Shown: in pieces, positions 1 to 64,000 of the stretch
How the letters are laid out: each line of letters opens with the position of its first letter
How positions within the stretch are numbered: the first letter of the stretch is position 1
DNA from: Halopiger goleimassiliensis
GTDB lineage: Archaea > Halobacteriota > Halobacteria > Halobacteriales > Natrialbaceae
Direction of reading: 5' to 3'
DNA: 64,000 bases
Assembly (NCBI RefSeq): GCF_000455345.1
Contig: NZ_HG315690.1
Coordinates: forward strand, 248,001 to 312,000
Program-made: the position numbers and the translations under genes
The notes under the pieces: model-generated
The model's database searches: none
What the model saw: the letters and a program-made list of their open reading frames with translations, nothing else
What the model was told of the DNA's origin: nothing

Positions 1-1210
1 CGACGAGGGTCGCGTCGTACGCGTACGGCAGGTGGCGGTACGACGGCCGTTCGAGGACGACGAGGTCCCCCGCCGATCCTGCCTCGAGGCGGCCCACGTC
101 CGAGCGGTCGAGGGCGGCCGCGGCGCGGTCGGTGATCGACAGGATCGCCTCGCCCGGGGTCATCCCGACGCCGACGCAGGCAAGCGTGGCGGCAAAGCCC
201 ATGCTCAGGGCGTAGCAGTTGGGATTGAAGTCGCTCCCGACCGCCGGGACGACCCCGCGCTCGCGGTAGGGCGCGAGGCCGGGGTACTCGCCGCCGAGGC
301 CGAACGCGGTCCCGGGAAGCAAGACGGGCGTCACGCCGGCCTCGAGCAGCGCGGCGACGTCGTCGTCGGTCGACTGCAGCAGGTGATCGGCGCTGGCGGC
401 CGAGAGGTCGGCGGCCAGTCGCGCGCCGCCGAGGTTCTCGAACTCGTCGGCGTGGATCTTCGGCGTCAGCCCGTACTCAGCGCCCGCCTCGAGGATCCGG
501 CGGGACTGCTCGACGGTGAAGACGCCCGCCTCGCAGAAGACGTCGCAGAACTCGGCGACGCCCTGCTCGGCGACCGCCGGCAGTTGCTCGTCGACGACCG
601 CGTCGGCGTACTCGTCGGCGTCGCGCCCCTCGGGGACCGCGTGAGCACCCATGAACGTCGGGGCGACGTCGATCGGGTGGCGCTCTGCGGCCCGATCGAT
701 CGCCGACAGCATCCTCAGTTCGGTCTCGGTGTCGAGTCCGTAGCCCGACTTGACCTCGACCGTCGTCGTTCCGCGGGCGAGCATCCGATCGAGGACATCG
801 AGCAGTCGTTCGACCAGTTCGTCCTCGTTCGTCGATCGAACCGCCCGGACGGTCCGCAGGATGCCGCCGCCGTCCTCGAGTATCTCCTGGTACTCCTTGC
901 CGCGCAGTTTCGCCGCGAACTCGTCCGATCGGTCGCCGGCGAACAGCGCGTGGGTGTGGCAGTCGACGAACCCCGGGAGAACACACCGTCCGCTCGCGTC
1001 GATCGCGGTCGCGGCGTTCTCGAGGGGATACTCGCGCGTCAGGGCGTCGCTCGGTCCCGTCTCGACCACGGTCCCCTCGTCGATCACGACCGCGGCGTCG
1101 GTCTGGGTCTCGAGGACCGATTCCGCCGGCGGATCGGCCGACGCCTTCGGGTCGTGCTCGGCCGGGCCGACCACTAGTTCGGACGCGTCGTGGACGATCG
1201 TGTAGCTCAT
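1..1210 (-). CDS. hutI: Imidazolonepropionase (3' end outside window)
   Basis: Cytosolic amidohydrolase that hydrolyses 4-imidazolone-5-propanoate to N-formimino-L-glutamate, the third step of histidine degradation. The visible 403 codons read through to the left edge without a stop, so the C-terminus is missing. The N-terminal beta domain leads to the metal-binding [11 protein letters not shown] motif (His85, His87), then [14 protein letters not shown] late in the barrel, typical of HutI. The ATG at 1210 overlaps the hutG stop as ATGA, showing translational coupling in hutU-hutG-hutI. Family identity is clear from motifs and context; only the end is unseen. Confidence 0.95.
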
Positions 1211-2184
1211 GCTCGCCCCTCCAGATAGCCGGACATCGCGTGTGCGATCGTTCGCGCCGCGGCGTCGACGGTTCTCCCGTCCCGATCGAGCGGCGGCGCG
1301 CACTCGACGACCTCGACGCCCGCCAGCCGGACGTCCCCGGCCAGCGCGCGTACGGTGGCGAATAGCTCTCTCGTCGAGAGTCCACCCGGCGTAGGTGCGC
1401 TGACCCCGGGAGCGGCCGCCGCGTCGAGCACGTCGCAGTCCACGCTGAGGTAGCAGCGGTCGACGCCCGCGAGCGCGTCTCGGACCGTCTCGAGGACCGC
1501 GTCGGTGCCCTCGTCGAAGGCCTCGGCGGATACGATAGCCCCGCCGTGCTCGCGGACGTAGTCGACGTACGAGCCGGAGGTTTCGAAGTGGCGCGCACCG
1601 ACGGCGACGTACGTCTCGAGGCCCGCCTCGAGCAGTTGTCGGTAAGGCGTGCCGCTCGTCGGGCCGTCGACGACCGCACGGCAATCGAGGTGGGCATCGA
1701 CGTTGACGACGCCGACCGTCTCCTCGCGCTCGAGCAGCGGCGCGACGTTGCCGTAGGTCAGCGAGTTGTCCCCGCCGACGAAGACAGGCAGTGCCGTCGA
1801 CTCGTGGATCGGTCGGACGTGCTCGCGAACGTGTGCCTGTACGTCGGCGACGTCACCCGACGGCGGCGCGAGGTCACCGAGATCGCCCACCCGAAGCGGG
1901 TCCCCGGCGGTCGGATCGGTGCCGGAAGTCAGCGCGGTCTTGACGCCCGCGAGCGATCGCCGGATCTCGAGCGGCCCCTCGCGCGCACCGCGGCGACCGA
2001 TGACGGCACCGTCGTAGGGTTCGCCGACCAGCGCGACGTCGACGGACTCGAGGTCCGCGGGCGCGACCGACTCGACGGCGTCCCCGAACTGTCGGTCGTT
2101 CGGATCACTCGAGGGGCCGTGCCATCCCTCCCAGTCGGGACGCTCGAGGGCGTCGGCGAGGGCGTCCGGTCGGTCCGGCGTCAT
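1207..2184 (-). CDS. hutG: Formimidoylglutamase, arginase family
   Basis: Metal-dependent ureohydrolase expected to split N-formimino-glutamate into glutamate and formamide, the last Hut step. It has 325 residues, normal for the family. Arginase-fold motifs are visible in order: [14 protein letters not shown] and SVDCDVLD, the last two carrying the usual Asp/His manganese ligands. The first motif is normally GGDHS; here a metal-ligand His is replaced by Asn. The ATG overlaps the hutU stop as ATGA, and its own stop overlaps hutI. An agmatinase-type activity is formally possible, but the operon position argues strongly for HutG. Confidence 0.93.
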
Positions 2185-3962
2185 TCGTCCTCCATCGGAA
2201 CGTGGACGTTCGATCGACGGGCTTCCTCGAGGGCGTCCTCGTACCCCGCGTCGGCGTGGCGGACGACGCCCATCCCCGGGTCGGTGGTAAACACCGCCTC
2301 CGCCTTCTCGGCGGCGAGATCGGTGCCGTCGAGGACGACGTGGTTGTTCGCGTGGAGGGCGTTCCCGATGCCGACGCCGCCGCCGTCGTGAACGCTGACG
2401 ATGTCCGCGCCGGCGGCGCAGTTGAGCAAGGCGTTGAGGATCGGCCAGTCGGCGACGGCGTCGGTGCCGTCTTTCATCGCCTCGGTCTCCCGGTTCGGGC
2501 TGGCGACGCTCCCCGCGTCGAGGTGATCGCGGGTGACGACGATCGGCGCTGAAATCTCGCCGTCGGCGACCAGTTCGTTGATCCGCAGGGCGAACCGGGC
2601 GCGTTCGGTCAGCGCGTCGTCGTCCCCGGCGTCCGTAGCGTAGCCGAGCCAACAGACCCGGCTCGGCAGTCCCTGGAACTGGATCTCCTCCTGGGCGAGT
2701 TCGATCCAGCGCCGCAGGTGATCCTTCTCGGGGAACAGTTCGAGGACGGCCTCGTCGGTCCGGCGGATGTCCTCGGGATCGCCGGACAGCGCGACCCAGC
2801 GGAACGGTCCCTTCCCGCGACAGAACTGTGGGCGGATGTACGCCGGCACGAATCCGGGGAAGTCGAACGCGCCCCGGTCGTCGGCGTCGGCCGACGAGAG
2901 CGGCCACGCCCGGTCGTCGTCGGCGTCGCGGAACGCCTCGACCTGTCCGCGGATGTTGTTCCCGTACTCGAACGCGACGGCCCCGCGTTCCTGTAGTTCG
3001 AGGATCGCGTCGACGTGGCGTTCCATCGTCTCGAGGCTCTCGACCCTGTACGTCTCGGGGTCGCGGTCGCGGAGGTCGTCGGCCTCCGCGACGGTGTAGC
3101 CGGCCGGATAGTACCCCTCGAGCGCGTCGTGGGCGCTGGTCTGGTCGGTGACGACGTCCGGAATCGCGTCGCGCTCGAGGAGCGTCTCGTGCAACTCGAC
3201 GGCGTTCGCGTGGACCCCCACGCTGTAGGGCTGTCCGTCGTCGGCCGCCGCCAGCGCCCGGTCGATCGCGTCGTCGACGTCGGTCGCCTTCTCCATGCAG
3301 TAGCCGGTCTCGATGCGCCGGTCGATGCGCTGCTCGTCGACCTCGGCCGCGATGCAGACGCCCTCGTTCATCGTGACCGCGAGCGGTTGTGCCCCGCCCA
3401 TGCCGCCGAGCCCGGCGGTCGCGACGACCCGTCCCGAGAGGTCGCCGTCGAAGTGCTGACGGGCGAGTTCCGCGAGCGTCTCGAAGGTCCCCTGGATGAT
3501 CCCCTGGGTGCCGATGTAGGCCCACGAGCCCGCGGTCATCTGCCCGTACATGATCTTGCCCTCGGCCTCGAGCTCGTGGAAGTGCTCCCAGGTGTCCCAC
3601 CGCCCGACGAGGTTCGAGTTCGCGATGAGCACCCGCGGCGCGCGCTCGTGCGTCCGAAACCGCCCGACGGGCTTGCCCGACTGGACCAGCAGTGTCTCGT
3701 CGTCCCCGAGGGTGCGAAGCTCTGCGAGGATCGCGTCGTAGGCGTCCCACGATCGGGCCGCCCGTCCGGTGCCGCCGTAGACGACCAGGTCCTCCGGCTT
3801 CTCGGCGACCTCCGGATCGAGGTTGTTGTTGAGCAGCCGAAGCGCCGCCTCCTGACGCCACCCCTCGCACTCGCGGTCCGTCCCCGTCGGCGCGCCCTGG
3901 TACTCGCGCCACTGGTCGCTCGGCGGGTCCGCGCCTAACGGCGATCGCTGTTGCTCGCTCAT
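2181..3962 (-). CDS. hutU: Urocanate hydratase (urocanase)
   Basis: NAD-dependent hydratase converting urocanate to imidazolonepropionate in the cytosol. The 593-residue protein has the usual urocanase length. It shows the N-terminal [14 protein letters not shown] region, the [18 protein letters not shown] segment of the Rossmann-like NAD site and the C-terminal [16 protein letters not shown] block. The ATG at 3962 (MSEQQRSPL) was chosen over an upstream in-frame TTG at 3989. It is first in the hutUGI operon; its stop overlaps hutG. A TATA-like TTATAA at 4019-4024 lies about 57 nt upstream and appears to be shared with the divergent regulator gene. Confidence 0.97.
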
Positions 3963-4017
3963 GCGAGAGCCCACCACGCGAGGATCCAATACCAGGGGTG
4001 TTCCCTTCGGAAAACCA

Positions 4018-4025
4018 TTTATAAG
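4018..4025. promoter_or_regulatory. Shared bidirectional TATA element between hutU and regulator
   Basis: The 83-bp divergent intergenic region holds a single AT-rich element, TTTATAAG. Its core TTATAA (4019-4024) is its own reverse complement. It lies about 25 nt before the GTG of the rightward regulator, as expected for a leaderless archaeal transcript, and serves equally well for leftward transcription with a roughly 30-nt leader to hutU. Read by eye, not mapped. Confidence 0.55.
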
Positions 4026-4045
4026 CTCGTGCGTATCGGTACCAC

Positions 4046-4696
4046 GTGTACGAAGCCACGTTCGCGATCGACGACTCGAGCCCTTACACGCGGCCGACGG
4101 ACGGGACCGATTGTCGGATCGAACTGTGGTGTAACGACCACTCCGACCTCCTGTACGTCACCGGCTCGGCGATCGAATCGGTCCTCTCGCAGGTCCGCGA
4201 GGACATCGGCGTCGAAGAGCACGTCCCGGGGGACGACGAAGCCGTCGCGATCACGAGCGCCTGTCTCAAGCGTCGCCATTCGACCTCCATCGACCGCTAC
4301 CTCGAGGCGCACAACTGCCTGTTGCTGCCGCCGTTGCGTTACGAGGACGGGGCGAAACACTGCCGGGTACTCGCGCTCGACTCCGCGAGCCTCACCGACC
4401 TCTACGCCGACCTGGTCGACGACGGGTTCGAGATCGACGTTCGGACGAAACGCGAGATCACGTCCCCGTCGCGGTCCTCGCCGCTGTTGACTCTCGACGA
4501 CGTGTTGCCCACGCTGACCGACCGCCAGCGCGAGGTGCTCGCGTTCGCCGTGGAACGTGGCTACTACGAGATTCCCCGGGCCACGACGACCGCGGCGCTG
4601 GCCGAGGAGCTGGACGTCAGTCGGCGCACCGTCGAGGACCACCTTCGCCGCGCGGAACGGAAGTTGCTCACGTCGTTGGTCTCGTACCTGTACTGA
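4046..4696 (+). CDS. HTH-10 (Bat-type) transcriptional regulator, probable hut regulator
   Basis: This 216-residue protein is probably a DNA-binding regulator of histidine utilisation. Residues about 1-150 form an unrecognised sensor-like domain. The C-terminal 60 residues match the haloarchaeal HTH-10 domain of bacterio-opsin-activator-like proteins: [18 protein letters not shown], then [20 protein letters not shown] and RRAERKLL. It begins at a GTG about 25 nt after a TATA element, consistent with a leaderless message. It lies divergent from hutUGI and between that operon and hutH, so local control is likely. That role is inferred from position only. Confidence 0.85.
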
Positions 4697-4785
4697 TACC
4701 GCGCGAAGGCGACTCGCAACGGACCGATCAGCGCAGGCCAGCCGCCGCGAACAGGTGCGCCGGAACTGACGGACAGGAACCCGTC

Positions 4786-6417
4786 TCAGGCCGCGCCGGC
4801 GTCGTCGTTCGAAACGAGCCCCTCGGGGAGCGCCTCGTCGACCCGATCACGCAACGCCCCGGAGCCGACGTAATCAGCGAGCGCGTGGACGTCCGCCGAA
4901 AGCGGCCGATCGCCCTCCAGCGGGTCGACGACCGTCCGAACCGCGTCGTAGGCCGCACCGGTGCCGACCCCGTGCTCGAGGTCGTCGTCGACGTACTCCG
5001 CGGCCTCGCTCGCACAGAGCAGTTCGATCGCCGTGACCGTCGTCGCCCGGTCGACGACGCGGCGGGCGGTCAACGCGCTCGTGGCGCTCATGCTGACGTG
5101 GTCCTCCTGGCCGCCGCTGACCGTCGCGTTGTCGGTCGCCGGCCGTCCTTCGGACCGGAGTTCGTTCACCAGCGCCGCGGCGGTGTACTGGCCGATCATC
5201 GCGCCGGACTCGAGGCCGCTACGACCGGCGAGAAACGGCGGGAGATGTGACTCCTGGACGTTCGGGTTGAGGATGCGGTCGACGCGTCGCTCGCCGATAG
5301 CGGCCAGTTCGGTCAGCGCGGCCGTCGCGTAGTCCAGTTTGAGCGACAGCGGTTCGCCGTGGAAGTTTCCGGCCGAGAGCACGGCCGCGCGGTCCGTGAC
5401 GGTCGCGCGGGGATCGACGTCCTCGGCGGGCACCACCAGGGGGTTGTCCGTCGCGCTGTTGAGTTCGACCTCGACCGCAGACCGAAGGTGGGCGACCGCC
5501 TCGCGGGCCGCCCCGTGGACCTGCGGGAGACACCGCAGCGAGTAGGCGTCCTGGACCCGGTCGCAGTTGCGGTGGGACGCGACGATGCTCGAGTCGGCCG
5601 TCAGCCGCCGAACGTTCCGCGCGCTGATCGCCTGTCCGGGGTGGGGCCGAACGGCCGAGACGACCGGATCCGCGGGGACCGTCGACCCCATCGCGACCTC
5701 GATCGTCAACGCGCCGGCGACGTCGGCGGCGTCGAGCAGTCGCTCGGCGTCGCGGACGAACAGCGCCGCGAGGCCGACGGTCAACTGGGTGCCGTTGATC
5801 AGCGCCAGCCCCTCCTTGGGCTCGAGCGAGAGCGGCTCGAGGCCGGCACGGGCGAGCGCCTCCTCGCCCGGGAGTCGGTCACCGTCGTCCCCGTTCGCGA
5901 CGCACGCCTCACCCTCGCCGAGCAACACCAGCGCGGCGTGAGCCAACGGTGCCAGGTCGCCGCTCGCACCGAGGCTGCCCCGCGACGGGACGACGGGGTG
6001 GACGCCCGCGTTCAGCAGTTCGACCAGGTGGTCGATCACGGTCTCCCGAACCCCCGAGTAACCCTTCACGAGGGCGTTGAGCCGAGTCACCAGGAGCGCA
6101 CGGACCTCCTCGCGCTCGAGTTCTCTGCCGACGCCGACGGCGTGGCTCCGTACGAGGTTCTCCTGGAGGAGTTCCAGGTCCCCGCGACCGATGCGTTCGT
6201 TCACCAGTTCGCCGAATCCGGTGTTGACTCCGTAGACGGCCTCGTCGGCCTCGAGCACCTCGAGCACGCGGTCGCGACTCTCTCGAACCGCTTCCCGGGC
6301 GCGCTCGGGGACGCGGACCGGTGCGTCCTCGCGAGCGACGCGCTCGACGTCGGTCGGCGAGAGCGTCTCACCGTCGATCACCACGGCGTTCGGACCGCCC
6401 GAGTGCTCGTTGGACAT
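4786..6417 (-). CDS. hutH: Histidine ammonia-lyase
   Basis: Converts L-histidine to trans-urocanate and ammonia, the entry step of the Hut pathway. At 543 residues it has typical length. The ASGDLAPLAH motif at residues 151-160 holds the Ala-Ser-Gly triad that self-cyclises to the MIO electrophile. YGVNTGFGEL near residue 62 and the Gln/Asn-rich QEDHVSMSA block near the C-terminus are also characteristic. The ATG at 6417 is preceded by a TATA-like GTTATGAA at about 6452-6460. It is transcribed separately from hutUGI, with the HTH-10 gene convergent to it. Substrate could in principle be another aromatic amino acid, but the neighbours make histidine the clear choice. Confidence 0.97.
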   Translation of the reverse strand: MSNEHSGGPNAVVIDGETLSPTDVERVAREDAPVRVPERAREAVRESRDRVLEVLEADEAVYGVNTGFGELVNERIGRGDLELLQENLVRSHAVGVGRELEREEVRALLVTRLNALVKGYSGVRETVIDHLVELLNAGVHPVVPSRGSLGASGDLAPLAHAALVLLGEGEACVANGDDGDRLPGEEALARAGLEPLSLEPKEGLALINGTQLTVGLAALFVRDAERLLDAADVAGALTIEVAMGSTVPADPVVSAVRPHPGQAISARNVRRLTADSSIVASHRNCDRVQDAYSLRCLPQVHGAAREAVAHLRSAVEVELNSATDNPLVVPAEDVDPRATVTDRAAVLSAGNFHGEPLSLKLDYATAALTELAAIGERRVDRILNPNVQESHLPPFLAGRSGLESGAMIGQYTAAALVNELRSEGRPATDNATVSGGQEDHVSMSATSALTARRVVDRATTVTAIELLCASEAAEYVDDDLEHGVGTGAAYDAVRTVVDPLEGDRPLSADVHALADYVGSGALRDRVDEALPEGLVSNDDAGAA

Positions 6418-6554
6418 GGGAGCTCTCGTCCGCTCTGACCATCCCGAGCTACTTCATAACCGTCCCGCCCATGGTGGTCCCGTCGGTACCGATCCGCGTC
6501 GACGGGGACCACCAGGGACTACACCTTTACCGCCACGGAGTGTACCGCGGCGCG

Positions 6555-6869
6555 ATGACCCGGCCCGCAACCGACGACCCCGCTGACGACGCCACGATCG
6601 GGCGAAAGTCGACGCTGTTCTGTCTCGAGTGCGACCACGCGAGCCCCGTCGACGGCGACTGGGTGTGTCGCCCGAGCGGTGACGCGGTGGCGTACGTCTG
6701 TCCGGTCTGTTCGACCACGATCACCGAGCGACCGCGGCGAACGGATCGATCCCCCTGGTGGGACCTCGTCCACCACTCCGTGGACGTCTGGCGCGTGGCA
6801 GTTACTGCGAGCGTCTCCGGGGTCACCGCGTTGTGGCGCATCCGACCCAGAACGGGCAGTTCACGATAG
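6555..6869 (+). CDS. Small zinc-ribbon protein (DUF8106-like)
   Basis: A 104-residue haloarchaeal protein with a treble-clef or zinc-ribbon core: FCLECDHAS and, about 30 residues later, YVCPVCSTT give two CxxC pairs able to hold one zinc. The region between resembles the recurring haloarchaeal pattern of DGDW followed by a Cys. The C-terminal half is Trp/Val-rich and basic (ending RIRPRTGSSR), unusual in this acidic proteome, so it may touch RNA, DNA or the membrane. ATG chosen because a TATA-like CCTTTACC lies about 25 nt upstream. Function unknown; the DUF name is from memory. Confidence 0.75.
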   Translation: MTRPATDDPADDATIGRKSTLFCLECDHASPVDGDWVCRPSGDAVAYVCPVCSTTITERPRRTDRSPWWDLVHHSVDVWRVAVTASVSGVTALWRIRPRTGSSR

Positions 6870-7120
6870 GGCGTCCGAACGGAATCGATCCGATAAGTGG
6901 GAAAACGTCCAGACGGAGGCCGAGTGAGGGGCCATCGAACCGTATGTGGAGCCAATTTTCCGGTCAATGTAAACTCCGGATCGGAGGTTCTTTTGAACGT
7001 TCTCTCAGTCTAACGGAACAATATCAGACAGACCCCCATCTGGAACCGCAAAACTTGCGCTGTGGTTTTACAATCGTTGTATTCTGTGTAGATTTACGTA
7101 TATTCGCCCACATCAGTAGA

Positions 7121-7131
7121 GCTTTAATAGT
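7121..7131 (+). promoter_or_regulatory. Promoter of glutamine synthetase gene
   Basis: GCTTTAATAG at 7121-7130 is a good haloarchaeal TATA element, about 32 nt before the glnA ATG, so the message should be nearly leaderless. It ends a roughly 200-bp AT-rich stretch (6950-7150) that contrasts with the surrounding GC-rich DNA and leaves room for nitrogen-responsive regulators. No clear palindromic operator was found. Confidence 0.55.
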
Positions 7132-7159
7132 AGAATCCATTGGTTGGATCGAGTAGAAG

Positions 7160-8515
7160 ATGACAGGTGGAAACCTGACCTCGGCAGAACAGGACGTACT
7201 GGACGAAATCGACGAGAAGGACGTCGACTTCCTTCGCCTGCAGTTCACCGACATCCTCGGGACGGTGAAAAACGTCGCCGTACCGGCGCGACAGGCCGAG
7301 AAGGCGTTCACCGAAGGGATCTACTTCGACGGCTCCTCGATCGAGGGCTTCGTCCGCATTCAGGAGTCGGACATGCGTCTGGTCCCCGACCCGGACACGT
7401 TCGCGATCCTCCCCTGGCGAAACAAGGAGGACGGCGTCTCGGCCCGGATGATCTGTGACGTCTACGACACCTCGACGGGCGAACCGTTCGAGGGCGATCC
7501 GCGTCGCGTCCTCAAGAACGCGATCGATCGCGCCAACGACATGGGCTACGAGGTCAACTTCGCCCCCGAGCCCGAGTTCTTCATGTTCGAGGAAGACGAG
7601 GAGGGCAACGCGACCACCGAGACCGCCGACCACGGCGGCTACTTCGACGTCGCGCCGAAGGACCTCGCCTCGGACGTCCGCCGAGACATCATCTACGGAC
7701 TCGAGGACATGGGCTTCGAAATCGAAGCCAGCCACCACGAGGTCGCTCGCGGTCAGTACGAGATCAACTTCGAGTACGACGACGCGCTCTCGACGGCCGA
7801 CAACGTCGCGACGTTCCGGACGGTCGTTCGTGCCATCGCCGCACAGCACGACCTCCACGCGACGTTCATGCCCAAGCCGATTCCGCGCATCAACGGCTCG
7901 GGGATGCACACCCACCAGTCGCTGATGACCGAAGACGGCGAGAACGCGTTCCACGACGAGGACGACGAGTTCAATCTCAGCGACACCGCTCACTCCTACC
8001 TCGCCGGTATCCTCGAGCACGCACCGGCGATCACGGCGGTCGCCAACCCCACCGTCAACAGCTACAAGCGCCTCGTCCCCGGGTACGAAGCGCCCGTCTA
8101 CGTCGCCTGGTCCGATCGCAACCGCTCGGCACTCGTCCGCAAGCCGGCGGCCCGCGTCCCGGCCGCGTCGCGCATCGAACTGCGCTCGCCGGACCCGTCG
8201 TGTAACCCCTACCTCGCGTTCGCCGTCATGATCCACGCCGGCCTCGACGGCATCGAGCGCGACCTCGAGTGTCCCGACCCGATCCGGGAGAACATCTACG
8301 AGTTCGACGAACAGAAACGCGAGGAGTACGGCATCGAGACGCTGCCGTCGAACCTCGGACAGGCCGTCGACGCTCTCGAGAACGACGAGGTCATCTACGA
8401 CGCGCTGGGCGAACACGTCGCACCCAAGTTCGTCGAAGCGAAGAGCCAGGAGTTCGAAGACTACCTCGTCGACGTCTCCCAGTGGGAGATCGACCGCTAC
8501 CTCGAGACGTTCTAA
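7160..8515 (+). CDS. glnA: Glutamine synthetase, type I
   Basis: ATP-dependent ligation of ammonia to glutamate, the main route of ammonium assimilation. The 451-residue protein has the GS-I beta-grasp N-domain with DGSSIEGF (residues about 56-63), then the catalytic barrel: EPEFFMF, MHTHQSL in the ATP/metal site, [19 protein letters not shown], and [18 protein letters not shown] near the C-terminus. The length fits the GS-I alpha type. It follows the histidine-degradation genes, which yield glutamate and ammonia. A convergent TrmB-like gene follows. Identity is unambiguous. Confidence 0.97.
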
Positions 8516-8668
8516 CCGGGCACCGGAGCCGATCGCTCTTTTCGCCAATCGAAGTCGTCGCCGACCTACGGTGGCGATCGTGTAACGCGTCGAAGGAACT
8601 CGACGAGGGCGACGGGGAAGACGTATCGCACCCGGACCGACCGATTCGTCGCGGATGGCCTCTCGGAC

Positions 8669-8899
8669 TCAGGCGACGACGTACTCCTCGCCGTCCTGTT
8701 CGACGAGACCGTCGCCCTGGAGCGAGTTGAGTACGCTCAGAATGTCGATCTTCTTCAACGCCAGCGTCTCCTCCAGATCGTCCACCGTCGCCCCGCCGGT
8801 CGCCTCGAGACAGAGGTAGATGAGTTTCGCCTGTGGAGAGGAAATCGCTTCGGGGATCCGTTCGATCTGTGGCGCTTCCCGGGACTTCTGTGATTTCAT
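8669..8899 (-). CDS. TrmB-like winged-helix regulator
   Basis: A small 76-residue DNA-binding protein consisting almost only of a winged helix: SPQAKLIYLCLEATGGATVDDLEETLALKKIDILSVLNSLQGDGLV has the TrmB/MarR-like helix pattern, followed by a short wing (EQDGEEYVVA). The ATG at 8899 is used; an in-frame GTG two codons upstream (8905) is equally well placed relative to the TATA element TTTTATACC at about 8924-8932. The gene converges on glnA, and its promoter is preceded by two 10-bp direct repeats, possibly an autoregulatory site. The target is unknown. Confidence 0.8.
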   Translation of the reverse strand: MKSQKSREAPQIERIPEAISSPQAKLIYLCLEATGGATVDDLEETLALKKIDILSVLNSLQGDGLVEQDGEEYVVA

Positions 8900-8946
8900 T
8901 GTCACTCCTAGCGACCCCGTTCTGGTATAAAAGCGGTCCGGCTATT

Positions 8947-8976
8947 GCAATTAAATCTGACCCGGGGCAATTAAAT
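8947..8976. repeat. Two 10-bp direct repeats, 20 bp apart, upstream of TrmB-like gene
   Basis: GCAATTAAAT occurs at 8947-8956 and again at 8967-8976, so the copies start exactly 20 bp (about two helical turns) apart and would lie on the same DNA face. They sit 15-50 bp upstream of the leftward TATA element of the winged-helix gene, in otherwise GC-rich DNA. This looks like a tandem operator or activator site. Confidence 0.6.
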
Positions 8977-9048
8977 GCTACTCGATCACAGGGGAGCGAG
9001 ACGGGCCACTCGCGGTCCCGATTCCCACCAGCCGTTCCGAACGGTCGG

Positions 9049-9774
9049 CTACGCCTCGCCGTAGACCGGAACGGCCGCGCCGCTCGTGACCGCAGTCGCG
9101 TCGCTACAGAGGACGGCCATCACGTCAGCGATGTCGACCGGATCGACCCAGGATTCGTGATCCGCGTCGGGCATCAGCTCCCGGTTGGCCGGGGTGTCGA
9201 TCACGCTCGGCATGACGCAGTTAGCTCGCACCGTCCCCAGGTTTTCCGCCGCGAGCGTCTCCGTCAGGAGCCGGATTCCCGCCTTGGTGATCCGGTACGG
9301 GCCATCGCCCTCCCCGCCCTCGAGCGAGGAGCGTGCGCTGACGCTGACGATCGATCCGTTAGTCTCCTGTAGGTGTGGCAGAGCGTGTTTCGAGGCGAGA
9401 AACGCCGTCTTCAGGTTGACGTCGACGAGGAAGTCGAACTCCGACAGCGGCGTCTCCTCGATGGACTGACCGCCACGCCAGGTGCCCGCGACGTTGAGCA
9501 AGTGATCGATCCGTCCGTGGTCGTCGACGACGTGCCCGACGAGCGACGTGACGGCGTCCTCGTCGGTGAGGTCGGCCTCGTAGAACGCGACCCGGTCCCG
9601 GTCTGATACCGTGAGGTGGCTCTCCTCGTCGGCCGGGGCGCGGACGTCGACCGCACACACCGTCGCTCTCGAGTCGTGAAAGTGATCGACGACCGCACTC
9701 CCCAGTGCACCGCTCGCGCCCGTGACCACGGCGACGGTGCCGCTGAAATCGACCTCGACGGCAGACGCTGTCAT
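9049..9774 (-). CDS. Short-chain dehydrogenase/reductase
   Basis: A 241-residue classical SDR oxidoreductase. The Rossmann nucleotide motif TGASGALG is at residues 18-25. An Asp ends the second strand (CAVDVRAP), which favours NAD(H). LLNVAGTW matches the NNAG motif, and the catalytic Ser with PYRITK supplies the Tyr-x-x-x-Lys. The C-terminal part has the usual substrate loop (MPSVIDTPANRELMPDADHE). The substrate cannot be read from the sequence; 3-oxoacyl or sugar/alcohol reductases share this pattern. It is monocistronic and lies next to a receiver-domain gene without obvious functional link. Confidence 0.9.
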   Translation of the reverse strand: MTASAVEVDFSGTVAVVTGASGALGSAVVDHFHDSRATVCAVDVRAPADEESHLTVSDRDRVAFYEADLTDEDAVTSLVGHVVDDHGRIDHLLNVAGTWRGGQSIEETPLSEFDFLVDVNLKTAFLASKHALPHLQETNGSIVSVSARSSLEGGEGDGPYRITKAGIRLLTETLAAENLGTVRANCVMPSVIDTPANRELMPDADHESWVDPVDIADVMAVLCSDATAVTSGAAVPVYGEA

Positions 9775-9821
9775 ACCCCTACTGTTCCATCCGAGACCAT
9801 CAAGCTGGGGCCGGGATGCGA

Positions 9822-10271
9822 TCAGGAGAGCGGGGGCGGCAACGCGGCGCGATCGAACCAGAACTCCGCGACGGCTTCGACCATCTCGGCGTACTCGTCG
9901 GGATCGGACGGCTTCGTCAGGTAGGCGTTGGCCGCCCGCTGGTAGCTCTCGACGATGTCTTCGCAGGCGTTGGAACTCGTCAGAACCAGGATCGGAATCC
10001 GAGCGAGTTCGTCGTCGCTCTGGATCGCCTCGAGGAACTCGAACCCACCCATCCGTGGCAGATTGAGGTCTAACAGAACGAGATCAGGAACGGTTTCGGC
10101 CTCGTTCGTCTGCCGTCGCGCCAGGAACTCGAGGGCGTCGTCGCCGTCGGTCGCGACGGCGAGGTCGACGGTCATCGGCAGGTCCTCGAAGGCAACCTCC
10201 GTGAGGCGAACGTCGCCGGGGTTGTCCTCGACGAGCAGAATTTCGATGGGATCGTTTGAACGGGCTGTCAT
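9822..10271 (-). CDS. Stand-alone response-regulator receiver (Rcp1-like)
   Basis: A 149-residue single-domain receiver protein. ILLVEDNPGDVRL supplies the acidic pocket (Glu-Asp), LVLLDLNLPRMGG the phospho-acceptor Asp, LTSS the switch Thr/Ser and LTKPSDPDEY the conserved Lys. There is no output domain; after the receiver comes a short FWFDRAALPPPL tail, shared almost unchanged with the receiver at 15090-15539. Such proteins relay phosphate from sensor kinases, but no kinase gene is nearby. The ATG at 10271 was chosen because the receiver starts immediately after it; an in-frame upstream start would add nine unrelated residues. Confidence 0.92.
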   Translation of the reverse strand: MTARSNDPIEILLVEDNPGDVRLTEVAFEDLPMTVDLAVATDGDDALEFLARRQTNEAETVPDLVLLDLNLPRMGGFEFLEAIQSDDELARIPILVLTSSNACEDIVESYQRAANAYLTKPSDPDEYAEMVEAVAEFWFDRAALPPPLS

Positions 10272-10462
10272 CGCCGCCACTGCGAGAGCGGGTGCCACGG
10301 TTGGAGTTCGAACATGAGAGGGATACAGCGCTGACTAGCTTCGGTTCCGGGTTAAGGGTACTTGCTAAAGGCTTTGGAACGGGTGGCTCGTGCCGGCCCA
10401 TCGCCGCTGACGATCCGTACCAGCGAACAGTATAACAGCGTCCGGGCCCGATACACGGTCGA

Positions 10463-11122
10463 ATGCGTCTGATCGCCCACCGTGGGTTCGCCGCCACCGC
10501 CCCCGAGAACACCGTCGCGGCCGTCCGGTCGGCCGCCGACCGGGCCGACGCCGTCGAGTTCGACGTTCGCCGCTGTGGCTCCGGCGAACTCGTCGTGATC
10601 CACGACGAAACGATCGATCGGGTCACCGGCGGCGTCGGGGCCGTCGCCGATCTGTCGCTCGAGGAACTGAAAGCCCGGACCGTCCTCGAGTCCGGCGAAC
10701 GGATCCCGACGCTCGAGGAATTGCTCGACGTCGTGCCGCCGGACGTGGAGATCAACCTCGAGATGAAGGAACTGGGCATCGCCGCGGACGTCCTCGAAGC
10801 GCTCGAAGGCGTCCCGAACCGCGTCGTCACGACCTCCTTTCTCGAACCGGAGCTTCGAGCGGTGCGTGAACTCGATTCCACGCAACCGACCGGCCTGCTC
10901 GTCAGCCGTCGCCTCGAGCGACCGGTGACGAGGGCGGTCGAACTCGACTGCGACGTCATCGGCGCGAACTACGCGCGCTGTCTGACCACGAGGCTAGTCC
11001 CGCGTGCGAAGGCAGTCGGACTCGAGGTCCACGCCTGGTCGATCGAACGGACGGCACTCGCCAAACTGCTCGGCCTGCGTGGGGTCGACTGCGTCTCCGC
11101 GGATCGCCCGATACGGCTCTAG
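10463..11122 (+). CDS. Glycerophosphodiester phosphodiesterase
   Basis: A 219-residue enzyme of the GDPD TIM-barrel family, hydrolysing glycerophosphodiesters to sn-glycerol-3-phosphate and an alcohol. It opens with the substrate-binding IAHRG, followed by PENTVAA and EFDVRR with metal ligands, and VVIHDETIDRVTGG with the catalytic His. EINLEMK and the final VDCVSADRP are also family marks. There is no signal peptide, so it acts in the cytoplasm. A TATA-like GTATAACAG at about 10428-10437 lies some 28 nt before the ATG, suggesting a leaderless message. Archaeal lipids are diethers, so the natural substrate may be headgroup glycerophosphodiesters. Confidence 0.93.
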   Translation: MRLIAHRGFAATAPENTVAAVRSAADRADAVEFDVRRCGSGELVVIHDETIDRVTGGVGAVADLSLEELKARTVLESGERIPTLEELLDVVPPDVEINLEMKELGIAADVLEALEGVPNRVVTTSFLEPELRAVRELDSTQPTGLLVSRRLERPVTRAVELDCDVIGANYARCLTTRLVPRAKAVGLEVHAWSIERTALAKLLGLRGVDCVSADRPIRL

Positions 11123-11197
11123 TCCGGGCGACCGAACGCCGGTCGAACGGACAGCTCACCGTCAATTTCACGGGGCACTGAATCGAACCCCTTCACG

Positions 11198-12532
11198 ATG
11201 GCGAACGAACGGGCCGAGGTCGCCGGGCCGCTGGACGCGTTTCGACAGTTCTTCTCGTTACAACGGGACGTGCTCGTCCTGTCGCTGGCGATGTTCGCGT
11301 TCAGCCTGGGTTTCCAGATGACGAATCGGTTCCTCCCGGACTACCTCGTCTACCTCGGTGCCGGCGGCTTCGTCGTCGGCCTGTTCTCGACGCTCGGCAA
11401 CGTCATCGGCGCGGTGTATCCCTACTACGGCGGCGTCGTCTCCGACCGGGTCGGCTCCCGGTACGCGCTGACCGTCTTCGGCTTCCTCTCGACGTTCGGC
11501 TTCGCGATCTGGTTGGCCTCGGCGTTCGTCGACCCGATGGATCTGGGCGTGGTCGTCGTCGAACCGTGGCTGTGGGTGTTCGTCGGCCTCCTGTTGGCCC
11601 AGTGCTGGAAGTCCTTCGGGATCGGCGGCCACTACGCCATCGTCAAGCAAGCGACCGAACCGGATCGACTGGCCCGGGGGTTCGCCAGCACGGAGACGTT
11701 CCGGCGGACGGCGTTCCTGATCGCACCGCTGATCGTGGCCGCTCTCGTCGCCGACGAACTCGTGCCCGGCTTCCTGTGGGTGCTGGTCATCGCCATCGCC
11801 TTCGCGATCCTCGGGACCGTCGCCCAGCACTACCTCTACGACGCCGAGGCGGACACCGTCGGCGACGAGTTCCAGGGGGTCGGGCAGATCGTCGACGACT
11901 TGCGGGCGATGCCGGAACCCCTCAGACCGCTGCTGGTCGCCGACGTTTTCGTCCGGTTCGCCAACGGGATGGTGTACGCGTTTTTCATCCTGGTCGTCAC
12001 CCAACTGCTCGAGGTGGGACTGACGGTGACGCTGCCGGCCGTCGGAACGATCGACCTCGCGCCGGCCGCGTTCTTCGGCGTCCTGTTGAGCGTCGAGATG
12101 CTCGTCGCCTTGCTCACGATGGCCCCGATGGCGAAGGTCGCCGAGTACACCGGCCTCAAGCCAGTCGTGGGCCTCGGATTCTTCGTCTACGCGATCTTCC
12201 CGGTGGTGTTGATCTTCGCCCCGCAGTACGTCGAGGCGATCGACGTGAGATGGCTCCTGATCGCCCTCTTTGCCTTCTCCGGGCTTCGGTTCGCCGGACT
12301 GCCGGCACACAAGGCGCTGATCGTCGGCCCTGCGGAGCGGGGTGCGGGCGGCCGCGTCACCGGGTCGTACTACCTCGTGCGTGGAGCGCTCGTCGTCCCC
12401 AGCGGCGCGCTCGGGGGGTACCTCTGGGAGTTCGCCAGTCCGGAACTGTCCTTTACGATCGCGACGATCGTCGGCATGGTCGGCGTCGTCTACTTCGCCG
12501 TCTTCGGACGGGAGTTCGACGCATACAGGTAG
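11198..12532 (+). CDS. Major facilitator superfamily transporter
   Basis: A 444-residue integral membrane transporter with about 12 hydrophobic segments. The first is near residues 25-50 (LVLSLAMFAFSLGFQ) and a central cytoplasmic linker near residues 210-250 contains acidic EADTVGDEFQGVGQIVDDL. The loop after helix 2 reads GGVVSDRVGSRYAL, matching the MFS motif A (GxxxDRxGxR). Substrate unknown; antibiotic or sugar efflux and nutrient uptake are all possible. It follows the GDPD gene by 75 bp on the same strand, but no operon is proven. The stop is followed directly by the convergent yjbQ-like gene. Confidence 0.9.
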   Translation: MANERAEVAGPLDAFRQFFSLQRDVLVLSLAMFAFSLGFQMTNRFLPDYLVYLGAGGFVVGLFSTLGNVIGAVYPYYGGVVSDRVGSRYALTVFGFLSTFGFAIWLASAFVDPMDLGVVVVEPWLWVFVGLLLAQCWKSFGIGGHYAIVKQATEPDRLARGFASTETFRRTAFLIAPLIVAALVADELVPGFLWVLVIAIAFAILGTVAQHYLYDAEADTVGDEFQGVGQIVDDLRAMPEPLRPLLVADVFVRFANGMVYAFFILVVTQLLEVGLTVTLPAVGTIDLAPAAFFGVLLSVEMLVALLTMAPMAKVAEYTGLKPVVGLGFFVYAIFPVVLIFAPQYVEAIDVRWLLIALFAFSGLRFAGLPAHKALIVGPAERGAGGRVTGSYYLVRGALVVPSGALGGYLWEFASPELSFTIATIVGMVGVVYFAVFGREFDAYR

Positions 12533-12919
12533 TCACTCGGTCGTGGTCACCGCGACCGACCGGGTCCGCGGGCCGTCACACTCGACGAGCAGGATCGATT
12601 GCCAGGTCCCGAGGTCGAGTTCGCCGACGACGACCGGCACCGTGACGGCGGGACCTAGCAGCGTTGCCCGCAGGTGCGAATCGGCGTTCCCGTCGAGTCG
12701 GTCGTGCGCGTGACCCTCGTCGGGAACCAGTTCCGAGAGGAACGACTCGAGGTCGTCGCGCAACCGCGGGTCGTCCTCCTGGACGACGAGCGCGGCCGTC
12801 GTGTGCTGGACGAACGCCGTGACGACGCCCTCCTTCAGATCGTCGGGGACGCGCTCGGCAACGCGGTCGGTGACGTCGACGGTCGTGAGCCGATCGTCGG
12901 TGTCGACGGCAAACGTCAT
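12533..12919 (-). CDS. YjbQ/UPF0047 family protein
   Basis: A 128-residue single-domain protein of the YjbQ (UPF0047) family, present in all three domains of life. The signature VQHTTAALVVQEDDPRL, the His-rich GHAHDRLDGNADSHL and LDLGTWQSILLVECDGPR with the final strand are all present. E. coli YjbQ has weak thiamine-phosphate synthase activity in vitro; the true role is unsettled. The conserved histidines suggest a metal or phosphate site. The stop abuts the stop of the convergent MFS gene with no gap, so the two transcripts must overlap. Confidence 0.92.
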   Translation of the reverse strand: MTFAVDTDDRLTTVDVTDRVAERVPDDLKEGVVTAFVQHTTAALVVQEDDPRLRDDLESFLSELVPDEGHAHDRLDGNADSHLRATLLGPAVTVPVVVGELDLGTWQSILLVECDGPRTRSVAVTTTE

Positions 12920-13001
12920 AGCCGATCGTACGCCGCCGCCTGGCCCGTCAGTTTCGGTCTCGAGGGAGGCCTCGCGACGGGCGTTCGTTGGAACGGGTGA
13001 G

Positions 13002-13589
13002 CTACGAGAGACGCTCGAGCGTCCGCCGGGTCCGGTCCCGGACGATCCGATCCGGATCCTCCGTCGCGAGTCGCTCGAGGACCCGTTCGCGCTCGGACCC
13101 GAGGCGCACGTCGGCCACCGCGGCGACGCGAGCGAGCACGAGCGTCCCGGCCGTTCGGCCCTCCGCAGTGGCGTTCTCGAGGCTGTCGACGAGCGACGGA
13201 ACGTGATCGACCAGCGCCTCCGGTCGCTCGGTAGCGATCGCGGCGAGACAGCGGTAGGCGGCCGGCGTCGCCGAGTGCGCCGGGTTGGCAGTTACGAAGG
13301 CCGCGATCTCGTCCGCCGACGGTGCGACGTCGACCGGCGAGTGGGCGGCCAGGCGGGCGAGACAGGTCGCGACGGCCTCGTGGCACTCGAGGTCCGGTTG
13401 CGAGAGGAGGCGTCTGAGTTTCGGCACGGCAGTCAGGCAGGCGTCGGGATCGGTCTCGACGTGCTCGCGGATCGTCTCCACGGCGTCCCGTCGCGGCCCG
13501 GCCTCGTCCCCGTCGAGTTGCGCCAGCACTGTCGGCAGGTCGAAATCGGCACAGGTGTCGCTGTCTCCGACGACACGTCCCCCATCCAT
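13002..13589 (-). CDS. HEAT-repeat-like helical protein
   Basis: A 195-residue alpha-helical protein built of about four or five HEAT/PBS-lyase-like helix pairs, for example GPRRDAVETIREHVETDPDAC, CHEAVATCLARLAAHSP, YRCLAAIATERPEALVDHV and EGRTAGTLVLARVAAVADV, ending with DRIVRDRTRRTLERL. Such solenoids bind proteins or act as lyase-like chaperones; no catalytic motif is visible. The ATG at 13589 (MDGGRVV) is preferred over an earlier in-frame start because the upstream codons look non-coding. Transcribed alone, 82 bp upstream of yjbQ. Partner unknown. Confidence 0.8.
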   Translation of the reverse strand: MDGGRVVGDSDTCADFDLPTVLAQLDGDEAGPRRDAVETIREHVETDPDACLTAVPKLRRLLSQPDLECHEAVATCLARLAAHSPVDVAPSADEIAAFVTANPAHSATPAAYRCLAAIATERPEALVDHVPSLVDSLENATAEGRTAGTLVLARVAAVADVRLGSERERVLERLATEDPDRIVRDRTRRTLERLS

Positions 13590-13718
13590 GCGCGCCCTCT
13601 TGCGAGAAGAGGGAGAAAAGTCTTCCGACAATTTATGTCAGGTGAATCGATCTGAAACCGTCGTACCCGCGTCGGTCGTCGACTCGAGACCTGGCGTAGC
13701 CGGGCGATTTCGGGCGAC

Positions 13719-13919
13719 TTAGCGACAGTCCTCCTCCCAGCAGTTGGCCCGTCCCCGTTCCTCGAGTTGCTTCGCGACTTCGATCGGCGTCAGTCCGTGC
13801 TGGTCCGCGATTTCGGTGGCCAGTTCCTGAGCGTGGTTCTCCACGCACGTTCCCTTGTGCTCGCGGGCGAACTCGATGAGGGCGTACACGATCAGGAGGT
13901 CGTCTTGGGGGTGTCGCAT
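13719..13919 (-). CDS. Unrecognised 66-residue protein with Cys pair at C-terminus
   Basis: A short acidic protein, mostly helical by pattern (LLIVYALIEFAREHKGTC, then HAQELATEIADQHGLTPIEVAKQLEERG), ending in NCWEEDCR. Three Cys residues, two in a CxxxxC tail, could bind metal or form a disulfide. LTPIEVAKQLEERG resembles a helix-turn-helix half. The promoter is very clear: TATAAAAA at 13948-13955 and a perfect inverted repeat between it and the ATG, giving a leaderless transcript. I do not recognise the family. Confidence 0.75.
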   Translation of the reverse strand: MRHPQDDLLIVYALIEFAREHKGTCVENHAQELATEIADQHGLTPIEVAKQLEERGRANCWEEDCR

Positions 13920-13923
13920 GACT

Positions 13924-13955
13924 CCGCCCGGTTTGGGCGGGACCTCGTATAAAAA
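13924..13955 (-). promoter_or_regulatory. TATA element and inverted repeat at the start of the 66-residue gene
   Basis: TATAAAAA at 13948-13955 (read leftward as TTTTTATA) lies about 30 nt before the ATG at 13919. CCGCCC (13924-13929) and GGGCGG (13935-13940) form a perfect 6-bp inverted repeat with a 5-bp GGTTT loop, covering the predicted transcription start. It could be an operator or, if transcribed, a tiny hairpin. Confidence 0.55.
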
Positions 13956-14195
13956 GGTACGCCACAGGCTGAAACTAAAACCGGACTGAAACTCACGACC
14001 GACAACAGGAACGGATAGTCCGGTCGCCCACGGGACAGGTCCCCGTAGGATACTGCACTGGAGGCTCGATTGTGATCCCAGAGAGAGTTCTCGGCGTCCG
14101 CTACCGGTGCGCGTGGCGTCCCGATTCGTAGCCGACGCCGTCGGACGCTCCGGATCCCGTACCCTCTTGTGAGTACGCCGCGAAGCGGTGCGACG

Positions 14196-14669
14196 ATGGG
14201 ATCGCACCAACTGGACGACGTCGACAGGGGGATTCTCCATCTGTTACAGGAAGACGCACGAAACAACTCGGCCGCGGACATCGCCGAAGAGGTGGGGGTA
14301 GCGCCGAACACGGTCCGAAACCGGATCGAACGCCTCGAGGATGCCGGCGTGATCGAGGGATATCACCCACACATCAACTACGAGCAGGCCGGATACCAGC
14401 TACACGTTACTTTCATCTGTACGGTTCCGATCGCCGAGCGACAATCGTTCGCCGCGGACGCCCTCGAGATCGACGGGGTGATCCGTGTCGTCGAGGCCCT
14501 CTCGGGGAAGGACAATCTGGCTGTCGAGGCAGTCGGGGAGACCACCAACGACCTCACCGAGGTCTCTACACGCCTCGAGAGCATCGGCTGTGACATCACC
14601 GGCGAGCGATTCACCAGGTCGACGCGGGTACAACCGTTCGATCACTTCGGCGTCGAAGTGGTCGAGTGA
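14196..14669 (+). CDS. Lrp/AsnC family transcriptional regulator
   Basis: A 157-residue feast/famine regulator. The N-terminal winged HTH is clear: LDDVDRGILHLLQEDARNNS, then DIAEEVGVAPNTVRNRIERLEDAGVIEGYHPHINY, the usual Lrp pattern. A C-terminal RAM-like alpha/beta ligand domain follows (VVEALSGKDNLAVEAVGETTNDL). The ATG at 14196 starts just before the HTH; a GTG at 14169 is an alternative. The ligand may be an amino acid, as for most Lrp proteins. A short perfect palindrome lies about 50 bp after the stop, upstream of the HalOD1 gene, and is a candidate target. Confidence 0.9.
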   Translation: MGSHQLDDVDRGILHLLQEDARNNSAADIAEEVGVAPNTVRNRIERLEDAGVIEGYHPHINYEQAGYQLHVTFICTVPIAERQSFAADALEIDGVIRVVEALSGKDNLAVEAVGETTNDLTEVSTRLESIGCDITGERFTRSTRVQPFDHFGVEVVE

Positions 14670-14704
14670 TCGCCCGCTGTGGATAGATAGGTGTTCTGAC
14701 TCGA

Positions 14705-14739
14705 TTGCGGAAATAAGCAACTCTATGAGTTGCGGAAAT
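14705..14739. promoter_or_regulatory. Palindrome flanked by direct repeats upstream of HalOD1/receiver pair
   Basis: GCAACTC (14717-14723), TAT, GAGTTGC (14727-14733) is a perfect 7-bp inverted repeat. It is overlapped and flanked by a 10-bp direct repeat, TTGCGGAAAT, at 14705-14714 and 14730-14739 (25-bp period). It lies about 55 bp upstream of the TATA-like TTTATTTA near 14790, which precedes the HalOD1 ATG. This has the look of a dimeric regulator operator; the adjacent Lrp protein is the obvious candidate. Confidence 0.6.
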
Positions 14740-14826
14740 CCGAACCAAATGACGTATGGATGCGCGTTACCATCGTGCTTTGCCATTGTGTTTATTTAGG
14801 ACGCAAGTCTCTGCCACCGTATATTG

Positions 14827-15090
14827 ATGAGGCGCGACCCGGAGCGATCTCACGACGATTTTACCGTGGCAATCGCCGAGCGGGTAGCAAACCGAACGGA
14901 CGCCGATCCCGCGGATCTCCCGCCGCTGTACGACGTCGTCGATACGACGCATCTGAATCACCTGATCGAGTCTTCCCATCCCGATCTCGAGGTCGAGTTC
15001 CCGTACTACGGATTCACCGTCTCGATCAGCGGCGACGGCAGCGTTCGGCTGACCGGACGGTCCGGCGATCAGTCACGGGCTGATCACTGA
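14827..15090 (+). CDS. HalOD1-type output-domain protein
   Basis: An 87-residue acidic protein matching the halobacterial output domain 1 (HalOD1) pattern: VAIAERVANRTDADPADLPPLYDVVDTTHLNHL then FPYYGFTVSISGDGSVRL. HalOD1 domains stand alone or are joined to signalling modules in haloarchaea, and are thought to act in signal output. Here the gene overlaps the following receiver gene by one base (TGATG), so the two are translated together and likely work as a split two-component response pair. ATG chosen over a TTG one codon earlier. Confidence 0.85.
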   Translation: MRRDPERSHDDFTVAIAERVANRTDADPADLPPLYDVVDTTHLNHLIESSHPDLEVEFPYYGFTVSISGDGSVRLTGRSGDQSRADH

Positions 15091-15539
15091 TGACCGCCCC
15101 ACAGCGCTCGGAATCGAAGGAGTTGCTGCTCGTTCAGTCGGATCCCGGGGAAATCTGCCGTCTCGAAGCCGCGTTCGACGACGTCGAGACCCCGACGACG
15201 ATTCACGCCGCAACCGACGGTTTCGAGGCGATCCGGTTCCTGAAAGAGCGCGCCACGGTCGACCCGCCTTCGGCTCCGGACCTCGTACTGCTCGACCTCC
15301 ACCTGCCCGGAAAGGACGGCTGTGAGGTACTCGAGGCGATCCGAGCGGAGCCTCAGTTGCGACGACTACCGGTCATCGTCTTCACCGAGGCCAACGAAAC
15401 CGAGGCCGTCACGCGGTGTTACGACGCGTACGCGAACGCTTACGTCCCCAAACCGACCGATACTCAGGAATACGAGTGGGTTGCGAAGACGATCGACGAG
15501 TTCTGGTTCGGGTGTGTGCGCCTCCCGCCAGTATCGTGA
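15090..15539 (+). CDS. Stand-alone response-regulator receiver
   Basis: A 149-residue single receiver domain. LLLVQSDPGEI retains only one acid of the usual acidic pair (Gln-Ser-Asp rather than Glu-Asp). The phospho-acceptor region is LVLLDLHLPGKDG, the switch residue sits in VFTEANETE, and VPKPTDTQEY carries the conserved Lys. The tail DEFWFGCVRLPPV parallels the receiver at 9822-10271, so the two are paralogues. Coupled to the HalOD1 gene by TGATG overlap. No histidine kinase is adjacent. The weakened acidic pocket might reduce metal binding and phosphorylation. Confidence 0.9.
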   Translation: MTAPQRSESKELLLVQSDPGEICRLEAAFDDVETPTTIHAATDGFEAIRFLKERATVDPPSAPDLVLLDLHLPGKDGCEVLEAIRAEPQLRRLPVIVFTEANETEAVTRCYDAYANAYVPKPTDTQEYEWVAKTIDEFWFGCVRLPPVS

Positions 15540-15646
15540 TACGCTAGATTCGTCCGCACGACGACGTGTGCGATCAGTTGTCACCCCGTACGCCACGGTC
15601 CACCCCAGCGCCACGGTCGACGAGCGACGTGCCCGTCAACCTGGCT

Positions 15647-15739
15647 CTAGTTGTCCGCGACGATGATCTCGTCAGGATCCTCTTCCTGCTCGAGTTCGCG
15701 GATCGCTTCCCTGACTTCTTCCTGGGTGGCTTCGTCCAT
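15647..15739 (-). CDS. 30-residue acidic microprotein
   Basis: A very short reading frame beginning MDEATQEEVREAIRELEQEE and ending IIVADN, followed by TAG. It is one amphipathic helix with charge and spacing typical of haloarchaeal coding DNA, and third positions are GC-rich. A TATA-like GGTTAAGCC (15779-15787 on the forward strand) lies about 40 nt upstream on the coding strand. I cannot assign a function; a small regulator binding a larger partner is plausible. Coding status is inferred from composition alone. Confidence 0.55.
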   Translation of the reverse strand: MDEATQEEVREAIRELEQEEDPDEIIVADN

Positions 15740-15854
15740 CCTCGATCCCCGTCCGTACACCCTATCACTAGTACAGACGGTTAAGCCCTTCTAGCGTGTT
15801 CAGAACCTGAAGACGCTGTCCGAAATCGTGCCGTGAGTGACGGGTCGCCGACGT

Positions 15855-17882
15855 TCAGGCCAGCCACTCCTCGGGTTTGGTGTCGTAATCGACGTCGTCG
15901 GCCGCGAGGTGTTCGACTTCTTCCCACGGAACGTCTTCGACGGTCACCTCGTGGCCGTCGTACCGGATGAGTTTTCCGCGCTCTTCGGGTTCGGGTTCAC
16001 GGTTCCGGCGTTTCGCGACCTCGACGTCGTGTTCGTTGACCTCCTTGACGATCGTCAGCAGGTTCACCGGCCGACCCCAGAGTTCGAAGATCCGCTTTAA
16101 GGTCTCTTCGGCCTGGCCGAGGTCGAGCATGACGCCGTTGTACTGGTGGCCAAGCAGGAGTTCGTTGGCGTTGTTGTAGTTACCGTCGTAGACGGCGATC
16201 GTCGGCTTCCCGAAGTTGGTGAACTGCAGGAGGAGTTTCTTCTTGACGTCCTCGGCGGCATCGCTCGCGACGTGGAACTGGCCGGTCGCCTTCGAGTGCT
16301 CGTAGGTGAAGTAGTTGTTCTCGGTGATGAACTCCTCCGTGAGGAACTCGTCGAGGAACGTCACGTCGTTGTGGCTCTCGCGGACGTCGAACATCCGATC
16401 CCAACCCGCAGTGAACTCGACGTCGTCGAGCGCCTCCTCGACGCTCGAGTATCGGGCGTCGTCGAACAGGTAGCGCCCGATCCGTTCGAGTTCGTTCTGG
16501 CTGACGCGCGCGAGGAAGCCGCGGTGCTGGGGCTTGACCAGCGAGTAGTGACGGCGGGCCAACCCCTCGTAGGTCAGCACCTTCCAGGGATAGCGCTCGA
16601 GGTCGATCTCGCCGTCTCGAGCCGCCTCGAGCGCCGCCTCGTCGACCCAGGCGTCGGGAACCGACTCGAGTTCGTCGAGCGTCTCGGGCGTGATGACGTC
16701 GATCGCTTCGGGTGGCTCGAGCGCCGCGAGCACGTCCTCGAAGTCGACGACCTCGGCGAGGTTGCGCCAGGAGATGCCCTCGACGCGGAGCAGTCGCTCG
16801 AGGACCTCCTGTCGGTTCGTCGTGTTCTCGACGTACTCCCACAGTTCCATGCCGAGGCTGTAGGGGTTGAGACCGCCCGAGGCCAGCACTTTTGCCATGT
16901 GATCGGCGTAGTTCATGAACTCGTCGTCGCCGGCGAAGGCCTCGTCGGTCATCATCGTCGACTCCCAGTAGGCGGCCCACCCTTCGTTCATCACCTTCGT
17001 CATCTTCTGGGCGGCGAAGTAGTAGGCTTCCGCGCGCATCATGTCGAGGACGTCCCGCTGCCAGTCTTCCATCTCGACCGCCCGCTCGCTCTTGCCGTCG
17101 TACTGCTTGCCGTGTTCGCGGACGAACGCCAGCAGGTCCTTCTGTGGCTCCTCGGGGAAAGTGACGTTCTCGCCTTCCTCCTCGAGTTTCTCGAGCCACT
17201 CGTCGTCGAACACCTCGCCTTTGATCTCGTCGGAGAGTTCGAGTTCGTCGAGTTTCTCCGCGAGGTCCTCGTCGACGTTCTCGGCGGGTCCTTCGACGTC
17301 GAGGCGGCGTTCGAACACCTTGTGCTGGTCGATGTTGTCCTCGAGCGAGAGACAGTGGTCGATCCACTTCTCGACCTCCGCGCGATCGATCTCGGGATCG
17401 GACATGTAGTCGTCGATCGCCCGGGCGTGGCGCTCGAGCATGGCCGCGGCGTTGACCTGTTCCTCGTCGGCGCGGCCGTCAGTGAACAGGCCGAACCACT
17501 CGTTGTTCGCGAAGAAGTCCGAGTGGGCCTCGACGTGGGTGATCACCGCCTTCTGGTCGGCGATCGTGTTCGACTCCTGCAGGAACGCGTGGGCCGGGTT
17601 GTCGTTGTTGACGATCTCGAAGGCCTTGCCGCCGGTGTACTGGCCCTGTTTCTGCTGGCGGTCGTACTGCATGCCCCACCGCCAGTGGGGGTACCGGGAC
17701 TGGAACCCGCCGTAGGCGATGAGTTCGTTCATCTCGTCGTAGTCGATGATCCAGTAGTTCACCGGGTAGGGCTCGAGCCCCAGTTTCCGGGCGAGGTTCC
17801 TGGCTTCCGTCACCGGTTCCTCTAAGTCGCCGGCGATCGCCTGTTTGCGGAATCGATCCGCGTTGGAGTTGCGTTTACTCAT
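15855..17882 (-). CDS. SpoVR family protein
   Basis: A 675-residue SpoVR/YcgB-like protein. The N-terminal part has [28 protein letters not shown] with [12 protein letters not shown], and later [15 protein letters not shown] and [14 protein letters not shown], all strongly conserved in Spo[25 protein letters not shown] segment follows near residue 300. Its biochemical activity is not established; in bacteria it is co-expressed with the PrkA kinase and DUF444 protein in starvation and sporulation. The gene is the last of prkA-prkA-DUF444-spoVR, and its ATG overlaps the DUF444 stop by 8 bases. Confidence 0.95.
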
Positions 17883-19200
17883 CGGTCTCACCCTCCGTGG
17901 AGAGGATCTCGTAGATGGCGTCGGTGACGTCGTTCTCGTCGTTGACGTAGGCCACCGCGACGTCGTCGGCGTCCGTTCCGAAGTGTCGCTCCAGTTCCTC
18001 GGCGTGTGTGGCGTTGATCGCGTTGCCGCTGGGCTGGGTCTCCACGTAGGCGTGGAGGTTGGCGTCGATCTCCTCCATCATGGGGATGACGCGCTCTTCG
18101 GTGTCGTTCGAGGAGTTCTCCGAGTCGCCCGCGGCGAAGACGTAGCGGTTCCAGTCGCTCCAGGGGTACTCCTCGAGCAGTTCGGCGGCGAGTTCGTAGG
18201 CGCTCGAAATCTTCGTCCCGCCGCCGCTGCGGATGCCGAAGAACTCGTCGCGCTCGACCTCCCAGGCGTCGGCGTCGTGGGCGATGTAGACGAACTCGGC
18301 GTTGTCGTACTTGCCCTGGAGGTACCAGTCAAGCGGCGTGAACGTCCGCTCGACGAGTTCGCGCTTCTTCTCGCGCATCGAGCCGGAGACGTCGCGGATG
18401 TTGACCACGACGACGTTCTTCTCCTTCTCCTCGATGATCTCGGGGTGGCGGTAGCGCTCGTCCTCGCGGCGGAAGGGGACGTGATCGATCCCCTCGCGGC
18501 GGATCTTCTGCTGGACGTCCTCGCGCTCGACGTTGTTCTCGACCTCCTCGATCGAGTCCCACGTCCCGCGCTCGTCGTCGGGGATCGCGTCGTAGGCCTC
18601 CTCGATCCAGGCCATCGAGACCGGCAGATTTTCGCCGCGGGCCCACTCGAAGACCTCGCGGGGGGCGATTCCCTCGACCTTGCAGAGTTCCCGCAGGAAG
18701 TCCTCGTCGAAGTCCATCGCGAGTTTCCGCTTGAGCCCCTCCTTGAACATCCGCTCGAAGTCGAGCGTGCTGTTGGGACCCGTTCGGGTGAGGTCGGTGT
18801 AGGGACCTTCCTTCTCCTCGATGACCTTCTTGCCCTTCGGATCGAGGTCGAGGCCGAGTTCCTCGTCGAGTTCCTCGGCGAACTCCTCGGGATCCATCTC
18901 GTAGTACTCGTGCTCGCCGCCCTCCTCGCCGGGTTCGCCGTCCTCGTCGCCGTCGCCCGGTTGGGGCTGTGGCTCGCCGACCGGCTGGCCGGGCTGGGGG
19001 GTGCCGTCCTCGCCCTGGCCGACGCCACCCATGTCGCGTTGATCGTACTCGAACTCGGGCAGCGAGACGATCTTGACCGGGATCTTGATCTCGCCGGGAC
19101 GACTCTGGCCGAGGTCGCCGTACTGGATGAAGTCGGCCAGGTCCTCGCGGCGCTTCTCGCCGACCTCGCGGAATCGCTCGAGGTCGTCTCTCAGTCCCAT
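17875..19200 (-). CDS. DUF444 (YeaH/YhbH) family protein
   Basis: A 441-residue protein of the YeaH/YhbH family. The N-terminus has a basic/acidic helical stretch and a Gly/Pro/Glu linker near residues 60-105. The C-terminal half is a von Willebrand A-like domain with the MIDAS-type motif RDVSGSM preceded by VVVVNI, and a later [15 protein letters not shown]. In E. coli yeaH forms an operon with the yeaG (PrkA) kinase and is thought to work with it in nutrient stress. Here it lies between prkA and spoVR, 55 bp downstream of the second kinase. Confidence 0.94.
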
Positions 19201-19255
19201 CCGCGGTCACCTCCCGATCGCGTGCTCGTACCCGTCGCCGTTCCGTACGTGACTG

Positions 19256-21541
19256 TCAGTCCCATCTGTAGCTCACCTGTCCCATGACGTGTCTGCTGGT
19301 CAGTTCGGCCGACGCCTCGCTGTAGTCGAACTCCGAGACCATCGTCTCGATCGTCGATTCTTTGACGCTTTCCGTCTCCGTCCCGCTCGGCGGGTCGTCC
19401 CACTGGCGCGGGTCGAAGTCCTCGAAGGTGCGCCGCACGTCGTCCCAGTCGTGGCTCTCGAGGACGGCCTTGATGACCGGGATCGCCGTCAGGTCGACGT
19501 CCTCGACCGAGAAGTCCTCGTTGCGGTGTTCCCACGCGTGGCGATTGAGCGAGGTGATCACCTTCTCCCGGCGGAAGTTCCGGACGCTCTCGCGGGGAAG
19601 GTTCCCCTCGTAGTCGTCCTCGGAGAACCGGCCGAGGTGTTCGACCTCGAACAGCTTCATCTTCAGCGGATCCGGTTCGACCCGCTCGCCGCGGTCGTTG
19701 TACAGCGGTTCGTCGGTCTCCCACGCGTAGACGTGTTCGACGTACTCGGCGACGGTTTCCTCGTCGACGCGTTTCTCGTGCATGATCGCCTCGATGACGT
19801 CGGCCTCCTGCCGGTCGTAGATGTAGTTTTTCACCGGCACCACGCGGTTCTCGAACTCGGAGCGTTCGCCGGTCGAGAACACCGGTGCCTCGGCCAGTCC
19901 TTCGGCCATCGCGTTCAGCACGTCGCGAGGCATGACGACGTCCTCGACGGGCAATTCGGCGTGGTGGCGGTCGCGGTCGGTCTGGACGAGTTCGCCCAGC
20001 GTGTCCCGGGTGTAGGTGACCGGGATGCCGTGATCGCCGTCCGCCCCGTCGTCGTCGAAGTCGAACTCCTCTTTCTCGCGACGGGTGTCGCCTTCCCGGA
20101 GGTAGCCCTGGTCGTAGATGAGCGCCTTGTCGACCAGATCCAGGCCGTTGGGGAGGTCCCCCTCGTCGAGGCGCGTGACGACCGCGTACAGGGCGGCCGC
20201 CTCGATGGCGTGGGGCGCGAACTCCTGGGTTCGGGTCGTTCCGTCCTGGTCCCGCACCGTGACCGTCACCGGCTGACGGATGCGCTGTTCGAGTTCGTCG
20301 TAGGTGTCTGCCTCCCAGACCTGCGTCTCGTTGGTCAGCTCCCGCCGGATCAGTTCGCACTCGAGGCTGAGATTGGTGAGGTAGCCAAAGCGGTGTTTGT
20401 CCAGCCGACGCTTCAGCGCCTTCAGCGGGTCCGTCCCGTTGCGGTCGGCGTGCTGGTTCAACTGCGCCTCGAGGTCGGGGTTCGAGATGATCAACAGCTG
20501 CGTGTCGACGTCCATCCCGATGCCCTTATCCAGTTTCACTGACTGCTCGTCGGGGACGTTCAGCAGTTTCTGCAGGAGATCGGCGTGCTGGGCGGCGTCC
20601 TCGACGATGGTGAGGACGCCGTTGCCCTGCGAGAGGACGCCGTCGTAGCTGAACGCCTGCGGGTTCTTGCGCCCGCGGGAGTCGAGTTCCTGGAGCATGC
20701 CGTGCATCCAGGAGCCGACGAGCCGTTCCTTGGGGCGGCCGTCGTCCTCGCTGTGGAGGACGCCGACGCCCTGGCCGACGTCGACGACGTAGTTTTTGAC
20801 CCGGAGGTGGCTGTCGTCCGTGATCGCCGAGAACAGGTCCGATTCGCCCTCGCGGCGGTAGCGCTCCTCGAGGTACTCGTAGGCCTCGCGGGAGAACGGA
20901 TCGAGGTCGGCGTCGACCTGGAGCGGGACGTGGTCCTCGAGTTCGGCGTTGAGGTCCGCGAGAATCTCACGACGGATCTCCTCGGGAAACACCGACAGCG
21001 GGTGGGTCTGTACGGGGCTCTCGTACCAGTTCCTGTCGTCGCCGGCCGTCGGGTCGCCGCCGTAGCTCAGGCCGCGGTCGTCGGCCTCGGCCGTGGTTAC
21101 GTTCCACTCGACCGTGTAGCGCCGTCCTTCGGGCGTCTTCGAGTACTCGCGGAGGCCGTTGACGAGACAGCGCTTGAGTTCCGACTTGCCCGTCGCCGTG
21201 GGACCCTCGAACCAGATGATCTTCTCGTCTTTCGCCCGACCGGCGGCGATCGACCGCAGGTCGTCGACGAACCGGTTCAGCACCTCCGTGTTGCCGAGGA
21301 TGGCGTGTTCGCCGTCGTTGTGGGGGTCGTCGAAGAAGCGATACCGCTCTTTCTCCTCGCCCTCCTCGACGACCGTCCGGGTGCCGGCGGCCTCGATGGC
21401 CTCGAGCAGGTACTTCGAGGCGTGGGAGGCGATCGTCGGGTTCTCGAAGATCCGATCGACGTACGCCGCGAGGCTCATCGGCTCCTCGTAGGTCTCCTCT
21501 AACGTGCGGTCGGCCTCGGTGACGTAGTCGTCGCCGGTCAT
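19256..21541 (-). CDS. PrkA-type serine protein kinase (second paralogue)
   Basis: A 761-residue PrkA family protein: an N-terminal AAA+-like ATPase and a C-terminal PrkA kinase domain. The Walker A is GPTATGKS (residues 113-120), preceded by IIWFEG. A Walker B-like GVLTIVEDA and sensor region LLIISNPDLEAQ follow. It is 70 residues longer than its upstream neighbour and clearly diverged. E. coli PrkA (YeaG) acts in nitrogen starvation; substrates in archaea are unknown. Its start is 20 bp after the stop of the first prkA gene, so both are co-transcribed. Two different kinases may form a heteromer. Confidence 0.93.
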   Translation of the reverse strand: MTGDDYVTEADRTLEETYEEPMSLAAYVDRIFENPTIASHASKYLLEAIEAAGTRTVVEEGEEKERYRFFDDPHNDGEHAILGNTEVLNRFVDDLRSIAAGRAKDEKIIWFEGPTATGKSELKRCLVNGLREYSKTPEGRRYTVEWNVTTAEADDRGLSYGGDPTAGDDRNWYESPVQTHPLSVFPEEIRREILADLNAELEDHVPLQVDADLDPFSREAYEYLEERYRREGESDLFSAITDDSHLRVKNYVVDVGQGVGVLHSEDDGRPKERLVGSWMHGMLQELDSRGRKNPQAFSYDGVLSQGNGVLTIVEDAAQHADLLQKLLNVPDEQSVKLDKGIGMDVDTQLLIISNPDLEAQLNQHADRNGTDPLKALKRRLDKHRFGYLTNLSLECELIRRELTNETQVWEADTYDELEQRIRQPVTVTVRDQDGTTRTQEFAPHAIEAAALYAVVTRLDEGDLPNGLDLVDKALIYDQGYLREGDTRREKEEFDFDDDGADGDHGIPVTYTRDTLGELVQTDRDRHHAELPVEDVVMPRDVLNAMAEGLAEAPVFSTGERSEFENRVVPVKNYIYDRQEADVIEAIMHEKRVDEETVAEYVEHVYAWETDEPLYNDRGERVEPDPLKMKLFEVEHLGRFSEDDYEGNLPRESVRNFRREKVITSLNRHAWEHRNEDFSVEDVDLTAIPVIKAVLESHDWDDVRRTFEDFDPRQWDDPPSGTETESVKESTIETMVSEFDYSEASAELTSRHVMGQVSYRWD

Positions 21542-21561
21542 GTTAGTCGCCCTCGATCATG

Positions 21562-23634
21562 TTACTCGTCCATCTCCGCTTTGGCGACCTCCGCGCCGGC
21601 GAACTCGAGCACTTCCTTGGCCCCTTCCTCGGAGTAGCCCTGTTCCATCAGCGCGTCGATCCAAGCGGAGCGCTCGTCGTCGTCGAACTCGTTGGCGCTG
21701 ACCAGCGCGGAGAAGTTGATGTTGTGCTTCTTGTCCTCCCAGAGCTTGCGCTCTAACGCGCGGCGCAGGCGCTCGTTGTCCTGCGGGTTGAACGCCTCGC
21801 CCTCGCGGGCGCGCCGGGAGACCCAGTTCGAGACCTCCTGGCGGAAGTCGTCCTTGCGATCCTCGGGGATGTCGAGTTTCTCCTCGACCGAGCGCAGGAA
21901 CGTCTCGTCGGGCTCCTGTTCCCGCCCGGTCAACTCGTCCTCGATCGTGTCGTCGTCGATGTAGGCCATGACGTGGTCCATGTATTTCTCGCCCTGGCGC
22001 TGGATCTCGTCGACGTCGTAGGCCAGCGCGTGGCGGACGTCTTCGATGGCGCGCTCGCGGTACTCCTCGCGGACCGTCTCGAGGTAGCGGTAGTACTTCT
22101 CGAAGTTGTCCTCCGGAATGGAGCCGTGGTGCTCCAAGTTCTCCTCGAAGAAGTTGAACACCGTCAGCGGCGAGAGGAAGCCGCGACTGCGGTGTTTCGA
22201 GTCCATGATGGCTTCGGCGATCTCGTCGCCGATGAACCGGGGCGAGACGCCGACCATGCCTTCACCGATCTCGGCCTTCTGGGCGGCCTCCTCGCGGAGT
22301 TTCTTGACGTCGATGTCGTCGCCCTCGTCGATCTCGCCGTTGTAGGCTTTGGCCTTCGAGAGCAGATCGACCGTCTCGGCGTCGGGTTCCTCGATCCGCG
22401 TCAGAACGCCAAAGAGGCCCGCCATCTCGAGCGTGTGCGGCTCGACGTTGATGTCGGGGACGTCGGCGTTCGAGAGCATCTTCTGGTAGATCTGGGCCTC
22501 GTCCTCGTAGGAGAGGACGTACGGGAAGTCGATCCGCTTGGTGCGGTCGTTGAACGCCTCCATCTTCTCGTCGCCCTTCTTGTCCTTGTACTCGGGCATG
22601 TTGGTGCGGCCGACGATCACCTGGTCGATGTCGATCCGGGGGTTGTTCTTCGGCTTGATCGTCTGCTCCTGGGTGGCGTGGAGGAAGTCGTAGAGGAACT
22701 CCCGCTGGAGCTTGAGCAGCTCTTCACCGCTGAAGATCCCCCTGTTCGCGTTACAGAACGCCCCCGAGTAGTCGAACGCGCGCGGGTCGCTCTCCCCGTA
22801 GATGGCGATCTTGGAGTAGTTGACGTCGCCGGTGAGTTCGGTCTCGTCCTGGTTCTTCTTGTCCTTGGGTTCGAACGTCTCGATCCCCTGGCGCTTGTTC
22901 TCGTCGGCGACGAACCGGACGATCTCGACGTGATTTTCGAGGACCTGCTGGAGGTCGTCGTCGTAGTACGCCAGCAGTTTGTCCATGTAGAACTCGCTCT
23001 CGGGATCGAGCGCCTGTTCGTTCTGGATCGTGTAGGGGGCCTCGAGCCGTTCGTTCAGGTCGTCGAGCACCGACTGGCGCTGCTCGAGGGGCAGCAGGAC
23101 CAGCGGGTCCTGGTTCATCGGCGACCGGACGGTGTCGTCCGCCGGATCCTGGTCCTGGATGACGTCACAGAGGTTCGTCCACCGGAAGGTGTACATCCGG
23201 CCCTCCTCTCGCAGGGTGTAATCCTCGAAGTACCGACGGACCTGCTTGTCGAAGTGGGACTTGCCCGACCCGACCGGCCCGAGCAGGAGTTTGATCCGCC
23301 GTTCCGGTCCCAGGCTGCGAGCGCCCGATTTCACCTTGTTGACGAACTCGTGGATCGACTGGTGGATCACCCGGCCGTAGAAGGTGTTCTCCCCGTCGTG
23401 TAACGGGTCTTCGCTGGCCAACCGGTACTCGACGACGCCCTCCGTCTCGTCGTAGGTCGTCCCGTAGTAGTCGAACATGTCCGCGACCCGCTGGTGGGCG
23501 TTGCGGGCGACTTTCGGGTCCTCGTAGCAGGTCTCGAGGTACTCGTCGAACGATTTCGTCTCCCGCAGGTCCGCGGGCATCGATTCCTTGTATTCGGTAC
23601 TGAGCTTCTCGAGCGTCTCGATGTCACCGGTCAT
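21562..23634 (-). CDS. PrkA-type serine protein kinase (first paralogue)
   Basis: A 690-residue PrkA family protein. YLETCYEDPKVARNAHQRVADMF is the conserved N-terminal PrkA block and LLLGPVGSGKS (Walker A, residues 119-126) the nucleotide site. The region NRGIFSGEELLKLQREFLYDFL and the Asn/Thr-rich VIVGRTNMPEY match the AAA core. The ATG at 23634 (MTGDIETLEKL) was chosen because upstream in-frame codons are Arg/Pro/Thr-rich and look untranslated. First gene of the four-gene kinase operon, with an unusually long candidate leader of about 300 nt. Confidence 0.94.
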   Translation of the reverse strand: MTGDIETLEKLSTEYKESMPADLRETKSFDEYLETCYEDPKVARNAHQRVADMFDYYGTTYDETEGVVEYRLASEDPLHDGENTFYGRVIHQSIHEFVNKVKSGARSLGPERRIKLLLGPVGSGKSHFDKQVRRYFEDYTLREEGRMYTFRWTNLCDVIQDQDPADDTVRSPMNQDPLVLLPLEQRQSVLDDLNERLEAPYTIQNEQALDPESEFYMDKLLAYYDDDLQQVLENHVEIVRFVADENKRQGIETFEPKDKKNQDETELTGDVNYSKIAIYGESDPRAFDYSGAFCNANRGIFSGEELLKLQREFLYDFLHATQEQTIKPKNNPRIDIDQVIVGRTNMPEYKDKKGDEKMEAFNDRTKRIDFPYVLSYEDEAQIYQKMLSNADVPDINVEPHTLEMAGLFGVLTRIEEPDAETVDLLSKAKAYNGEIDEGDDIDVKKLREEAAQKAEIGEGMVGVSPRFIGDEIAEAIMDSKHRSRGFLSPLTVFNFFEENLEHHGSIPEDNFEKYYRYLETVREEYRERAIEDVRHALAYDVDEIQRQGEKYMDHVMAYIDDDTIEDELTGREQEPDETFLRSVEEKLDIPEDRKDDFRQEVSNWVSRRAREGEAFNPQDNERLRRALERKLWEDKKHNINFSALVSANEFDDDERSAWIDALMEQGYSEEGAKEVLEFAGAEVAKAEMDE

Positions 23635-24221
23635 GGTATCGTTGGATGTGGATCCCCCGCCGTCGGTAGTCCGTGGTCGCACGGGGTAGCTGTGCGTGGA
23701 CGTCGCGGGACCTGCCGGGTCGTCGCGGGGCCGAACCGCCACGCGCCGTCGAGCCCGAGGGATCCAGCGCGGACTCGTCGCGGTCGTCGTGGGTGGGGAG
23801 CGGCCGGATCGGCACCCCCCAACGGGCGGCGTCGGATTGCTGTGTCATGTGTGAGCGTCCACCACTCTTCGGTGTCGAGCGTCGCATGAGCGAACTCACG
23901 CGACGTGCGCCGGGGACGGGCGCGGAGTGGATCGGTCCGGCGAACGGATACCGATAGTATTTAATGAGTGAGTAATCCAGCCACTTAACCTTGGCCCCAA
24001 AAAATATTTATCAGGAGTTAATTACAGGCAAAAACGCCCTACATCGTAGATTGTGGATTGGTACCATTGCACGTTTTTACCGCTCACGGACAAAAAGAAT
24101 CGGCCTGCAGCGTCGGGGTGCGCTCGCGCGCGGACGGTCACGACGAGCTAGAAACCCGGTGGCCGACCGGCTGCGCCAGAGAGCCGACGCCGATTTAGGT
24201 CCCACCCCGCAATCTCGAACC
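23635..24221. promoter_or_regulatory. Divergent promoter region between prkA operon and DUF5820 gene
   Basis: A 587-bp non-coding stretch. AT-rich core at 23955-24080 contains a leftward TATA-like ATTAAATAC near 23957-23965, which would start the prkA message about 300 nt before its ATG. It also contains AAAATATTTAT near 24001-24011. A separate rightward GATTTAGG at about 24192-24199 fits a leaderless DUF5820 transcript. No confident gene was found: frames here encode Arg-rich, non-acidic peptides. Confidence 0.45.
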
Positions 24222-24632
24222 ATGACCGACCGCTCGGCGCTTCCCGAGGCGTGGACCGTCTGGGCCGACGGCGACGACGGCCGCCTCGTGCTCGCTTACC
24301 GACCCGACGTCTTCGACGGGGCGGCGTTTCCCGCCCCCTGTCTCCCGACGCTCTACCTGACCCACGGCCGACGAACCCGCCGCCCCGGTCGCAACCCGAC
24401 CGACACGACCGCGGCCGAGGACTGGTTCGTCACCCTCTATCTCGAGCCGGAGGTCACGCTCGAGGACGGCCGGCGGTTCGACACTCGGGAGGAGGCGCTC
24501 GAGTACGCCGTCGACCTCGCCCGCCGGTTCGACGCGGGGGAGATCGATTACCGGGGACTCTATCAGGTGCCTCGAGAGGCGTACTTCGACCGGCTGGACG
24601 AGCTAACTGGGCGCGCGGACGACGAACGGTAG
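24222..24632 (+). CDS. DUF5820-like small protein
   Basis: A 136-residue haloarchaeal protein of unknown function, probably DUF5820. Conserved-looking segments are LPEAWTVWADGDDGRLVLAYRPDVFD, CLPTLYLTHGRRTRRPGRNP, and DWFVTLYLEPEV with FDTREEALEYAVDLARRFDAGEIDYRGLYQVPREAYF. The pattern suggests a compact alpha/beta domain with an Arg-rich loop. A TATA-like GATTTAGG lies about 25 nt upstream of the ATG. The family name is from memory; no role can be inferred from neighbours. Confidence 0.75.
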   Translation: MTDRSALPEAWTVWADGDDGRLVLAYRPDVFDGAAFPAPCLPTLYLTHGRRTRRPGRNPTDTTAAEDWFVTLYLEPEVTLEDGRRFDTREEALEYAVDLARRFDAGEIDYRGLYQVPREAYFDRLDELTGRADDER

Positions 24633-24682
24633 CCGTCGCATCCCCGGCTAGTTGAGACGACCGATCCACCGCCCGGGATTCG

Positions 24683-25123
24683 TTACCGAACGATCGTCAC
24701 GGGGACGGTCGCCCGGCGAGTGACGGTCTCGGCCACGCTGCCGAACAGTACCCGTCCCGCCCCGGTACGGCCGTGGCTACCCATGACGATGTGGTCGACG
24801 TCCCGGTTCTCGGCGGCCTCGAGGATTTGTCCGGCCGGCTTCCCGACCCTGACGACCGTATCGGCCGGTATCCCGCGTTCCGCAGCGCTTTCACGGTACT
24901 CCTCGAGAAGGGCGTCGGCCTCGTCCCGTCGACGGTGGGCTTCCGCTCGGTACCTCTCGAGGTCGAGATCCAGGTCCGTCTCGCTCCCGTACGAGAACGC
25001 ACTCGGTGGACTGATTACGTGTATCAGCGTCACGGTCGGCTCCGGGATGTTCTCCAGCACGTATTCGAAGGCGTTCTCGGATTGGGACGACCGATCGATC
25101 GGAACGAGAACGTGCTCCCCCAT
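24683..25123 (-). CDS. Universal stress protein (UspA family)
   Basis: A 146-residue UspA domain. It starts HVLVPIDRSSQSENAFEYVL and ends with the ATP-binding GSHGRTGAGRVLFGSVAETVTRRATVPVTIV, i.e. the G-x2-G-x9-G(S/T) motif, so it belongs to the nucleotide-binding class. Usp proteins modulate stress survival, and in haloarchaea they are numerous and often sit beside transporters. One of four usp genes within 12 kb around the acetate genes. Monocistronic; the ATG at 25123 starts exactly at the first strand. Confidence 0.92.
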   Translation of the reverse strand: MGEHVLVPIDRSSQSENAFEYVLENIPEPTVTLIHVISPPSAFSYGSETDLDLDLERYRAEAHRRRDEADALLEEYRESAAERGIPADTVVRVGKPAGQILEAAENRDVDHIVMGSHGRTGAGRVLFGSVAETVTRRATVPVTIVR

Positions 25124-25331
25124 ACACGTACTGACGGACCGCCGATACAAGAAACGATCACGTAACTGTCGGCTCCGGTGAACCAGCGTCCACGTTCGAA
25201 CTGACTGCACTGCCGGCAGACACCGATCCAACCCCTGACTGACGAACCGACTCCGGGGGTCGCTACACGACACCAGTTGGCGTGTCGCCGAACGCGTGAG
25301 GCTTAACCCCGCGTGGCGACTACTCCGGGCC

Positions 25332-25781
25332 ATGTCGACCGTTACCCTCGTCGGAACCCGGCTGGCCGAGCCCGGGACCGAGTTCGTCTACCAGGGCGAG
25401 GCCGACGGCTGTGCGGGCTGTCCCTACCGCAGCCAGTGTCTCAATCTCTCGACCGACACCACGTACCGCGTCACCGAGGTTCGCGAGAACGCCCAGACGC
25501 TCGAGTGCGCCATGCACGACGGCGGCGTCCGCGCCGTCGAGGTCGAACCCGTCACCGCGGTGCGCGCGAACATCCACGGGAAGGGCGCGTTCGCGGGCAG
25601 CAAGACGAGCCTTCCCGGTCCCTGCCCGTACGTCGAGTGTCCCAGCCACGACTACTGCGAACCCGACGGCGTCGACTTCGACGAGGAGTACCGGATCAGC
25701 GAAATCCTCGGCGAACCGCCACACGACGTCTGTCACCTCGATCGGTCGCTCGAGCTGGTGGAACTGGACGTCCAGGACTGA
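25332..25781 (+). CDS. UPF0179 family cysteine-rich protein
   Basis: A 149-residue archaeal UPF0179 protein of unknown function. It is rich in Cys: GCAGCPYRSQC near residues 30-40, LECAMHDGG in the middle, and PCPYVECPSHDYCEPDG toward the end, with a last Cys in HDVCHLD. The first and later clusters (CxxCx5C and Cx4Cx5C) could coordinate an iron-sulfur cluster or zinc. The ATG at 25332 was chosen at the family-typical start (STVTLVGTRLAEPGTEF). Neighbours do not suggest a role. Confidence 0.9.
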   Translation: MSTVTLVGTRLAEPGTEFVYQGEADGCAGCPYRSQCLNLSTDTTYRVTEVRENAQTLECAMHDGGVRAVEVEPVTAVRANIHGKGAFAGSKTSLPGPCPYVECPSHDYCEPDGVDFDEEYRISEILGEPPHDVCHLDRSLELVELDVQD

Positions 25782-25853
25782 CGAGGCCGCGGCTCCTCGC
25801 TTGCAGTACGCCAGTCGAAAAGAACGCACAGGAGGTCGGTTACTGCCCTCTCG

Positions 25854-26312
25854 TTACTCCTCGCGGACGTCGACCACGAGCACCGGCCGGTCCGTCGCCC
25901 GGAGGGTGCGCTCGGCGACGCTGCCGAGCAACATCCGTCGGACGCCGCCGCGGCCGGCCGAACCCATGACGATCAGGTCCACGTCGTGGTCGTCGGCGTA
26001 GGTCGCGATCCGCTTGTGCGGATTACCGGCGACGACGGCCTCGATGACCTCGAGCCCTGCGTCGGCCGCCCGATCCGCGACGTAGCCGGTGGCGTTTCGC
26101 GCCCGCTGCTCGAGTTCCGGCAGGTCGCTCAGGTCGCCCTGTTTGAAGCGATCGATCTGCTCGGTGCCGACGGCGACGTCCATCGCGTCCAGGTCGACGA
26201 CGTACAGCGCGTGGACCTCGGCGTCGTAGGTCGATGCGAGTTCGACGGCGTGATCGACGGCGTTCTCGGCGACGTGGCTGCCGTCCGTCGGGACGAGGAT
26301 CGTGTCGTACAT
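25854..26312 (-). CDS. Universal stress protein (UspA family), linked to acetate symporter
   Basis: A 152-residue UspA domain: YDTILVPTDGSHVAENAVDHAVELAS at the start and VMGSAGRGGVRRMLLGSVAERTLRATDRPVLVVD at the end, keeping the ATP-binding glycines. Its ATG is 2 bp after the stop of the SSS symporter gene, so it is the last gene of a DUF4212-SSS-usp operon and may bind or regulate the transporter. That role is an inference; usp genes next to SSS transporters are common in haloarchaea. Confidence 0.93.
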   Translation of the reverse strand: MYDTILVPTDGSHVAENAVDHAVELASTYDAEVHALYVVDLDAMDVAVGTEQIDRFKQGDLSDLPELEQRARNATGYVADRAADAGLEVIEAVVAGNPHKRIATYADDHDVDLIVMGSAGRGGVRRMLLGSVAERTLRATDRPVLVVDVREE

Positions 26313-26314
26313 CG

Positions 26315-28042
26315 TTAGGTCCCCTCCGTAGTCTCGCTGTCGTCGTCAGCCTCGTCGTCGACCGTACCGCCGTCAGTGGCGACGTCCCCGTCGGTCGTGC
26401 CGCCGTCGGTGGCGACGTCTTCGGCGGTTTCCATGCGGCTCATCGGCTCGGGGCTGTGACACTGGCGGACGAGGCGCTTGATCTCGACCGGCGGGTCGTC
26501 CGTGGCGATCGAGACGACGACGATCACGGCGAAGACGATCGGTACGCCGACGAGTGCGGACGCCGTCGCCGGCACCCACGTCGCGAGTTCCGGGACGACC
26601 GCCTCCTCGACGCCGGTGTACATCGGGATCACGGTATCGTTGAGGATCGCGCCGAACGAGATCACCATCCCGGTGAGCATGCCCGCGATCGCCCCTTCCC
26701 TGGTCGTGTTCTCCCACCAGAGCCCGAGGAAGAACACGGGGAAGAAGATACAGCCGGCGATGGCGAACGCCATCGCGACGAGTTCGGCGATCAGCGCGGG
26801 CGGGTTGAGCCCGACGAGGGTGACCAGTGCCCCGATCCCGAGGATCGTCGTTCGCCCGACGATCAGCTGTTCGCGCTGGGTCGCGTCCGGCTTGTAGAGG
26901 TTCGTGTAGATGTCGTGGGCGGCCGCCGAGGAGGCCGTGATGAACAGCCCTGCGGCGGTCGCGAGCGCCGCCGCGACTGCACCGGCGGCGACCAGCCCGA
27001 CCAACCACGTCGGCAGTTCGGCGAGCTGAGCGGTCAACACCACGAGGGCGTCGGCTTCCACGCCCGCCATGTCGGTGAACGTGCCTGCGCCGGGTCCGTC
27101 CGCGTACAGCAGGCCGCCGAAGATGGCGTAGGTCGCGGTGCCCCAGTAGAGCAGGCAGATGAAGAACAGGCCCCAGACGGTCGACCAGCGGGCGGTCCGC
27201 TCGTTCTCGACCGTGTAGAAGCGCACGAGGACGTGTGGGAGCCCGCAGGTCCCAACGATCAGGCTAAACGCCAGCGCGATCCAGCCGTAGTAGCTCGCGT
27301 TCGCGAACGGCTCGACGAACTGCGCCTCGAGGCTGGCAGCTTCGGCCATCTGTGACCCGGCTTCCAGGTACGGGAGCGCGAGCGACCAGCCCTGGGCCCA
27401 GCCGGTCGCGTAAAGTCCGAGCGTAAAGGCGATGATGAGGATGACGTACTGGATCGCCATGTTCTTCGTCGTCCCCAGCATCCCCGAGAGGGCGACGTAG
27501 CCGATGGTGACGCCCATCAGCAGGATGACGCCGACCTCGTAGGAGACACCGAAGATGTACTGGGCCATCAGCCCCATCCCGCTGGCCTGGCCGACCGCGT
27601 AGACGAACGCGATCGCGAGCGTGGTGAACGCGGCGAGACCGCGCGCCCAGTCCGAGTAGAACCGGTCACCGACGAAGTCGGGGGCCGTGTACTTCCCGAA
27701 CCGGCGGAACTGGGCGGCCATGAAGATGAGCAGGATGAAATAGCCCGTCGTCCAGCCGACGACGTACGCCAGCCCGAAGTAGCCAAGCGTCGCGATCGTC
27801 GCCGCGACGCCGAGGTACGAGGCGGCGCTCATCCAGTTGGCACCGATCGCCATCCCGTTCTCGATCGACCCGATCGACCGGCCGGCGACCCACAGTTCGT
27901 CGACCGCAGCGACGCGGAAGAAGTAGCCGACGCCGAGGAACAGCGCGAGCATCGCGGCGACCGTCAGCGCGGGCACCAGTTTGAACTCGCCGACGTCCAG
28001 CGCCGTCTCCTGGAGCACCACCGGATCGACCAGTTCGAACAT
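26315..28042 (-). CDS. Sodium:solute symporter, acetate/monocarboxylate type (ActP-like)
   Basis: A 575-residue SSS-family symporter with about 13 transmembrane helices, the first at residues about 26-46 (LVPALTVAAMLALFLGVGYFF). Strong family marks include GRSIGSIENGMAIGANWMSAASYLGV and VYAVGQASGMGLMAQYIFG. The C-terminal cytosolic tail is low-complexity (TDGG repeats rich in Asp/Thr). The small partner subunit (DUF4212) overlaps upstream by one base, as for ActP/YjcH, and acetyl-CoA synthetase lies immediately beyond, so acetate or another short carboxylate is the likely substrate. Driven by sodium gradient, which suits a halophile. Confidence 0.92.
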   Translation of the reverse strand: MFELVDPVVLQETALDVGEFKLVPALTVAAMLALFLGVGYFFRVAAVDELWVAGRSIGSIENGMAIGANWMSAASYLGVAATIATLGYFGLAYVVGWTTGYFILLIFMAAQFRRFGKYTAPDFVGDRFYSDWARGLAAFTTLAIAFVYAVGQASGMGLMAQYIFGVSYEVGVILLMGVTIGYVALSGMLGTTKNMAIQYVILIIAFTLGLYATGWAQGWSLALPYLEAGSQMAEAASLEAQFVEPFANASYYGWIALAFSLIVGTCGLPHVLVRFYTVENERTARWSTVWGLFFICLLYWGTATYAIFGGLLYADGPGAGTFTDMAGVEADALVVLTAQLAELPTWLVGLVAAGAVAAALATAAGLFITASSAAAHDIYTNLYKPDATQREQLIVGRTTILGIGALVTLVGLNPPALIAELVAMAFAIAGCIFFPVFFLGLWWENTTREGAIAGMLTGMVISFGAILNDTVIPMYTGVEEAVVPELATWVPATASALVGVPIVFAVIVVVSIATDDPPVEIKRLVRQCHSPEPMSRMETAEDVATDGGTTDGDVATDGGTVDDEADDDSETTEGT

Positions 28043-28464
28043 CAGTCGTCACCTCCGTCGGTCGCGACGGTGCTGCTCGCGTCCGATTCCTCCTCTTCCT
28101 CGTGGGAGATGCCGTACTTGGCGTCGAGTCGGTCGCGCTGCACTGCGTAGGCGACCGACAGCACGAGCGCACCCAGCGGCACCCCGATCGCAGTCAGGAT
28201 GAAGTGCAACGGGTAGCCGCCGAGGACGGTCGTCCCGGTCATCACGTCCGGCACGAGCAACGTCAGAGTCGTGGGACCGAACACGACCAGGGCCCAGCCG
28301 ATAAAGGCCGCCCAGATCACGCGGAGGTGATCCCGCATGAACGGGGTCGCCGGTTTGAAGATGTTTATCTCCTCGTCGAGGTACGCTTCCGTCGTCACGC
28401 CACCGTCGGTCTCGAGATCACCCGAGTCGTGGTCACCCGAGTCGTGGCTGTTATTATCTGACAT
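28042..28464 (-). CDS. DUF4212 small subunit of SSS symporter
   Basis: A 140-residue membrane protein with two transmembrane helices, about 51-72 (LRVIWAAFIGWALVVFGPTTL) and 83-106 (GGYPLHFILTAIGVPLGALVLS). Both termini are acidic. The pattern matches the DUF4212/YjcH small subunit that is encoded next to ActP-like symporters and is thought to assist or regulate them. Its stop shares one base with the symporter ATG, so the two are translationally coupled. First gene of the transport operon, 56 bp downstream of the acetyl-CoA synthetase gene on the same strand. Confidence 0.9.
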   Translation of the reverse strand: MSDNNSHDSGDHDSGDLETDGGVTTEAYLDEEINIFKPATPFMRDHLRVIWAAFIGWALVVFGPTTLTLLVPDVMTGTTVLGGYPLHFILTAIGVPLGALVLSVAYAVQRDRLDAKYGISHEEEEESDASSTVATDGGDD

Positions 28465-28520
28465 GATTTGTGTATCGCTGGTGTAGTCTCACGCTGTGCG
28501 TTCGAAAACCTACTGGCCCG

Positions 28521-30500
<1,980 letters not shown>

Positions 30501-30524
30501 GATACAGACAACCAATCTACTACA

Positions 30525-30538
30525 GCGATAGTAAAGTG
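30525..30538 (-). promoter_or_regulatory. Promoter of first acs gene
   Basis: Leftward TATA-like TTTACTAT (reverse complement of 30528-30535) about 25-30 nt before the ATG at 30500. The region from 30543 to 30748 between this and the Bat-like gene has no recognisable gene; it contains an AT-richer stretch near 30597-30620 that could take regulators. Confidence 0.45.
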
Positions 30539-30748
30539 CGACTCTAGCTGTGCAAAACCTTCCGGGTTATCCAGTGGCACGAGGGTTCGTTACGTCGATA
30601 TCTCTTCGAATATTGGCGTATCGGGCGATCGAGTCTCCGGTACGTCCCGGCGCGACGAGCCGTTCGAGACCGGCTACCTCCGGCCTGAGTTCGTCCGTCC
30701 ACGTGGCCAAACTCTCTAGACGGGCAGGACCCTCCGCTCGAGCGCCGG

Positions 30749-32986
30749 TCATTCCTCCGTTCCCGCGGGCATCTCCTCGGCCGGATCGTCGAAGAAGGTT
30801 CGCAACAGTTCGTGTTGTCCCTTCCGCAGGTGGTTGTGCAACGTCGGCGACGAGATGCCCATCGCGTCGGCGACCTCCTCGGCCGTGCTCTCTCGGGGCC
30901 AGTCGTAGTAGCCGGCGAAGTAGGCCGCTCGCAACGCCGCCTGCTGACGGTCTGTCAGTCGGTCCTCGAGTCCCTCGCGGTACTCCCGGGCAGTCTGGAC
31001 GGTCCGCTCGACCGCCCGCTTGCCGACCAGTTCCGAGTCCGGGAACGCCGCTCGAAGCCCGTCGACGATCGTCCGGAGGTCGGCGTCGGCGGCAGACTCG
31101 CCGGTGATCGTCGCCGCTCCGTCCTCGAAGACCGCGTCGACGACCGTCACGCCGTACTCGGTCAGCGTCAGCGTCGGCGAGGACCCCTCGACGACGAACT
31201 CGACGCGCCAGCCGCCCTCGTAGGTCTCGACCAGTCGACAGTCGTCGATGTTCGGTTCCGACGCCGCCAGATCGAACACCGCGGCCGGCGAGGCCCCCTC
31301 GAGGCGGAGGTAGTACAGTTTGGTCGACTCCGAGACCGCGACGAGCGAGTCGAGTTCGAACCGGCAGTCGAGTCGCTTCGAGGCGTCGACGAAGAACGAG
31401 GCGTCGTCCCGACAGACGACCTCGAGTTCGACGACGCGATCCGAGAGCAGGAGGTTCCGCCGGCGGACGGCCGCGATACCGTACCCGACCTGACGGCCGA
31501 TGGTCGCGAGCCACCGTCGCTCCTCGGTCCCGAAGGCGTCCGCCCGACTCGTCGCGACCGTCAGCGTGCCGTACGTGGTATCGCCGTAGGTGAGCGGCAC
31601 GCGGGCGAGGGTGGCGTCGGCCGACTCGCCGTCGAGGTCGGTGCGCACGTCCGCGGTCGCGATCGGTAGGTCGTCCTCGTCCCCGGTAGCGCCACCGGTC
31701 GACTCACCGTCATCGGTCCCGATCCCGTCCGTCTCGTCCCAACGCTCGGGCGCGAGGCCGTCGACCGCCTCCGGACTGAGACCGCTGACGGTCCGCCACT
31801 CCCGACGGCGATCGGACGTCGTCTGCCGGTCGATCCAGGCCGCGTCGTAGGCGTCTCCGGCGGCGAGTGATCCACACGCGTTCGTCTCGAGTTCCTCGTG
31901 ATCGCTCGAGTCGAGCAGCGCCCGCGTCAGTGCCCGGTGCCGGCGGGCGATCGCGTACTGACGCTCGAGCGCGTCTCGCTCGTTTTCGACGGCCTCGAGC
32001 GCCGCCCGCTGTGCGGAGACGTCGCGGACGAAGACGGCGTAGCCCCGGTGCCGACCGCGGTCGTCCCGTAGCGGCGAGATCACCTCCGCGGCACGGAACC
32101 GCGAGCCGTCCTTGTGGAGACGCCAGCCTTCCGTCTCGGTGCCCGACTCCTCGAGGGCGGTCGAGAGAATCCGCTCGGGAACGCCGTCCTCGACGGCCTC
32201 CTCGGGGTAGAAGGCGGAGACGTGGGTCCCGACGATTTCGCCGGCCCGGTAGCCGAACAGCGCAGCGCCGCTGCGGTTCCAGCGGTCGACGTACCCCTCC
32301 TCGTCGAGTCGTAACAGCGCGTAGCGGTCGCTGGCGGCGAGCAACAGCCGGATCACGCTGTCGTCGCCGACCACTGGCTCCGACCGGGACCGCTCCCCGC
32401 CCGGGCCGCCGGTTCGCTCGACGGACGCGAACGCGTCGACGAGTTCGGCATCCGTCGGCTCCGGAAAGTACGGTTCGAGGGCCTCGAAGCTCCCCCAGCC
32501 GCCGGCGGCCTTGACGGCGCTCGGGTTCACCTCGAGGTCGACCAATGACCGACGGGCGAAGTAGTGTCTGAGATCGCTCGAGGAGACGTCCGCAAGCGAC
32601 GGATCGTCGAACGTCTCGGCCGCCCGGTCGGCGACGTCGGCGACGAGCATCTGGAGGCGACGCGGCGTCACCGAAAAGAGCCGGTCTTCGGCCGAGAGGC
32701 CGTTACTCCGTGCGTATCGGCGGAGTTCTCGCTCAACTCTGGTCGGCAGGTAGGCGGTTCGCCCCTCCCGGCCGTTGACGCCGGGAACGCGCACGAGGTA
32801 TCGTGGCGGATCCATCCGCACCTGTTCGACGTCGTCGATGGTCACCGCCGCGAGTTCGGCCGGCCGGAGGCCGACTTCCCCGCACAACCGCACGACCAGC
32901 GCCTCCCGGTAGGTCTCCGCGGCGTCGAGCAACGACTCGTACTGCCGCCGCGTGAGAATCTCGTCCCGACTCCCCTCGAGAGCCAT
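30749..32986 (-). CDS. Bat-like regulator with recombinase-like N-domain, PAS and HTH-10
   Basis: A 745-residue transcriptional regulator. Residues about 1-180 look like a tyrosine-recombinase catalytic domain: Arg41 in GLRPAEL, Arg140-His141 in SSDLRHYFA, Trp164 in GGWGSF and Tyr173 in LEPYF; the first His of the HxxR box is Ser137. Next come a PAS domain (about 210-340, WNRSGAALFGYRAGEIVG), a GAF-like domain (about 350-515) and the Bat/HTH-10 C-terminus ending LTDRQQAALRAAYFAGYYDWPRESTAEEVADAMGISSPTLHNHL. Between two acs genes, so acetate metabolism is the likely target. DNA cleavage is unlikely; the N-domain may only bind DNA. Confidence 0.88.
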   Translation of the reverse strand: MALEGSRDEILTRRQYESLLDAAETYREALVVRLCGEVGLRPAELAAVTIDDVEQVRMDPPRYLVRVPGVNGREGRTAYLPTRVERELRRYARSNGLSAEDRLFSVTPRRLQMLVADVADRAAETFDDPSLADVSSSDLRHYFARRSLVDLEVNPSAVKAAGGWGSFEALEPYFPEPTDAELVDAFASVERTGGPGGERSRSEPVVGDDSVIRLLLAASDRYALLRLDEEGYVDRWNRSGAALFGYRAGEIVGTHVSAFYPEEAVEDGVPERILSTALEESGTETEGWRLHKDGSRFRAAEVISPLRDDRGRHRGYAVFVRDVSAQRAALEAVENERDALERQYAIARRHRALTRALLDSSDHEELETNACGSLAAGDAYDAAWIDRQTTSDRRREWRTVSGLSPEAVDGLAPERWDETDGIGTDDGESTGGATGDEDDLPIATADVRTDLDGESADATLARVPLTYGDTTYGTLTVATSRADAFGTEERRWLATIGRQVGYGIAAVRRRNLLLSDRVVELEVVCRDDASFFVDASKRLDCRFELDSLVAVSESTKLYYLRLEGASPAAVFDLAASEPNIDDCRLVETYEGGWRVEFVVEGSSPTLTLTEYGVTVVDAVFEDGAATITGESAADADLRTIVDGLRAAFPDSELVGKRAVERTVQTAREYREGLEDRLTDRQQAALRAAYFAGYYDWPRESTAEEVADAMGISSPTLHNHLRKGQHELLRTFFDDPAEEMPAGTEE

Positions 32987-33109
32987 GCTTCGCAGTTTCC
33001 ATTGAGACGAACATAATCCTATCGCTGTATCGACCGAATACGAACTGGGTCCCGATTGTAGCGTCGGTACGTGCTATCAACGGGTTTCGAGTTATCTGGA
33101 TCTGCGAAA

Positions 33110-35089
<1,980 letters not shown>

Positions 35090-35186
35090 GCTCGTGGCAA
35101 CCCAGGATGGTCAGCGGAATAAACGTTGCCCGAAATCGGGGACGGCGGACGGGTCGATCCGCGGGTCGCTGGGCCACGCAACGGCC

Positions 35187-35681
35187 TCAGTCGCCCATCG
35201 AGTCGACGTCCGTGATCTCGTCGGGGTCGACGTCCTCCTCGGGTCTGCGAACGACGTAGACGTCGTAGCGCGAGTCGTTCGCCACCGGACTGCCGACGCT
35301 CGACTGCGGGGCGATCACCGAGCCGGCGTTCTCGGAGCCGATGAAGACGACGCTGGCGTCGATCTCGGCAGCGACGCGACGGATCTCGCGGACGACCTCC
35401 GTCGTCGCGGTCGCGGTCGGTTCGTCGGAACTCACTCGTTCGGTTCGAAACGTCGCCTCGGGTGCGACGTCGTCGGCGCGACGCTGCAGTCCCGCGGCGA
35501 TAGCCTCCGGATCGAACGGCTCACCCTGCGTGATCCAGTTGCGCTCCCTGGCGTACTCGGCGTCGTCCGGAATGACGGTCAGTACGACGACGTCCTCGTC
35601 CAGCAGGTCCCCGAAGGTCGACGCCCTCTCGAGGGCCTTCGTCGCCAACTCCGAGCCGTCGAACGGAACGAGCAGTGCCAT
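35187..35681 (-). CDS. Universal stress protein-like, diverged
   Basis: A 164-residue UspA-fold protein: MALLVPFDGSELATKALERASTFG at the start, then VVLTVIPDDAEYARERNWI, and ASVVFIGSENAGSVIAPQSSVGSPVANDSRYDVYVVRRPEEDVDPDEI at the end. The final loop lacks the usual GRxG glycine signature, so ATP binding is doubtful; it resembles the non-nucleotide class. Third of four usp genes in the acetate island, 97 bp downstream of the second acs gene and on the same strand, so co-transcription is possible. Confidence 0.87.
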   Translation of the reverse strand: MALLVPFDGSELATKALERASTFGDLLDEDVVVLTVIPDDAEYARERNWITQGEPFDPEAIAAGLQRRADDVAPEATFRTERVSSDEPTATATTEVVREIRRVAAEIDASVVFIGSENAGSVIAPQSSVGSPVANDSRYDVYVVRRPEEDVDPDEITDVDSMGD

Positions 35682-35737
35682 ACCGTGTGGTCACGACAAC
35701 TGGCGAGGTAAATGTTCGGCTTCGAACATTCCGTGGC

Positions 35738-36169
35738 CTACGCGGGGGCGTCGACGACCAGCACCGGCCGATCGGCGGTCCTGACGAGGCGATCGACGGT
35801 ACTCCCCAGCAACGACCCTTTGAACGACGACCGCCCGCGGGACCCGACGACGACCGCGTCGACGTCGCGCTCGTCCGCGTACGCGAGCACCTCCTCGTGC
35901 GGGACGCCGGCTCGGATCGCCGTTTCGACCGCTACCCCCGCGGCTTCGGCTCGCTCCTCGATCGTCTCGAGCCACGTGGAGGCCCGTTCCCGCCGACGCT
36001 CCTCGGCGGTCTCGGGATCGACGATCGCGTTGTCGTACTCGGTTCGTGAGTCCACGACGGCGACGCCGTACACCCGTGCCTCGAGGTCGGCGGCGAGTCC
36101 GACCGCGTGTTCGACGGCCTCGTCGGCGGCCTCGCTCCCGTCCGTCGCGACGAGAAGAGCGTCGTACAT
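35738..36169 (-). CDS. Universal stress protein (UspA family)
   Basis: A 143-residue UspA domain: YDALLVATDGSEAADEAVEHAVGLAADL at the start and VVVGSRGRSSFKGSLLGSTVDRLVRTADRPVLVVDAP at the end, with the conserved glycines partly replaced (GRSSFKG), still compatible with ATP binding. The ATG at 36169 starts exactly at the first strand; longer upstream frames are Arg-rich and look non-coding. Sits 56 bp upstream of the preceding usp gene and divergent from the small membrane protein. Confidence 0.92.
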   Translation of the reverse strand: MYDALLVATDGSEAADEAVEHAVGLAADLEARVYGVAVVDSRTEYDNAIVDPETAEERRRERASTWLETIEERAEAAGVAVETAIRAGVPHEEVLAYADERDVDAVVVGSRGRSSFKGSLLGSTVDRLVRTADRPVLVVDAPA

Positions 36170-36276
36170 GCGCGACGCTACGGCCCCGGCCCCCAAGGAT
36201 GTACCCCCGAAGGAGCGACTCGTGATCGGATTTCCCATGACGGTAGCACTATATATCGCGGTTCGCAAGAGCCGAT

Positions 36277-36525
36277 ATGTCGGACAACCCAGGGACCGGT
36301 CCATCGGAGGAAGTCCCCGTCGAACGCAGGGACCTGGTCGTACTCGCGGTCGTTTCGGTCGTCGGCGGCGTTCTCGTCTCGAGTTGGCTGGTGACGCCGG
36401 GGCTGACGCCACAGTACATCCAGGGGATCTTCGTCGGCGCGTGTCTCACGGCGTTTTTCCTCTTCATCCCGGTCATGGGCGCACGGCTGTTCATCGACGA
36501 CTGGCGGAACGAGAGCGACGAGTAA
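36277..36525 (+). CDS. Small two-helix membrane protein
   Basis: An 82-residue protein with two predicted transmembrane helices, about residues 20-41 (LVVLAVVSVVGGVLVSSWLV) and 49-70 (IQGIFVGACLTAFFLFIPVMG), with an acidic N-terminus and DDWRNESDE tail. A strong TATATAT at 36249-36257 lies about 25 nt upstream, so the transcript is leaderless. It converges on the hyperacidic gene cluster, ending 41 bp from its last gene. Family not recognised; it could be unrelated to the cluster or a membrane partner of it. Confidence 0.8.
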   Translation: MSDNPGTGPSEEVPVERRDLVVLAVVSVVGGVLVSSWLVTPGLTPQYIQGIFVGACLTAFFLFIPVMGARLFIDDWRNESDE

Positions 36526-36566
36526 GCCGACCTGCGTCCGATTACGGGCGGGTGATCCGAACCTCC

Positions 36567-37439
36567 TCAGCCGTTCCTGTCCGGCATCGTCGAATGTCGG
36601 GCCGTGCCTTTCATATCCGGACGCTTCGAGGGCGGCGGTGCCATCGTCGAGTGACGGACGACGCCGCGCGAACTCGAGCGCCGGTCGTCACCACCGACGT
36701 CCATTCCGAGGAGTCCGTCGTCTTCGTCCGGTTCGTCCCCGTCGTCCGACGCCTCCCCCTCGCCGTCTTCATCGCGTTCCCCGTTCGACTCGGTATCCGA
36801 CCGCGCCGCCTCGAGTCGATCGCGCAGCCCCTGCATCTCGTCGCCGAACTCCGTGAGACTCGACTCGAGCGCCGACCCGAGAGCGTCGCCGAGATCGGAT
36901 TCGTCCTCGTCTCCCCCCTCGTCCGATCCAGTCACTTCGCCGGCGATCGTATCGATCAGGGAGCCGTCTTCTTCCTCCTCTTCCGCCGGCGTTTCGGACT
37001 CGTCGCCCGCCTCGTCAGTCTCGGTTTCGTCGGATTCCGTCTCGTCTCCGGCTTCGTCACCCGTCTCGCCGTCGGCCTCGGTCCGCTCGTCGTCGACGTG
37101 CTCCCGAAGCGTTCCCGCCGTCGCTTCGAGCGATTCCTCGTCCGCCGTCTCGGTCAGTTTCGCGAGGTGCAGGAGTCGGTTCAGTTCTTCGAGATCCTCG
37201 TCGTCGCCGCGAGCGATCGCTTCGGGGATCGAGTCGGGTTCGCTCCCGTCGGGCAGCGTATTCAGTCCCACCGCGTCGAGAATCTCCTCGGGAGCGTTCG
37301 ATTCGAGGAACTCGCTGGCCCGGGCGGCCGTCTCCTGAAGGGACGGGCCGCTCCCGTCGTCCGCCGAGACCAGTGATCGGGTCGATCGATCGGCGTCCTC
37401 GAGGATTTCGGTTACCTCTTCGTGTGTGTTCTGAGTCAT
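36567..37439 (-). CDS. Hyperacidic protein with C-terminal RHSTM repeat (cluster gene 4)
   Basis: A 290-residue protein of unknown function. Residues about 1-100 form a folded-looking helical region (ETAARASEFLESNAPEEILDAVGLN; EELNRLLHLAKL). The middle is a Glu/Asp/Thr/Ser low-complexity linker, with two islands: GSLIDTIAGEVTGS and DLGDALGSALESSLTEFGDEMQGLRDRLEAA. The C-terminus turns basic and contains two copies of RHSTM, joined by a Pro/Lys/Arg stretch (APPPSKRPDMKG), a striking contrast to the acidic body. Last gene of four in the same direction. No signal peptide or membrane helix. Could be a scaffold or client-tagged protein. Confidence 0.75.
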   Translation of the reverse strand: MTQNTHEEVTEILEDADRSTRSLVSADDGSGPSLQETAARASEFLESNAPEEILDAVGLNTLPDGSEPDSIPEAIARGDDEDLEELNRLLHLAKLTETADEESLEATAGTLREHVDDERTEADGETGDEAGDETESDETETDEAGDESETPAEEEEEDGSLIDTIAGEVTGSDEGGDEDESDLGDALGSALESSLTEFGDEMQGLRDRLEAARSDTESNGERDEDGEGEASDDGDEPDEDDGLLGMDVGGDDRRSSSRGVVRHSTMAPPPSKRPDMKGTARHSTMPDRNG

Positions 37440-37491
37440 GGTATAGCGCGTTCGAGTACCGGGGTCCGATCGCCGTCGAAGGCGAGCGGCG

Positions 37492-38412
37492 CTAACTCGC
37501 TTCGGCCGCTTGCTCCGAGTCGTCCTCGCCCTCGTCGTTCTCGTCGGCGACCGTCTCGACGATCCGCTCGGTCATCTCCTCGCGACTGAGATTGGCCTTG
37601 ACGCCGACGTCCTTGGCCACCGACTGGAGGTCCTGGTAAGACATCACCCCGAGGAAGTCCTCGAGGGTTTCCCGTCTGAGGTCCGCGATGTCTTCGGCGG
37701 ACGGTTGGGAGCCCTCGCCCGCTGCTTCCGCCGTATCGTCGGCATCGGACTCGTCTTCCGCTGCCTCGGTTTCCTCGCTCGGTTCGTCTGCATCGGTCTC
37801 GTCCACGTCGCTCTCGTCCGCCGACTCGTCCTCGGCCGGTTCCGCTTCGGCGGCGTCCTCCTCGAGTTCGTCCTCGTCGTCGGAATCGCCGTCTACCTCC
37901 GCCTCGTCGCCGCTGACGGCGTCGGTAGCGTCCGCGGCGGCCCCGCTGACGCCCTCTGCGACCGACTCCGCGGCGTCTCGAGCGCTCTCGGCCGCGCCAC
38001 TCGATTCTTCGTCGCCCGCTTGGTCGCTCTCCGTGCCGACGTCAGTTTCGACGAGTCCCTCCAGCCCCTCTCCCTCGGTGACGGTCCCGGCGAGGGATTT
38101 GACCGACTCCGTCGCGTCGCTCTCCGTGAGCGTCTCGCGGAACGCGTCCCGAATCGCCGACGCGAGATCCGACTGGATCTCGGAACGGCTCTTCTCGGCT
38201 TCGAGTCCCTCCTCGAGGGTTTCGTGGATCGCGCGACCGATCGCCGTCCCCAGTTCGCGCCCGACGCGTTCGCCGAGTTGGCGGCCGACCGCCGCACCGA
38301 CTTCGCCGCCGTCGATGCTCTCCTCGATGCTGCCGTCGCCCAGCAGATCGGACACCTCGAGTTGGTCGCTGACCTCCTGGGCCACTAACGCTCTGAGTCC
38401 GTCCTCACTCAT
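37492..38412 (-). CDS. Hyperacidic protein with glycine zipper and Rho-N/SAP-like tail (cluster gene 3)
   Basis: A 306-residue protein. Near residues 30-60, GGEVGAAVGRQLGERVGR and the following GTAIGRAI have Gly every fourth or third residue, a glycine-zipper that is also seen in the neighbouring gene 38473-39036. A second helical island reads QSDLASAIRDAFRETL. A roughly 130-residue Glu/Asp/Ser/Ala low-complexity linker follows. The C-terminal 55 residues, including MSYQDLQSVAKDVGVKANLS and EEMTERIVETV, resemble the Rho-N or SAP/LEM nucleic-acid-binding helix pair. Unknown family; unusual combination of oligomerising helix and possible DNA-binding tail. Confidence 0.75.
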   Translation of the reverse strand: MSEDGLRALVAQEVSDQLEVSDLLGDGSIEESIDGGEVGAAVGRQLGERVGRELGTAIGRAIHETLEEGLEAEKSRSEIQSDLASAIRDAFRETLTESDATESVKSLAGTVTEGEGLEGLVETDVGTESDQAGDEESSGAAESARDAAESVAEGVSGAAADATDAVSGDEAEVDGDSDDEDELEEDAAEAEPAEDESADESDVDETDADEPSEETEAAEDESDADDTAEAAGEGSQPSAEDIADLRRETLEDFLGVMSYQDLQSVAKDVGVKANLSREEMTERIVETVADENDEGEDDSEQAAEAS

Positions 38413-38472
38413 CGGGCTCACCTCGAGCGACGGGCCGGAAATCGGCCGGGACGTCAGTTGGCAGTTCCATCG

Positions 38473-39036
38473 TTACTCCTCCTCGGATTCCGATTCGTCG
38501 GAATCCTCCGCCGAGTCCGACGACTGCTCGGTGTTCTCCTCCGATTCGGACGATTCCTCAGTTTCGTCGTCCTCCGTCCCGTCCTCCGCAGATTCTTCCC
38601 CGGCGTCTTCGGCGGATTCCTCGTCGGCTTCTTCGTCGGTCTCCTCGCCGGCGTCCTCGGCTTCTTCCTCGGCCCCCTCCTCGTCCGTCTCCTCCTCGAG
38701 TTCGTCTTCTTGGGCCTCCTTCTCGAGATCTTCCCCCTCGGACTCGTCCTCGAGTTCCTCTTCCTCGGCCTCGGCTTGTTCCTCGGATTCCTCCTCGGCT
38801 TCGTCGGCACCGAGCAGTTCGTCGACGACCATCTTGCCGATCGTCCGCCCGAGGTTCTCGCCGACCTTGCGGCCGATCATCGCTCCGATCTGCCCCCCGA
38901 GAGCCGCCCCCAGAGGTTTGTCCTCGTCGATCTCGTCCTCCCACTGGGTACCCTCGATCAGGTTCTGGACGTCGACGTTCTCGGTGATCTTCTCGTAGTC
39001 GATTCGCTGGGCCACGGTTTCGCCTTCGTCGCTCAT
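38473..39036 (-). CDS. Hyperacidic protein with glycine zipper (cluster gene 2)
   Basis: A 187-residue protein. The first 75 residues hold the ordered part: AQRIDYEKITENVDVQNLIEG, then LGAALGGQIGAMIGRKVGEN and LGRTIGKMVVDELL, a glycine zipper paralogous to that in gene 37492-38412. The remaining 110 residues are almost only Glu, Asp, Ser, Ala and Thr, with the repeats EEAEDAGEE and EESAED. No signal peptide. Glycine zippers pack helices in membranes or in amyloid-like assemblies. Gene starts 2 bp downstream of the preceding gene's stop, so the pair is co-translated. Confidence 0.75.
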   Translation of the reverse strand: MSDEGETVAQRIDYEKITENVDVQNLIEGTQWEDEIDEDKPLGAALGGQIGAMIGRKVGENLGRTIGKMVVDELLGADEAEEESEEQAEAEEEELEDESEGEDLEKEAQEDELEEETDEEGAEEEAEDAGEETDEEADEESAEDAGEESAEDGTEDDETEESSESEENTEQSSDSAEDSDESESEEE

Positions 39037-39038
39037 CG

Positions 39039-40253
39039 TTAGGCTGCCTCCTCCGCTGCATCCGGTTGCTCGCCGTTACCTGCCCCTTCGTCCGGCTCGA
39101 GCTGATCGATGAGTTGCTCGAGCACCTGGCTGACGATCGTCGAGACGATCTCCTCGGTCGGGAAACTCGGTACGAGCCCGCCGAGCAGGTCCTTCATCCA
39201 GCCCGCGAGCCTGGCGAGCGGACCCTCCGACTCGCTTTCTTCCTCGGACTCGTCCTCTTCGGCCTCTCCTTCGGCTTCCTCGGCTTCGTCTTCCGACTCC
39301 TCGCCGTCGGGTTCCTCGGCCTGGTCACCGCCAAACAGCCCGCGGAGCCACGACACCGGCTTGCCCAGAATCGATCGGATCCAGCCGGCGACTCGAGAGA
39401 TGACGCCTCCGGATTCCGACTCTTCGTCTCCCTCTGCGCCCTCGTCGCCACCGATACCCAGCAGCTGGGTGAGCCACTCCTTGGCCTTCCCAGGTGCCGC
39501 CTTGAGTAGCTCCAGGGGCTTGGCGAGCAGTGATTTCGCTTTGTCGAGCATCGCCCCGGGGCCGTCGAGCAACCCGGTCACCGCCGACAGGAGGTTCCCG
39601 AGCAGGTTGTTCCCGCCGGGCCTGGCCGAGACGTCGAGCGTCACGGGATTCAGATTGACCTCGAGACCGAGCAGGTCGAGGAAGAGTCCGTCGAGATCGA
39701 GGTGGAGGACGCCGGATGCGTCGTCACCTTCGTAGACCTCCTCTGCGTCGTCGGCGTGGCCCTCCTCGCGGTCGTCCTCGGCCTCTTCCTCCTCCTCGGT
39801 TTCGGCTTCGTCCTCGGCCTCTTCCTCCTCTTCCTCTTGCTCGGTTTCGGCTTCGTCCTCGGCCTCTTCCTCCTCTTCTCCTTCTTCGATTTCGGCTTCA
39901 TCTTCGCCCTCTTCGTCGACCGCTTCCTCCTCTTCTCCCTCCTGCTCTGTTTCGGCCTCGTCTTCGGGCGCTTCGTCGGCTTGCTCGTCCTCCACTTCAG
40001 CTTCGTCTTCGGTCCCTTCGTCGGTTGCTTCCTCGCTCTCGGCTTCCTCGTCGGCTGCCTGGTCCTCGGCCTGGGCGTCTTCGGCCCCTTCGTCCTCGTC
40101 CGGCTCGGACATCTCCGCCTGTCCGCCGTCAGTTAGAACCGTGAGTTCCGAGTCGGTCGCCTGATCGTCCACCTGACAGTCACTCGAGGCGTCGCCGACT
40201 GGCACGGAATCGGGACACTCCTCGGCGCTGTCATCTCCTAGGTCCGCTGTCAT
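39039..40253 (-). CDS. Hyperacidic protein with amphipathic modules and LDLDGL domain (cluster gene 1)
   Basis: A 404-residue protein. After an N-terminal TVLTDGG motif comes a 130-residue Glu/Ala/Asp/Thr repeat with a 15-residue period. Next is a conserved-looking module, VLHLDLDGLFLDLLGLEVNL followed by VTLDVSARPGGNNLLGNLLSAV, a pattern I have also seen in small secreted bacterial proteins of unknown function. Four amphipathic helices with Trp follow (AKEWLTQLLGI; VAGWIRSILGKPVSWLRGLFG; LAGWMKDLLGG; IVSQVLEQLIDQL) separated by acidic linkers. It has two Cys in the N-terminus and no signal peptide. First gene of the cluster. Confidence 0.78.
   Translation of the reverse strand: MTADLGDDSAEECPDSVPVGDASSDCQVDDQATDSELTVLTDGGQAEMSEPDEDEGAEDAQAEDQAADEEAESEEATDEGTEDEAEVEDEQADEAPEDEAETEQEGEEEEAVDEEGEDEAEIEEGEEEEEAEDEAETEQEEEEEEAEDEAETEEEEEAEDDREEGHADDAEEVYEGDDASGVLHLDLDGLFLDLLGLEVNLNPVTLDVSARPGGNNLLGNLLSAVTGLLDGPGAMLDKAKSLLAKPLELLKAAPGKAKEWLTQLLGIGGDEGAEGDEESESGGVISRVAGWIRSILGKPVSWLRGLFGGDQAEEPDGEESEDEAEEAEGEAEEDESEEESESEGPLARLAGWMKDLLGGLVPSFPTEEIVSTIVSQVLEQLIDQLEPDEGAGNGEQPDAAEEAA
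39796..39885. repeat. 45-bp tandem repeat inside hyperacidic gene
   Basis: The block starting TCGGTTTCGGCTTCGTCCTC at 39796 recurs at 39841, a 45-bp (15-codon) period with near-identity through about 37 bp. It encodes the Glu/Ala/Asp/Thr repeat of the protein at 39039-40253. The shift by whole codons keeps the frame, so copy number can vary by slippage. Less exact copies extend to about 39960. Confidence 0.75.
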
Positions 40254-40390
40254 TATACGAAAACGCCACGTCCGTGAGCGTTGTGGTGGTTGTCCTTGCG
40301 TGTGCGACTGTCGAATGCGGGATCCTGTCAGAAACTGATCGACCCCGATACCGGTCGTTGCGGTTAGGTCCCGGGCTGTAGTTCAAAACG

Positions 40391-41710
40391 TTACTCGAGA
40401 GACCCGACGTGGAGTCGGTACGCGCCCCGGATTTCGCCCTCGTCGTGGTACGCGACGGGTTCTTCGATCGCGGCGAGCGTTCCGTCCGCGACCGCCCCAG
40501 CGGTCGCCACGCCCTCGAGGTGAGCGACTCCACGCGGGCCGGACTCTCGATCGAACCGGCGGATCGCGTGCGTCTCCGGATCGCGGACGCGGAAGTTCTG
40601 CGCGCAGGGTGCGACGATCGTCCCGCCGGTCGTGGCGAGCGCGTGGACGAACCCCTCGAGCGCGTCCGTCCACACCAATTCGCCGTTTGCGTCGAACGTT
40701 GCAATGCGGTGTTCGTTCGGGTGGCGGTCCGCCGTCTCTCGGCTTTCCACCGCGTACGTGTTACCGGTGACGAACGTCACCCTGCCGTTCTCGGCAGCGA
40801 CGTGATTCGGGTAGGCGTACAGCGTCTCGCCGTCGATTTCGGTCTCCACGGCCAGGTCGACACACCATCGTTCGGCACCCTTCCGACCGAGCAGATACCC
40901 CCGTTTGTCACCGTGACTCGCAACTGCAACGGCCTCGCCGTCGAACGCGACGTCGCCGACGCGTCTGTCGCCCTCGGTCCCCGGATCCCAGGTCCACGCG
41001 GGGTCGCCCGTCTCGGCCTCGAGCACCACGAGTCCGGTGTCGTGGTCGCCGAGACAGCGGTTGTATCCGACGCCCAGTCGGTCGCCGCGGTCGTCCACGT
41101 CGATCGCGATCGGCGAGGCGTCCGTCTCGTAGGTCCACCGGACGGTGCCGTCCACCTCGAACGCGTAGACAATGCTGTACCAGCGGCGGCTCTCGCCGTC
41201 GCGTTCGTACCGGCGGGCTGCGGCGTAGAGCGTCTCCCCATCCGTCTCGAGCGCGACGACGTACGGCAGGTGAAAGAGGCTCTCCGAGTCGGCCTCGCCG
41301 ATATCGGCGACGGTATCGTACCGCCAGCGCCGCTCGCCGGTCGCGGCGTCGTACGTCGCGATCGATCCGGCGTCCCCGCGGCCGGCGACCACGATCTTCT
41401 CCGCGTTCTCCGCGCCCCCGTCCGCGAGCGTCGCGATGCCGACCGGGTGATCCGGATGCTCGACGGACCAGCGGGGCTCGAGCGACCCGACCTCGATGGC
41501 GGTGACGGTCCCGTCCCACGTACCGGCGAGGACGAGGTCGCCACCCTCGGCCACGGTAACCGCGGATCGCGTCCACATGTGGCGGCTACGGGCCGGATCG
41601 ATCTCGCCGAGCGAAACCGATCGATACGCCGCCGTAGCAGCTGCAGCGCCGTCTCGTCGGTCCCCGCCGACGTCGTTCCGTCGATCGCCGTCCGTATCTG
41701 CTCCGGGCAT
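40391..41710 (-). CDS. PQQ-like beta-propeller protein in cobalamin cluster
   Basis: A 439-residue beta-propeller with about seven blades of the PQQ/YncE type, marked by repeats such as GTVTAIEVGSLEPRWSVEHP, SIATYDAATGERRWRYDT, AFEVDGTVRWTYETD and IATFDANGELVWTDALEG. There is no signal peptide, so it is cytosolic and probably a protein-binding scaffold rather than a quinoprotein dehydrogenase. The ATG at 41710 is one base after the DUF3209 stop, and CbiX lies next, so it belongs to the cobalamin gene group. Its exact role there is unknown; cobalt sensing or complex assembly would be guesses. Confidence 0.85.
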   Translation of the reverse strand: MPGADTDGDRRNDVGGDRRDGAAAATAAYRSVSLGEIDPARSRHMWTRSAVTVAEGGDLVLAGTWDGTVTAIEVGSLEPRWSVEHPDHPVGIATLADGGAENAEKIVVAGRGDAGSIATYDAATGERRWRYDTVADIGEADSESLFHLPYVVALETDGETLYAAARRYERDGESRRWYSIVYAFEVDGTVRWTYETDASPIAIDVDDRGDRLGVGYNRCLGDHDTGLVVLEAETGDPAWTWDPGTEGDRRVGDVAFDGEAVAVASHGDKRGYLLGRKGAERWCVDLAVETEIDGETLYAYPNHVAAENGRVTFVTGNTYAVESRETADRHPNEHRIATFDANGELVWTDALEGFVHALATTGGTIVAPCAQNFRVRDPETHAIRRFDRESGPRGVAHLEGVATAGAVADGTLAAIEEPVAYHDEGEIRGAYRLHVGSLE

Positions 41711-41711
41711 C

Positions 41712-42083
41712 CTACTCCTCGACGGGGAACGTCTCGTGGAGCGTATCGTGGGCCTCGCCGAGTCCGTCGACGACGCTCGCGCCCTGCGCGTGGAGGCGAT
41801 CGATCGCTCGTTCGGCGTTGCGGACCTCGAGCAGGCGTCCGCGCAGGTAGTCGTACTCGGGATCGTCGGAAGCCGTCGCGGCGACCTCCTCTTCGAGGTC
41901 GACCAACGCCGCATCGAGGTGGCGTCGCAGTTCCGAGAGGCTCTCGGCACGGGCCATTCCTTCGATCGGTCCCTCGAGGTGGCCCTCGAGTTCCGACTGT
42001 GCGTGTTCGCGGGTGCTCTCGTCCCCGACGCCGAGGACGTTCATCAGTCCGAGTCGTAGCGCTTCGATTTCGTGACAGCTCAT
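41712..42083 (-). CDS. DUF3209 family protein
   Basis: A 123-residue acidic, helical protein beginning MSCHEIEALRLGLMNVLGVG, the DUF3209 signature. Helical segments HAQSELEGHLEGPIEGMARAESLSELRRHLDAALVDLEEEV and LRGRLLEVRNAERAIDRLHAQG follow. Function is unknown, but the family is regularly encoded in haloarchaeal cobalamin clusters, as here beside cbiX and the PQQ-like propeller. The Cys-His pair at residues 3-4 might bind a metal such as cobalt; that is inference. Stop is 1 bp before the propeller gene start. Confidence 0.88.
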   Translation of the reverse strand: MSCHEIEALRLGLMNVLGVGDESTREHAQSELEGHLEGPIEGMARAESLSELRRHLDAALVDLEEEVAATASDDPEYDYLRGRLLEVRNAERAIDRLHAQGASVVDGLGEAHDTLHETFPVEE

Positions 42084-42163
42084 GGGTTTCGTGGTTCGTG
42101 TTGGTGTTCGTCGAGTCGGTTTGCGGGCGATACGACGGTGATTCGCGGACGATTCGACTGAAG

Positions 42164-43390
42164 CTACAGCAGTTGGTCGACCAGATCGCTGACGATCCGA
42201 TCGCGATCGAGGTGGTCGGCGACGATTCGTTCCGCGTCCTCCGGGTCGACGTCGCCGTACCAGACGCCGTCGGGGTAGACCGCGACCATCGGTCCGTCGC
42301 CACAGCGGCCGAGACAGGACGACCGCGTGATGCGGGCGTCGCAATGCTCGGAATCGCGGGCTTCCTGTCGTAGGCGCTCGAGGACGGCCGGCGACCCCAT
42401 CCCGGCACAGGTCCGGTTCGTACAGACCGCGACGTGCTTTTCGGGCGCGTCGTGGCTGTGGGGGTCGTCGTCGACGTCCTCGCGATCGGCGTGGGCCTCC
42501 TGGTGGGCCAGCGCGCGCAACATCGCGCGAGCGCCGCCGACGTCCTCCTCGTAACCCTCGAGGCCGACCTTGTACTTGCACGTGTCACAGGACATCTCGA
42601 CGCTGTCGGTTCGGGCCTCCTGCCAGCGATCCGCGAAGACGTCCAGCAGCCGCGAGTCGGTCCCGAGGGGGTCGCCGGCCAGCGCGTCGACGTAGGGGTA
42701 CTCCTCGTCGAACTCCGCGGTCCAGTCCCGGACCCGCTGGGTGAGCACGCCGTCCCCGAGCATGTAGGGGAGAACGACGACCGCATCCGGGCGATGTTTC
42801 GCGAGGCCGTGAAGCGTCTCCTCGAGCGTCGGTTCCGTGACGCCCACGAACGTCGCCTCGACGCGATCGAACGCACGACCCTCGTAGAGCAACCGGGCCA
42901 GTTTGTGGACGTCAGCGTTGGCGTCCGGGTCGCTCGAGCCCCGCCCGCAGAGGACGACCGACACGTCCTCGGTCTCCCGGTCGACCCCGAGGTCGCGTTC
43001 GACGGCGTCGGCCCGATCGTCGAGCAGGTCGACGATCGCCGGATGGATGCCCAGCGGCCCGCCGTTGTCGATCACGAGGTCGTGTTCGGCGCGTGCCTGT
43101 TCGATCGCCAGCGGGACGTCGTTCTTGACGTGGCTCGCGGCGAACAGCGAGCAGTGGACGACGGTGACCCGCGATGCGATCGGTGCCAGTTCCGCGAACG
43201 CCTCCTCGATCGACGGCGTTGCGAGTTCGAGGAAGGCGGGCTGTGCGGGAACCCCGATCCGGGACTCGAGACCCGCCGCGAGCGTCCGAACCTGTTCGTT
43301 CGACTTCTCGCGGCGCGAGCCGTGGCCGACGACCAGGATGGCCTCGTCGTCGCCTCCCGGGGTCGGCGCGGCCGTCTCCGACTGGCTCAT
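42164..43390 (-). CDS. cbiX: Sirohydrochlorin cobaltochelatase fused to a 2Fe-2S thioredoxin-like domain
   Basis: Inserts Co2+ into sirohydrochlorin at the start of the anaerobic cobalamin pathway. The 408-residue protein has a two-lobed CbiX part (residues about 15-265): ILVVGHGSRREKSNEQV with the catalytic His, VTVVHCSLFAASHVKNDVP, and second lobe VSVVLCGRGSSDPDANAD. The C-terminal domain (about 275-408) has CDTCKYK, a His-rich DDDPHSHDAPEKH, then CTNRTCAGMG and SSCLGRCGDGP, the four-Cys pattern of thioredoxin-like 2Fe-2S ferredoxins. The ATG overlaps the previous gene's stop by 4 bases. Confidence 0.94.
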   Translation of the reverse strand: MSQSETAAPTPGGDDEAILVVGHGSRREKSNEQVRTLAAGLESRIGVPAQPAFLELATPSIEEAFAELAPIASRVTVVHCSLFAASHVKNDVPLAIEQARAEHDLVIDNGGPLGIHPAIVDLLDDRADAVERDLGVDRETEDVSVVLCGRGSSDPDANADVHKLARLLYEGRAFDRVEATFVGVTEPTLEETLHGLAKHRPDAVVVLPYMLGDGVLTQRVRDWTAEFDEEYPYVDALAGDPLGTDSRLLDVFADRWQEARTDSVEMSCDTCKYKVGLEGYEEDVGGARAMLRALAHQEAHADREDVDDDPHSHDAPEKHVAVCTNRTCAGMGSPAVLERLRQEARDSEHCDARITRSSCLGRCGDGPMVAVYPDGVWYGDVDPEDAERIVADHLDRDRIVSDLVDQLL

Positions 43391-44130
43391 GGTCCCAGCG
43401 GCGTGCGGTCCTCGATTTCGGCCTGCTCGAGGCTTCGCTCGAGTTTCCGTCGACGACTCGGCGCGTACAGCCCGGTTCGCTCGCAGTCCTCGTACAGCCA
43501 TCCCCCGAAGGCCGGTGCCGCCTCGTCGTCGACGCCGAACCAGAAGCCGCCGGAGGAGGTCGTGCCGAGGTCGCCGTATGGTGTCTCCACGGGGCAGGCT
43601 TCGAGTAACGTCTGGACGCGTTCGAGCAGGGCCCGCTCCTCGTGGACGAACGAGATGCCGACGGTCCCGCTGGAGGACTTGAAACAAACCGTGCCACAGC
43701 CCTCGAGGAGGCCACGCAGCAGTTCCCGCTCGTGGCTCGAGAAGGCCTCGAACCGGTAGTTGCCCCGGCCGTCGACGGGGAGTCCGAGGCGGCTGGTCCG
43801 ACCGAGAAGGTCGTCCTCGTCGCCCGCAGCCGCCGTCACCGCGACCGTGTACTCGTCCTCGGTCCGCGTGATCGACGGATCGTGGGCGTACTCGTGGGTC
43901 GTCCTGTCGTGATCGACCTCGCCACCCGCAACGGCCGCGAGCACCTGCGCTGACGCCTCGTCGTTGGCGACGACCTCGAGACCGTCGTCGCTCACCGTTC
44001 CGCTGCCGGCGACGTGGCCCCAGAAGTACGCCGTCGCCGGATGGCCGGCGAGCGGATCGGTCGGGGCGTCGATCTCGAGCAGGCGGTCGCCCCCGTCGCT
44101 CGAATCACCTGGCGTTTCGGCGTCGCTCAT
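43387..44130 (-). CDS. LAGLIDADG-like conserved protein of the cobalamin operon
   Basis: A 247-residue protein of unknown function. Two similar halves each carry a LAGLIDADG-like motif: YFWGHVAGSGTVSDDG at about residues 35-50 and LLRGLLEGCGTVCFKSSSG at about 137-155, followed by strands (GISFVHEE) and VQTLLEACPV as in homing-endonuclease-fold domains. The catalytic acids are mostly replaced by Ser or Cys (GSG, GCG), so nuclease activity is doubtful and a nucleic-acid-binding or metabolic role is likelier. Overlaps both neighbours by 4 bases (ferredoxin gene, cbiX), so it is an integral operon member. The fold assignment is by eye. Confidence 0.75.
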   Translation of the reverse strand: MSDAETPGDSSDGGDRLLEIDAPTDPLAGHPATAYFWGHVAGSGTVSDDGLEVVANDEASAQVLAAVAGGEVDHDRTTHEYAHDPSITRTEDEYTVAVTAAAGDEDDLLGRTSRLGLPVDGRGNYRFEAFSSHERELLRGLLEGCGTVCFKSSSGTVGISFVHEERALLERVQTLLEACPVETPYGDLGTTSSGGFWFGVDDEAAPAFGGWLYEDCERTGLYAPSRRRKLERSLEQAEIEDRTPLGP

Positions 44131-44393
44131 TCGTCCACCTCCCGGACGACGATGGCGTCCGTCGGACAGGCCGCCGCGGCCTGCTGGGCCTCGTCGATGC
44201 GGTCGTCGTCGAACGTGGCGACGACCCGTTCGTCGGTGTCGGCGACCTGGCCCTCGCAGTCGTAGACTGGATCCGCGTCCGGATCGACCGTCGCGAGGCC
44301 GTCCTCGCCCTCGACAAAGCGCGGGTCGCGGGTCAGACAGGCGAAGATGCCGTCACAGGCCGCTTTCTCGATGGTGACTTCGTATCGTGGCAT
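44127..44393 (-). CDS. Ferredoxin-like protein of the cobalamin operon
   Basis: An 88-residue single-domain ferredoxin. Motifs CDGIFACLTRDPRFVEG near the N-terminus and AAAACPTDAIVV at the end fit the bacterial-type ferredoxin fold with one 3Fe-4S or 4Fe-4S cluster; an additional Cys sits in YDCEGQ. It probably supplies electrons for a reductive step in corrin ring formation, such as cobalt reduction or the ring contraction by CbiH. Encoded between the second cbiH and the LAGLIDADG-like gene, overlapping the latter by ATGA. Confidence 0.85.
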   Translation of the reverse strand: MPRYEVTIEKAACDGIFACLTRDPRFVEGEDGLATVDPDADPVYDCEGQVADTDERVVATFDDDRIDEAQQAAAACPTDAIVVREVDE

Positions 44394-44395
44394 GG

Positions 44396-45499
44396 CTAGT
44401 AGTCGTACTTCGTCTCGTAGCCTCGGGGTGTGACCATCCGGTCGTCCCAGACGTAGGTGTCCTCGGTGCCGACGACGATCGTCGTCGTCATGTCGATGAT
44501 CTCGCTCTCGCCTAAGTCCTCGAGTTCGGCGAGTTCGGTGATCATCACCTGCTCGTCCTCGCGACCGGCACCGTGGACGATGCCGACGGGCGTGTCGGGG
44601 TCCCGGTGCGTGAGGAGGATCTCGCAGGCCTTCTGGAAGTTCTCGCGGCGCTTGCGGCTCCACGGGTTGTAGATCGTGATCGCGAAGTTCTCGCTCGACA
44701 CGGCGTGTAGGCGCGACTCGATCTCCGGCATCGGCACGAGGTGGTCCGACAGCGAGATCGAGACCGTGTCGTTCACGAGGGGAGCTCCGAGGCGGGCCGC
44801 ACAGGACTGGGCCGCCGGAACACCGGGCACGACCTCGAAGTCGACCATCGAAGCCGTCGCCCCCTTCGACTCGAGGATCTCGAGGGCCAGTCCGGCCAGC
44901 GCGTAGACGTTGGGGTCGCCGCTGCCGACGATGGCGACGTCGTTGCCCGCCAGCGCCCGGTCGATCGACTCCTCCGTGCGGGAGACCTCGCCACACATCG
45001 GCGTGTCGTAGATGTCGTCGGCCTGCTCGGTGATCTCGTCCGGAATGAGTTCGATGTAGGTCGTGTAGCCGACGATGTGGTCGGCTTCGAGCAGGGCGTC
45101 CTTTGCGCGCTCGGTCATCCCCTCCGGATGGCCGGGTCCGAGGCCGACGGCGACCAGTCGGCCGGGATCGGCATCGAAGTCCTCGATCGTCGCGCCGACC
45201 TCCTTTTCGTTGCTGGAGTCGTCGTCGGAACTCGAGGCACCGCACTTCGACCCGCTCGAGGACGACGAACTCGAAGCGCCGCATTTGGAGCTACTCGAAT
45301 CGTCGTTGGTCGAAGCGCCGCACTTTGAACCTGAACTCGAGTCAGCGCTGGAACTCGAGGGACCAGCTTCGGTTTCAGTTCCGGTGTCGCTCGAGGCCCC
45401 GCATTTGGATGAGCTCGAAGTCTCCGTTTCAGTGTCGGTCGATGCGCCACAGTTGGATGTCGATTCGCCGTCAGCGTCGGAGTCGATGTCCGTGCTCAT
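44396..45499 (-). CDS. cbiH: Cobalt-precorrin-3B C17-methyltransferase with Cys-repeat N-terminus
   Basis: SAM-dependent tetrapyrrole methylase (CbiH/CobJ) that methylates C-17 and contracts the corrin ring. The catalytic part begins near residue 113 with LVAVGLGPGHPEGMT and contains VGSGDPNVYALAG, EVVPGVPAAQS, FAITIYNPWSRKR and TTIVVGTED. Residues 1-100 are a unique low-complexity Ser/Thr/Asp tail with five CGAS repeats, with Cys at 17, 33, 60, 73 and 86; these could hold metal or an iron-sulfur cluster. The ATG at 45499 starts the tail. Second of two CbiH paralogues in tandem. Confidence 0.93.
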   Translation of the reverse strand: MSTDIDSDADGESTSNCGASTDTETETSSSSKCGASSDTGTETEAGPSSSSADSSSGSKCGASTNDDSSSSKCGASSSSSSSGSKCGASSSDDDSSNEKEVGATIEDFDADPGRLVAVGLGPGHPEGMTERAKDALLEADHIVGYTTYIELIPDEITEQADDIYDTPMCGEVSRTEESIDRALAGNDVAIVGSGDPNVYALAGLALEILESKGATASMVDFEVVPGVPAAQSCAARLGAPLVNDTVSISLSDHLVPMPEIESRLHAVSSENFAITIYNPWSRKRRENFQKACEILLTHRDPDTPVGIVHGAGREDEQVMITELAELEDLGESEIIDMTTTIVVGTEDTYVWDDRMVTPRGYETKYDY

Positions 45500-45517
45500 G
45501 GTGATTCCAGTCACTCG

Positions 45518-46357
45518 TTAGAAGTCGTCGACGTCACGTCCGCCGCGCGGGGTGACGAGGTACGTTCGATCGTCGTTGCACCAGGTTTCGGTCTCGTGGT
45601 TGCCGATGATCAGCGAGGTGCCCATTCCCGACACCTTGTCGTCGTGGTCGGCGGCCTCGCCCAGCGTCGTGATGAAGTGGCTCTCGCCGTTGCGGCCGGC
45701 GTCCGCGCGGCCCGCGTCGTTGACGATCGCCACGTAGGCGTCGTCGGTCCGCTCCTCCCGGACGATCTCGACCGCCTGCTCGTAGTTGCGCCAGCAGTTG
45801 TAGAGGACGATCACGAAGTCGCTGATCGCGGCGGCGCGCAGCTTCTCCTCGATTTCGTCCCAGCCGCGCCACTTGTCCGACAGCGAGACCGTACAGAAGT
45901 CGTTACACAGCGGCGCGCCGACGTTCGCCGCGCCGCCCAGCGCCGCCGTCATGCCGGGGACGACCTCGATCGGCACGTCCGTCGCGTCGTCCTCCTCGGC
46001 CATCTTGAAGATGAGGTCGGACTTGCCGTAGACGGAGGGGTCGCCGCCCGAGACGTGAGCCACGTCTTTGCCCTCGCGGACGTAGTCGAACGCCGCGCGG
46101 GCGAGTTCGATCTGTCGCCCCATCGTCGAGCGAACGATCTCCTGCTCGAAGCCATCGTCTCGGGTGGCGATCCCGTCCTCGTCGGTTCGTTCCTCCGGTG
46201 GAATCGTTCCGTCGGCCCGCAGGAACTCCTGATAGAGGCTCGAAGCGATGACCACGTCCGCGGACTCGATGACCCGCTTGGCTTTCACCGTCATGTGATC
46301 CGGGAGGCCGGGACCGATACCAACGACGTACAGCGTGCCACGGCCCTGCTCAGTCAC
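45518..46357 (-). CDS. cbiH: Cobalt-precorrin methyltransferase, second CbiH/CobJ paralogue
   Basis: A 279-residue SAM-dependent precorrin methylase. LYVVGIGPGLPDHMTVKAKRVI opens the domain; HVSGGDPSVYG, EVVPGMTAALGGAANVGAPL, FVIVLYNCWRNYEQ and LIIGNHETETW follow. It resembles the neighbouring CbiH in each motif, so they are paralogues, though one may serve another methylation step. The GTG at 46357 is preferred over an ATG at 46429 because a TATA-like TTTTATT (46428-46435) would place transcription start near 46408, after that ATG. First gene of the cbiH-cbiX transcript. Confidence 0.9.
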   Translation of the reverse strand: MTEQGRGTLYVVGIGPGLPDHMTVKAKRVIESADVVIASSLYQEFLRADGTIPPEERTDEDGIATRDDGFEQEIVRSTMGRQIELARAAFDYVREGKDVAHVSGGDPSVYGKSDLIFKMAEEDDATDVPIEVVPGMTAALGGAANVGAPLCNDFCTVSLSDKWRGWDEIEEKLRAAAISDFVIVLYNCWRNYEQAVEIVREERTDDAYVAIVNDAGRADAGRNGESHFITTLGEAADHDDKVSGMGTSLIIGNHETETWCNDDRTYLVTPRGGRDVDDF

Positions 46358-46427
46358 GCCCGAATCACCCGATCCGATCGAACGGTTTGTCGTCTCTGGT
46401 GCACGTGTAGCACAACCACTGCGTTCC

Positions 46428-46440
46428 AATAAAACAATTA
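46428..46440 (-). promoter_or_regulatory. Promoter of the cbiH-cbiX operon
   Basis: Leftward TATA-like GTTTTATT (reverse complement of 46428-46435) in an AT-rich pocket (46425-46470), giving a start near 46408 and a leader of about 50 nt to the GTG. Room for a cobalamin riboswitch is lacking and no B12-box-like sequence was seen, which fits archaea, where B12 riboswitches are rare. Confidence 0.45.
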
Positions 46441-46642
46441 CGCTTGTGCTAAGTCAAGTGTACTTTTACAGCGTCGTTGATCGTTTTCGGTCCGCTGCCG
46501 TCGTGAGTGGTAGCGATTCGAAACACCGGACGTCGGAGAAGCGATGGCCTGAATGCTCTTTCCGGAGCGGTCGGGCCGGTCGCCACCGACAGAATGCGAA
46601 CTGTAATCAGATCGGACTCCGAATCGAAACCAGAGTTTCCAC

Positions 46643-47494
46643 ATGATCGACAGGCGGTCGGTTACCGCTCTCGCGACTGTCGGTTTCCTGTCGGCGGTAG
46701 CAGGCTGTTTCTCGAGGAGCGGCGACGAGACTCCGGCATCGAGCGACAGCGACGACGAGGGAGCAACCGCGACGAACGGGGACGACGAGACGGACGAGTC
46801 GACGTATAGCGACGTTCGACGGGACGCGGCGGAAACGTTCGAAACGTGGCGAGACCACCGCTTCGAGCTAACGGTCGACGACCGTCGGGGAGACGAGAGG
46901 GTGTACCATCACCTCGAGGGACGGTTCTCCGTCGCGCAACCCGACGGCGACGCCGCGTACGAGCGCCGGATCGACGGTGATCGCGTTCGGGACCGAACGT
47001 ACGAGTTCACCGCCGGCGACGGGACGCTCTTCCTTCGAGTGGGCGAGGACTCGGTCGAACTCGAGGACGTAACGGAAGCGGATCTCGGCCGGACGTTCGA
47101 GATCGAACTGGCGGACAGAACCGAGTGGACGTACGAGTCCGTCCGGAACGAACTCGAAGAACTGCTGCGGGCCGAGGTCGAAGACATAGTCGTTCGCGAT
47201 CGTGGGAGTCGGGGCGACGAGACCCTGGCCACGATCTACGAGCTAGCACTCGACCCGAGCGACGACCTCATCGCCCGATATCTCACGAAAACCGTTCAGC
47301 AAACGATAGGCACGGATCCCGTCGAGATCGACGCAGGGGACCTCCGCGACGCGACCACCGACGTCGAGTTCCGGTTCGGCGTCGATCCCGAAACCGGTGA
47401 CGTGACGTTCGTCGATCCGGCACTGCGGATCGATACGGACGCCGCAGCGATGACGATCGAGTACGTCCTGCGACCGGAGCTGACGGATCACTAG
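46643..47494 (+). CDS. Probable Tat-exported lipoprotein
   Basis: A 283-residue secreted protein. The N-terminus has an Arg-Arg pair (residues 4-5), a hydrophobic stretch and the lipobox SAVAGC with Cys22, so it is probably a Tat lipoprotein anchored to the outside of the membrane. A Ser/Asp/Glu linker (about 25-57) precedes a beta-rich domain, with strands such as HHLEGRFSVAQ, AYERRIDGDRVRDRTYEF and VEFRFGVDPETGDVTFVDPALRI, suggesting a LolA/LprG-like fold. It is divergent from its left neighbour and separates the two parts of the cobalamin cluster. Function unknown. Confidence 0.8.
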   Translation: MIDRRSVTALATVGFLSAVAGCFSRSGDETPASSDSDDEGATATNGDDETDESTYSDVRRDAAETFETWRDHRFELTVDDRRGDERVYHHLEGRFSVAQPDGDAAYERRIDGDRVRDRTYEFTAGDGTLFLRVGEDSVELEDVTEADLGRTFEIELADRTEWTYESVRNELEELLRAEVEDIVVRDRGSRGDETLATIYELALDPSDDLIARYLTKTVQQTIGTDPVEIDAGDLRDATTDVEFRFGVDPETGDVTFVDPALRIDTDAAAMTIEYVLRPELTDH

Positions 47495-47512
47495 CGCGGC
47501 ATCGGAACAGAC

Positions 47513-47618
47513 GGAGTCGGCACCAGCACGGTTTCGACGGAAATCGGTCGAACGAACCGGAGTCGGCACTAGCACGGTTCCGGACGAAACCCCGTCGAAC
47601 AAATCGGAGTCGGAACCG
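47513..47618. repeat. 46-47 bp imperfect tandem repeat after the lipoprotein gene
   Basis: The unit beginning GGAGTCGGCAC(C/T)AGCACGGTT occurs at 47513 and 47559, and a truncated third copy (GGAGTCGGAACCGT) at 47606. Period is 46-47 bp. It fills most of the 145-bp gap between the convergent lipoprotein gene and cbiG, so it may act as a shared termination region or be a mobile remnant. Confidence 0.65.
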
Positions 47619-47639
47619 TCTAGGGCAGTGGTTCCACCG

Positions 47640-48605
47640 TTAGCGGCCGATCGCCACCGTCACCTCGTCCTCGTAGCTCATCTTCTCGAGAACCAGTTCC
47701 CCCTCGCGGCCGCCTGCGATCGCCGACGCCTCGGAGACGCCGGGCCAGCCGATCAGTTCCTTGGACTTCGAGGGCGTCGGCCCCTCGTGATCGAGCAGGG
47801 TCTCCTTGTCGAAGGTGACGACGCCCAGATCGAGTTCCTGGGCCGCCTCGAGCAGTCCCTCCTCGTCTTCCTTCCGGGTCGCGGTGCCGACGAACTCCAC
47901 GTCCTCGAAATCGTAGTCGGTTCGCTCGAGGGCTTCCTCCCACGCGGCGAGGAAGGCGTCCTTGCTGGCCCCCGAAACGCTACCCGTCCCGAGGACGACG
48001 CCGTCGTCTTTGTTGCGCTTGAGGACGGTCACGTCGTCGCCGACCAGCACGGCTTTCGGGCCGTCGAGTCGGGCAACTGGCCCGAGATCGTCGTCGAGAA
48101 CGGCGAGATTCGTCTTCACCGTGGAGTCGCCGTTGACGACGTGGGCGTCCATCGCCTTCGCCTTGGACTCGACGCCCTGCTTGCCGGCGGCCTCCGAGGC
48201 CGTTGTCATCGCCGGTACGGCCCCCATCGTCGCCAGGTCCTGGGCGACCTGGTTGGCCCCGTGGTGGCCGCCGGTGATCGGGATCGCCCACGTCAACTCC
48301 TCGTCGACGACGCAGATGGCAGGGTCATCCCACTTGTCGTCGAGCAGGTGAGCCGTCTTCCGCATGGCGATTCCCGAAGCCATGAGACCGACGAAGCAGT
48401 CGTACTCGCCCCAGTGCTCCTCGAAGACGTCACCGTGGTACTCGACGATATCGATCGTTTCGTAGCGATCCTCGAGTTCCGCCTCGATCTCCTCGGCGGT
48501 CTCCATCTTGCGCTCGAAAGCGACGATCGCGATCTCCTCCGCGACCTCGCCGTCGCTGTCCGGCGTCGCACAGTGGCCGCCGTCCTCGTCCGTTCCTGAA
48601 CTCAT
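47640..48605 (-). CDS. cbiG: Cobalt-precorrin 5A hydrolase
   Basis: Opens the delta-lactone of cobalt-precorrin-5A, releasing acetaldehyde in the anaerobic cobalamin pathway. The 321-residue protein has the N-terminal CbiG domain with FVGLMASGIAMRKTAHLL and the central AIPITGGHHGANQVAQDLA block, followed by the C-terminal domain (about 200-321) with GTGSVSGASKDAFLAAWEEAL and FVGTATRKEDEEGLLEAAQEL. The ATG at 48605 opens an acidic, Ser/Gly tail before the domain. It is separated from the cbiH operon by the oppositely oriented lipoprotein gene and has its own promoter. Confidence 0.94.
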   Translation of the reverse strand: MSSGTDEDGGHCATPDSDGEVAEEIAIVAFERKMETAEEIEAELEDRYETIDIVEYHGDVFEEHWGEYDCFVGLMASGIAMRKTAHLLDDKWDDPAICVVDEELTWAIPITGGHHGANQVAQDLATMGAVPAMTTASEAAGKQGVESKAKAMDAHVVNGDSTVKTNLAVLDDDLGPVARLDGPKAVLVGDDVTVLKRNKDDGVVLGTGSVSGASKDAFLAAWEEALERTDYDFEDVEFVGTATRKEDEEGLLEAAQELDLGVVTFDKETLLDHEGPTPSKSKELIGWPGVSEASAIAGGREGELVLEKMSYEDEVTVAIGR

Positions 48606-48681
48606 CGGATCCCTCCGTGACGATTTGGTCTCGCGCTCACGAGGTATACCGACTCGCTCATCCCTAATACAACCTACGTTT

Positions 48682-48693
48682 CCCATATACAAT
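48682..48693 (-). promoter_or_regulatory. Promoter of cbiG
   Basis: Leftward TATA-like TTGTATATGGGA (reverse complement of 48682-48693) with a predicted start near 48662 and a leader of about 55 nt to the ATG at 48605. The DNA from 48606 to 48855 contains no supported gene. Confidence 0.45.
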
Positions 48694-48855
48694 GATAGTT
48701 GATCTTCGGTCGAGACCGGAGCGAAGCGATTACACCGGCTAGTTCACGGTACTCCGTCCTGGGAATAGAACGTCGAAACGGACTGCGGTCCGAACCCCCA
48801 GAGTCGCAGAACGACCGTCGACCGTTCGGTTGCCGCGTTCGTACGACTTCGTCGG

Positions 48856-49692
48856 CTACGGCGATCCGGGTCGAATCCGAACGTCGATACCGTCGGGATC
48901 GACGACCACGAAGCCGTCGTCCGCCTCCCGTAGTGGACGCTCGCGTTCCCGCAACCGCTCCCGGAGCGCCTCGACGGCTCGCCCCTCGGGTACGACGAGT
49001 TCGAACCAGGAGAGCCCCCGACCGTCGGCGGGGTTCGTTCGCCGGTTCCACGTGTTCGCCCCGATGTGATGGTGGTAGCCGCCGGCCGAGACGAACGTCG
49101 CACCCGGGACGGTCGCCTGCACGTCGAACCCGAGCGTCTCGACGTAGAACGTTTCGAACGCCTCCAACGAGGTCACCTCGAGGTGAACGTGTCCGATTGT
49201 CGTCCCTGGTAGTGCCGACGACTCGCCCGTCGCTGCCGCTTCGAGGGCTTCGAGATCCAGCGGGTCGGTCGCCATGCGAATCCGCCCGTCGTCGGTTCTG
49301 GGCCACTCCTCGCGCGGGTAATCGCGGTAGATCTCCACGCCGTTTCCGTCCGGATCGGTGAGATAGAGGGCTTCGCTTACCCGGTGATCGGACGCCCCCT
49401 CGAGGTGCCAGCGATCCCGAATCCGACCGAGTGCATCGCCCAGCGCCGCCCGCGTTGGCATCCTGAAGGCGACGTGATAGAGTCCGGCAGCCTCTCGACC
49501 CCGTCGAGATTCGTTCCCGTCGTCCTCCAGGACGAGACGCGACGCGTCGTCGACGCCGAGCGTCACCCTCGACGCCGTCCGATTCAGTACTTCGAGGCCG
49601 ACGACGTCCCTGTAGAACTCGAGTTCCGCTTCGACGTCCGAGACGCGAAGTGCCGTTCGCCCGATCCGCGTGCCGTCAGGGAGCGTCTCCAT
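48856..49692 (-). CDS. VOC-family glyoxalase/extradiol dioxygenase (CatE-like)
   Basis: A 278-residue protein made of two vicinal-oxygen-chelate modules. The first, RIGRTALRVSDVEAELEFYRDVVGLEVL to LYLTDPDGNGVEIYRD, and the second, TIGHVHLEVTSLEAFETFYVETLGFDV with SAGGYHHHIGANTWNRR and a later WFELVVPEG, have the His...Glu metal ligands of extradiol dioxygenases related to CatE (catechol 2,3-dioxygenase-like). Activity on catechols is likely but unproven; other VOC activities cannot be excluded. Monocistronic. The ATG at 49692 starts directly before the first module. Confidence 0.88.
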   Translation of the reverse strand: METLPDGTRIGRTALRVSDVEAELEFYRDVVGLEVLNRTASRVTLGVDDASRLVLEDDGNESRRGREAAGLYHVAFRMPTRAALGDALGRIRDRWHLEGASDHRVSEALYLTDPDGNGVEIYRDYPREEWPRTDDGRIRMATDPLDLEALEAAATGESSALPGTTIGHVHLEVTSLEAFETFYVETLGFDVQATVPGATFVSAGGYHHHIGANTWNRRTNPADGRGLSWFELVVPEGRAVEALRERLRERERPLREADDGFVVVDPDGIDVRIRPGSP

Positions 49693-49776
49693 AGCCGTCG
49701 TTGAACCCGGACGACGATATAGCTCTGCGTACGGTTCGTCGGCCGGGCACTCGAAACGAGGGCTCGATCGGACCGG

Positions 49777-52700
49777 TCACTCGAGGAGACACTCCGCCGA
49801 ATCGGAGGGTGCGTCCGGTCCAACGGCTTCCCACGTCGGCGAACAGATCGGCTCGTCGTCGCCGTCGGCCACGCTGTCGGCGGCGGCTGCGACCGGTCCC
49901 CCTTTGGGCATGATGAGTCCCGGCACGATTACGACCACGTCCGATCCCGTCTCGAAGTCGACGGCCTCGTTGCGGCCAGCCTGAACCGTCGAACCGTCGG
50001 GCAGTTCGACCTCCACGGGACGCTCCTCGGCGAGGTAGGTCAACCGGTCGCTGTCGGCCGGATCGCCCACCGTCGAACTCACCTCGAGGCGGGCGTACTC
50101 CCCGTTGACGGTGACGTTCCAGACGTTGAGCGTGGCGTACCAGCTATTGGGAAACGGGGCGACCTCGAACCCGGGCCACTCGAACTGTTGTTCCGTTTGG
50201 ATCGACAGCGGATCGTGCTGGAAGTCAGTCGGAACGTCGGTATCCAGGACAGTCGCGTTGGCCGGTCGGACGGCCGCGCTCACGTTTCGGTCGACCGCCG
50301 ACGCCGACAGGTAGGTCGGTGCGCCGGACACCTCGTAGTGGGCGTCGTCGAGCACCGGCGAGCCGCGGAGTTGCTCGGGATCGGGATCGAAATCGGCGTT
50401 GGCGAAGCCTTGCACGAAATCCAGGACCTCGTTCAGGCCGTCGATCGCACCATCGGTTTTGTTGTCGATCTCGTCGTTTACCGATCCCAGATAGCCGCTG
50501 TATTCGTCGCCGAACAGGTCCAGCCAGTAGTAAAGCCGGTCGAAGTAGGCCCGCCTGACCTGTTGTTTCGCCTTCTCCTCCGGCGTTTCGTACGGCCCGC
50601 CGTCGACGAGCTGTGGCTCTATCGCGTCCTTGATGTGTTCTTTGACCCGCTCTGGCGGGCTGTCGTCTTCGTCGACCGCGTCGCTGAGTTTCATGTGGTA
50701 GGGATCCTCCTCCCAGGCGTCGTCGAACGCCTCGTGGACGTCCTCGAGTTCGTCGTCCAGCGACTCGAGGAGGTCGTCTTTCGCGTCGTCCGGGAGGACC
50801 TCGTCCGCCGAGATCGTCCCGGCGTTCGACGGCCCGATGCTGGTGGCCGCCGTCTCGAGCGAACTCGGCTCCGCGCTCTCGAGTGCCGACTCGAGGCTAC
50901 TCGCGATCTCGTCGGCCGCGTCGTCGTAGTTGTCGACGGTCGTCAACGCGAGGAGTGCGGTCTCGAATCCCGGACGGAACGTGGCGTTCTCGTGGCTCCC
51001 GTAATCAGTTGCGATCGGCGCGGTATCGACTTCGAACTCGTCCGGACGAACGAAGTAGCGGCCGCCGTCGTCGATTCCGTACTCGCTCTCGATCGTGCTG
51101 TTGACCGACACCTCGATGGGACCGGTGGCCGATCTGATCGTGGTATTGGGACTCGTGACGTTCTTGTCGATCGCTTCGAACTCGTGGGTCGTCGTCACGT
51201 TTACCGTCGCGTTCGCCTCGAGGTGGTGGATCGGGCGAGTGTACTCGTCGCCGTCCGGCATAGGGTCGTGACTGACGGATTCGATCGTCACGTTGTCGAC
51301 GACCTCCGCGACCAACTCGCCGTCGTCCTCGTAACCAGGAGGTGTCTCCGGAGTCGGTGGCGTCCCGGCGTTAGAGTCCGTGACGATCGAGACGCCGAGT
51401 TCGTAGAGGTCGTCGCTGATGTCGGCCAGATCCCTGTTGTACGAGTCGCCGCCGTGATCGAAGTCGTCGACGTCGACGTCTTCCTCGACGGTTCCACCGG
51501 CGTCCTCGACGTCGCCCTGGATGGCGTCCGCTTGCTCCTGGAGGTACGCGACCGGGTCGGTCGCTTCCGAGAGTTGATACTCGTAGTACGTCGCCTGTGC
51601 GAACTCCGTGACCGGAACTTCGATCTCCTGGTCCGCGACGTCCATGCTCTCGATGCCGTCCTGGATCAGTTCGGACATCGGCGGCACCTCGGGAAGTTCG
51701 CCCGTCGCCTGGTCGCCGAAGATCCACTCGTTGTACAACCCGTCGTCCTCACAGAGTTCCTGCTGAAAGTCCGTGTCCTCGTCCACCGGGACGGAGGCGT
51801 TGCCCGCTTCGTCGTCGAATTCACCGCCCTCGACGGACTCCGCCTGCTCCTCGAGACCGTCCGTGAACGTGTTGTTGCCGTCGGGGACGACGTCGCCTCC
51901 CTCTCCGCCGAGGTCGACGTCGCTGATCGTCGTCGCGAGGTCGAGACTCATACAGAGGTACTGTGGTCGCATCGTCCGGTCGGCGTACGGATCGCGCGTA
52001 CCGAAGACGTCCTCCTGGACGGCGAAGATGGCGTGGTTTGCGAGTACCTCCGTGTGATCGATGCCGAGTATCTCCTCGAAGGACTGATCGTCGGACGTCA
52101 GGGTCGGTTCGCCGAACCGGTTCCAGGTCGCCTTCATGTAGGCGATCGGGTAGAGCCGACCCGCCAGTTCCTGCCCGAGCCCGTCGAGGCTGGTCGGATC
52201 CGGTAACCCATCGAACTCGGCGAAGTCCCTGTTGAGTTCGCTCTCGTACTCCTGACGCTTCTCGTTCAACTCGAACACCGGCGTCCCCACCTGCGTACTG
52301 ACCGAACGCGTCTCCATCGGCACGTCCTCGCGGCCGACCTCGGCGTCGAACTCCACCCCGTGCAGGGTCACGTCGACGATTCCCTCCTCGAGCCCGTCGT
52401 CGAAGTAACCGACCTCCAGATCGACCAGTTCGATGGCCCGACTCGGTGACAGTGCGCCCGATTCGGTCTCGTTAGAGACCGATTGCAGCGAGACCGACGA
52501 GCGAGCCTCGGGGCCAGCGGTCTGTCCCGCCCTGGGGAGCCGATCGACCGCTTCGACGTAGATCAGCAATTTCACGTAGTTCTCGAACGCCTCGGTCTGG
52601 TCGTCCGTCTCCACGATAGCAGGCACGGTACTGTTGTCGGTCGTGTTGATCGGTGCAGCGCCGGCCTGGTGGGTCGCCTCTAGCACTGCCGATCGAAGTT

Positions 52701-52899
52701 CGCTCTGTGCTGCGACTTCGGTACGATCCAGCAGGCGGTCCGCGTCGTGGTCGACCGTCGGCTCCGATCGTTGCTCGAGGACGGCGACGACGCCGATGCT
52801 CGAGACGAGCAACAGAACCGCGATCATCGCGAACGGCACGTGGCCGCGGTCTCCGATCGTAATCGATCCCTCCCGTCGTGAGCGATTGCGTCGTGACAT
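49777..52899 (-). CDS. Large membrane-anchored secreted protein (DUF7286-like)
   Basis: A 1040-residue protein with one N-terminal transmembrane helix at about residues 22-40 (VPFAMIAVLLLVSSIGVVAVL), so most of it lies outside the cell. The extracellular part is acidic and repetitive: alpha-rich regions near YLQEQADAIQGDVEDAGG and a beta-strand region near the C-terminus (YATLNVWNVTVNGEYARLEV), ending in a small hydrophobic segment (VVVIVPGLIM). Last gene of a four-gene operon; its ATG overlaps the previous stop by one base. The DUF number is from memory; function unknown, probably cell-surface assembly. Confidence 0.8.
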   Translation of the reverse strand: MSRRNRSRREGSITIGDRGHVPFAMIAVLLLVSSIGVVAVLEQRSEPTVDHDADRLLDRTEVAAQSELRSAVLEATHQAGAAPINTTDNSTVPAIVETDDQTEAFENYVKLLIYVEAVDRLPRAGQTAGPEARSSVSLQSVSNETESGALSPSRAIELVDLEVGYFDDGLEEGIVDVTLHGVEFDAEVGREDVPMETRSVSTQVGTPVFELNEKRQEYESELNRDFAEFDGLPDPTSLDGLGQELAGRLYPIAYMKATWNRFGEPTLTSDDQSFEEILGIDHTEVLANHAIFAVQEDVFGTRDPYADRTMRPQYLCMSLDLATTISDVDLGGEGGDVVPDGNNTFTDGLEEQAESVEGGEFDDEAGNASVPVDEDTDFQQELCEDDGLYNEWIFGDQATGELPEVPPMSELIQDGIESMDVADQEIEVPVTEFAQATYYEYQLSEATDPVAYLQEQADAIQGDVEDAGGTVEEDVDVDDFDHGGDSYNRDLADISDDLYELGVSIVTDSNAGTPPTPETPPGYEDDGELVAEVVDNVTIESVSHDPMPDGDEYTRPIHHLEANATVNVTTTHEFEAIDKNVTSPNTTIRSATGPIEVSVNSTIESEYGIDDGGRYFVRPDEFEVDTAPIATDYGSHENATFRPGFETALLALTTVDNYDDAADEIASSLESALESAEPSSLETAATSIGPSNAGTISADEVLPDDAKDDLLESLDDELEDVHEAFDDAWEEDPYHMKLSDAVDEDDSPPERVKEHIKDAIEPQLVDGGPYETPEEKAKQQVRRAYFDRLYYWLDLFGDEYSGYLGSVNDEIDNKTDGAIDGLNEVLDFVQGFANADFDPDPEQLRGSPVLDDAHYEVSGAPTYLSASAVDRNVSAAVRPANATVLDTDVPTDFQHDPLSIQTEQQFEWPGFEVAPFPNSWYATLNVWNVTVNGEYARLEVSSTVGDPADSDRLTYLAEERPVEVELPDGSTVQAGRNEAVDFETGSDVVVIVPGLIMPKGGPVAAAADSVADGDDEPICSPTWEAVGPDAPSDSAECLLE

Positions 52900-53939
52900 T
52901 AGCCCCAGGTCTGGACGGTGATGTCGATCGTCTCCGGTTCGATACATTCCGAAATGGTCTCGGCGAGTGCGTCCGCCTCCGCTGGATCGAGCTCCTCGCC
53001 GAACGACTCGTAGGTCGACTGGATCTGCTCGCCGGCCGAACTGTTGCGCAGATCGTCGGCGACGACGGCCGTCAGCCCGTCGTCGCCCGGTGAACCACTC
53101 AGCAGGTCGTTTGCGTCCGCTGCGTTCGGCTTCGTCCCGGTAATCTCGTCCTCGACGTCGACGCCGACGGCGTCGGCGACCTGTCGGTAGTTGTACAACG
53201 TCACTGCGTTCTCCGTCAGCGACGATTCGAGGGTGTACTGCGTCCGTTCGGGCGGGAAGTACCCCTCGAGGATGGCGTCGGCGACGTGTTCGGCGATCAG
53301 GTCGAACCCGTCCTCGACGCCCCCCTCGAACGAGTTCTGGTCGAAATCGTCGACCAGCGCGTCCGGATCGGGTGCCGGAACGTTCGACGATATCGTCGTC
53401 GTCGCACTCGAGACGTCCGCGGTCGACGGCGGTCGCGTTCCCGCGGTCGCCGTGCCGTTGATCCCGGCCCCGTCGTACGGTTCCCAGGTGGCGACGGCGT
53501 AGACGTGGCCCTCGCTGCCGACGAGTCGATCGCCGATCGCGGCCTCGACCGATCGTTCGACCTCGTCGCCATAGGCGAACAGCCCTGCCCCCTCGATCTG
53601 GAGGTTCGACCGTGCGGCCTCGCCGAGTAGATCGGTCGCAGCGCCGTACGTGGTGACGTTGTACAGCTCACTGACGTTCTCGGGTTCGAGATTCTCGGGG
53701 AGGTCGTAGTTGTCGATCTCCGTGGCGGCGTGGCCCGACTCGTTGGACGCGTTGAGGTCGTAGGTGATCGTCACCGTCGACCCCGAGAGGGTTTCCAGGG
53801 CCTGGTCGCCGCGATCGCCCTCGATCGACCGGTCACCGTCGTGGAGGTAGACGCCGATCAGCGTCACGGTCGCACTGACGATCAACAACGCCAGGCAGAC
53901 GTCGACCACGGTCGAAATCGCCCGGTCGCGACCTACCAT
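52899..53939 (-). CDS. Pilin-like membrane-anchored protein (DUF7284-like)
   Basis: A 346-residue protein with a short charged N-terminus (MVGRDR), then AISTVVDVCLALLIVSATVTLIGVY, matching archaeal type-IV pilin signal peptides in which a Gly/Arg-rich head precedes a long hydrophobic helix. The rest is exposed and contains several Ser/Thr/Asn stretches that may be N-glycosylated (Asn-x-Thr/Ser, e.g. near NASNES). It overlaps the next gene by one base and the preceding gene by 7, so it is an integral part of the operon. Function unknown; likely an external surface component. Confidence 0.8.
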   Translation of the reverse strand: MVGRDRAISTVVDVCLALLIVSATVTLIGVYLHDGDRSIEGDRGDQALETLSGSTVTITYDLNASNESGHAATEIDNYDLPENLEPENVSELYNVTTYGAATDLLGEAARSNLQIEGAGLFAYGDEVERSVEAAIGDRLVGSEGHVYAVATWEPYDGAGINGTATAGTRPPSTADVSSATTTISSNVPAPDPDALVDDFDQNSFEGGVEDGFDLIAEHVADAILEGYFPPERTQYTLESSLTENAVTLYNYRQVADAVGVDVEDEITGTKPNAADANDLLSGSPGDDGLTAVVADDLRNSSAGEQIQSTYESFGEELDPAEADALAETISECIEPETIDITVQTWG

Positions 53940-54427
53940 ACTTCCACCCGGAGCGTGCCGGAGCGAACGTCGGCCTCGTTCTCGAGGGCGACCGGGATCG
54001 ACCGCGTCGCGACGCTGGCGTCCTCGGGGGTCCCTTCCGCCGCGAGGTACTGGTTGAACTCGAGCACGTCGCTGGGATCCGTCTCGTTGGTGTACCCGGA
54101 CGGGAATCCCGCTGCATCGACCTGTCGGTACTCGCCGCCGTCGACTGCCGTGACCGTCACGTAGACGGACGAACCGGCCGGAAGCGTGTCGCCCTCGATG
54201 CGATAGACGAGTGGATCGAAGCCGTCCGAGGCGTGAAAGATCCCGTCGTCCGCGATATCGTCCCAGACGCGGTCGATCGTCTCGTCGGCCGTCGTCGCCT
54301 CGCTGAACCCGGGCAACAGCGGCTGGGTCGCCGCCGCATACAGCCCGAGCGCGATGGCGAATATCGAGACGGCCAGCATCGCCGCGAGCGGCTCCGTCTG
54401 GCCCCTAGACCGTGACGAGCGTGACAT
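53933..54427 (-). CDS. TadE/pilin-like small anchored protein (DUF7285-like)
   Basis: A 164-residue protein starting MSRSSRSRGQTEPLAAMLAV, followed by a single hydrophobic helix (about 15-36). The pattern Arg-Gly-Gln-Thr-Glu-Pro resembles the RGQ(A/S)xVE start of TadE-like pseudopilins and archaeal pilins with Glu at position +5. The extracellular part is short, with beta-strand character (SVYVTVTAVDGGEYRQV). Overlaps its neighbours by 7 and 23 bases. Probably a minor pilin or an envelope assembly component; the exact partner is unknown. Confidence 0.8.
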   Translation of the reverse strand: MSRSSRSRGQTEPLAAMLAVSIFAIALGLYAAATQPLLPGFSEATTADETIDRVWDDIADDGIFHASDGFDPLVYRIEGDTLPAGSSVYVTVTAVDGGEYRQVDAAGFPSGYTNETDPSDVLEFNQYLAAEGTPEDASVATRSIPVALENEADVRSGTLRVEVW

Positions 54428-55481
54428 AGTGAACACCTCCTCGATCGTCGTGCCAGTGAGGATCGTCGAACGAACCGACGGAGAGGTCGGGACCACAGAC
54501 CTCGATCCACTCGCCGGCGTCGTCGGCGCTGATGGGGGCGGAACACGAACCGAAGTCGGCCCCGGTTGCCTCGACGACGAGATCGTAGGTGCCGGCCCAC
54601 ACCTCGACCTCGTCCGCGTCGGTGTCGGTCACGTCGTCGAGATCCCCTTCCACGAGCGTGATCTCGTGGTGCGGGCTGGCGCTGAGGTTCGCGATCGGTT
54701 CGGTCACCTCGTCGTACGGCTCGACGTCCGGTTCGTCGTCGCAGTAGTCGTCCGAGAGAAAGCAGAGGGCCGAGGTATAGATGAACTCGAACCAGCCGTC
54801 CGGATCGTCGACGTCGAGTTCGTCCGTCAGCGTCGTTCCGTAGACGGTGACGTTCGTCCCGTTCTCGGGACTGCCGTGCGGTCTGAGTTCGACGGTGCCG
54901 GGAATCGCGAACGATTCGTCCTCGAGATCGTCGTCTCCCTCCTCGAGGTCGTCCGCGAACGCCTCGTTGTTCGAGACCTTGACCTCGAGTCCGACGGTCG
55001 GATCGGGTTCGACGGCGACAGTGCGGGCGACGAGTTCGCCGTCGGCGACGAGTTCCGACCCGCTGTACTGTTCGTCGGCGGCGTCGACGAGGGAGAAAAA
55101 CGTCGCTTTCGCGTCCGTGTGCGGATCGGCGAGTTCGTCGGCGAACTCCGCCTCGAACGGCGTCCCGTAGGTGAGGTTCTCGAGGCGGTCGTAGCCGTTG
55201 ACGGGGACGACCGTGCCGAAGGCGAAACTCGCGTGAGCCGTTCCGTGTTCGTTTTCCATCGTGATCGTCCGCCGATCGATGGTCACGGTTTCCGCGTCGT
55301 GTTCGTAGGTCGACCCGCTGGAATATTCGGTGGCGGTCGCACCTTCGATGGCGTTTGCGGCCTGCTGGGCGTCCGGCGGCGGGGCCGACGGCAGGCCCAG
55401 GACGATTCCGGCCAGTGCGACGGTGATGATCACCACCGCCACGTAGACGTACCAGGCGTCGACCGGTGCCTCGAAATCCAT
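54405..55481 (-). CDS. Membrane-anchored extracellular protein (DUF7283-like)
   Basis: A 358-residue protein with an N-terminal transmembrane helix at about residues 9-29 (WYVYVAVVIITVALAGIVLG) and a Pro-rich exit (PSAPPPDAQQ). The exposed part has a Cys pair (ALCFLSDDYC) and a second pair (FGSCSAPIS, WIEVCGPD), which may form disulfides. First gene of the operon of four; the TATA element at 55502-55510 places the transcript start at its ATG. Family unknown. Confidence 0.8.
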   Translation of the reverse strand: MDFEAPVDAWYVYVAVVIITVALAGIVLGLPSAPPPDAQQAANAIEGATATEYSSGSTYEHDAETVTIDRRTITMENEHGTAHASFAFGTVVPVNGYDRLENLTYGTPFEAEFADELADPHTDAKATFFSLVDAADEQYSGSELVADGELVARTVAVEPDPTVGLEVKVSNNEAFADDLEEGDDDLEDESFAIPGTVELRPHGSPENGTNVTVYGTTLTDELDVDDPDGWFEFIYTSALCFLSDDYCDDEPDVEPYDEVTEPIANLSASPHHEITLVEGDLDDVTDTDADEVEVWAGTYDLVVEATGADFGSCSAPISADDAGEWIEVCGPDLSVGSFDDPHWHDDRGGVHYVTLVTV

Positions 55482-55501
55482 ACCGGGTCTGCCGCGTAAC
55501 C

Positions 55502-55512
55502 GTATTTAAACA
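55502..55512 (-). promoter_or_regulatory. Promoter of the four-gene surface operon
   Basis: Leftward TTTAAATAC (reverse complement of 55502-55510) is a strong archaeal TATA element, about 25-29 nt before the ATG at 55481, so the operon transcript should be leaderless. The DNA from 55513 to 55637 has no supported gene. Confidence 0.6.
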
Positions 55513-55637
55513 ACCGGAAAACCTGAATGAGACAAGACGTCTCTTCGACGTACCAAGGGTTCGTGCAGTACACGTGCGGACAGCGCGTGACCGTCCGCTA
55601 TTACTCCCGATCGGCGGAGACTCGAGTATCGACCCGG

Positions 55638-56024
55638 TCAGTCCTCGTCGAACCCGAACGTTCGCCGTAACTCCCGTTCGATCCCGTCGACGAGAGCCGT
55701 CAGGGCCTCGTCGAACTGCTCGTGGTCGGAGACGGCACCGACCCGCTGCTCGACGTCGTCGGGGAGTTCCACGCGGAACTCGCCGTGGTCGGCTCCCGAA
55801 CTCTTCCCGCTCGTCTCGTCCGCGGACCGTGGCTCCGCGCTGGCCTCGTAGAACGGTTCGCTCTCGGCGAGGACCTGTCGATCGATCGCCTTCAGCACTC
55901 GCGAATCGTACTCCCCGTGGAGTTGCTGGTAGGCCCGCGAGTACGCCGCCTCGAGTTCCTCGAAGTAGTAGACGTACTTGTCCTCGAACTTCTCGGGGTC
56001 GAACTCGGTGGGTCCGTCGCTCAT
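55638..56024 (-). CDS. DUF5783-like acidic helical protein
   Basis: A 128-residue haloarchaeal protein, probably the DUF5783 family. The helical N-terminus (FDPEKFEDKYVYYFEELEAAYSRAYQQLHGEYDSRVLKAIDRQVLAESEPFY) is followed by a Ser/Ala linker and a C-terminal helical pair (DDVEQRVGAVSDHEQFDEALTALVDGIERELRRTFGF). No catalytic motif. Transcribed on its own, divergent from the zinc-ribbon gene to the right. Family name recalled, function unknown. Confidence 0.8.
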   Translation of the reverse strand: MSDGPTEFDPEKFEDKYVYYFEELEAAYSRAYQQLHGEYDSRVLKAIDRQVLAESEPFYEASAEPRSADETSGKSSGADHGEFRVELPDDVEQRVGAVSDHEQFDEALTALVDGIERELRRTFGFDED

Positions 56025-56150
56025 AGCAGTCGCTGCGGGAGCGAGCCGGTAAACGGTTGGGAACCGGACCGGGAACGCGTCGACCGGAACGGGGACCCCG
56101 ACTCGAGCGATGCCCGCAGGCTTACGGTCCTCACGCGCCTAGGGCCGGCG

Positions 56151-56474
56151 ATGAGCGTCACCGTCCGCTACACCTGTCCCCACTGCAACGCCGTCGTCAG
56201 TCTCGAGCGGCCGCCGGATCTGGCCGACCGCTCGGTCACGACGGTCCCCCAACCGGGGTGGGAGTATGCGGAGCCCGACGATCCGGACCGCGAGTCGGCC
56301 GACGGGATCGAGTTCCTCTGCGGCGAGGACGGGCCCGTCACCGATCTCGAGGGCGACCCCGTGGAGGGCTGCGGCCGGCCGTTCTACCTGAACTTCGTAC
56401 GCTACGAACAGGGGATCGAACTCGAGCCCGATCCGCCGACCTACGGCGGGCCGCGGTTCGATTTCAACGCGTAG
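56151..56474 (+). CDS. Small zinc-ribbon-like protein
   Basis: A 107-residue protein with YTCPHCNAVVSL at residues 8-19 (CxxC), then FLCGEDGPVTDLEGDPVEGCGRPFYLNF, giving four Cys suitable for one zinc. The body is a small beta structure with an acidic Asp/Pro linker (QPGWEYAEPDDPDRES). Possibly a cold-shock or RNA-associated zinc ribbon, but no family was recognised. Monocistronic, ATG directly at the end of a GC-rich upstream region. Confidence 0.8.
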   Translation: MSVTVRYTCPHCNAVVSLERPPDLADRSVTTVPQPGWEYAEPDDPDRESADGIEFLCGEDGPVTDLEGDPVEGCGRPFYLNFVRYEQGIELEPDPPTYGGPRFDFNA

Positions 56475-56587
56475 GGTCCGGCCGACGGTTCGGCGTCTGC
56501 CGAAATCGATGAATCAAGGGCGAAGCGAAGACCGACGGAACTCCCCTCTCGGAAAAAGATAATTACACTGCCACATCAGAACGACGT

Positions 56588-57796
56588 ATGGGTGAGACGT
56601 ACTCGCTGAGGTGCCTGTTCTTCGTCGACGGCGTTGAGAACAACCCGGCGTTCGTCCGCCGGACCGTCGAATCACTTCGAGCGAACGGCTTCGAGACGAC
56701 TTCTGACTCCAAGGACCGCGACGAGACGATAGGGCGGTATGTGGTCGGCGGTGAGACGAAAACCGATACTGACGCCACGCTCGACGAGGTCACCAGCGAG
56801 ATCGCCGACAGCGGCAGCGGGACGATCGAGAGCCGGATCGACGACTTCCGCGTGGAGATCCGATTCGATCTCGATGGCGAGACGAACAATCCGTTGACGC
56901 TCCACGGACCGAGAAAAGCCGCGTTCGAAGAGTACGACGTTCCTCGAGACGTGGCCCGTGATCGTGCGGATCGGCTCGCCGACGCGATCGCCGATCTCGC
57001 GGGCGAGATCGACCCGTGGTTCTGCGTCGCGTGGTTCCCCTACCCGTACAAGGACGTTCACCCGGTTCCAGTAGCGGGAAAGCCGCCGGAGAGCGGGCTC
57101 GAGACGCTGGGATGGGTGACGGTGTTCGGCGAGCCGTTCCACGAGCGGTTCGGCGGTCGCGACAGACTGCTCGAGGCACCCGCGTGGAACGTTCGAGACC
57201 TCGATACCGGGGCTGTCGTTCTCCGCGAGGCAGCGGTACCGGATGCCGGCCGTAACGATGTGGATCTCGGTCCCGCTCCGTCGACTGACGAGTACCTCTT
57301 CGAGGGGGAGTCCCTCGCAGACCTGCGGGCCGAGATCGAACGCCAGCGGAGTACGTACGTCGATCCGTTCCGCGACCTCGAGGACGGCGAACTGGCGAGC
57401 GACGTAGTGGTGTGTGAGACACACGCCCCCTTCGCGTTCGAGGGAATAGATTACGCGACATTCCCCGATGATCTCGACAGGGACGACCGGTGTCACGTGC
57501 TGTGCGTCCGCCGCGACGGTGATGCGCTCTGGGCGGCGAACAACGACGAATTTATCCGCCGACTCGTCGACACCGACGGCAAACCGATCGGTGACCGTCC
57601 CGACGGTGTCTCGTCGGATCGGGAGTTCATTTCGCTGCTGGTGGCGACCGCGTACGACGACGACACGTCGCTGGATCTGTACCGCATGGACGGTCCCGAC
57701 GATCCGAGCGTTATCGGTGGTCTCCTCGGCAGCGAACGCGTTCCCGAGGGGGAGAGCGTCTGGCAGGATAGAGACGAGCCAGTCACGCGTGAGTGA
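56588..57796 (+). CDS. Unrecognised 402-residue protein, possibly immunity-like
   Basis: No firm family. The central part (about residues 95-220), WFCVAWFPYPYKDVHPVPVA and then LETLGWVTVFGEPFHERFGGRD followed by LLEAPAWNVRDLDTGAVVL, recalls Imm52-like immunity domains in spacing (Trp-rich strand, GW-strand, Leu-Gly-Gly-type hairpin), but this is a weak pattern match. The C-terminal part (about 255-402) is an acidic alpha/beta domain (FAFEGIDYATFPDD; ATAYDDDTSLDLYRMDGPDD). A TATA-like AAGATAATTAC near 56556-56566 lies shortly upstream. No toxin gene is adjacent. Slightly less GC-biased than its neighbours. Confidence 0.75.
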   Translation: MGETYSLRCLFFVDGVENNPAFVRRTVESLRANGFETTSDSKDRDETIGRYVVGGETKTDTDATLDEVTSEIADSGSGTIESRIDDFRVEIRFDLDGETNNPLTLHGPRKAAFEEYDVPRDVARDRADRLADAIADLAGEIDPWFCVAWFPYPYKDVHPVPVAGKPPESGLETLGWVTVFGEPFHERFGGRDRLLEAPAWNVRDLDTGAVVLREAAVPDAGRNDVDLGPAPSTDEYLFEGESLADLRAEIERQRSTYVDPFRDLEDGELASDVVVCETHAPFAFEGIDYATFPDDLDRDDRCHVLCVRRDGDALWAANNDEFIRRLVDTDGKPIGDRPDGVSSDREFISLLVATAYDDDTSLDLYRMDGPDDPSVIGGLLGSERVPEGESVWQDRDEPVTRE

Positions 57797-57870
57797 TCGC
57801 CGGATCCAGGCTCCGACCGAACTCTCGAGTCGAACACAACCCTTTTCGACGCCCGGAAGTAGCTAGTGAC

Positions 57871-58947
57871 ATGGACGAAGACGCCGTTCGCGACCGCCTC
57901 CGGACGGTCGAGGACCCCGAACTCGGCGACGACATCGTGTCGCTCGGACTCGTCAACGAGATCACCGTCGACGACGAGTCCGTCGCGGTCGATCTCGCGC
58001 TCGGAGCGCCCTACTCGCCCACCGAATCGGACATCGCCGCCGCGGTCCGCGAGGCGCTCGCGGACGCCGGCCTCGAGGTCGACCTGTCGGCGACCGTGCC
58101 GGACCGGGACGACCTCGCGAGCGAGGAACAGGTGCTGCCGAACGTGAAGAACGTCATCGCCGTCGCGTCGGGCAAGGGCGGCGTCGGCAAATCGACGCTC
58201 GCGGTGAACCTCGCGGCCGGACTCGCGGATCTGGGTGCGCGCGTCGGCCTGTTCGACGCCGACGTCTACGGGCCGAACGTGCCGCGGATGGTCGACGCGG
58301 ACGAACCGCCCCAGGCAACTGAGGACGAAACGCTCGTTCCTCCCGAAAAGTACGGCGTGAAGCTGATGAGCATGGCCTTCCTCACGGGGGAAGACGATCC
58401 AGTCATCTGGCGCGGCCCGATGGTTCACAAGGTGATCACCCAACTGACGGAGGACGTCGAGTGGGGCCACCTCGATTACCTCGTCGTCGACCTCCCGCCG
58501 GGCACCGGCGACACCCAACTCACGATGCTCCAGACGATGCCGGTCACGGGCGCGGTCATCGTCACGACGCCCCAGGACGTTGCCCTGGACGATGCCCGGA
58601 AGGGCCTGGAGATGTTCGCCAAACACGACACAGTCGTCCTGGGCATCGCCGAGAACATGTCGACGTTCGTCTGTCCCGACTGCGGGAACGACCACGACAT
58701 CTTCGGCTCCGGCGGCGGCGAACGGTTCGCCGACACCCACGAGATGCCGTTTCTCGGCTCGATCCCGCTCGACCCGGCAGTCCGTGAGGGCGGAGACGGC
58801 GGCGAACCGACCGTCCTCGCGGACGAGGGGACGACCGGCGAGGCGTTCCGGACGATCACCGAGAACGTCGCCAACAACACCGGCATCGTCCACCGCCGGG
58901 CCGTCGCACAGAGTCGTGGAACCGAAGCGACCTCGAGCGGACGGTGA
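57871..58947 (+). CDS. Mrp/Nbp35 family iron-sulfur carrier ATPase
   Basis: P-loop ATPase that assembles and transfers Fe-S clusters to apoproteins. The 358-residue protein starts with a MIP18/DUF59 domain (about 1-85: DRLRTVEDPELGDDIVSLGLVNE). The deviant Walker A GKGGVGKS is at residues 101-108. FVCPDCGNDHDIFG near residue 270 carries the CPxC pair that binds the bridging cluster. ATG at 57871 selected at the domain start. It is followed after 4 bp by the 76-residue gene, so the two form an operon. Confidence 0.95.
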   Translation: MDEDAVRDRLRTVEDPELGDDIVSLGLVNEITVDDESVAVDLALGAPYSPTESDIAAAVREALADAGLEVDLSATVPDRDDLASEEQVLPNVKNVIAVASGKGGVGKSTLAVNLAAGLADLGARVGLFDADVYGPNVPRMVDADEPPQATEDETLVPPEKYGVKLMSMAFLTGEDDPVIWRGPMVHKVITQLTEDVEWGHLDYLVVDLPPGTGDTQLTMLQTMPVTGAVIVTTPQDVALDDARKGLEMFAKHDTVVLGIAENMSTFVCPDCGNDHDIFGSGGGERFADTHEMPFLGSIPLDPAVREGGDGGEPTVLADEGTTGEAFRTITENVANNTGIVHRRAVAQSRGTEATSSGR

Positions 58948-58951
58948 TACA

Positions 58952-59182
58952 ATGAGCGAGGAGACGGATACCCGATTCGAGCCGGATCCCGAACGCGTCG
59001 CCCTGCTCCGGGAGGTCGCCGACGAGATCCGAGACGAGTCCAGCGAGAGCAAACAACTCGCGAACGTGCTCTACCGGACGAGCGACCTCTACGATCCGGA
59101 CGAGGACACCTCGCCCGAAGAGATCGTCCGCAACGTCAAGTTCATCCTCGAGGTCAACGAACGCGGCGGTCTCGACCGGTAA
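58952..59182 (+). CDS. Small acidic protein co-transcribed with Mrp ATPase
   Basis: A 76-residue acidic, helical protein: DPERVALLREVADEIRDESSESKQLANVLYRTSDLYDPDEDTSPEEIVRNVKFILEVNERG. There is no Cys, so it does not bind a cluster itself. It starts 4 bp after the Mrp/Nbp35 stop, and such tight linkage suggests a regulatory or adaptor role in Fe-S transfer, though this is inference. Family not recognised by name. Confidence 0.8.
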   Translation: MSEETDTRFEPDPERVALLREVADEIRDESSESKQLANVLYRTSDLYDPDEDTSPEEIVRNVKFILEVNERGGLDR

Positions 59183-59268
59183 TCGGCCGGTCGGTGTGCT
59201 TCTCGCCGACGCGACCGAGTAGGGTTCGCAGTCGCGGTACTTTTGGGTCACACGCTCGAGATGCGAGT

Positions 59269-59907
59269 GTGGACGCAAATCAGCGAACCCGGGCCAACCC
59301 CTACAACATGGACGAGACGTGCCGGAACTGTCCGGCCCTCCGTGAGACGCGTACGCAGGTGGTACACGGCTACGGGGACGTCGGCGCGGACTTCCTGTTC
59401 GTGGGCGAGCGGCCGACGCCCACCGCGGACGCGACGGGGGTCCCGTTCGTCCGCGAGGAGTCGACGCAGGGGACGAGTCTCCGCCGAATCCTCGAGCGCC
59501 TCGGGCTCTGCGACGCGACGTCACCTGCCGACGAACCGGCCCTCGAGAACGTCTACCTGACCCACCTCACGCGGTGTCGCCACCCCGAGCGGCCGCCGGC
59601 CGACGAGGAGGTCGCGAACTGCGAGCCGTATCTCGAGGCCGAGATCAGGATGATCAACCCGGAGATCCTGATTCCGGTCGGCGAGCGGGCGCTCGCGGAA
59701 CTCGGAACGGAGTACACGACGACGCCGGTCGAGGAACTCGCGTTGCCGGCGACCCACGCTTCGCGGATCAGGGGCCGCGGGTTCGAACTGGTCCCGATGA
59801 TCGAACCGGCCGAGCAGACCGACGAACAAACCCAGACGTGGGTCGAGACCTTCGCGGAGCTCCTGGCGACGGATTACAGACAGACGAAGGGGCGGCGAGA
59901 ACGCTGA
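59269..59907 (+). CDS. Uracil-DNA glycosylase family protein with Fe-S cluster
   Basis: Removes uracil from DNA in base-excision repair. The 212-residue protein has the N-terminal CRNCPALRETR (Cys pair), GADFLFVGERPTPTADATGVPF (catalytic GE-xP region, here GERP), and TRCRHPERPPADEEVANCEPYL with two more Cys, forming the 4Fe-4S motif of family 4/5-like enzymes. GERALAEL and a final TWVETFAELL complete the fold. The GTG at 59269 (start VDANQRTRANPYNMDE) is preferred over the ATG at 59308 since homologues begin with such a DANQ segment and a TATA-like GGTACTTTT lies about 27 nt before. Confidence 0.88.
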   Translation: MDANQRTRANPYNMDETCRNCPALRETRTQVVHGYGDVGADFLFVGERPTPTADATGVPFVREESTQGTSLRRILERLGLCDATSPADEPALENVYLTHLTRCRHPERPPADEEVANCEPYLEAEIRMINPEILIPVGERALAELGTEYTTTPVEELALPATHASRIRGRGFELVPMIEPAEQTDEQTQTWVETFAELLATDYRQTKGRRER

Positions 59908-59908
59908 C

Positions 59909-60133
59909 TTACCAGTAGGGGTTCTGCATCCACCGACGGGAGCGTGCGCCCAGGACGCTCAACGCACCGACGACGAGGACGGTCAGAACGATCGCGGCGA
60001 GCGTCGGGGTGAGCAGCTCGCCGGCCGACTCGAGCAGGTAGCTCGAGACGAAGCTGTAGATACCGATGGCGGCGAGGACGGCGATGCTCACGACGCCGAC
60101 CAGGCCGAGTAGGGTGAGGGTGCGATTTTCCAT
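59909..60133 (-). CDS. Small two-helix membrane protein
   Basis: A 74-residue membrane protein with two predicted helices: about residues 5-29 (TLTLLGLVGVVSIAVLAAIGIY) and 42-62 (LLTPTLAAIVLTVLVVGALSVL), followed by the basic ARSRRW. The ATG at 60133 is used, three residues after an upstream in-frame start. Convergent with uracil-DNA glycosylase, with the two stop codons almost adjacent. Family not recognised; no clear partner. Confidence 0.75.
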   Translation of the reverse strand: MENRTLTLLGLVGVVSIAVLAAIGIYSFVSSYLLESAGELLTPTLAAIVLTVLVVGALSVLGARSRRWMQNPYW

Positions 60134-60268
60134 ACGGGACACGTCTCAGCGAATCACTATAATTCATGTGCGTTGCGATCGGCGCATCCGCCGCTGCGCG
60201 ATCGGTGGCGCTCGGTCTGCGAGCCCGAAAGCGTCGCGTTCAAGGCTCGAGCGAGCGTACCTACGGAC

Positions 60269-61006
60269 ATGATCGTGGTCGTCCCGGTCGATCCACCCCG
60301 GCAGGACCTCGTCCTGTCGTCGCTCGTCGCGGAGTCGTCGCTCGATCCAGCTACGGCCGTCGACTGCTACGAGGCCGCAGTGACGGACGTCCTGCGTGCC
60401 GTCGCCGACAGCGGCGGCGACCTCCTGGTCAACTACCGCGACGCGGAGACGCTCCCGGACGACGTCGCGGACGGCGATCCGGAGGCCGAGGTGCGCGACC
60501 TCGCGGCGGCCGCCCTCGAGGACGTCGACGACGTACGATTCGAACGGCAAGTGGGATCGAGCCGATCGGGTCGCGTCGGCAACACGGTGACGCACCTGCT
60601 GGAACGCGAGGACGCCGACTCGGTCGCGGTGCTCGAGCCGACGGCTCCGCTCGTCGGCCGCTCCGAGATCGACAGCACCGCGATGGCGTTGCGCCGCCAC
60701 GACGTGGTCCTCGGGCCGTCCTCGGCCGGCGAAACCTACCTCGGGGCGTTCACCGAACCGATCGACTTCACCGACGCGTACGCGTCGCCGTCGCTCGCGA
60801 CGCTCGCCCGTCGGATCGGCGACGCCGGACTCGACCTCGGCTTCGCGCCACGGGTGCCGACGATCGAGAGCGAATCCGGACTCCGGGCGACGATCGCCGC
60901 GCTCGAGGCCCGATCGGTCGCCCAGCGACCAGGTGGTGACGCGACGGCGGCCGTCGTCGACCGGCACGGACTGGGTCTCGAGGGTGATGGCCCGCTCGAG
61001 TGGTGA
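60269..61006 (+). CDS. Nucleotidyltransferase-like (DUF2064/CofC-like) protein
   Basis: A 245-residue alpha/beta protein. MIVVVPVDPPRQDLVLSSLV at the start, then VNYRDAETLPDD, VAVLEPTAPLVGRSEIDS near residues 145-165 and VVLGPSSAGETYLGAF (about 175-190) follow the GT-A pattern of DUF2064 glycosyltransferase-like and CofC/MobA-like proteins. The DD or DxD metal motif is not obvious (LEPTAP replaces it), so catalysis is uncertain. ATG at 60269 chosen at domain start. A short T-run (61021-61028) follows the stop. tRNA-Ser lies 47 bp downstream. Confidence 0.7.
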   Translation: MIVVVPVDPPRQDLVLSSLVAESSLDPATAVDCYEAAVTDVLRAVADSGGDLLVNYRDAETLPDDVADGDPEAEVRDLAAAALEDVDDVRFERQVGSSRSGRVGNTVTHLLEREDADSVAVLEPTAPLVGRSEIDSTAMALRRHDVVLGPSSAGETYLGAFTEPIDFTDAYASPSLATLARRIGDAGLDLGFAPRVPTIESESGLRATIAALEARSVAQRPGGDATAAVVDRHGLGLEGDGPLEW

Positions 61007-61053
61007 CCGGAGACCGATAACCCTTTTTGAGCGGCCGGGGTAGACGGAGGCGA

Positions 61054-61137
61054 GGTGGGGTAGCGAAGCGGCCCAACGCGCCTGCCTTGAGAGCAGGTGG
61101 CTGTCAAGCCTCATGGGTTCGAATCCCATCCCCACCG
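61054..61137 (+). tRNA. tRNA-Ser (anticodon TGA)
   Basis: An 84-nt class II tRNA. The acceptor GGTGGGG (61054-61060) pairs with CCCCACC (61130-61136), discriminator G at 61137, and no encoded CCA. The anticodon arm CCTGC/GCAGG (61081-61085/61093-61097) frames the loop CTTGAGA with anticodon TGA at 61088-61090. A long variable arm (about 61098-61112) and T-arm ATGGG-TTCGAAT-CCCAT complete a type II serine tRNA. Reads UCA codons and possibly others by wobble. Confidence 0.95.
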
Positions 61138-61251
61138 TTGCTATCGCGAACAAATCCGTGAGCGACAGCAAAGTCGGTGGGATTCGAATGAGGCCAGTCG
61201 CGCGCAGCGAAGCGAGCACGTCTGGGCGTAGTTCGAATCCCATCCCCACCG
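61117..61251. repeat. Duplicated tRNA-Ser 3' end (attachment-site-like)
   Basis: The last 21 bp of the tRNA, including TTCGAATCCC and CCCCACCG (61117-61137), occur again, identical, at 61231-61251. In between, an inverted and shortened copy (CGGTGGGATTCGAATGAGG) lies at 61175-61193. Such direct repeats of a tRNA 3' end are the mark of site-specific integration, here with only about 93 bp left between, so an element may have been lost. The 61252-61583 region holds no supported gene. Confidence 0.7.
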
Positions 61252-61583
61252 CTTCTGCGACGAGCGATACGCGAGGAGCGAAGCGTGGACGATGGGATTT
61301 GACGAGAGCAACCCAGGGTGTTCGATCCGCTTCTCCCTGGCGTTTCTGCCCAGTAGTCGAGACCGATCGGGCCGATCCCTCTCGGTGCTCCTCTCGAGGT
61401 CGGTAACACGTACGGGTGCTCGAGCCTCGGGAGCCGCTTCCCGCCAGCGCCTCCGTGACAACGACCGGCGTACGACCGCGAGCGGAGCGTACGCCGGCGA
61501 TTCGAACTCGAGCCGGTGACGACACCTATCCCCGACATACTGGAAAAGATTTAATATGTTCTGTCAGGCTTGCTTTACACGAG

Positions 61584-61964
61584 ATGGCGTTCGACAAGAT
61601 GCGTATCTGGCTGCTCTTCGCAGTCGTCGGCGGAGTGGGAATCGGCTTCACAGCGGGCGTGATGGACCTCGGTGACAGCGGCGGGGTGATCGCGCTGGGG
61701 TTCGGTCTGCTGGTCGGGGCGGTGACCTACTGGTACTACCGCAAGATGAAACAAACTGGCGAGGTCGACGAACGATACATGCAGATCCAGGGGCGGGCCG
61801 CGATGTGGACCCAGTCGTTTTTCTTCGTCGGCCTCGGGGTGCTGGCGATCGTCCTCGTCTTCACCGACGTTGCGCTGCCGGTCGGGATGATCCTCATCGG
61901 GATGATCTTCGCCGGTATCGCCATCGACGAACTCTGTATCGAACTGTACCGACGCCGAATGTGA
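61584..61964 (+). CDS. Small membrane protein, DUF2178-like
   Basis: A 126-residue membrane protein with about four transmembrane helices: near residues 6-26, 33-49, 75-92 and 96-112. A loop, YYRKMKQTGEVDERYMQIQGRAAMWTQ, between helices 2 and 3 carries the EVDERY motif typical of DUF2178-like proteins that are encoded together with small XRE regulators. A TATA-like GATTTAATATG at about 61547-61557 gives a transcript starting just before the ATG. First of a three-gene set with the XRE protein (16 bp away) and the CPBP protease. Confidence 0.85.
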   Translation: MAFDKMRIWLLFAVVGGVGIGFTAGVMDLGDSGGVIALGFGLLVGAVTYWYYRKMKQTGEVDERYMQIQGRAAMWTQSFFFVGLGVLAIVLVFTDVALPVGMILIGMIFAGIAIDELCIELYRRRM

Positions 61965-61980
61965 GACGCAGGGCCGAACG

Positions 61981-62193
61981 ATGGAAAACAACCTGAAAGT
62001 CTGGCGGGCAAAGGAAGACCTCACGCAGGCCGAACTGGCCGAGGAGGTCGGCGTCTCGAGACAGACGATCAACGCGATCGAGGTCGGGCGGTACGACCCC
62101 AGCCTCGAGTTAGCGTTCAAACTGGCGAACCGCTTCGACTGTGCGATCGAGGACATCTTCGAGTACGATCCGGAAACGGGGGACGACTCCTGA
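61981..62193 (+). CDS. XRE-family helix-turn-helix regulator
   Basis: A 70-residue Cro/cI-type HTH: LKVWRAKEDLTQAELAEEVGVSRQTINAIEVGRYDPSLELAFKLANRFDCAIEDIFEYDPE. It is a member of the YozG/PBSX-like small repressor group found next to DUF2178 membrane proteins, which may sense a signal for it. Starts 16 bp after the membrane protein and is 6 bp before the CPBP gene. Target genes are probably its own operon. Confidence 0.93.
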   Translation: MENNLKVWRAKEDLTQAELAEEVGVSRQTINAIEVGRYDPSLELAFKLANRFDCAIEDIFEYDPETGDDS

Positions 62194-62199
62194 AAAACG

Positions 62200-62946
62200 A
62201 TGACCACGAACGCTACCGCGACTACTGACACGAACGGTCGACGTATCGCTACTCGAATCGGTATCGCCGTGGCGCTGATCGCCGTCGCCTACGTCGCCGG
62301 CAACCTCGTGGTGTACGGCGTCTTCGTCGGGGCCGGGGACGCGCTCGGTCCCGGCGGCGCGTTGCTGGTTCAGCTACTCGGTCTGCAAGCGACGTTCGCC
62401 CTGATTGGCGTGGCGTTTCTCCGGGGCGTCGTCGGCCGAGACTTCGTTCCGATCACGCGACCGACGCGCTCTGACGTGGCGATCGCCGCCGCGGCGATCG
62501 GTGCCACGCTCGTCCTGGCCGCGCTCCACGCGCTCGGAATCCGGCTGACGACGCTCGAGGCGGCCGGTACGGTGCCGATACCGGCCGAGATCGATCCGGG
62601 CGCGGTTCTCGTGGTCTTCGCCGCGGCGATCCTCGTGCCGTCGGTCGTCGAGGAACTGCTCTTCCGGGGCATCGTCCAGCGGTACGTGAGCGAGGTCTCC
62701 TCGATCGGGGTCGGAATCGCCGTCGCCACGGTGTTGTTCGTTCCCGTCCACGGGGCCGGTATCATCGCGACCGCGCCGACTGCCGTCGCCGGACTGGCCG
62801 TCGCGGGACTGCTCGCGACCGTCTCGATCGTGATCGGGTTCAGCTACGCCAGGACGGACAATTTCGTCGTGCCGATTCTCGTCCACGCCGGCTACAACGG
62901 GTTGAGCGGGATCGTGACGGAGTTGATCTACGCGCTCCCCCTGTAA
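62200..62946 (+). CDS. CPBP family intramembrane glutamic endopeptidase
   Basis: A 248-residue integral membrane protein of the CPBP (CAAX protease and bacteriocin-processing) family. EELLFRGIVQRYV near residues 151-163 is the catalytic EExxxR motif; FVPVHGAGI near residue 184 carries the second conserved His; the last His is in VPILVHAGYNGLSG. Seven or eight hydrophobic helices are visible. These Glu-type proteases process prenylated or small signal peptides. Part of the DUF2178-XRE-CPBP set, spaced by 6 bp. Confidence 0.92.
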   Translation: MTTNATATTDTNGRRIATRIGIAVALIAVAYVAGNLVVYGVFVGAGDALGPGGALLVQLLGLQATFALIGVAFLRGVVGRDFVPITRPTRSDVAIAAAAIGATLVLAALHALGIRLTTLEAAGTVPIPAEIDPGAVLVVFAAAILVPSVVEELLFRGIVQRYVSEVSSIGVGIAVATVLFVPVHGAGIIATAPTAVAGLAVAGLLATVSIVIGFSYARTDNFVVPILVHAGYNGLSGIVTELIYALPL

Positions 62947-63263
62947 TCCATCCGCGGTGACGACACTCACGGGCCGATATCGGTGCGGCGGGACTCGAGC
63001 CCATCGAACCGCCTCGTCAGCACGGTGGTGGCATCTCCCACCCGGATACCTATGTATCACGCGTGACGAGTACAGCGTATGAACGACGTCGTCGGACCGG
63101 CGGCACCCGTGGGCCGGTCGGCCCACCGCGGAACGGAGCCGCGAACGGAGGCGACTCCGATCTCGCGTTCGACGGATGTATCGCGACGCGACTCGATCGC
63201 TGATCGTCGTACCCGAACGAGACTACGCCGAGCCGAACGCCGACGACGGAGGGAGCGACGGGG
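62947..63263. other. Intergenic region before CBS membrane protein
   Basis: 317 bp without a supported gene. A TATA-like CCTATGTATCACG is at about 63049-63061, some 200 bp before the next ATG, so either a leader is present or the promoter lies closer. A possible short reading frame at 63079-63270 encodes an Arg-rich, non-acidic peptide and looks non-coding. Confidence 0.5.
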
Positions 63264-64000
63264 ATGGTAGACCTGTTCGTCTCCGGCCTGCGACTGTTCG
63301 GGGCCTTCCTGCTTGTCTTCCTGAACGGCTTCTTCGTCGCCGCGGAGTTCGCCTACGTCCGCGTGCGGGCCTCGGCCGTCGAGCAACTGGCCGCCGAGGG
63401 CCGGACCGGCGCGGGCATCTTACAGGAGGCAACGGACAACCTCGACGACTACCTCGCGGTGACGCAACTGGGGATCACCCTCGCCTCGCTGGGGCTCGGC
63501 TGGCTCGGCGAACCCGCCGTCGCGGCGCTGCTCGAGCCCGTACTCGCGCCGATCCTCCCCGAGAGCCTGTTGCATCTCGTGGCCTTCGCGCTCGGCTTCG
63601 GCTTCATCACGTTCCTGCACGTCGTCTTCGGGGAGCTCGCGCCGAAGACGATCTCCATCGCACAGGCCGAACGCGTCGCGTTGCTGGTCTCGCCGCCGAT
63701 GAAGCTCTGCTACTACCTCTTCATCCCCGGCATCGTCGTCTTCAACGGAACGGCCAACGCCTTCACCCGGATGATCGGCATCCCGCCGGCCTCCGAGACG
63801 GACGAGACGCTCTCGGAGGAGGAGCTTCGAACCGTCCTCTCCCGGTCGGGCAGCGAGGGGGAGATCGACGCCGAGGAGGTGGAGATGATCGAGCAGGTCT
63901 TCGAACTCGACGATACGACCGTCCAGAACGTGATGGTCCCCCGTCCCGACGTCGTCACCGTCCCGGGCGACCGGTCGCTCGCGGCGCTGCGCGAACTCAT
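63264..64000 (+). CDS. CNNM/CorC-type membrane protein with CBS domains (3' end outside window)
   Basis: N-terminal 245 residues of a hemolysin C/CorC-CNNM family protein, cut by the right edge. The DUF21 membrane domain is present: NGFFVAAEFAYVRVRASAVEQL, then DDYLAVTQLGITLASLGLGWLGEP, and VFGELAPKTISIAQAE near residue 120. This is followed by the acidic helix SEEELRTVLSRSGSEGEIDAEEVEMIEQVFELDDTTVQNVMVPR that starts the CBS pair. Members export or regulate Mg2+ and other cations. ATG chosen at the first hydrophobic segment. Confidence 0.95.
   Translation, partial: MVDLFVSGLRLFGAFLLVFLNGFFVAAEFAYVRVRASAVEQLAAEGRTGAGILQEATDNLDDYLAVTQLGITLASLGLGWLGEPAVAALLEPVLAPILPESLLHLVAFALGFGFITFLHVVFGELAPKTISIAQAERVALLVSPPMKLCYYLFIPGIVVFNGTANAFTRMIGIPPASETDETLSEEELRTVLSRSGSEGEIDAEEVEMIEQVFELDDTTVQNVMVPRPDVVTVPGDRSLAALREL

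Follow-up and report, generated by a model that had tools for sequence, protein, structure and literature searches.

Four acidic genes and their conservation

The window analyzed in this study is a 64,000-nucleotide stretch of the 3.9-Mb genome of Halopiger goleimassiliensis, in which an earlier note had described four adjacent leftward genes for hyperacidic proteins. The genes, here designated A, B, C, and D, were found in place (Table 1), and their composition was confirmed: aspartate and glutamate constitute about 30-38% of the residues in the four families, and lysine and arginine 4-8%. A and B are separated by 2 bp in the window, and in the family loci this junction is usually a 4-bp overlap. 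The joint conservation that the note had proposed as a check on its own reading was observed; the same order and strand recurred in 19 of the 20 fetched family neighborhoods, which indicates that A-D are real genes and not chance open reading frames. In the remaining neighborhood (L074), A and D alone were called. The genes flanking the cluster varied from genus to genus, and A-D therefore forms a coherent unit. The membrane protein with two helices at 36277-36525, previously suggested as an anchor, falls outside this unit because homologues were located nearby in just 4 of the 39 clustered neighborhoods, the window included.

The A module was detected in 86 of 101 Natrialbaceae genomes, representing 26 of 29 genera, and its nearest named relatives belong to Natrialbaceae such as Natronorubrum and Natrinema. 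The C tail was likewise detected in 86 of the 101 genomes, a set differing from that of A in two incomplete genomes only. A tblastn search of plasmids with A returned no match. Scans of the A-D proteins against Pfam and NCBIfam yielded nothing significant, and the four gene families, present in more than 100 sampled genomes, have no curated model. A description of A-D was absent from the family libraries and from the open literature searched. Elsewhere in the window, a run of four genes was noticed at 15855-23634 that resembles a PrkA-type kinase/SpoVR group.

Table 1. Genes and features of the A-D locus, in coordinates of the window
Feature	Position	Strand	Description and evidence
Gene A	39039-40253	-	404 aa; acidic tail at the N-terminus, hydrophobic beta module, amphipathic repeats of 11 residues, C-terminal helix (conserved)
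Gene B	38473-39036	-	187 aa; glycine zipper within the N-terminal domain, plus an acidic tail
Gene C	37492-38412	-	306 aa, ATG start; glycine-zipper N-terminal domain, acidic linker, SAP/Rho-N-like tail
Gene D	36567-37439	-	290 aa; GvpI paralogue by hhalign
Conserved element upstream of A (GCACACGCAAGGACAACCACCACAAC)	40280-40305	-	Kept before most family A genes
Hydrophobic module of A, residues 181-238	39540-39713	-	Most conserved part; four strands and a helix predicted
C-terminal helix of A, residues 366-385	39099-39158	-	Conserved; alignment and model
Glycine zipper of B, residues 41-75	38812-38916	-	Sequence; weak resemblance to Pfam glycine zipper, below cut-off
Glycine-zipper helix of C, residues 35-71	38200-38310	-	Single long helix, pLDDT about 85-95
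SAP/Rho-N-like tail of C, residues 239-294	37531-37698	-	Three helices, pLDDT about 87-94
GvpI-like N-terminal domain of D, residues 32-118	37086-37346	-	Trimmed hhalign, probability 98.7%, E 2e-16
RHSTM-repeat tail of D, residues 255-290	36570-36677	-	Trimmed hhalign, probability 97.8%, E 7e-13

Between the acidic linkers, the following ordered parts named in the note were found: D has its RHSTM repeats, C has its SAP/Rho-N-like tail, and the glycine zippers and the LDLDGL module are likewise present. All of these are conserved. Protein A was modeled using AlphaFold2 with moderate confidence (mean pLDDT 62). The hydrophobicity of A has a period of 11 residues, with an autocorrelation of 0.32 compared with -0.02 +/- 0.01, and the signal recurs at 22 and 33 residues. 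Helices built of 11-residue repeats are known to lie on hydrophobic surfaces. A Foldseek search with the A model returned no hit, and the idea that the hydrophobic module imitates the GvpA beta-hairpin was rejected at a profile-comparison probability of 0.1%. The hydrophobic module is also present in 'LLGNLL' proteins of haloarchaea (loci L102 and L103) and of Salipaludibacillus, a member of the Bacillota (L223 and L225); however, these proteins carry export signals as judged by eye, hold the module at the end or inside, and do not adjoin gvp genes. The module alone is therefore no marker of gas vesicles.

B and C have an N-terminal glycine-zipper domain in common (hhalign probability 98.6%). 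The Foldseek neighbors of the C tail were SAP, DEK, and Rho domains, superimposing at approximately 1 A rmsd over 42-45 residues, with none at E <= 0.001, and weak Rho_N matches were obtained for 3 of 35 C-family members, no member being confident. The tail is a candidate SAP/Rho-N-like fold, and the rest of C is without a recognizable nucleic-acid-binding feature. No other gene in the fetched loci was found to carry the C tail.

Gene D and GvpI

Comparison of the D and GvpI families using hhalign yielded a probability of 99.6% (E 1e-24, 247 columns). Because acidic linkers could inflate this whole-length score, trimmed regions were also compared, and both the N-terminal domain and the tail of D matched GvpI (Table 1). 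The A, B, and C families, which are just as acidic and served as negative controls, remained below 1% probability. A single pairwise BLAST of D against GvpI was weak (E 0.003), as expected of distant paralogues. On profile comparison, D is a GvpI paralogue in its N-terminal domain and RHSTM tail, and the RHSTM repeats can therefore be identified as the tail signature of GvpI. The earlier note could name no family for the four proteins; this stands for A, B, and C and fails for D.

D shares its N-terminal domain and RHSTM/STVP repeat tail with the long form of GvpI; however, it adjoins A-C and is without the 'RIYGRRF'-type end of many GvpI tails. Genomes carrying D also retain GvpI. A 2012 genome paper notes this form in Natrialba magadii and Haloterrigena turkmenica and records GvpC as absent from N. 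magadii (PMC3403918); the A-D cluster is not mentioned in that passage.

Distribution relative to gas-vesicle genes

We searched for gvpA (PF00741) in the same genomes as A, comprising a Natrialbaceae sample (n = 101), a class sample (n = 194), and their union (n = 252). The results revealed gvpA in 89 of the 101 Natrialbaceae genomes, among them all 86 with A, and 12 of the 15 genomes without A were also without gvpA. In the class sample, A was present in 64 genomes and gvpA in 78, and every genome with A (64/64) carried gvpA. Across the union of haloarchaeal genomes, 110 held both, none held A only, 17 held gvp only, and 125 held neither (Fisher p 1e-53, relatedness ignored); such p-values overstate independence because the sampled genomes are related. 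At least four genera (g6, g7, g9, and g10) include members in which A and gvp genes are jointly missing, although one or both are otherwise present in the genus, and A and gvp genes were found together in many genera beyond Natrialbaceae.

In the class sample, the C tail occurred in the same 64 genomes as A and in two further genomes, G250 and G118. The former keeps gvpA together with a decaying A-D cluster (locus L235, 6805-9198), in which 88 codons remain of A and D is apparently frame-disrupted. The latter, a 1.9-Mb haloarchaeal genome, has no cluster and carries the tail fused to the C-terminus of an apparent ribosomal protein S3 (locus L234, 8223-9170). This fusion in a cluster-less genome indicates that the C tail is a mobile domain and that it is the cluster that follows gvp.

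The location of A pointed in the same direction. Thirteen of the 78 named A loci adjoin at least three gvp genes, and A occupies four different positions across these 13 loci. In Halocatena and others, it lies inside the gvpF-M operon, with gvpH and gvpI on its two sides; in Halalkalicoccus and Natronosalvus, it is downstream of gvpO; in Halohasta, it is convergent to gvpO; and in Halococcus, it comes after gvpM. Besides other genera, two Natrialbaceae genomes have A within or beside a gvp cluster, and in the fetched loci many A homologues outside Natrialbaceae have gas-vesicle genes as neighbors. Repeated placement at differing points of one gvp cluster speaks for function. In H. goleimassiliensis, the gvp locus lies approximately 1.28 Mb from A-D and consists of gvpO-gvpN-gvpA and gvpF-G-H-I-J-K-L-M, without gvpC. 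A-D occurs with gvp genes only, and these are mostly encoded elsewhere in the genome. The gvp system is well known; the A-D protein families are undescribed. In four loci (L087, L089, L090, and L104), a gene of 111-117 aa was noticed between gvpO and A, its product having two CxxC pairs and looking zinc-ribbon-like on inspection by eye; it is possibly another undescribed gas-vesicle gene.

These distributions also bear on the possibility that A-D coats polyhydroxyalkanoate (PHA) granules or forms a condensate unrelated to gas vesicles, for which acidic linkers and amphipathic helices would be fitting; acyl-CoA synthetase genes are located near A-D in the window. PHA synthase, examined as a control, was present in all 15 Natrialbaceae genomes without A and missing from 20 genomes with A; unlike gvpA, it has no such relation to A, and the candidate phasin-like coat was rejected on this count. 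The embedding of A-C in gvp clusters and the kinship of D with GvpI also contradict such a role, which we consider very improbable. The self-assembling intracellular structure envisaged in the earlier note gains support from the gas-vesicle link, but not in the form of a free-standing condensate or envelope layer.

The element upstream of A is located some 55 bp before the A start in most family members. Its resemblance to the gvpA upstream region, first noticed by eye, is no more than suggestive: with a matrix built from gvpA upstream regions alone, the regions before A scored higher than background (Mann-Whitney p 3e-6, the orthologues not being independent), but the window's own site reached only the top 10% of background. 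The element has a single site in the host genome, and its use as a genome-wide regulon motif was rejected.

GvpC, which normally strengthens the shell of these flotation organelles from its outer surface, was sought in the same genomes with a profile derived from eight haloarchaeal GvpC proteins. It was detected in 9 of the 17 genomes with gvp but not A, compared with 1 of the 110 genomes with A (p 1e-8, relatedness ignored). The only genome of the sample in which A coexists with a GvpC match (G035) contains six gvpA-family genes, as expected of two gvp clusters. Six further gvp-positive genomes had neither A nor GvpC, and neither is therefore always needed. In seven inspected loci with gvp but not A, no divergent A-B-C genes were recognized; in one gvp-positive genome without A (G223), a small glycine-zipper gene was observed near gvpM.

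The near-exclusive distribution is one of three likenesses between A-D and GvpC, all of them pointing to similar working. The second is the amphipathic repeats of A, although those of GvpC span 33-40 residues (PMC9372576) and those of A 11. The third is a divergent GvpC in genome G006, the tail of which resembles the C tail (E 4e-5 in this one comparison, with 36% identity across 47 residues). Neither A nor C is a GvpC homologue (hhalign probability 0.1% for each), and D had no profile homology to GvpC. A Natrialbaceae GvpC at locus L123 (11684-12934) was also seen to end in a C-like tail instead of the Halobacterium-type zinc-finger end.

According to a review, gvp clusters without gvpC and gvpDE occur in several of these haloarchaeal genera, and the gvpC-less species that it names were not seen to form vesicles (PMC4390858); no mention of a second cluster such as A-D was found in this review. 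The lack of gvpDE would leave room for a regulatory A-D that replaces GvpD/GvpE, with the SAP/Rho-N-like tail of C, the same tail that is carried by the apparent S3 protein of G118, binding nucleic acid. However, A and B are without DNA-binding features and D is related to GvpI. Moreover, locus L123 has GvpC but neither A nor a called gene of gvpDE size, and this one case suggests that the exclusion tracks GvpC rather than gvpDE. We therefore regard a regulatory role as quite improbable.

Proposed role of the A-D proteins

The strict co-travel of A-D with GvpC-less gvp genes suggests that the four are probably overlooked gas-vesicle accessory proteins. We propose, with a probability of roughly 0.9 on the sequence evidence, that A-D is a previously undescribed module that acts as an accessory to the gas vesicles of haloarchaea. 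The results that bear directly on this proposal are the co-occurrence with gvpA, the embedding in gvp clusters, the near-exclusion of GvpC, and the homology of D and GvpI. We give roughly an even chance to the narrower proposal that A-D is a functional substitute for GvpC; the gas-vesicle link is well supported, and the replacement of GvpC is plausible.

As such a substitute, A-D would supply the outer-coat or late-assembly functions performed by GvpC in other haloarchaea. A may use its hydrophobic module and 11-residue amphipathic repeats to bind the GvpA shell and form an outer coat, as GvpC does elsewhere; this shell-coating role is suggested by sequence features and by the pLDDT-62 model. 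B and C might oligomerize through their glycine zippers, thereby linking A molecules or an assembly complex, and the acidic tails could act as a brush that keeps the coat soluble at molar salt. D would serve as a second GvpI, a protein that limits vesicle length in Halobacterium, where GvpI loss results in longer vesicles and GvpC loss in fragile, egg-shaped ones (PMC4390858). GvpC uses its C-terminal part to contact GvpH, GvpI, GvpN, and GvpO (PMC9372576).

The chief rival to a GvpC-replacing coat is that A-D acts early, in a nucleation or chaperone complex similar to GvpF-L or GvpH-I. GvpI, of which D is a paralogue, forms a heterodimer with GvpH (PMC9501494), and in Halocatena and others the gvpF-M operon carries A, along with B/C, in the interval from gvpH to gvpI. 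The near-exclusion of GvpC and the surface-type amphipathic repeats favor a coat, neither being decisive, and we consider the early role a real possibility at somewhat below even odds.

A shell that lacks GvpC and bears an acidic coat of A-D might also be a second gas-vesicle-derived compartment, employed for a purpose other than ordinary buoyancy or made under special conditions only. Most Natrialbaceae retain A-D although such species were not seen forming vesicles, which would fit this interpretation, but we consider it unlikely.

As a probable accessory module of gas vesicles, A-D provides a likely role for four gene families without a curated model. It also gives the gvp clusters without gvpC and gvpDE a partner, mostly encoded elsewhere in the genome, and thereby makes the puzzle of the missing vesicles testable. 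Because GvpC is an important handle in gas-vesicle engineering, A-D may offer new shell-surface proteins for that purpose.

Follow-up and report, generated by a model that had tools for sequence, protein, structure and literature searches.

A conserved cysteine-repeat tail on the haloarchaeal ring-contraction enzyme CbiH2 and its possible role as a thiol arm

The window studied here is a stretch of 64,000 nt from Halopiger goleimassiliensis (contig NZ_HG315690.1, positions 248,001 to 312,000). Its minus strand carries, in locus order, cbiG (47640..48605; profile match), the CbiH paralogue CbiH1 (HVO_B0058 type; 45518..46429; ORF list and profile match), which has no Cys-repeat tail, the tailed paralogue cbiH2 (44396..45499; 367 aa), a small ferredoxin gene (Fer4_15 domain match; 44127..44393), a gene for a 247-aa protein of unknown function (43387..44130; domain search) and the cobaltochelatase gene cbiX (42164..43390), whose product ends in a [2Fe-2S] thioredoxin-like domain (42215-42445; domain match). 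By position, the 247-aa protein and the ferredoxin match HVO_B0055 and HVO_B0056; PMC8305020 counts these, along with two more genes, as unassigned members of the cobalamin cluster that might fill the cbiD/cbiJ gaps. The ligand set of the ferredoxin is odd and might suit a [3Fe-4S] or an Asp-ligated cluster: a C-x5-C stands close to the N-terminus, where Ile takes the place of the customary second Cys, and one lone CP motif is found close to the C-terminus. Elsewhere in the window, three adjacent predicted proteins (37492-40253, minus strand) are very acidic and rich in Glu, Asp and Ala.

CbiH2 is annotated as the cobalt-factor III C17-methyltransferase and ring contraction enzyme of HVO_B0057 type based on its matches to TIGR01466, PF00590, CobJ (3nut) and the Thermus CbiH (2zvb). 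It reaches 310.7 bits against TIGR01466 (CobJ/CbiH precorrin-3B C17-methyltransferase; cutoff 246.35; residues 115-362), while the neighbouring CbiH1 stays below the cutoff (196.6 bits). Judged by score and position, the tailed paralogue is the one of CbiH2 (HVO_B0057) type. Its AlphaFold model, a monomer with a mean pLDDT of 65.8, shows the CobJ fold and matches both 3nut and 2zvb. The profile matches place the methylase core at residues 114-362 (44414..45160), with the domain starting at residue 114-115. It is preceded by a conserved linker, VGATIEDFDADP (residues 101-112; 45164..45199; defined by orthologue comparison), and by an N-terminal tail (residues 1-100; 45200..45499) that is predicted to be disordered (pLDDT about 34-44). 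The tail consists almost purely of S, T, D, E, A, G, N, K, P and Q plus five Cys. Each Cys is preceded by Asn (first unit) or Lys (the other four) and followed by Gly-Ala-Ser and one further Ser or Thr, i.e., N-C17-GAST (45440..45454), K-C33-GASS (45392..45406), K-C60-GAST (45311..45325), K-C73-GASS (45272..45286) and K-C86-GASS (45233..45247). The original prediction had named these five CGAS(S/T) units ahead of the methylase, and the translation reproduces them exactly.

The tail is not a DNA tandem repeat, since Tandem Repeats Finder reported 0 rows and the copies of a 30-nt direct repeat share no more than 60-80% of their letters with the reference copy. Within the source genome, a strict double-CGA pattern is matched by CbiH2 alone, and across 61 genomes its matches are mainly CbiH2 tails. 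The remaining matches listed (in G006, G033 and G038) look non-coding or due to chance and were rejected as further carriers of the repeat. One of them, a 37-bp tandem repeat array (G006:C7:244701-244896), is a chance match to the DNA pattern with no apparent relation to CbiH. Two extra single matches in the source genome, a KCGAC in a protein that looks radical-SAM-like by eye and a short frame, were set aside as well.

We then studied how the tail is conserved among haloarchaea. A CbiH2 core was found in 127 of 242 genomes (E <= 1e-60), and all 127 tails were read. Tail starts were set by script as the first ATG that yields a tail of low hydrophobicity; unfiltered, the choice took upstream ATGs in a few loci. 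A tail with one to five Cys is present in 124/127 proteins (1, 2, 3, 4 and 5 Cys in 4, 6, 42, 63 and 9 genomes, respectively), and all 80 named loci retrieved by protein search carry two to five. The 124 tails have a mean length of 92 residues, neighbouring Cys are 10-48 residues apart (median 15; 315 intervals), and the core begins 25-41 residues after the last tail Cys. Gly follows 430 of the 439 tail Cys (CGA 315, CGG 99, CGS 12, CGT 2, CGD 1, CGQ 1); the other nine contexts are CTA (7), CAN (1) and CRA (1). The resulting unit consensus is S-x-S-K-C-G-A-S-S. One lineage (L184, L185, L187, L189) has the unit changed to GGCTA in one or two copies, with the Cys kept and the CG context gone.

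Cys makes up 3.9% of the tail residues (439/11,392; 124 tails) versus 0.6% in 12 long ORFs of the window (44/6,892). The tails contain 430 CG dipeptides, whereas 1000 shuffles gave 45 on average and 68 at most; this is no strict probability because the tails are related sequences. Within 60 disjoint pairs of relatives, aligned tail Cys are identical in 95% versus 70-80% for S, T, D, A, E and G; among the unit residues, Cys is best kept while K and N are worst. The number of units differs in 30 of the 60 pairs and the linkers vary too. Selection therefore acts on the tail Cys rather than on their register, and since the Cys were kept while the remaining tail changed freely, they are functional. 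The Cys conservation, the CG shuffles, the sister pairs and the tandem repeat search together rule out chance or a local artefact. That is, this is a rapidly evolving disordered tail with clear selection on a single residue type. The conservation of Cys positions among haloarchaeal CbiH N-termini, which the original prediction had set as a check, does not hold in register; what is kept, in 124/124 tailed orthologues, are the Cys units themselves.

A further Cys is associated with the tail. Core position 169 (codon 44993..44995) falls within PMCGEV. In the core alignments it is occupied by Cys in all tailed proteins (124/124) and by Gly in all untailed ones, whether haloarchaeal (3/3) or outgroup (14/14); the 80 named loci all have Cys here as well. 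Nine further core columns split tailed from untailed proteins, and of these columns only 169 gains a Cys; the split at 169 thus partly reflects shared ancestry. In the AlphaFold model, Cys169 lies between a strand (162-166) and a helix (171-183). The position aligns to the GKRCG segment of NirE (2ybo), by count about NirE residues 71-75, and PMC4731766 assigns a flexible substrate-binding loop to NirE residues 70-80, which connect beta-3 and helix D. On this alignment, the Cys169 loop would correspond to that loop. The alignments show no Cys at the equivalent position of the Thermus CbiH (2zvb) or CobJ (3nut).

The three untailed haloarchaeal proteins (G081, G085, G183; 3/127) have N-terminal stretches of 18-27 residues with zero Cys. 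Among all 242 genomes, COX1 (PF00115) is missing in only four, namely these three and G153, which is outside the 127 genomes with a CbiH2 match. Tail absence hence coincides with absence of the heme-copper oxidase, i.e., it is seen in 3/3 genomes without COX1 versus 0/124 with it. Cytochrome bd is retained in G081, G085 and G153 and lacking in G183; contact with O2 is therefore possible in untailed genomes, two of the three having cytochrome bd. No tail was found in the 14 outgroup CbiH matches that were read; two outgroup families with long reading frames (446-496 aa) lie outside this set. In a gene tree of 56 of the 141 core sequences, a single branch with support 97/99 separates all tailed CbiH2 from the rest, to which the three untailed haloarchaeal proteins belong. 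Since tail and Cys169 sit on this one branch, the Cys169 (124/124 tailed versus 0/17 untailed) and oxidase correlations are essentially one evolutionary event, and the tree fits a single gain of both tail and Cys169.

The gene neighbourhood was surveyed in 91 loci over 5.5 kb, all with a CbiH2-core match and four of them outgroups, using the window's proteins as queries. The complete set of cbiG, cbiH1, cbiH2, ferredoxin, 247-aa protein and cbiX with Fe-S domain is found in 72/91 loci. Nearly all tailed loci have a ferredoxin gene after cbiH2, as against 0/3 untailed haloarchaeal loci. That is, the oxidase-lacking loci L179, L182 and L183 have cbiG, cbiH1, cbiH2 and cbiX and show neither ferredoxin nor 247-aa protein nor the Fe-S domain of CbiX; in L183 (1918-3039, minus strand) and L179 (3458-4390, plus strand) CbiX ends in a long His-rich stretch and has no [2Fe-2S] domain. 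The tailed loci L106 and L108 have no detectable ferredoxin. For L181/L300, both from one genome (G098), the ferredoxin is seen while 247-aa protein and CbiX are not nearby; the Fe-S domain of CbiX was not seen in L101, CbiG was not seen in four loci, and L046, L064 and L078 are cut short. None of the 14 genomes tested has CbiD or CbiJ, whether or not its CbiH2 is tailed, so that these two proteins do not separate the two groups. In addition, 247-aa protein and ferredoxin are unlikely to be universal fillers of the CbiD and CbiJ gaps, since neither is present in L179, L182 and L183, which come from genomes where CbiD and CbiJ are missing too.

It is a long-standing question how the B12 pathway that is called anaerobic operates in aerobes. 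Cobalt-precorrin-4 is two electrons below cobalt-factor III, and we know of no settled source of these electrons at ring contraction outside CbiH60. For the latter, Moore et al. 2013 (J Biol Chem) are reported to have found that the conversion of cobalt-factor III requires both DTT and an intact [4Fe-4S] centre. In the pathway account of PMC7242693, sirohydrochlorin (precorrin-2 minus two electrons) is turned into cobalt-factor II by CbiX, then into cobalt-factor III by CbiL and into cobalt-precorrin-4 by CbiH.

We propose, with a probability of roughly 40%, that a tethered thiol arm and Cys169 supply or relay the two electrons from cobalt-factor III to cobalt-precorrin-4. The CbiH2 tail would be an intrinsically disordered arm that equips the ring-contracting enzyme with thiols, each (K/N)CG(A/G)S unit acting as an independent single-Cys site. 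The linker of at least 25 residues would let any unit reach the substrate pocket, either with its own arm or with that of the partner subunit in a homodimer. The minimal dithiol would then pair a single tail Cys with Cys169 of the flexible substrate-binding loop, the other units being spare, and would donate or relay the two electrons; in a cell that respires O2, one would expect the oxidised form, cobalt-factor III. The arm might then be reduced again with electrons from the adjacent ferredoxin or from thiols of the cell. With several units the local thiol concentration would rise, so that their number would be free to drift, and tails with one Cys (4/124) fit the dithiol as well because a single tail Cys could still pair with Cys169. 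The observations behind this proposal are the conservation of units and Cys169, their co-occurrence, the association with one oxidase-bearing lineage and the gene neighbourhood.

Other observations argue against a thiol arm. Thermus is an aerobe, and its CbiH has no Cys at the 169 equivalent. The tailed L106 and L108 show no ferredoxin, cytochrome bd is kept in two of the three untailed genomes, and the link between tail, Cys169 and oxidase comes down to one branch. Furthermore, a simple thiol donor would not call for so strong a preference for Lys/Asn before and Gly-Ala/Gly-Ser after the Cys.

The strongest rival is that each S-x-S-K-C-G-A-S unit is a short linear docking motif for a partner (ferredoxin, the [2Fe-2S] domain of CbiX, CbiL or CbiG) and the tail a multivalent scaffold that channels oxygen-sensitive intermediates. 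The conserved context around the Cys (S at -4 and -2, K at -1, G at +1, A/G at +2, S at +3), the independent units of variable number and the co-occurrence of the tail with ferredoxin, 247-aa protein and CbiX Fe-S domain would all suit docking. However, the context decays to CTA, CGQ or CAN in some lineages while the Cys stays, the best-kept residue of the unit is the Cys and not K or N, and the tail is retained in the two loci without detectable ferredoxin. We consider docking repeats unlikely, if still a serious contender.

Next, the tail Cys could serve as axial cobalt ligands that hold the corrinoid substrate or product, shield it from O2 and pass it on. Such a ligand needs a single-Cys site only, and PMC8123684 describes a Cys as axial ligand to the corrin cobalt in the transporter BtuM; the intermediates already hold cobalt at the CbiH step (PMC7242693). 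Yet an arm of this kind leaves Cys169 unexplained, and we judge it to be quite improbable.

The original prediction had suggested a tail that may bind cobalt or an Fe-S cluster or mediate handover from CbiX; the several Cys per tail and the Fe-S domain of CbiH60 speak for this idea. The prediction had also stated that the lone Cys resemble no known zinc pattern, and this is borne out: there is no CxxC or CxC, and with a minimum Cys-Cys spacing of 10 among the 315 pairs a CxxC-type metal or Fe-S site (zinc ribbon or Fe-S motif) was rejected. The same spacing, the variable register, the four tails with a single Cys and the virtual absence of His make metal or cluster binding a poor fit, and the locus has its Fe-S domain on CbiX itself. 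Handover from CbiX finds no support because CbiL acts between CbiX and CbiH, cobalt thus being already in the ring (PMC7242693). We regard free metal or cluster binding and CbiX handover as very unlikely; a redox or thiol role would fit the tail better.

Modification of the KCG-context Cys is less probable still: KCG in a low-complexity chain is reminiscent of HvfA/bufferin precursors, but the MNIO enzyme family PF05114 (DUF692), on which the enzyme search was focused, is absent in 61/61 genomes of the family, with 2/14 control genomes positive. A neutral low-complexity tail with Cys by chance or repeat expansion is hardly credible, since, although disordered Ser/Asp/Glu-rich tails are common in halophiles and the unit number drifts, it is contradicted by the Cys conservation, the context tests and the lack of a tandem DNA repeat.

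Tailed CbiH2 is a known enzyme in a new form that is strongly conserved. We found no prior description of the Cys tail in the literature searched; the main text of PMC8305020 on CbiH2 is silent about it. The thiol-arm proposal makes tail Cys and Cys169 a class-wide, simple and mutable candidate for the electron supply at ring contraction. It is conceivable, if on balance doubtful, that the drifting single-Cys arm (SxSKCGAS) and Cys169 are a haloarchaeal invention, i.e., a built-in reductant for ring contraction gained on becoming aerobic together with ferredoxin, 247-aa protein and Fe-S-tailed CbiX.

Among known systems, bufferin/HvfA peptides share the repeated KCG in a low-complexity chain; the CbiH2 repeats differ in being the tail of a cytosolic enzyme, in genomes of which 0/61 have the MNIO enzyme. 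Class I ribonucleotide reductase re-reduces its active site by a mobile C-terminal Cys tail. The analogy is one of working and not of homology, and those arms use a Cys pair, in contrast to the lone CbiH2 units at least 10 residues apart. CobJ (3nut) and the Thermus CbiH (2zvb) share core fold and sequence with CbiH2, while the matched chains have neither such a tail nor a Cys at the 169 equivalent. The closest parallel in family and step is CbiH60 of Priestia (Bacillus) megaterium (O87689), whose host is likewise an aerobe with the cobalt-early route and an extra redox appendage on CbiH, Fe-S and DTT reportedly being needed. Haloferax CbiH2 has 45% identity to the N-terminal part of CbiH60 (PMC8305020, Table 3), and the same source lists CbiH2 (HVO_B0057) as isofunctional with CbiH60 and CbiH1 (HVO_B0058) as candidate for the missing C1-methylase. 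The appendage of CbiH60 is a C-terminal extension, whereas haloarchaeal CbiH2 stops at the core (match end 362/367, no CbiH60-type Fe-S extension or further domain) and has the N-terminal Cys-repeat tail instead. If the thiol arm is real, haloarchaea and Priestia would have dealt in different ways with the same problem of an oxygen-sensitive, cobalt-early B12 pathway, the latter by means of an Fe-S domain at the C-terminus.
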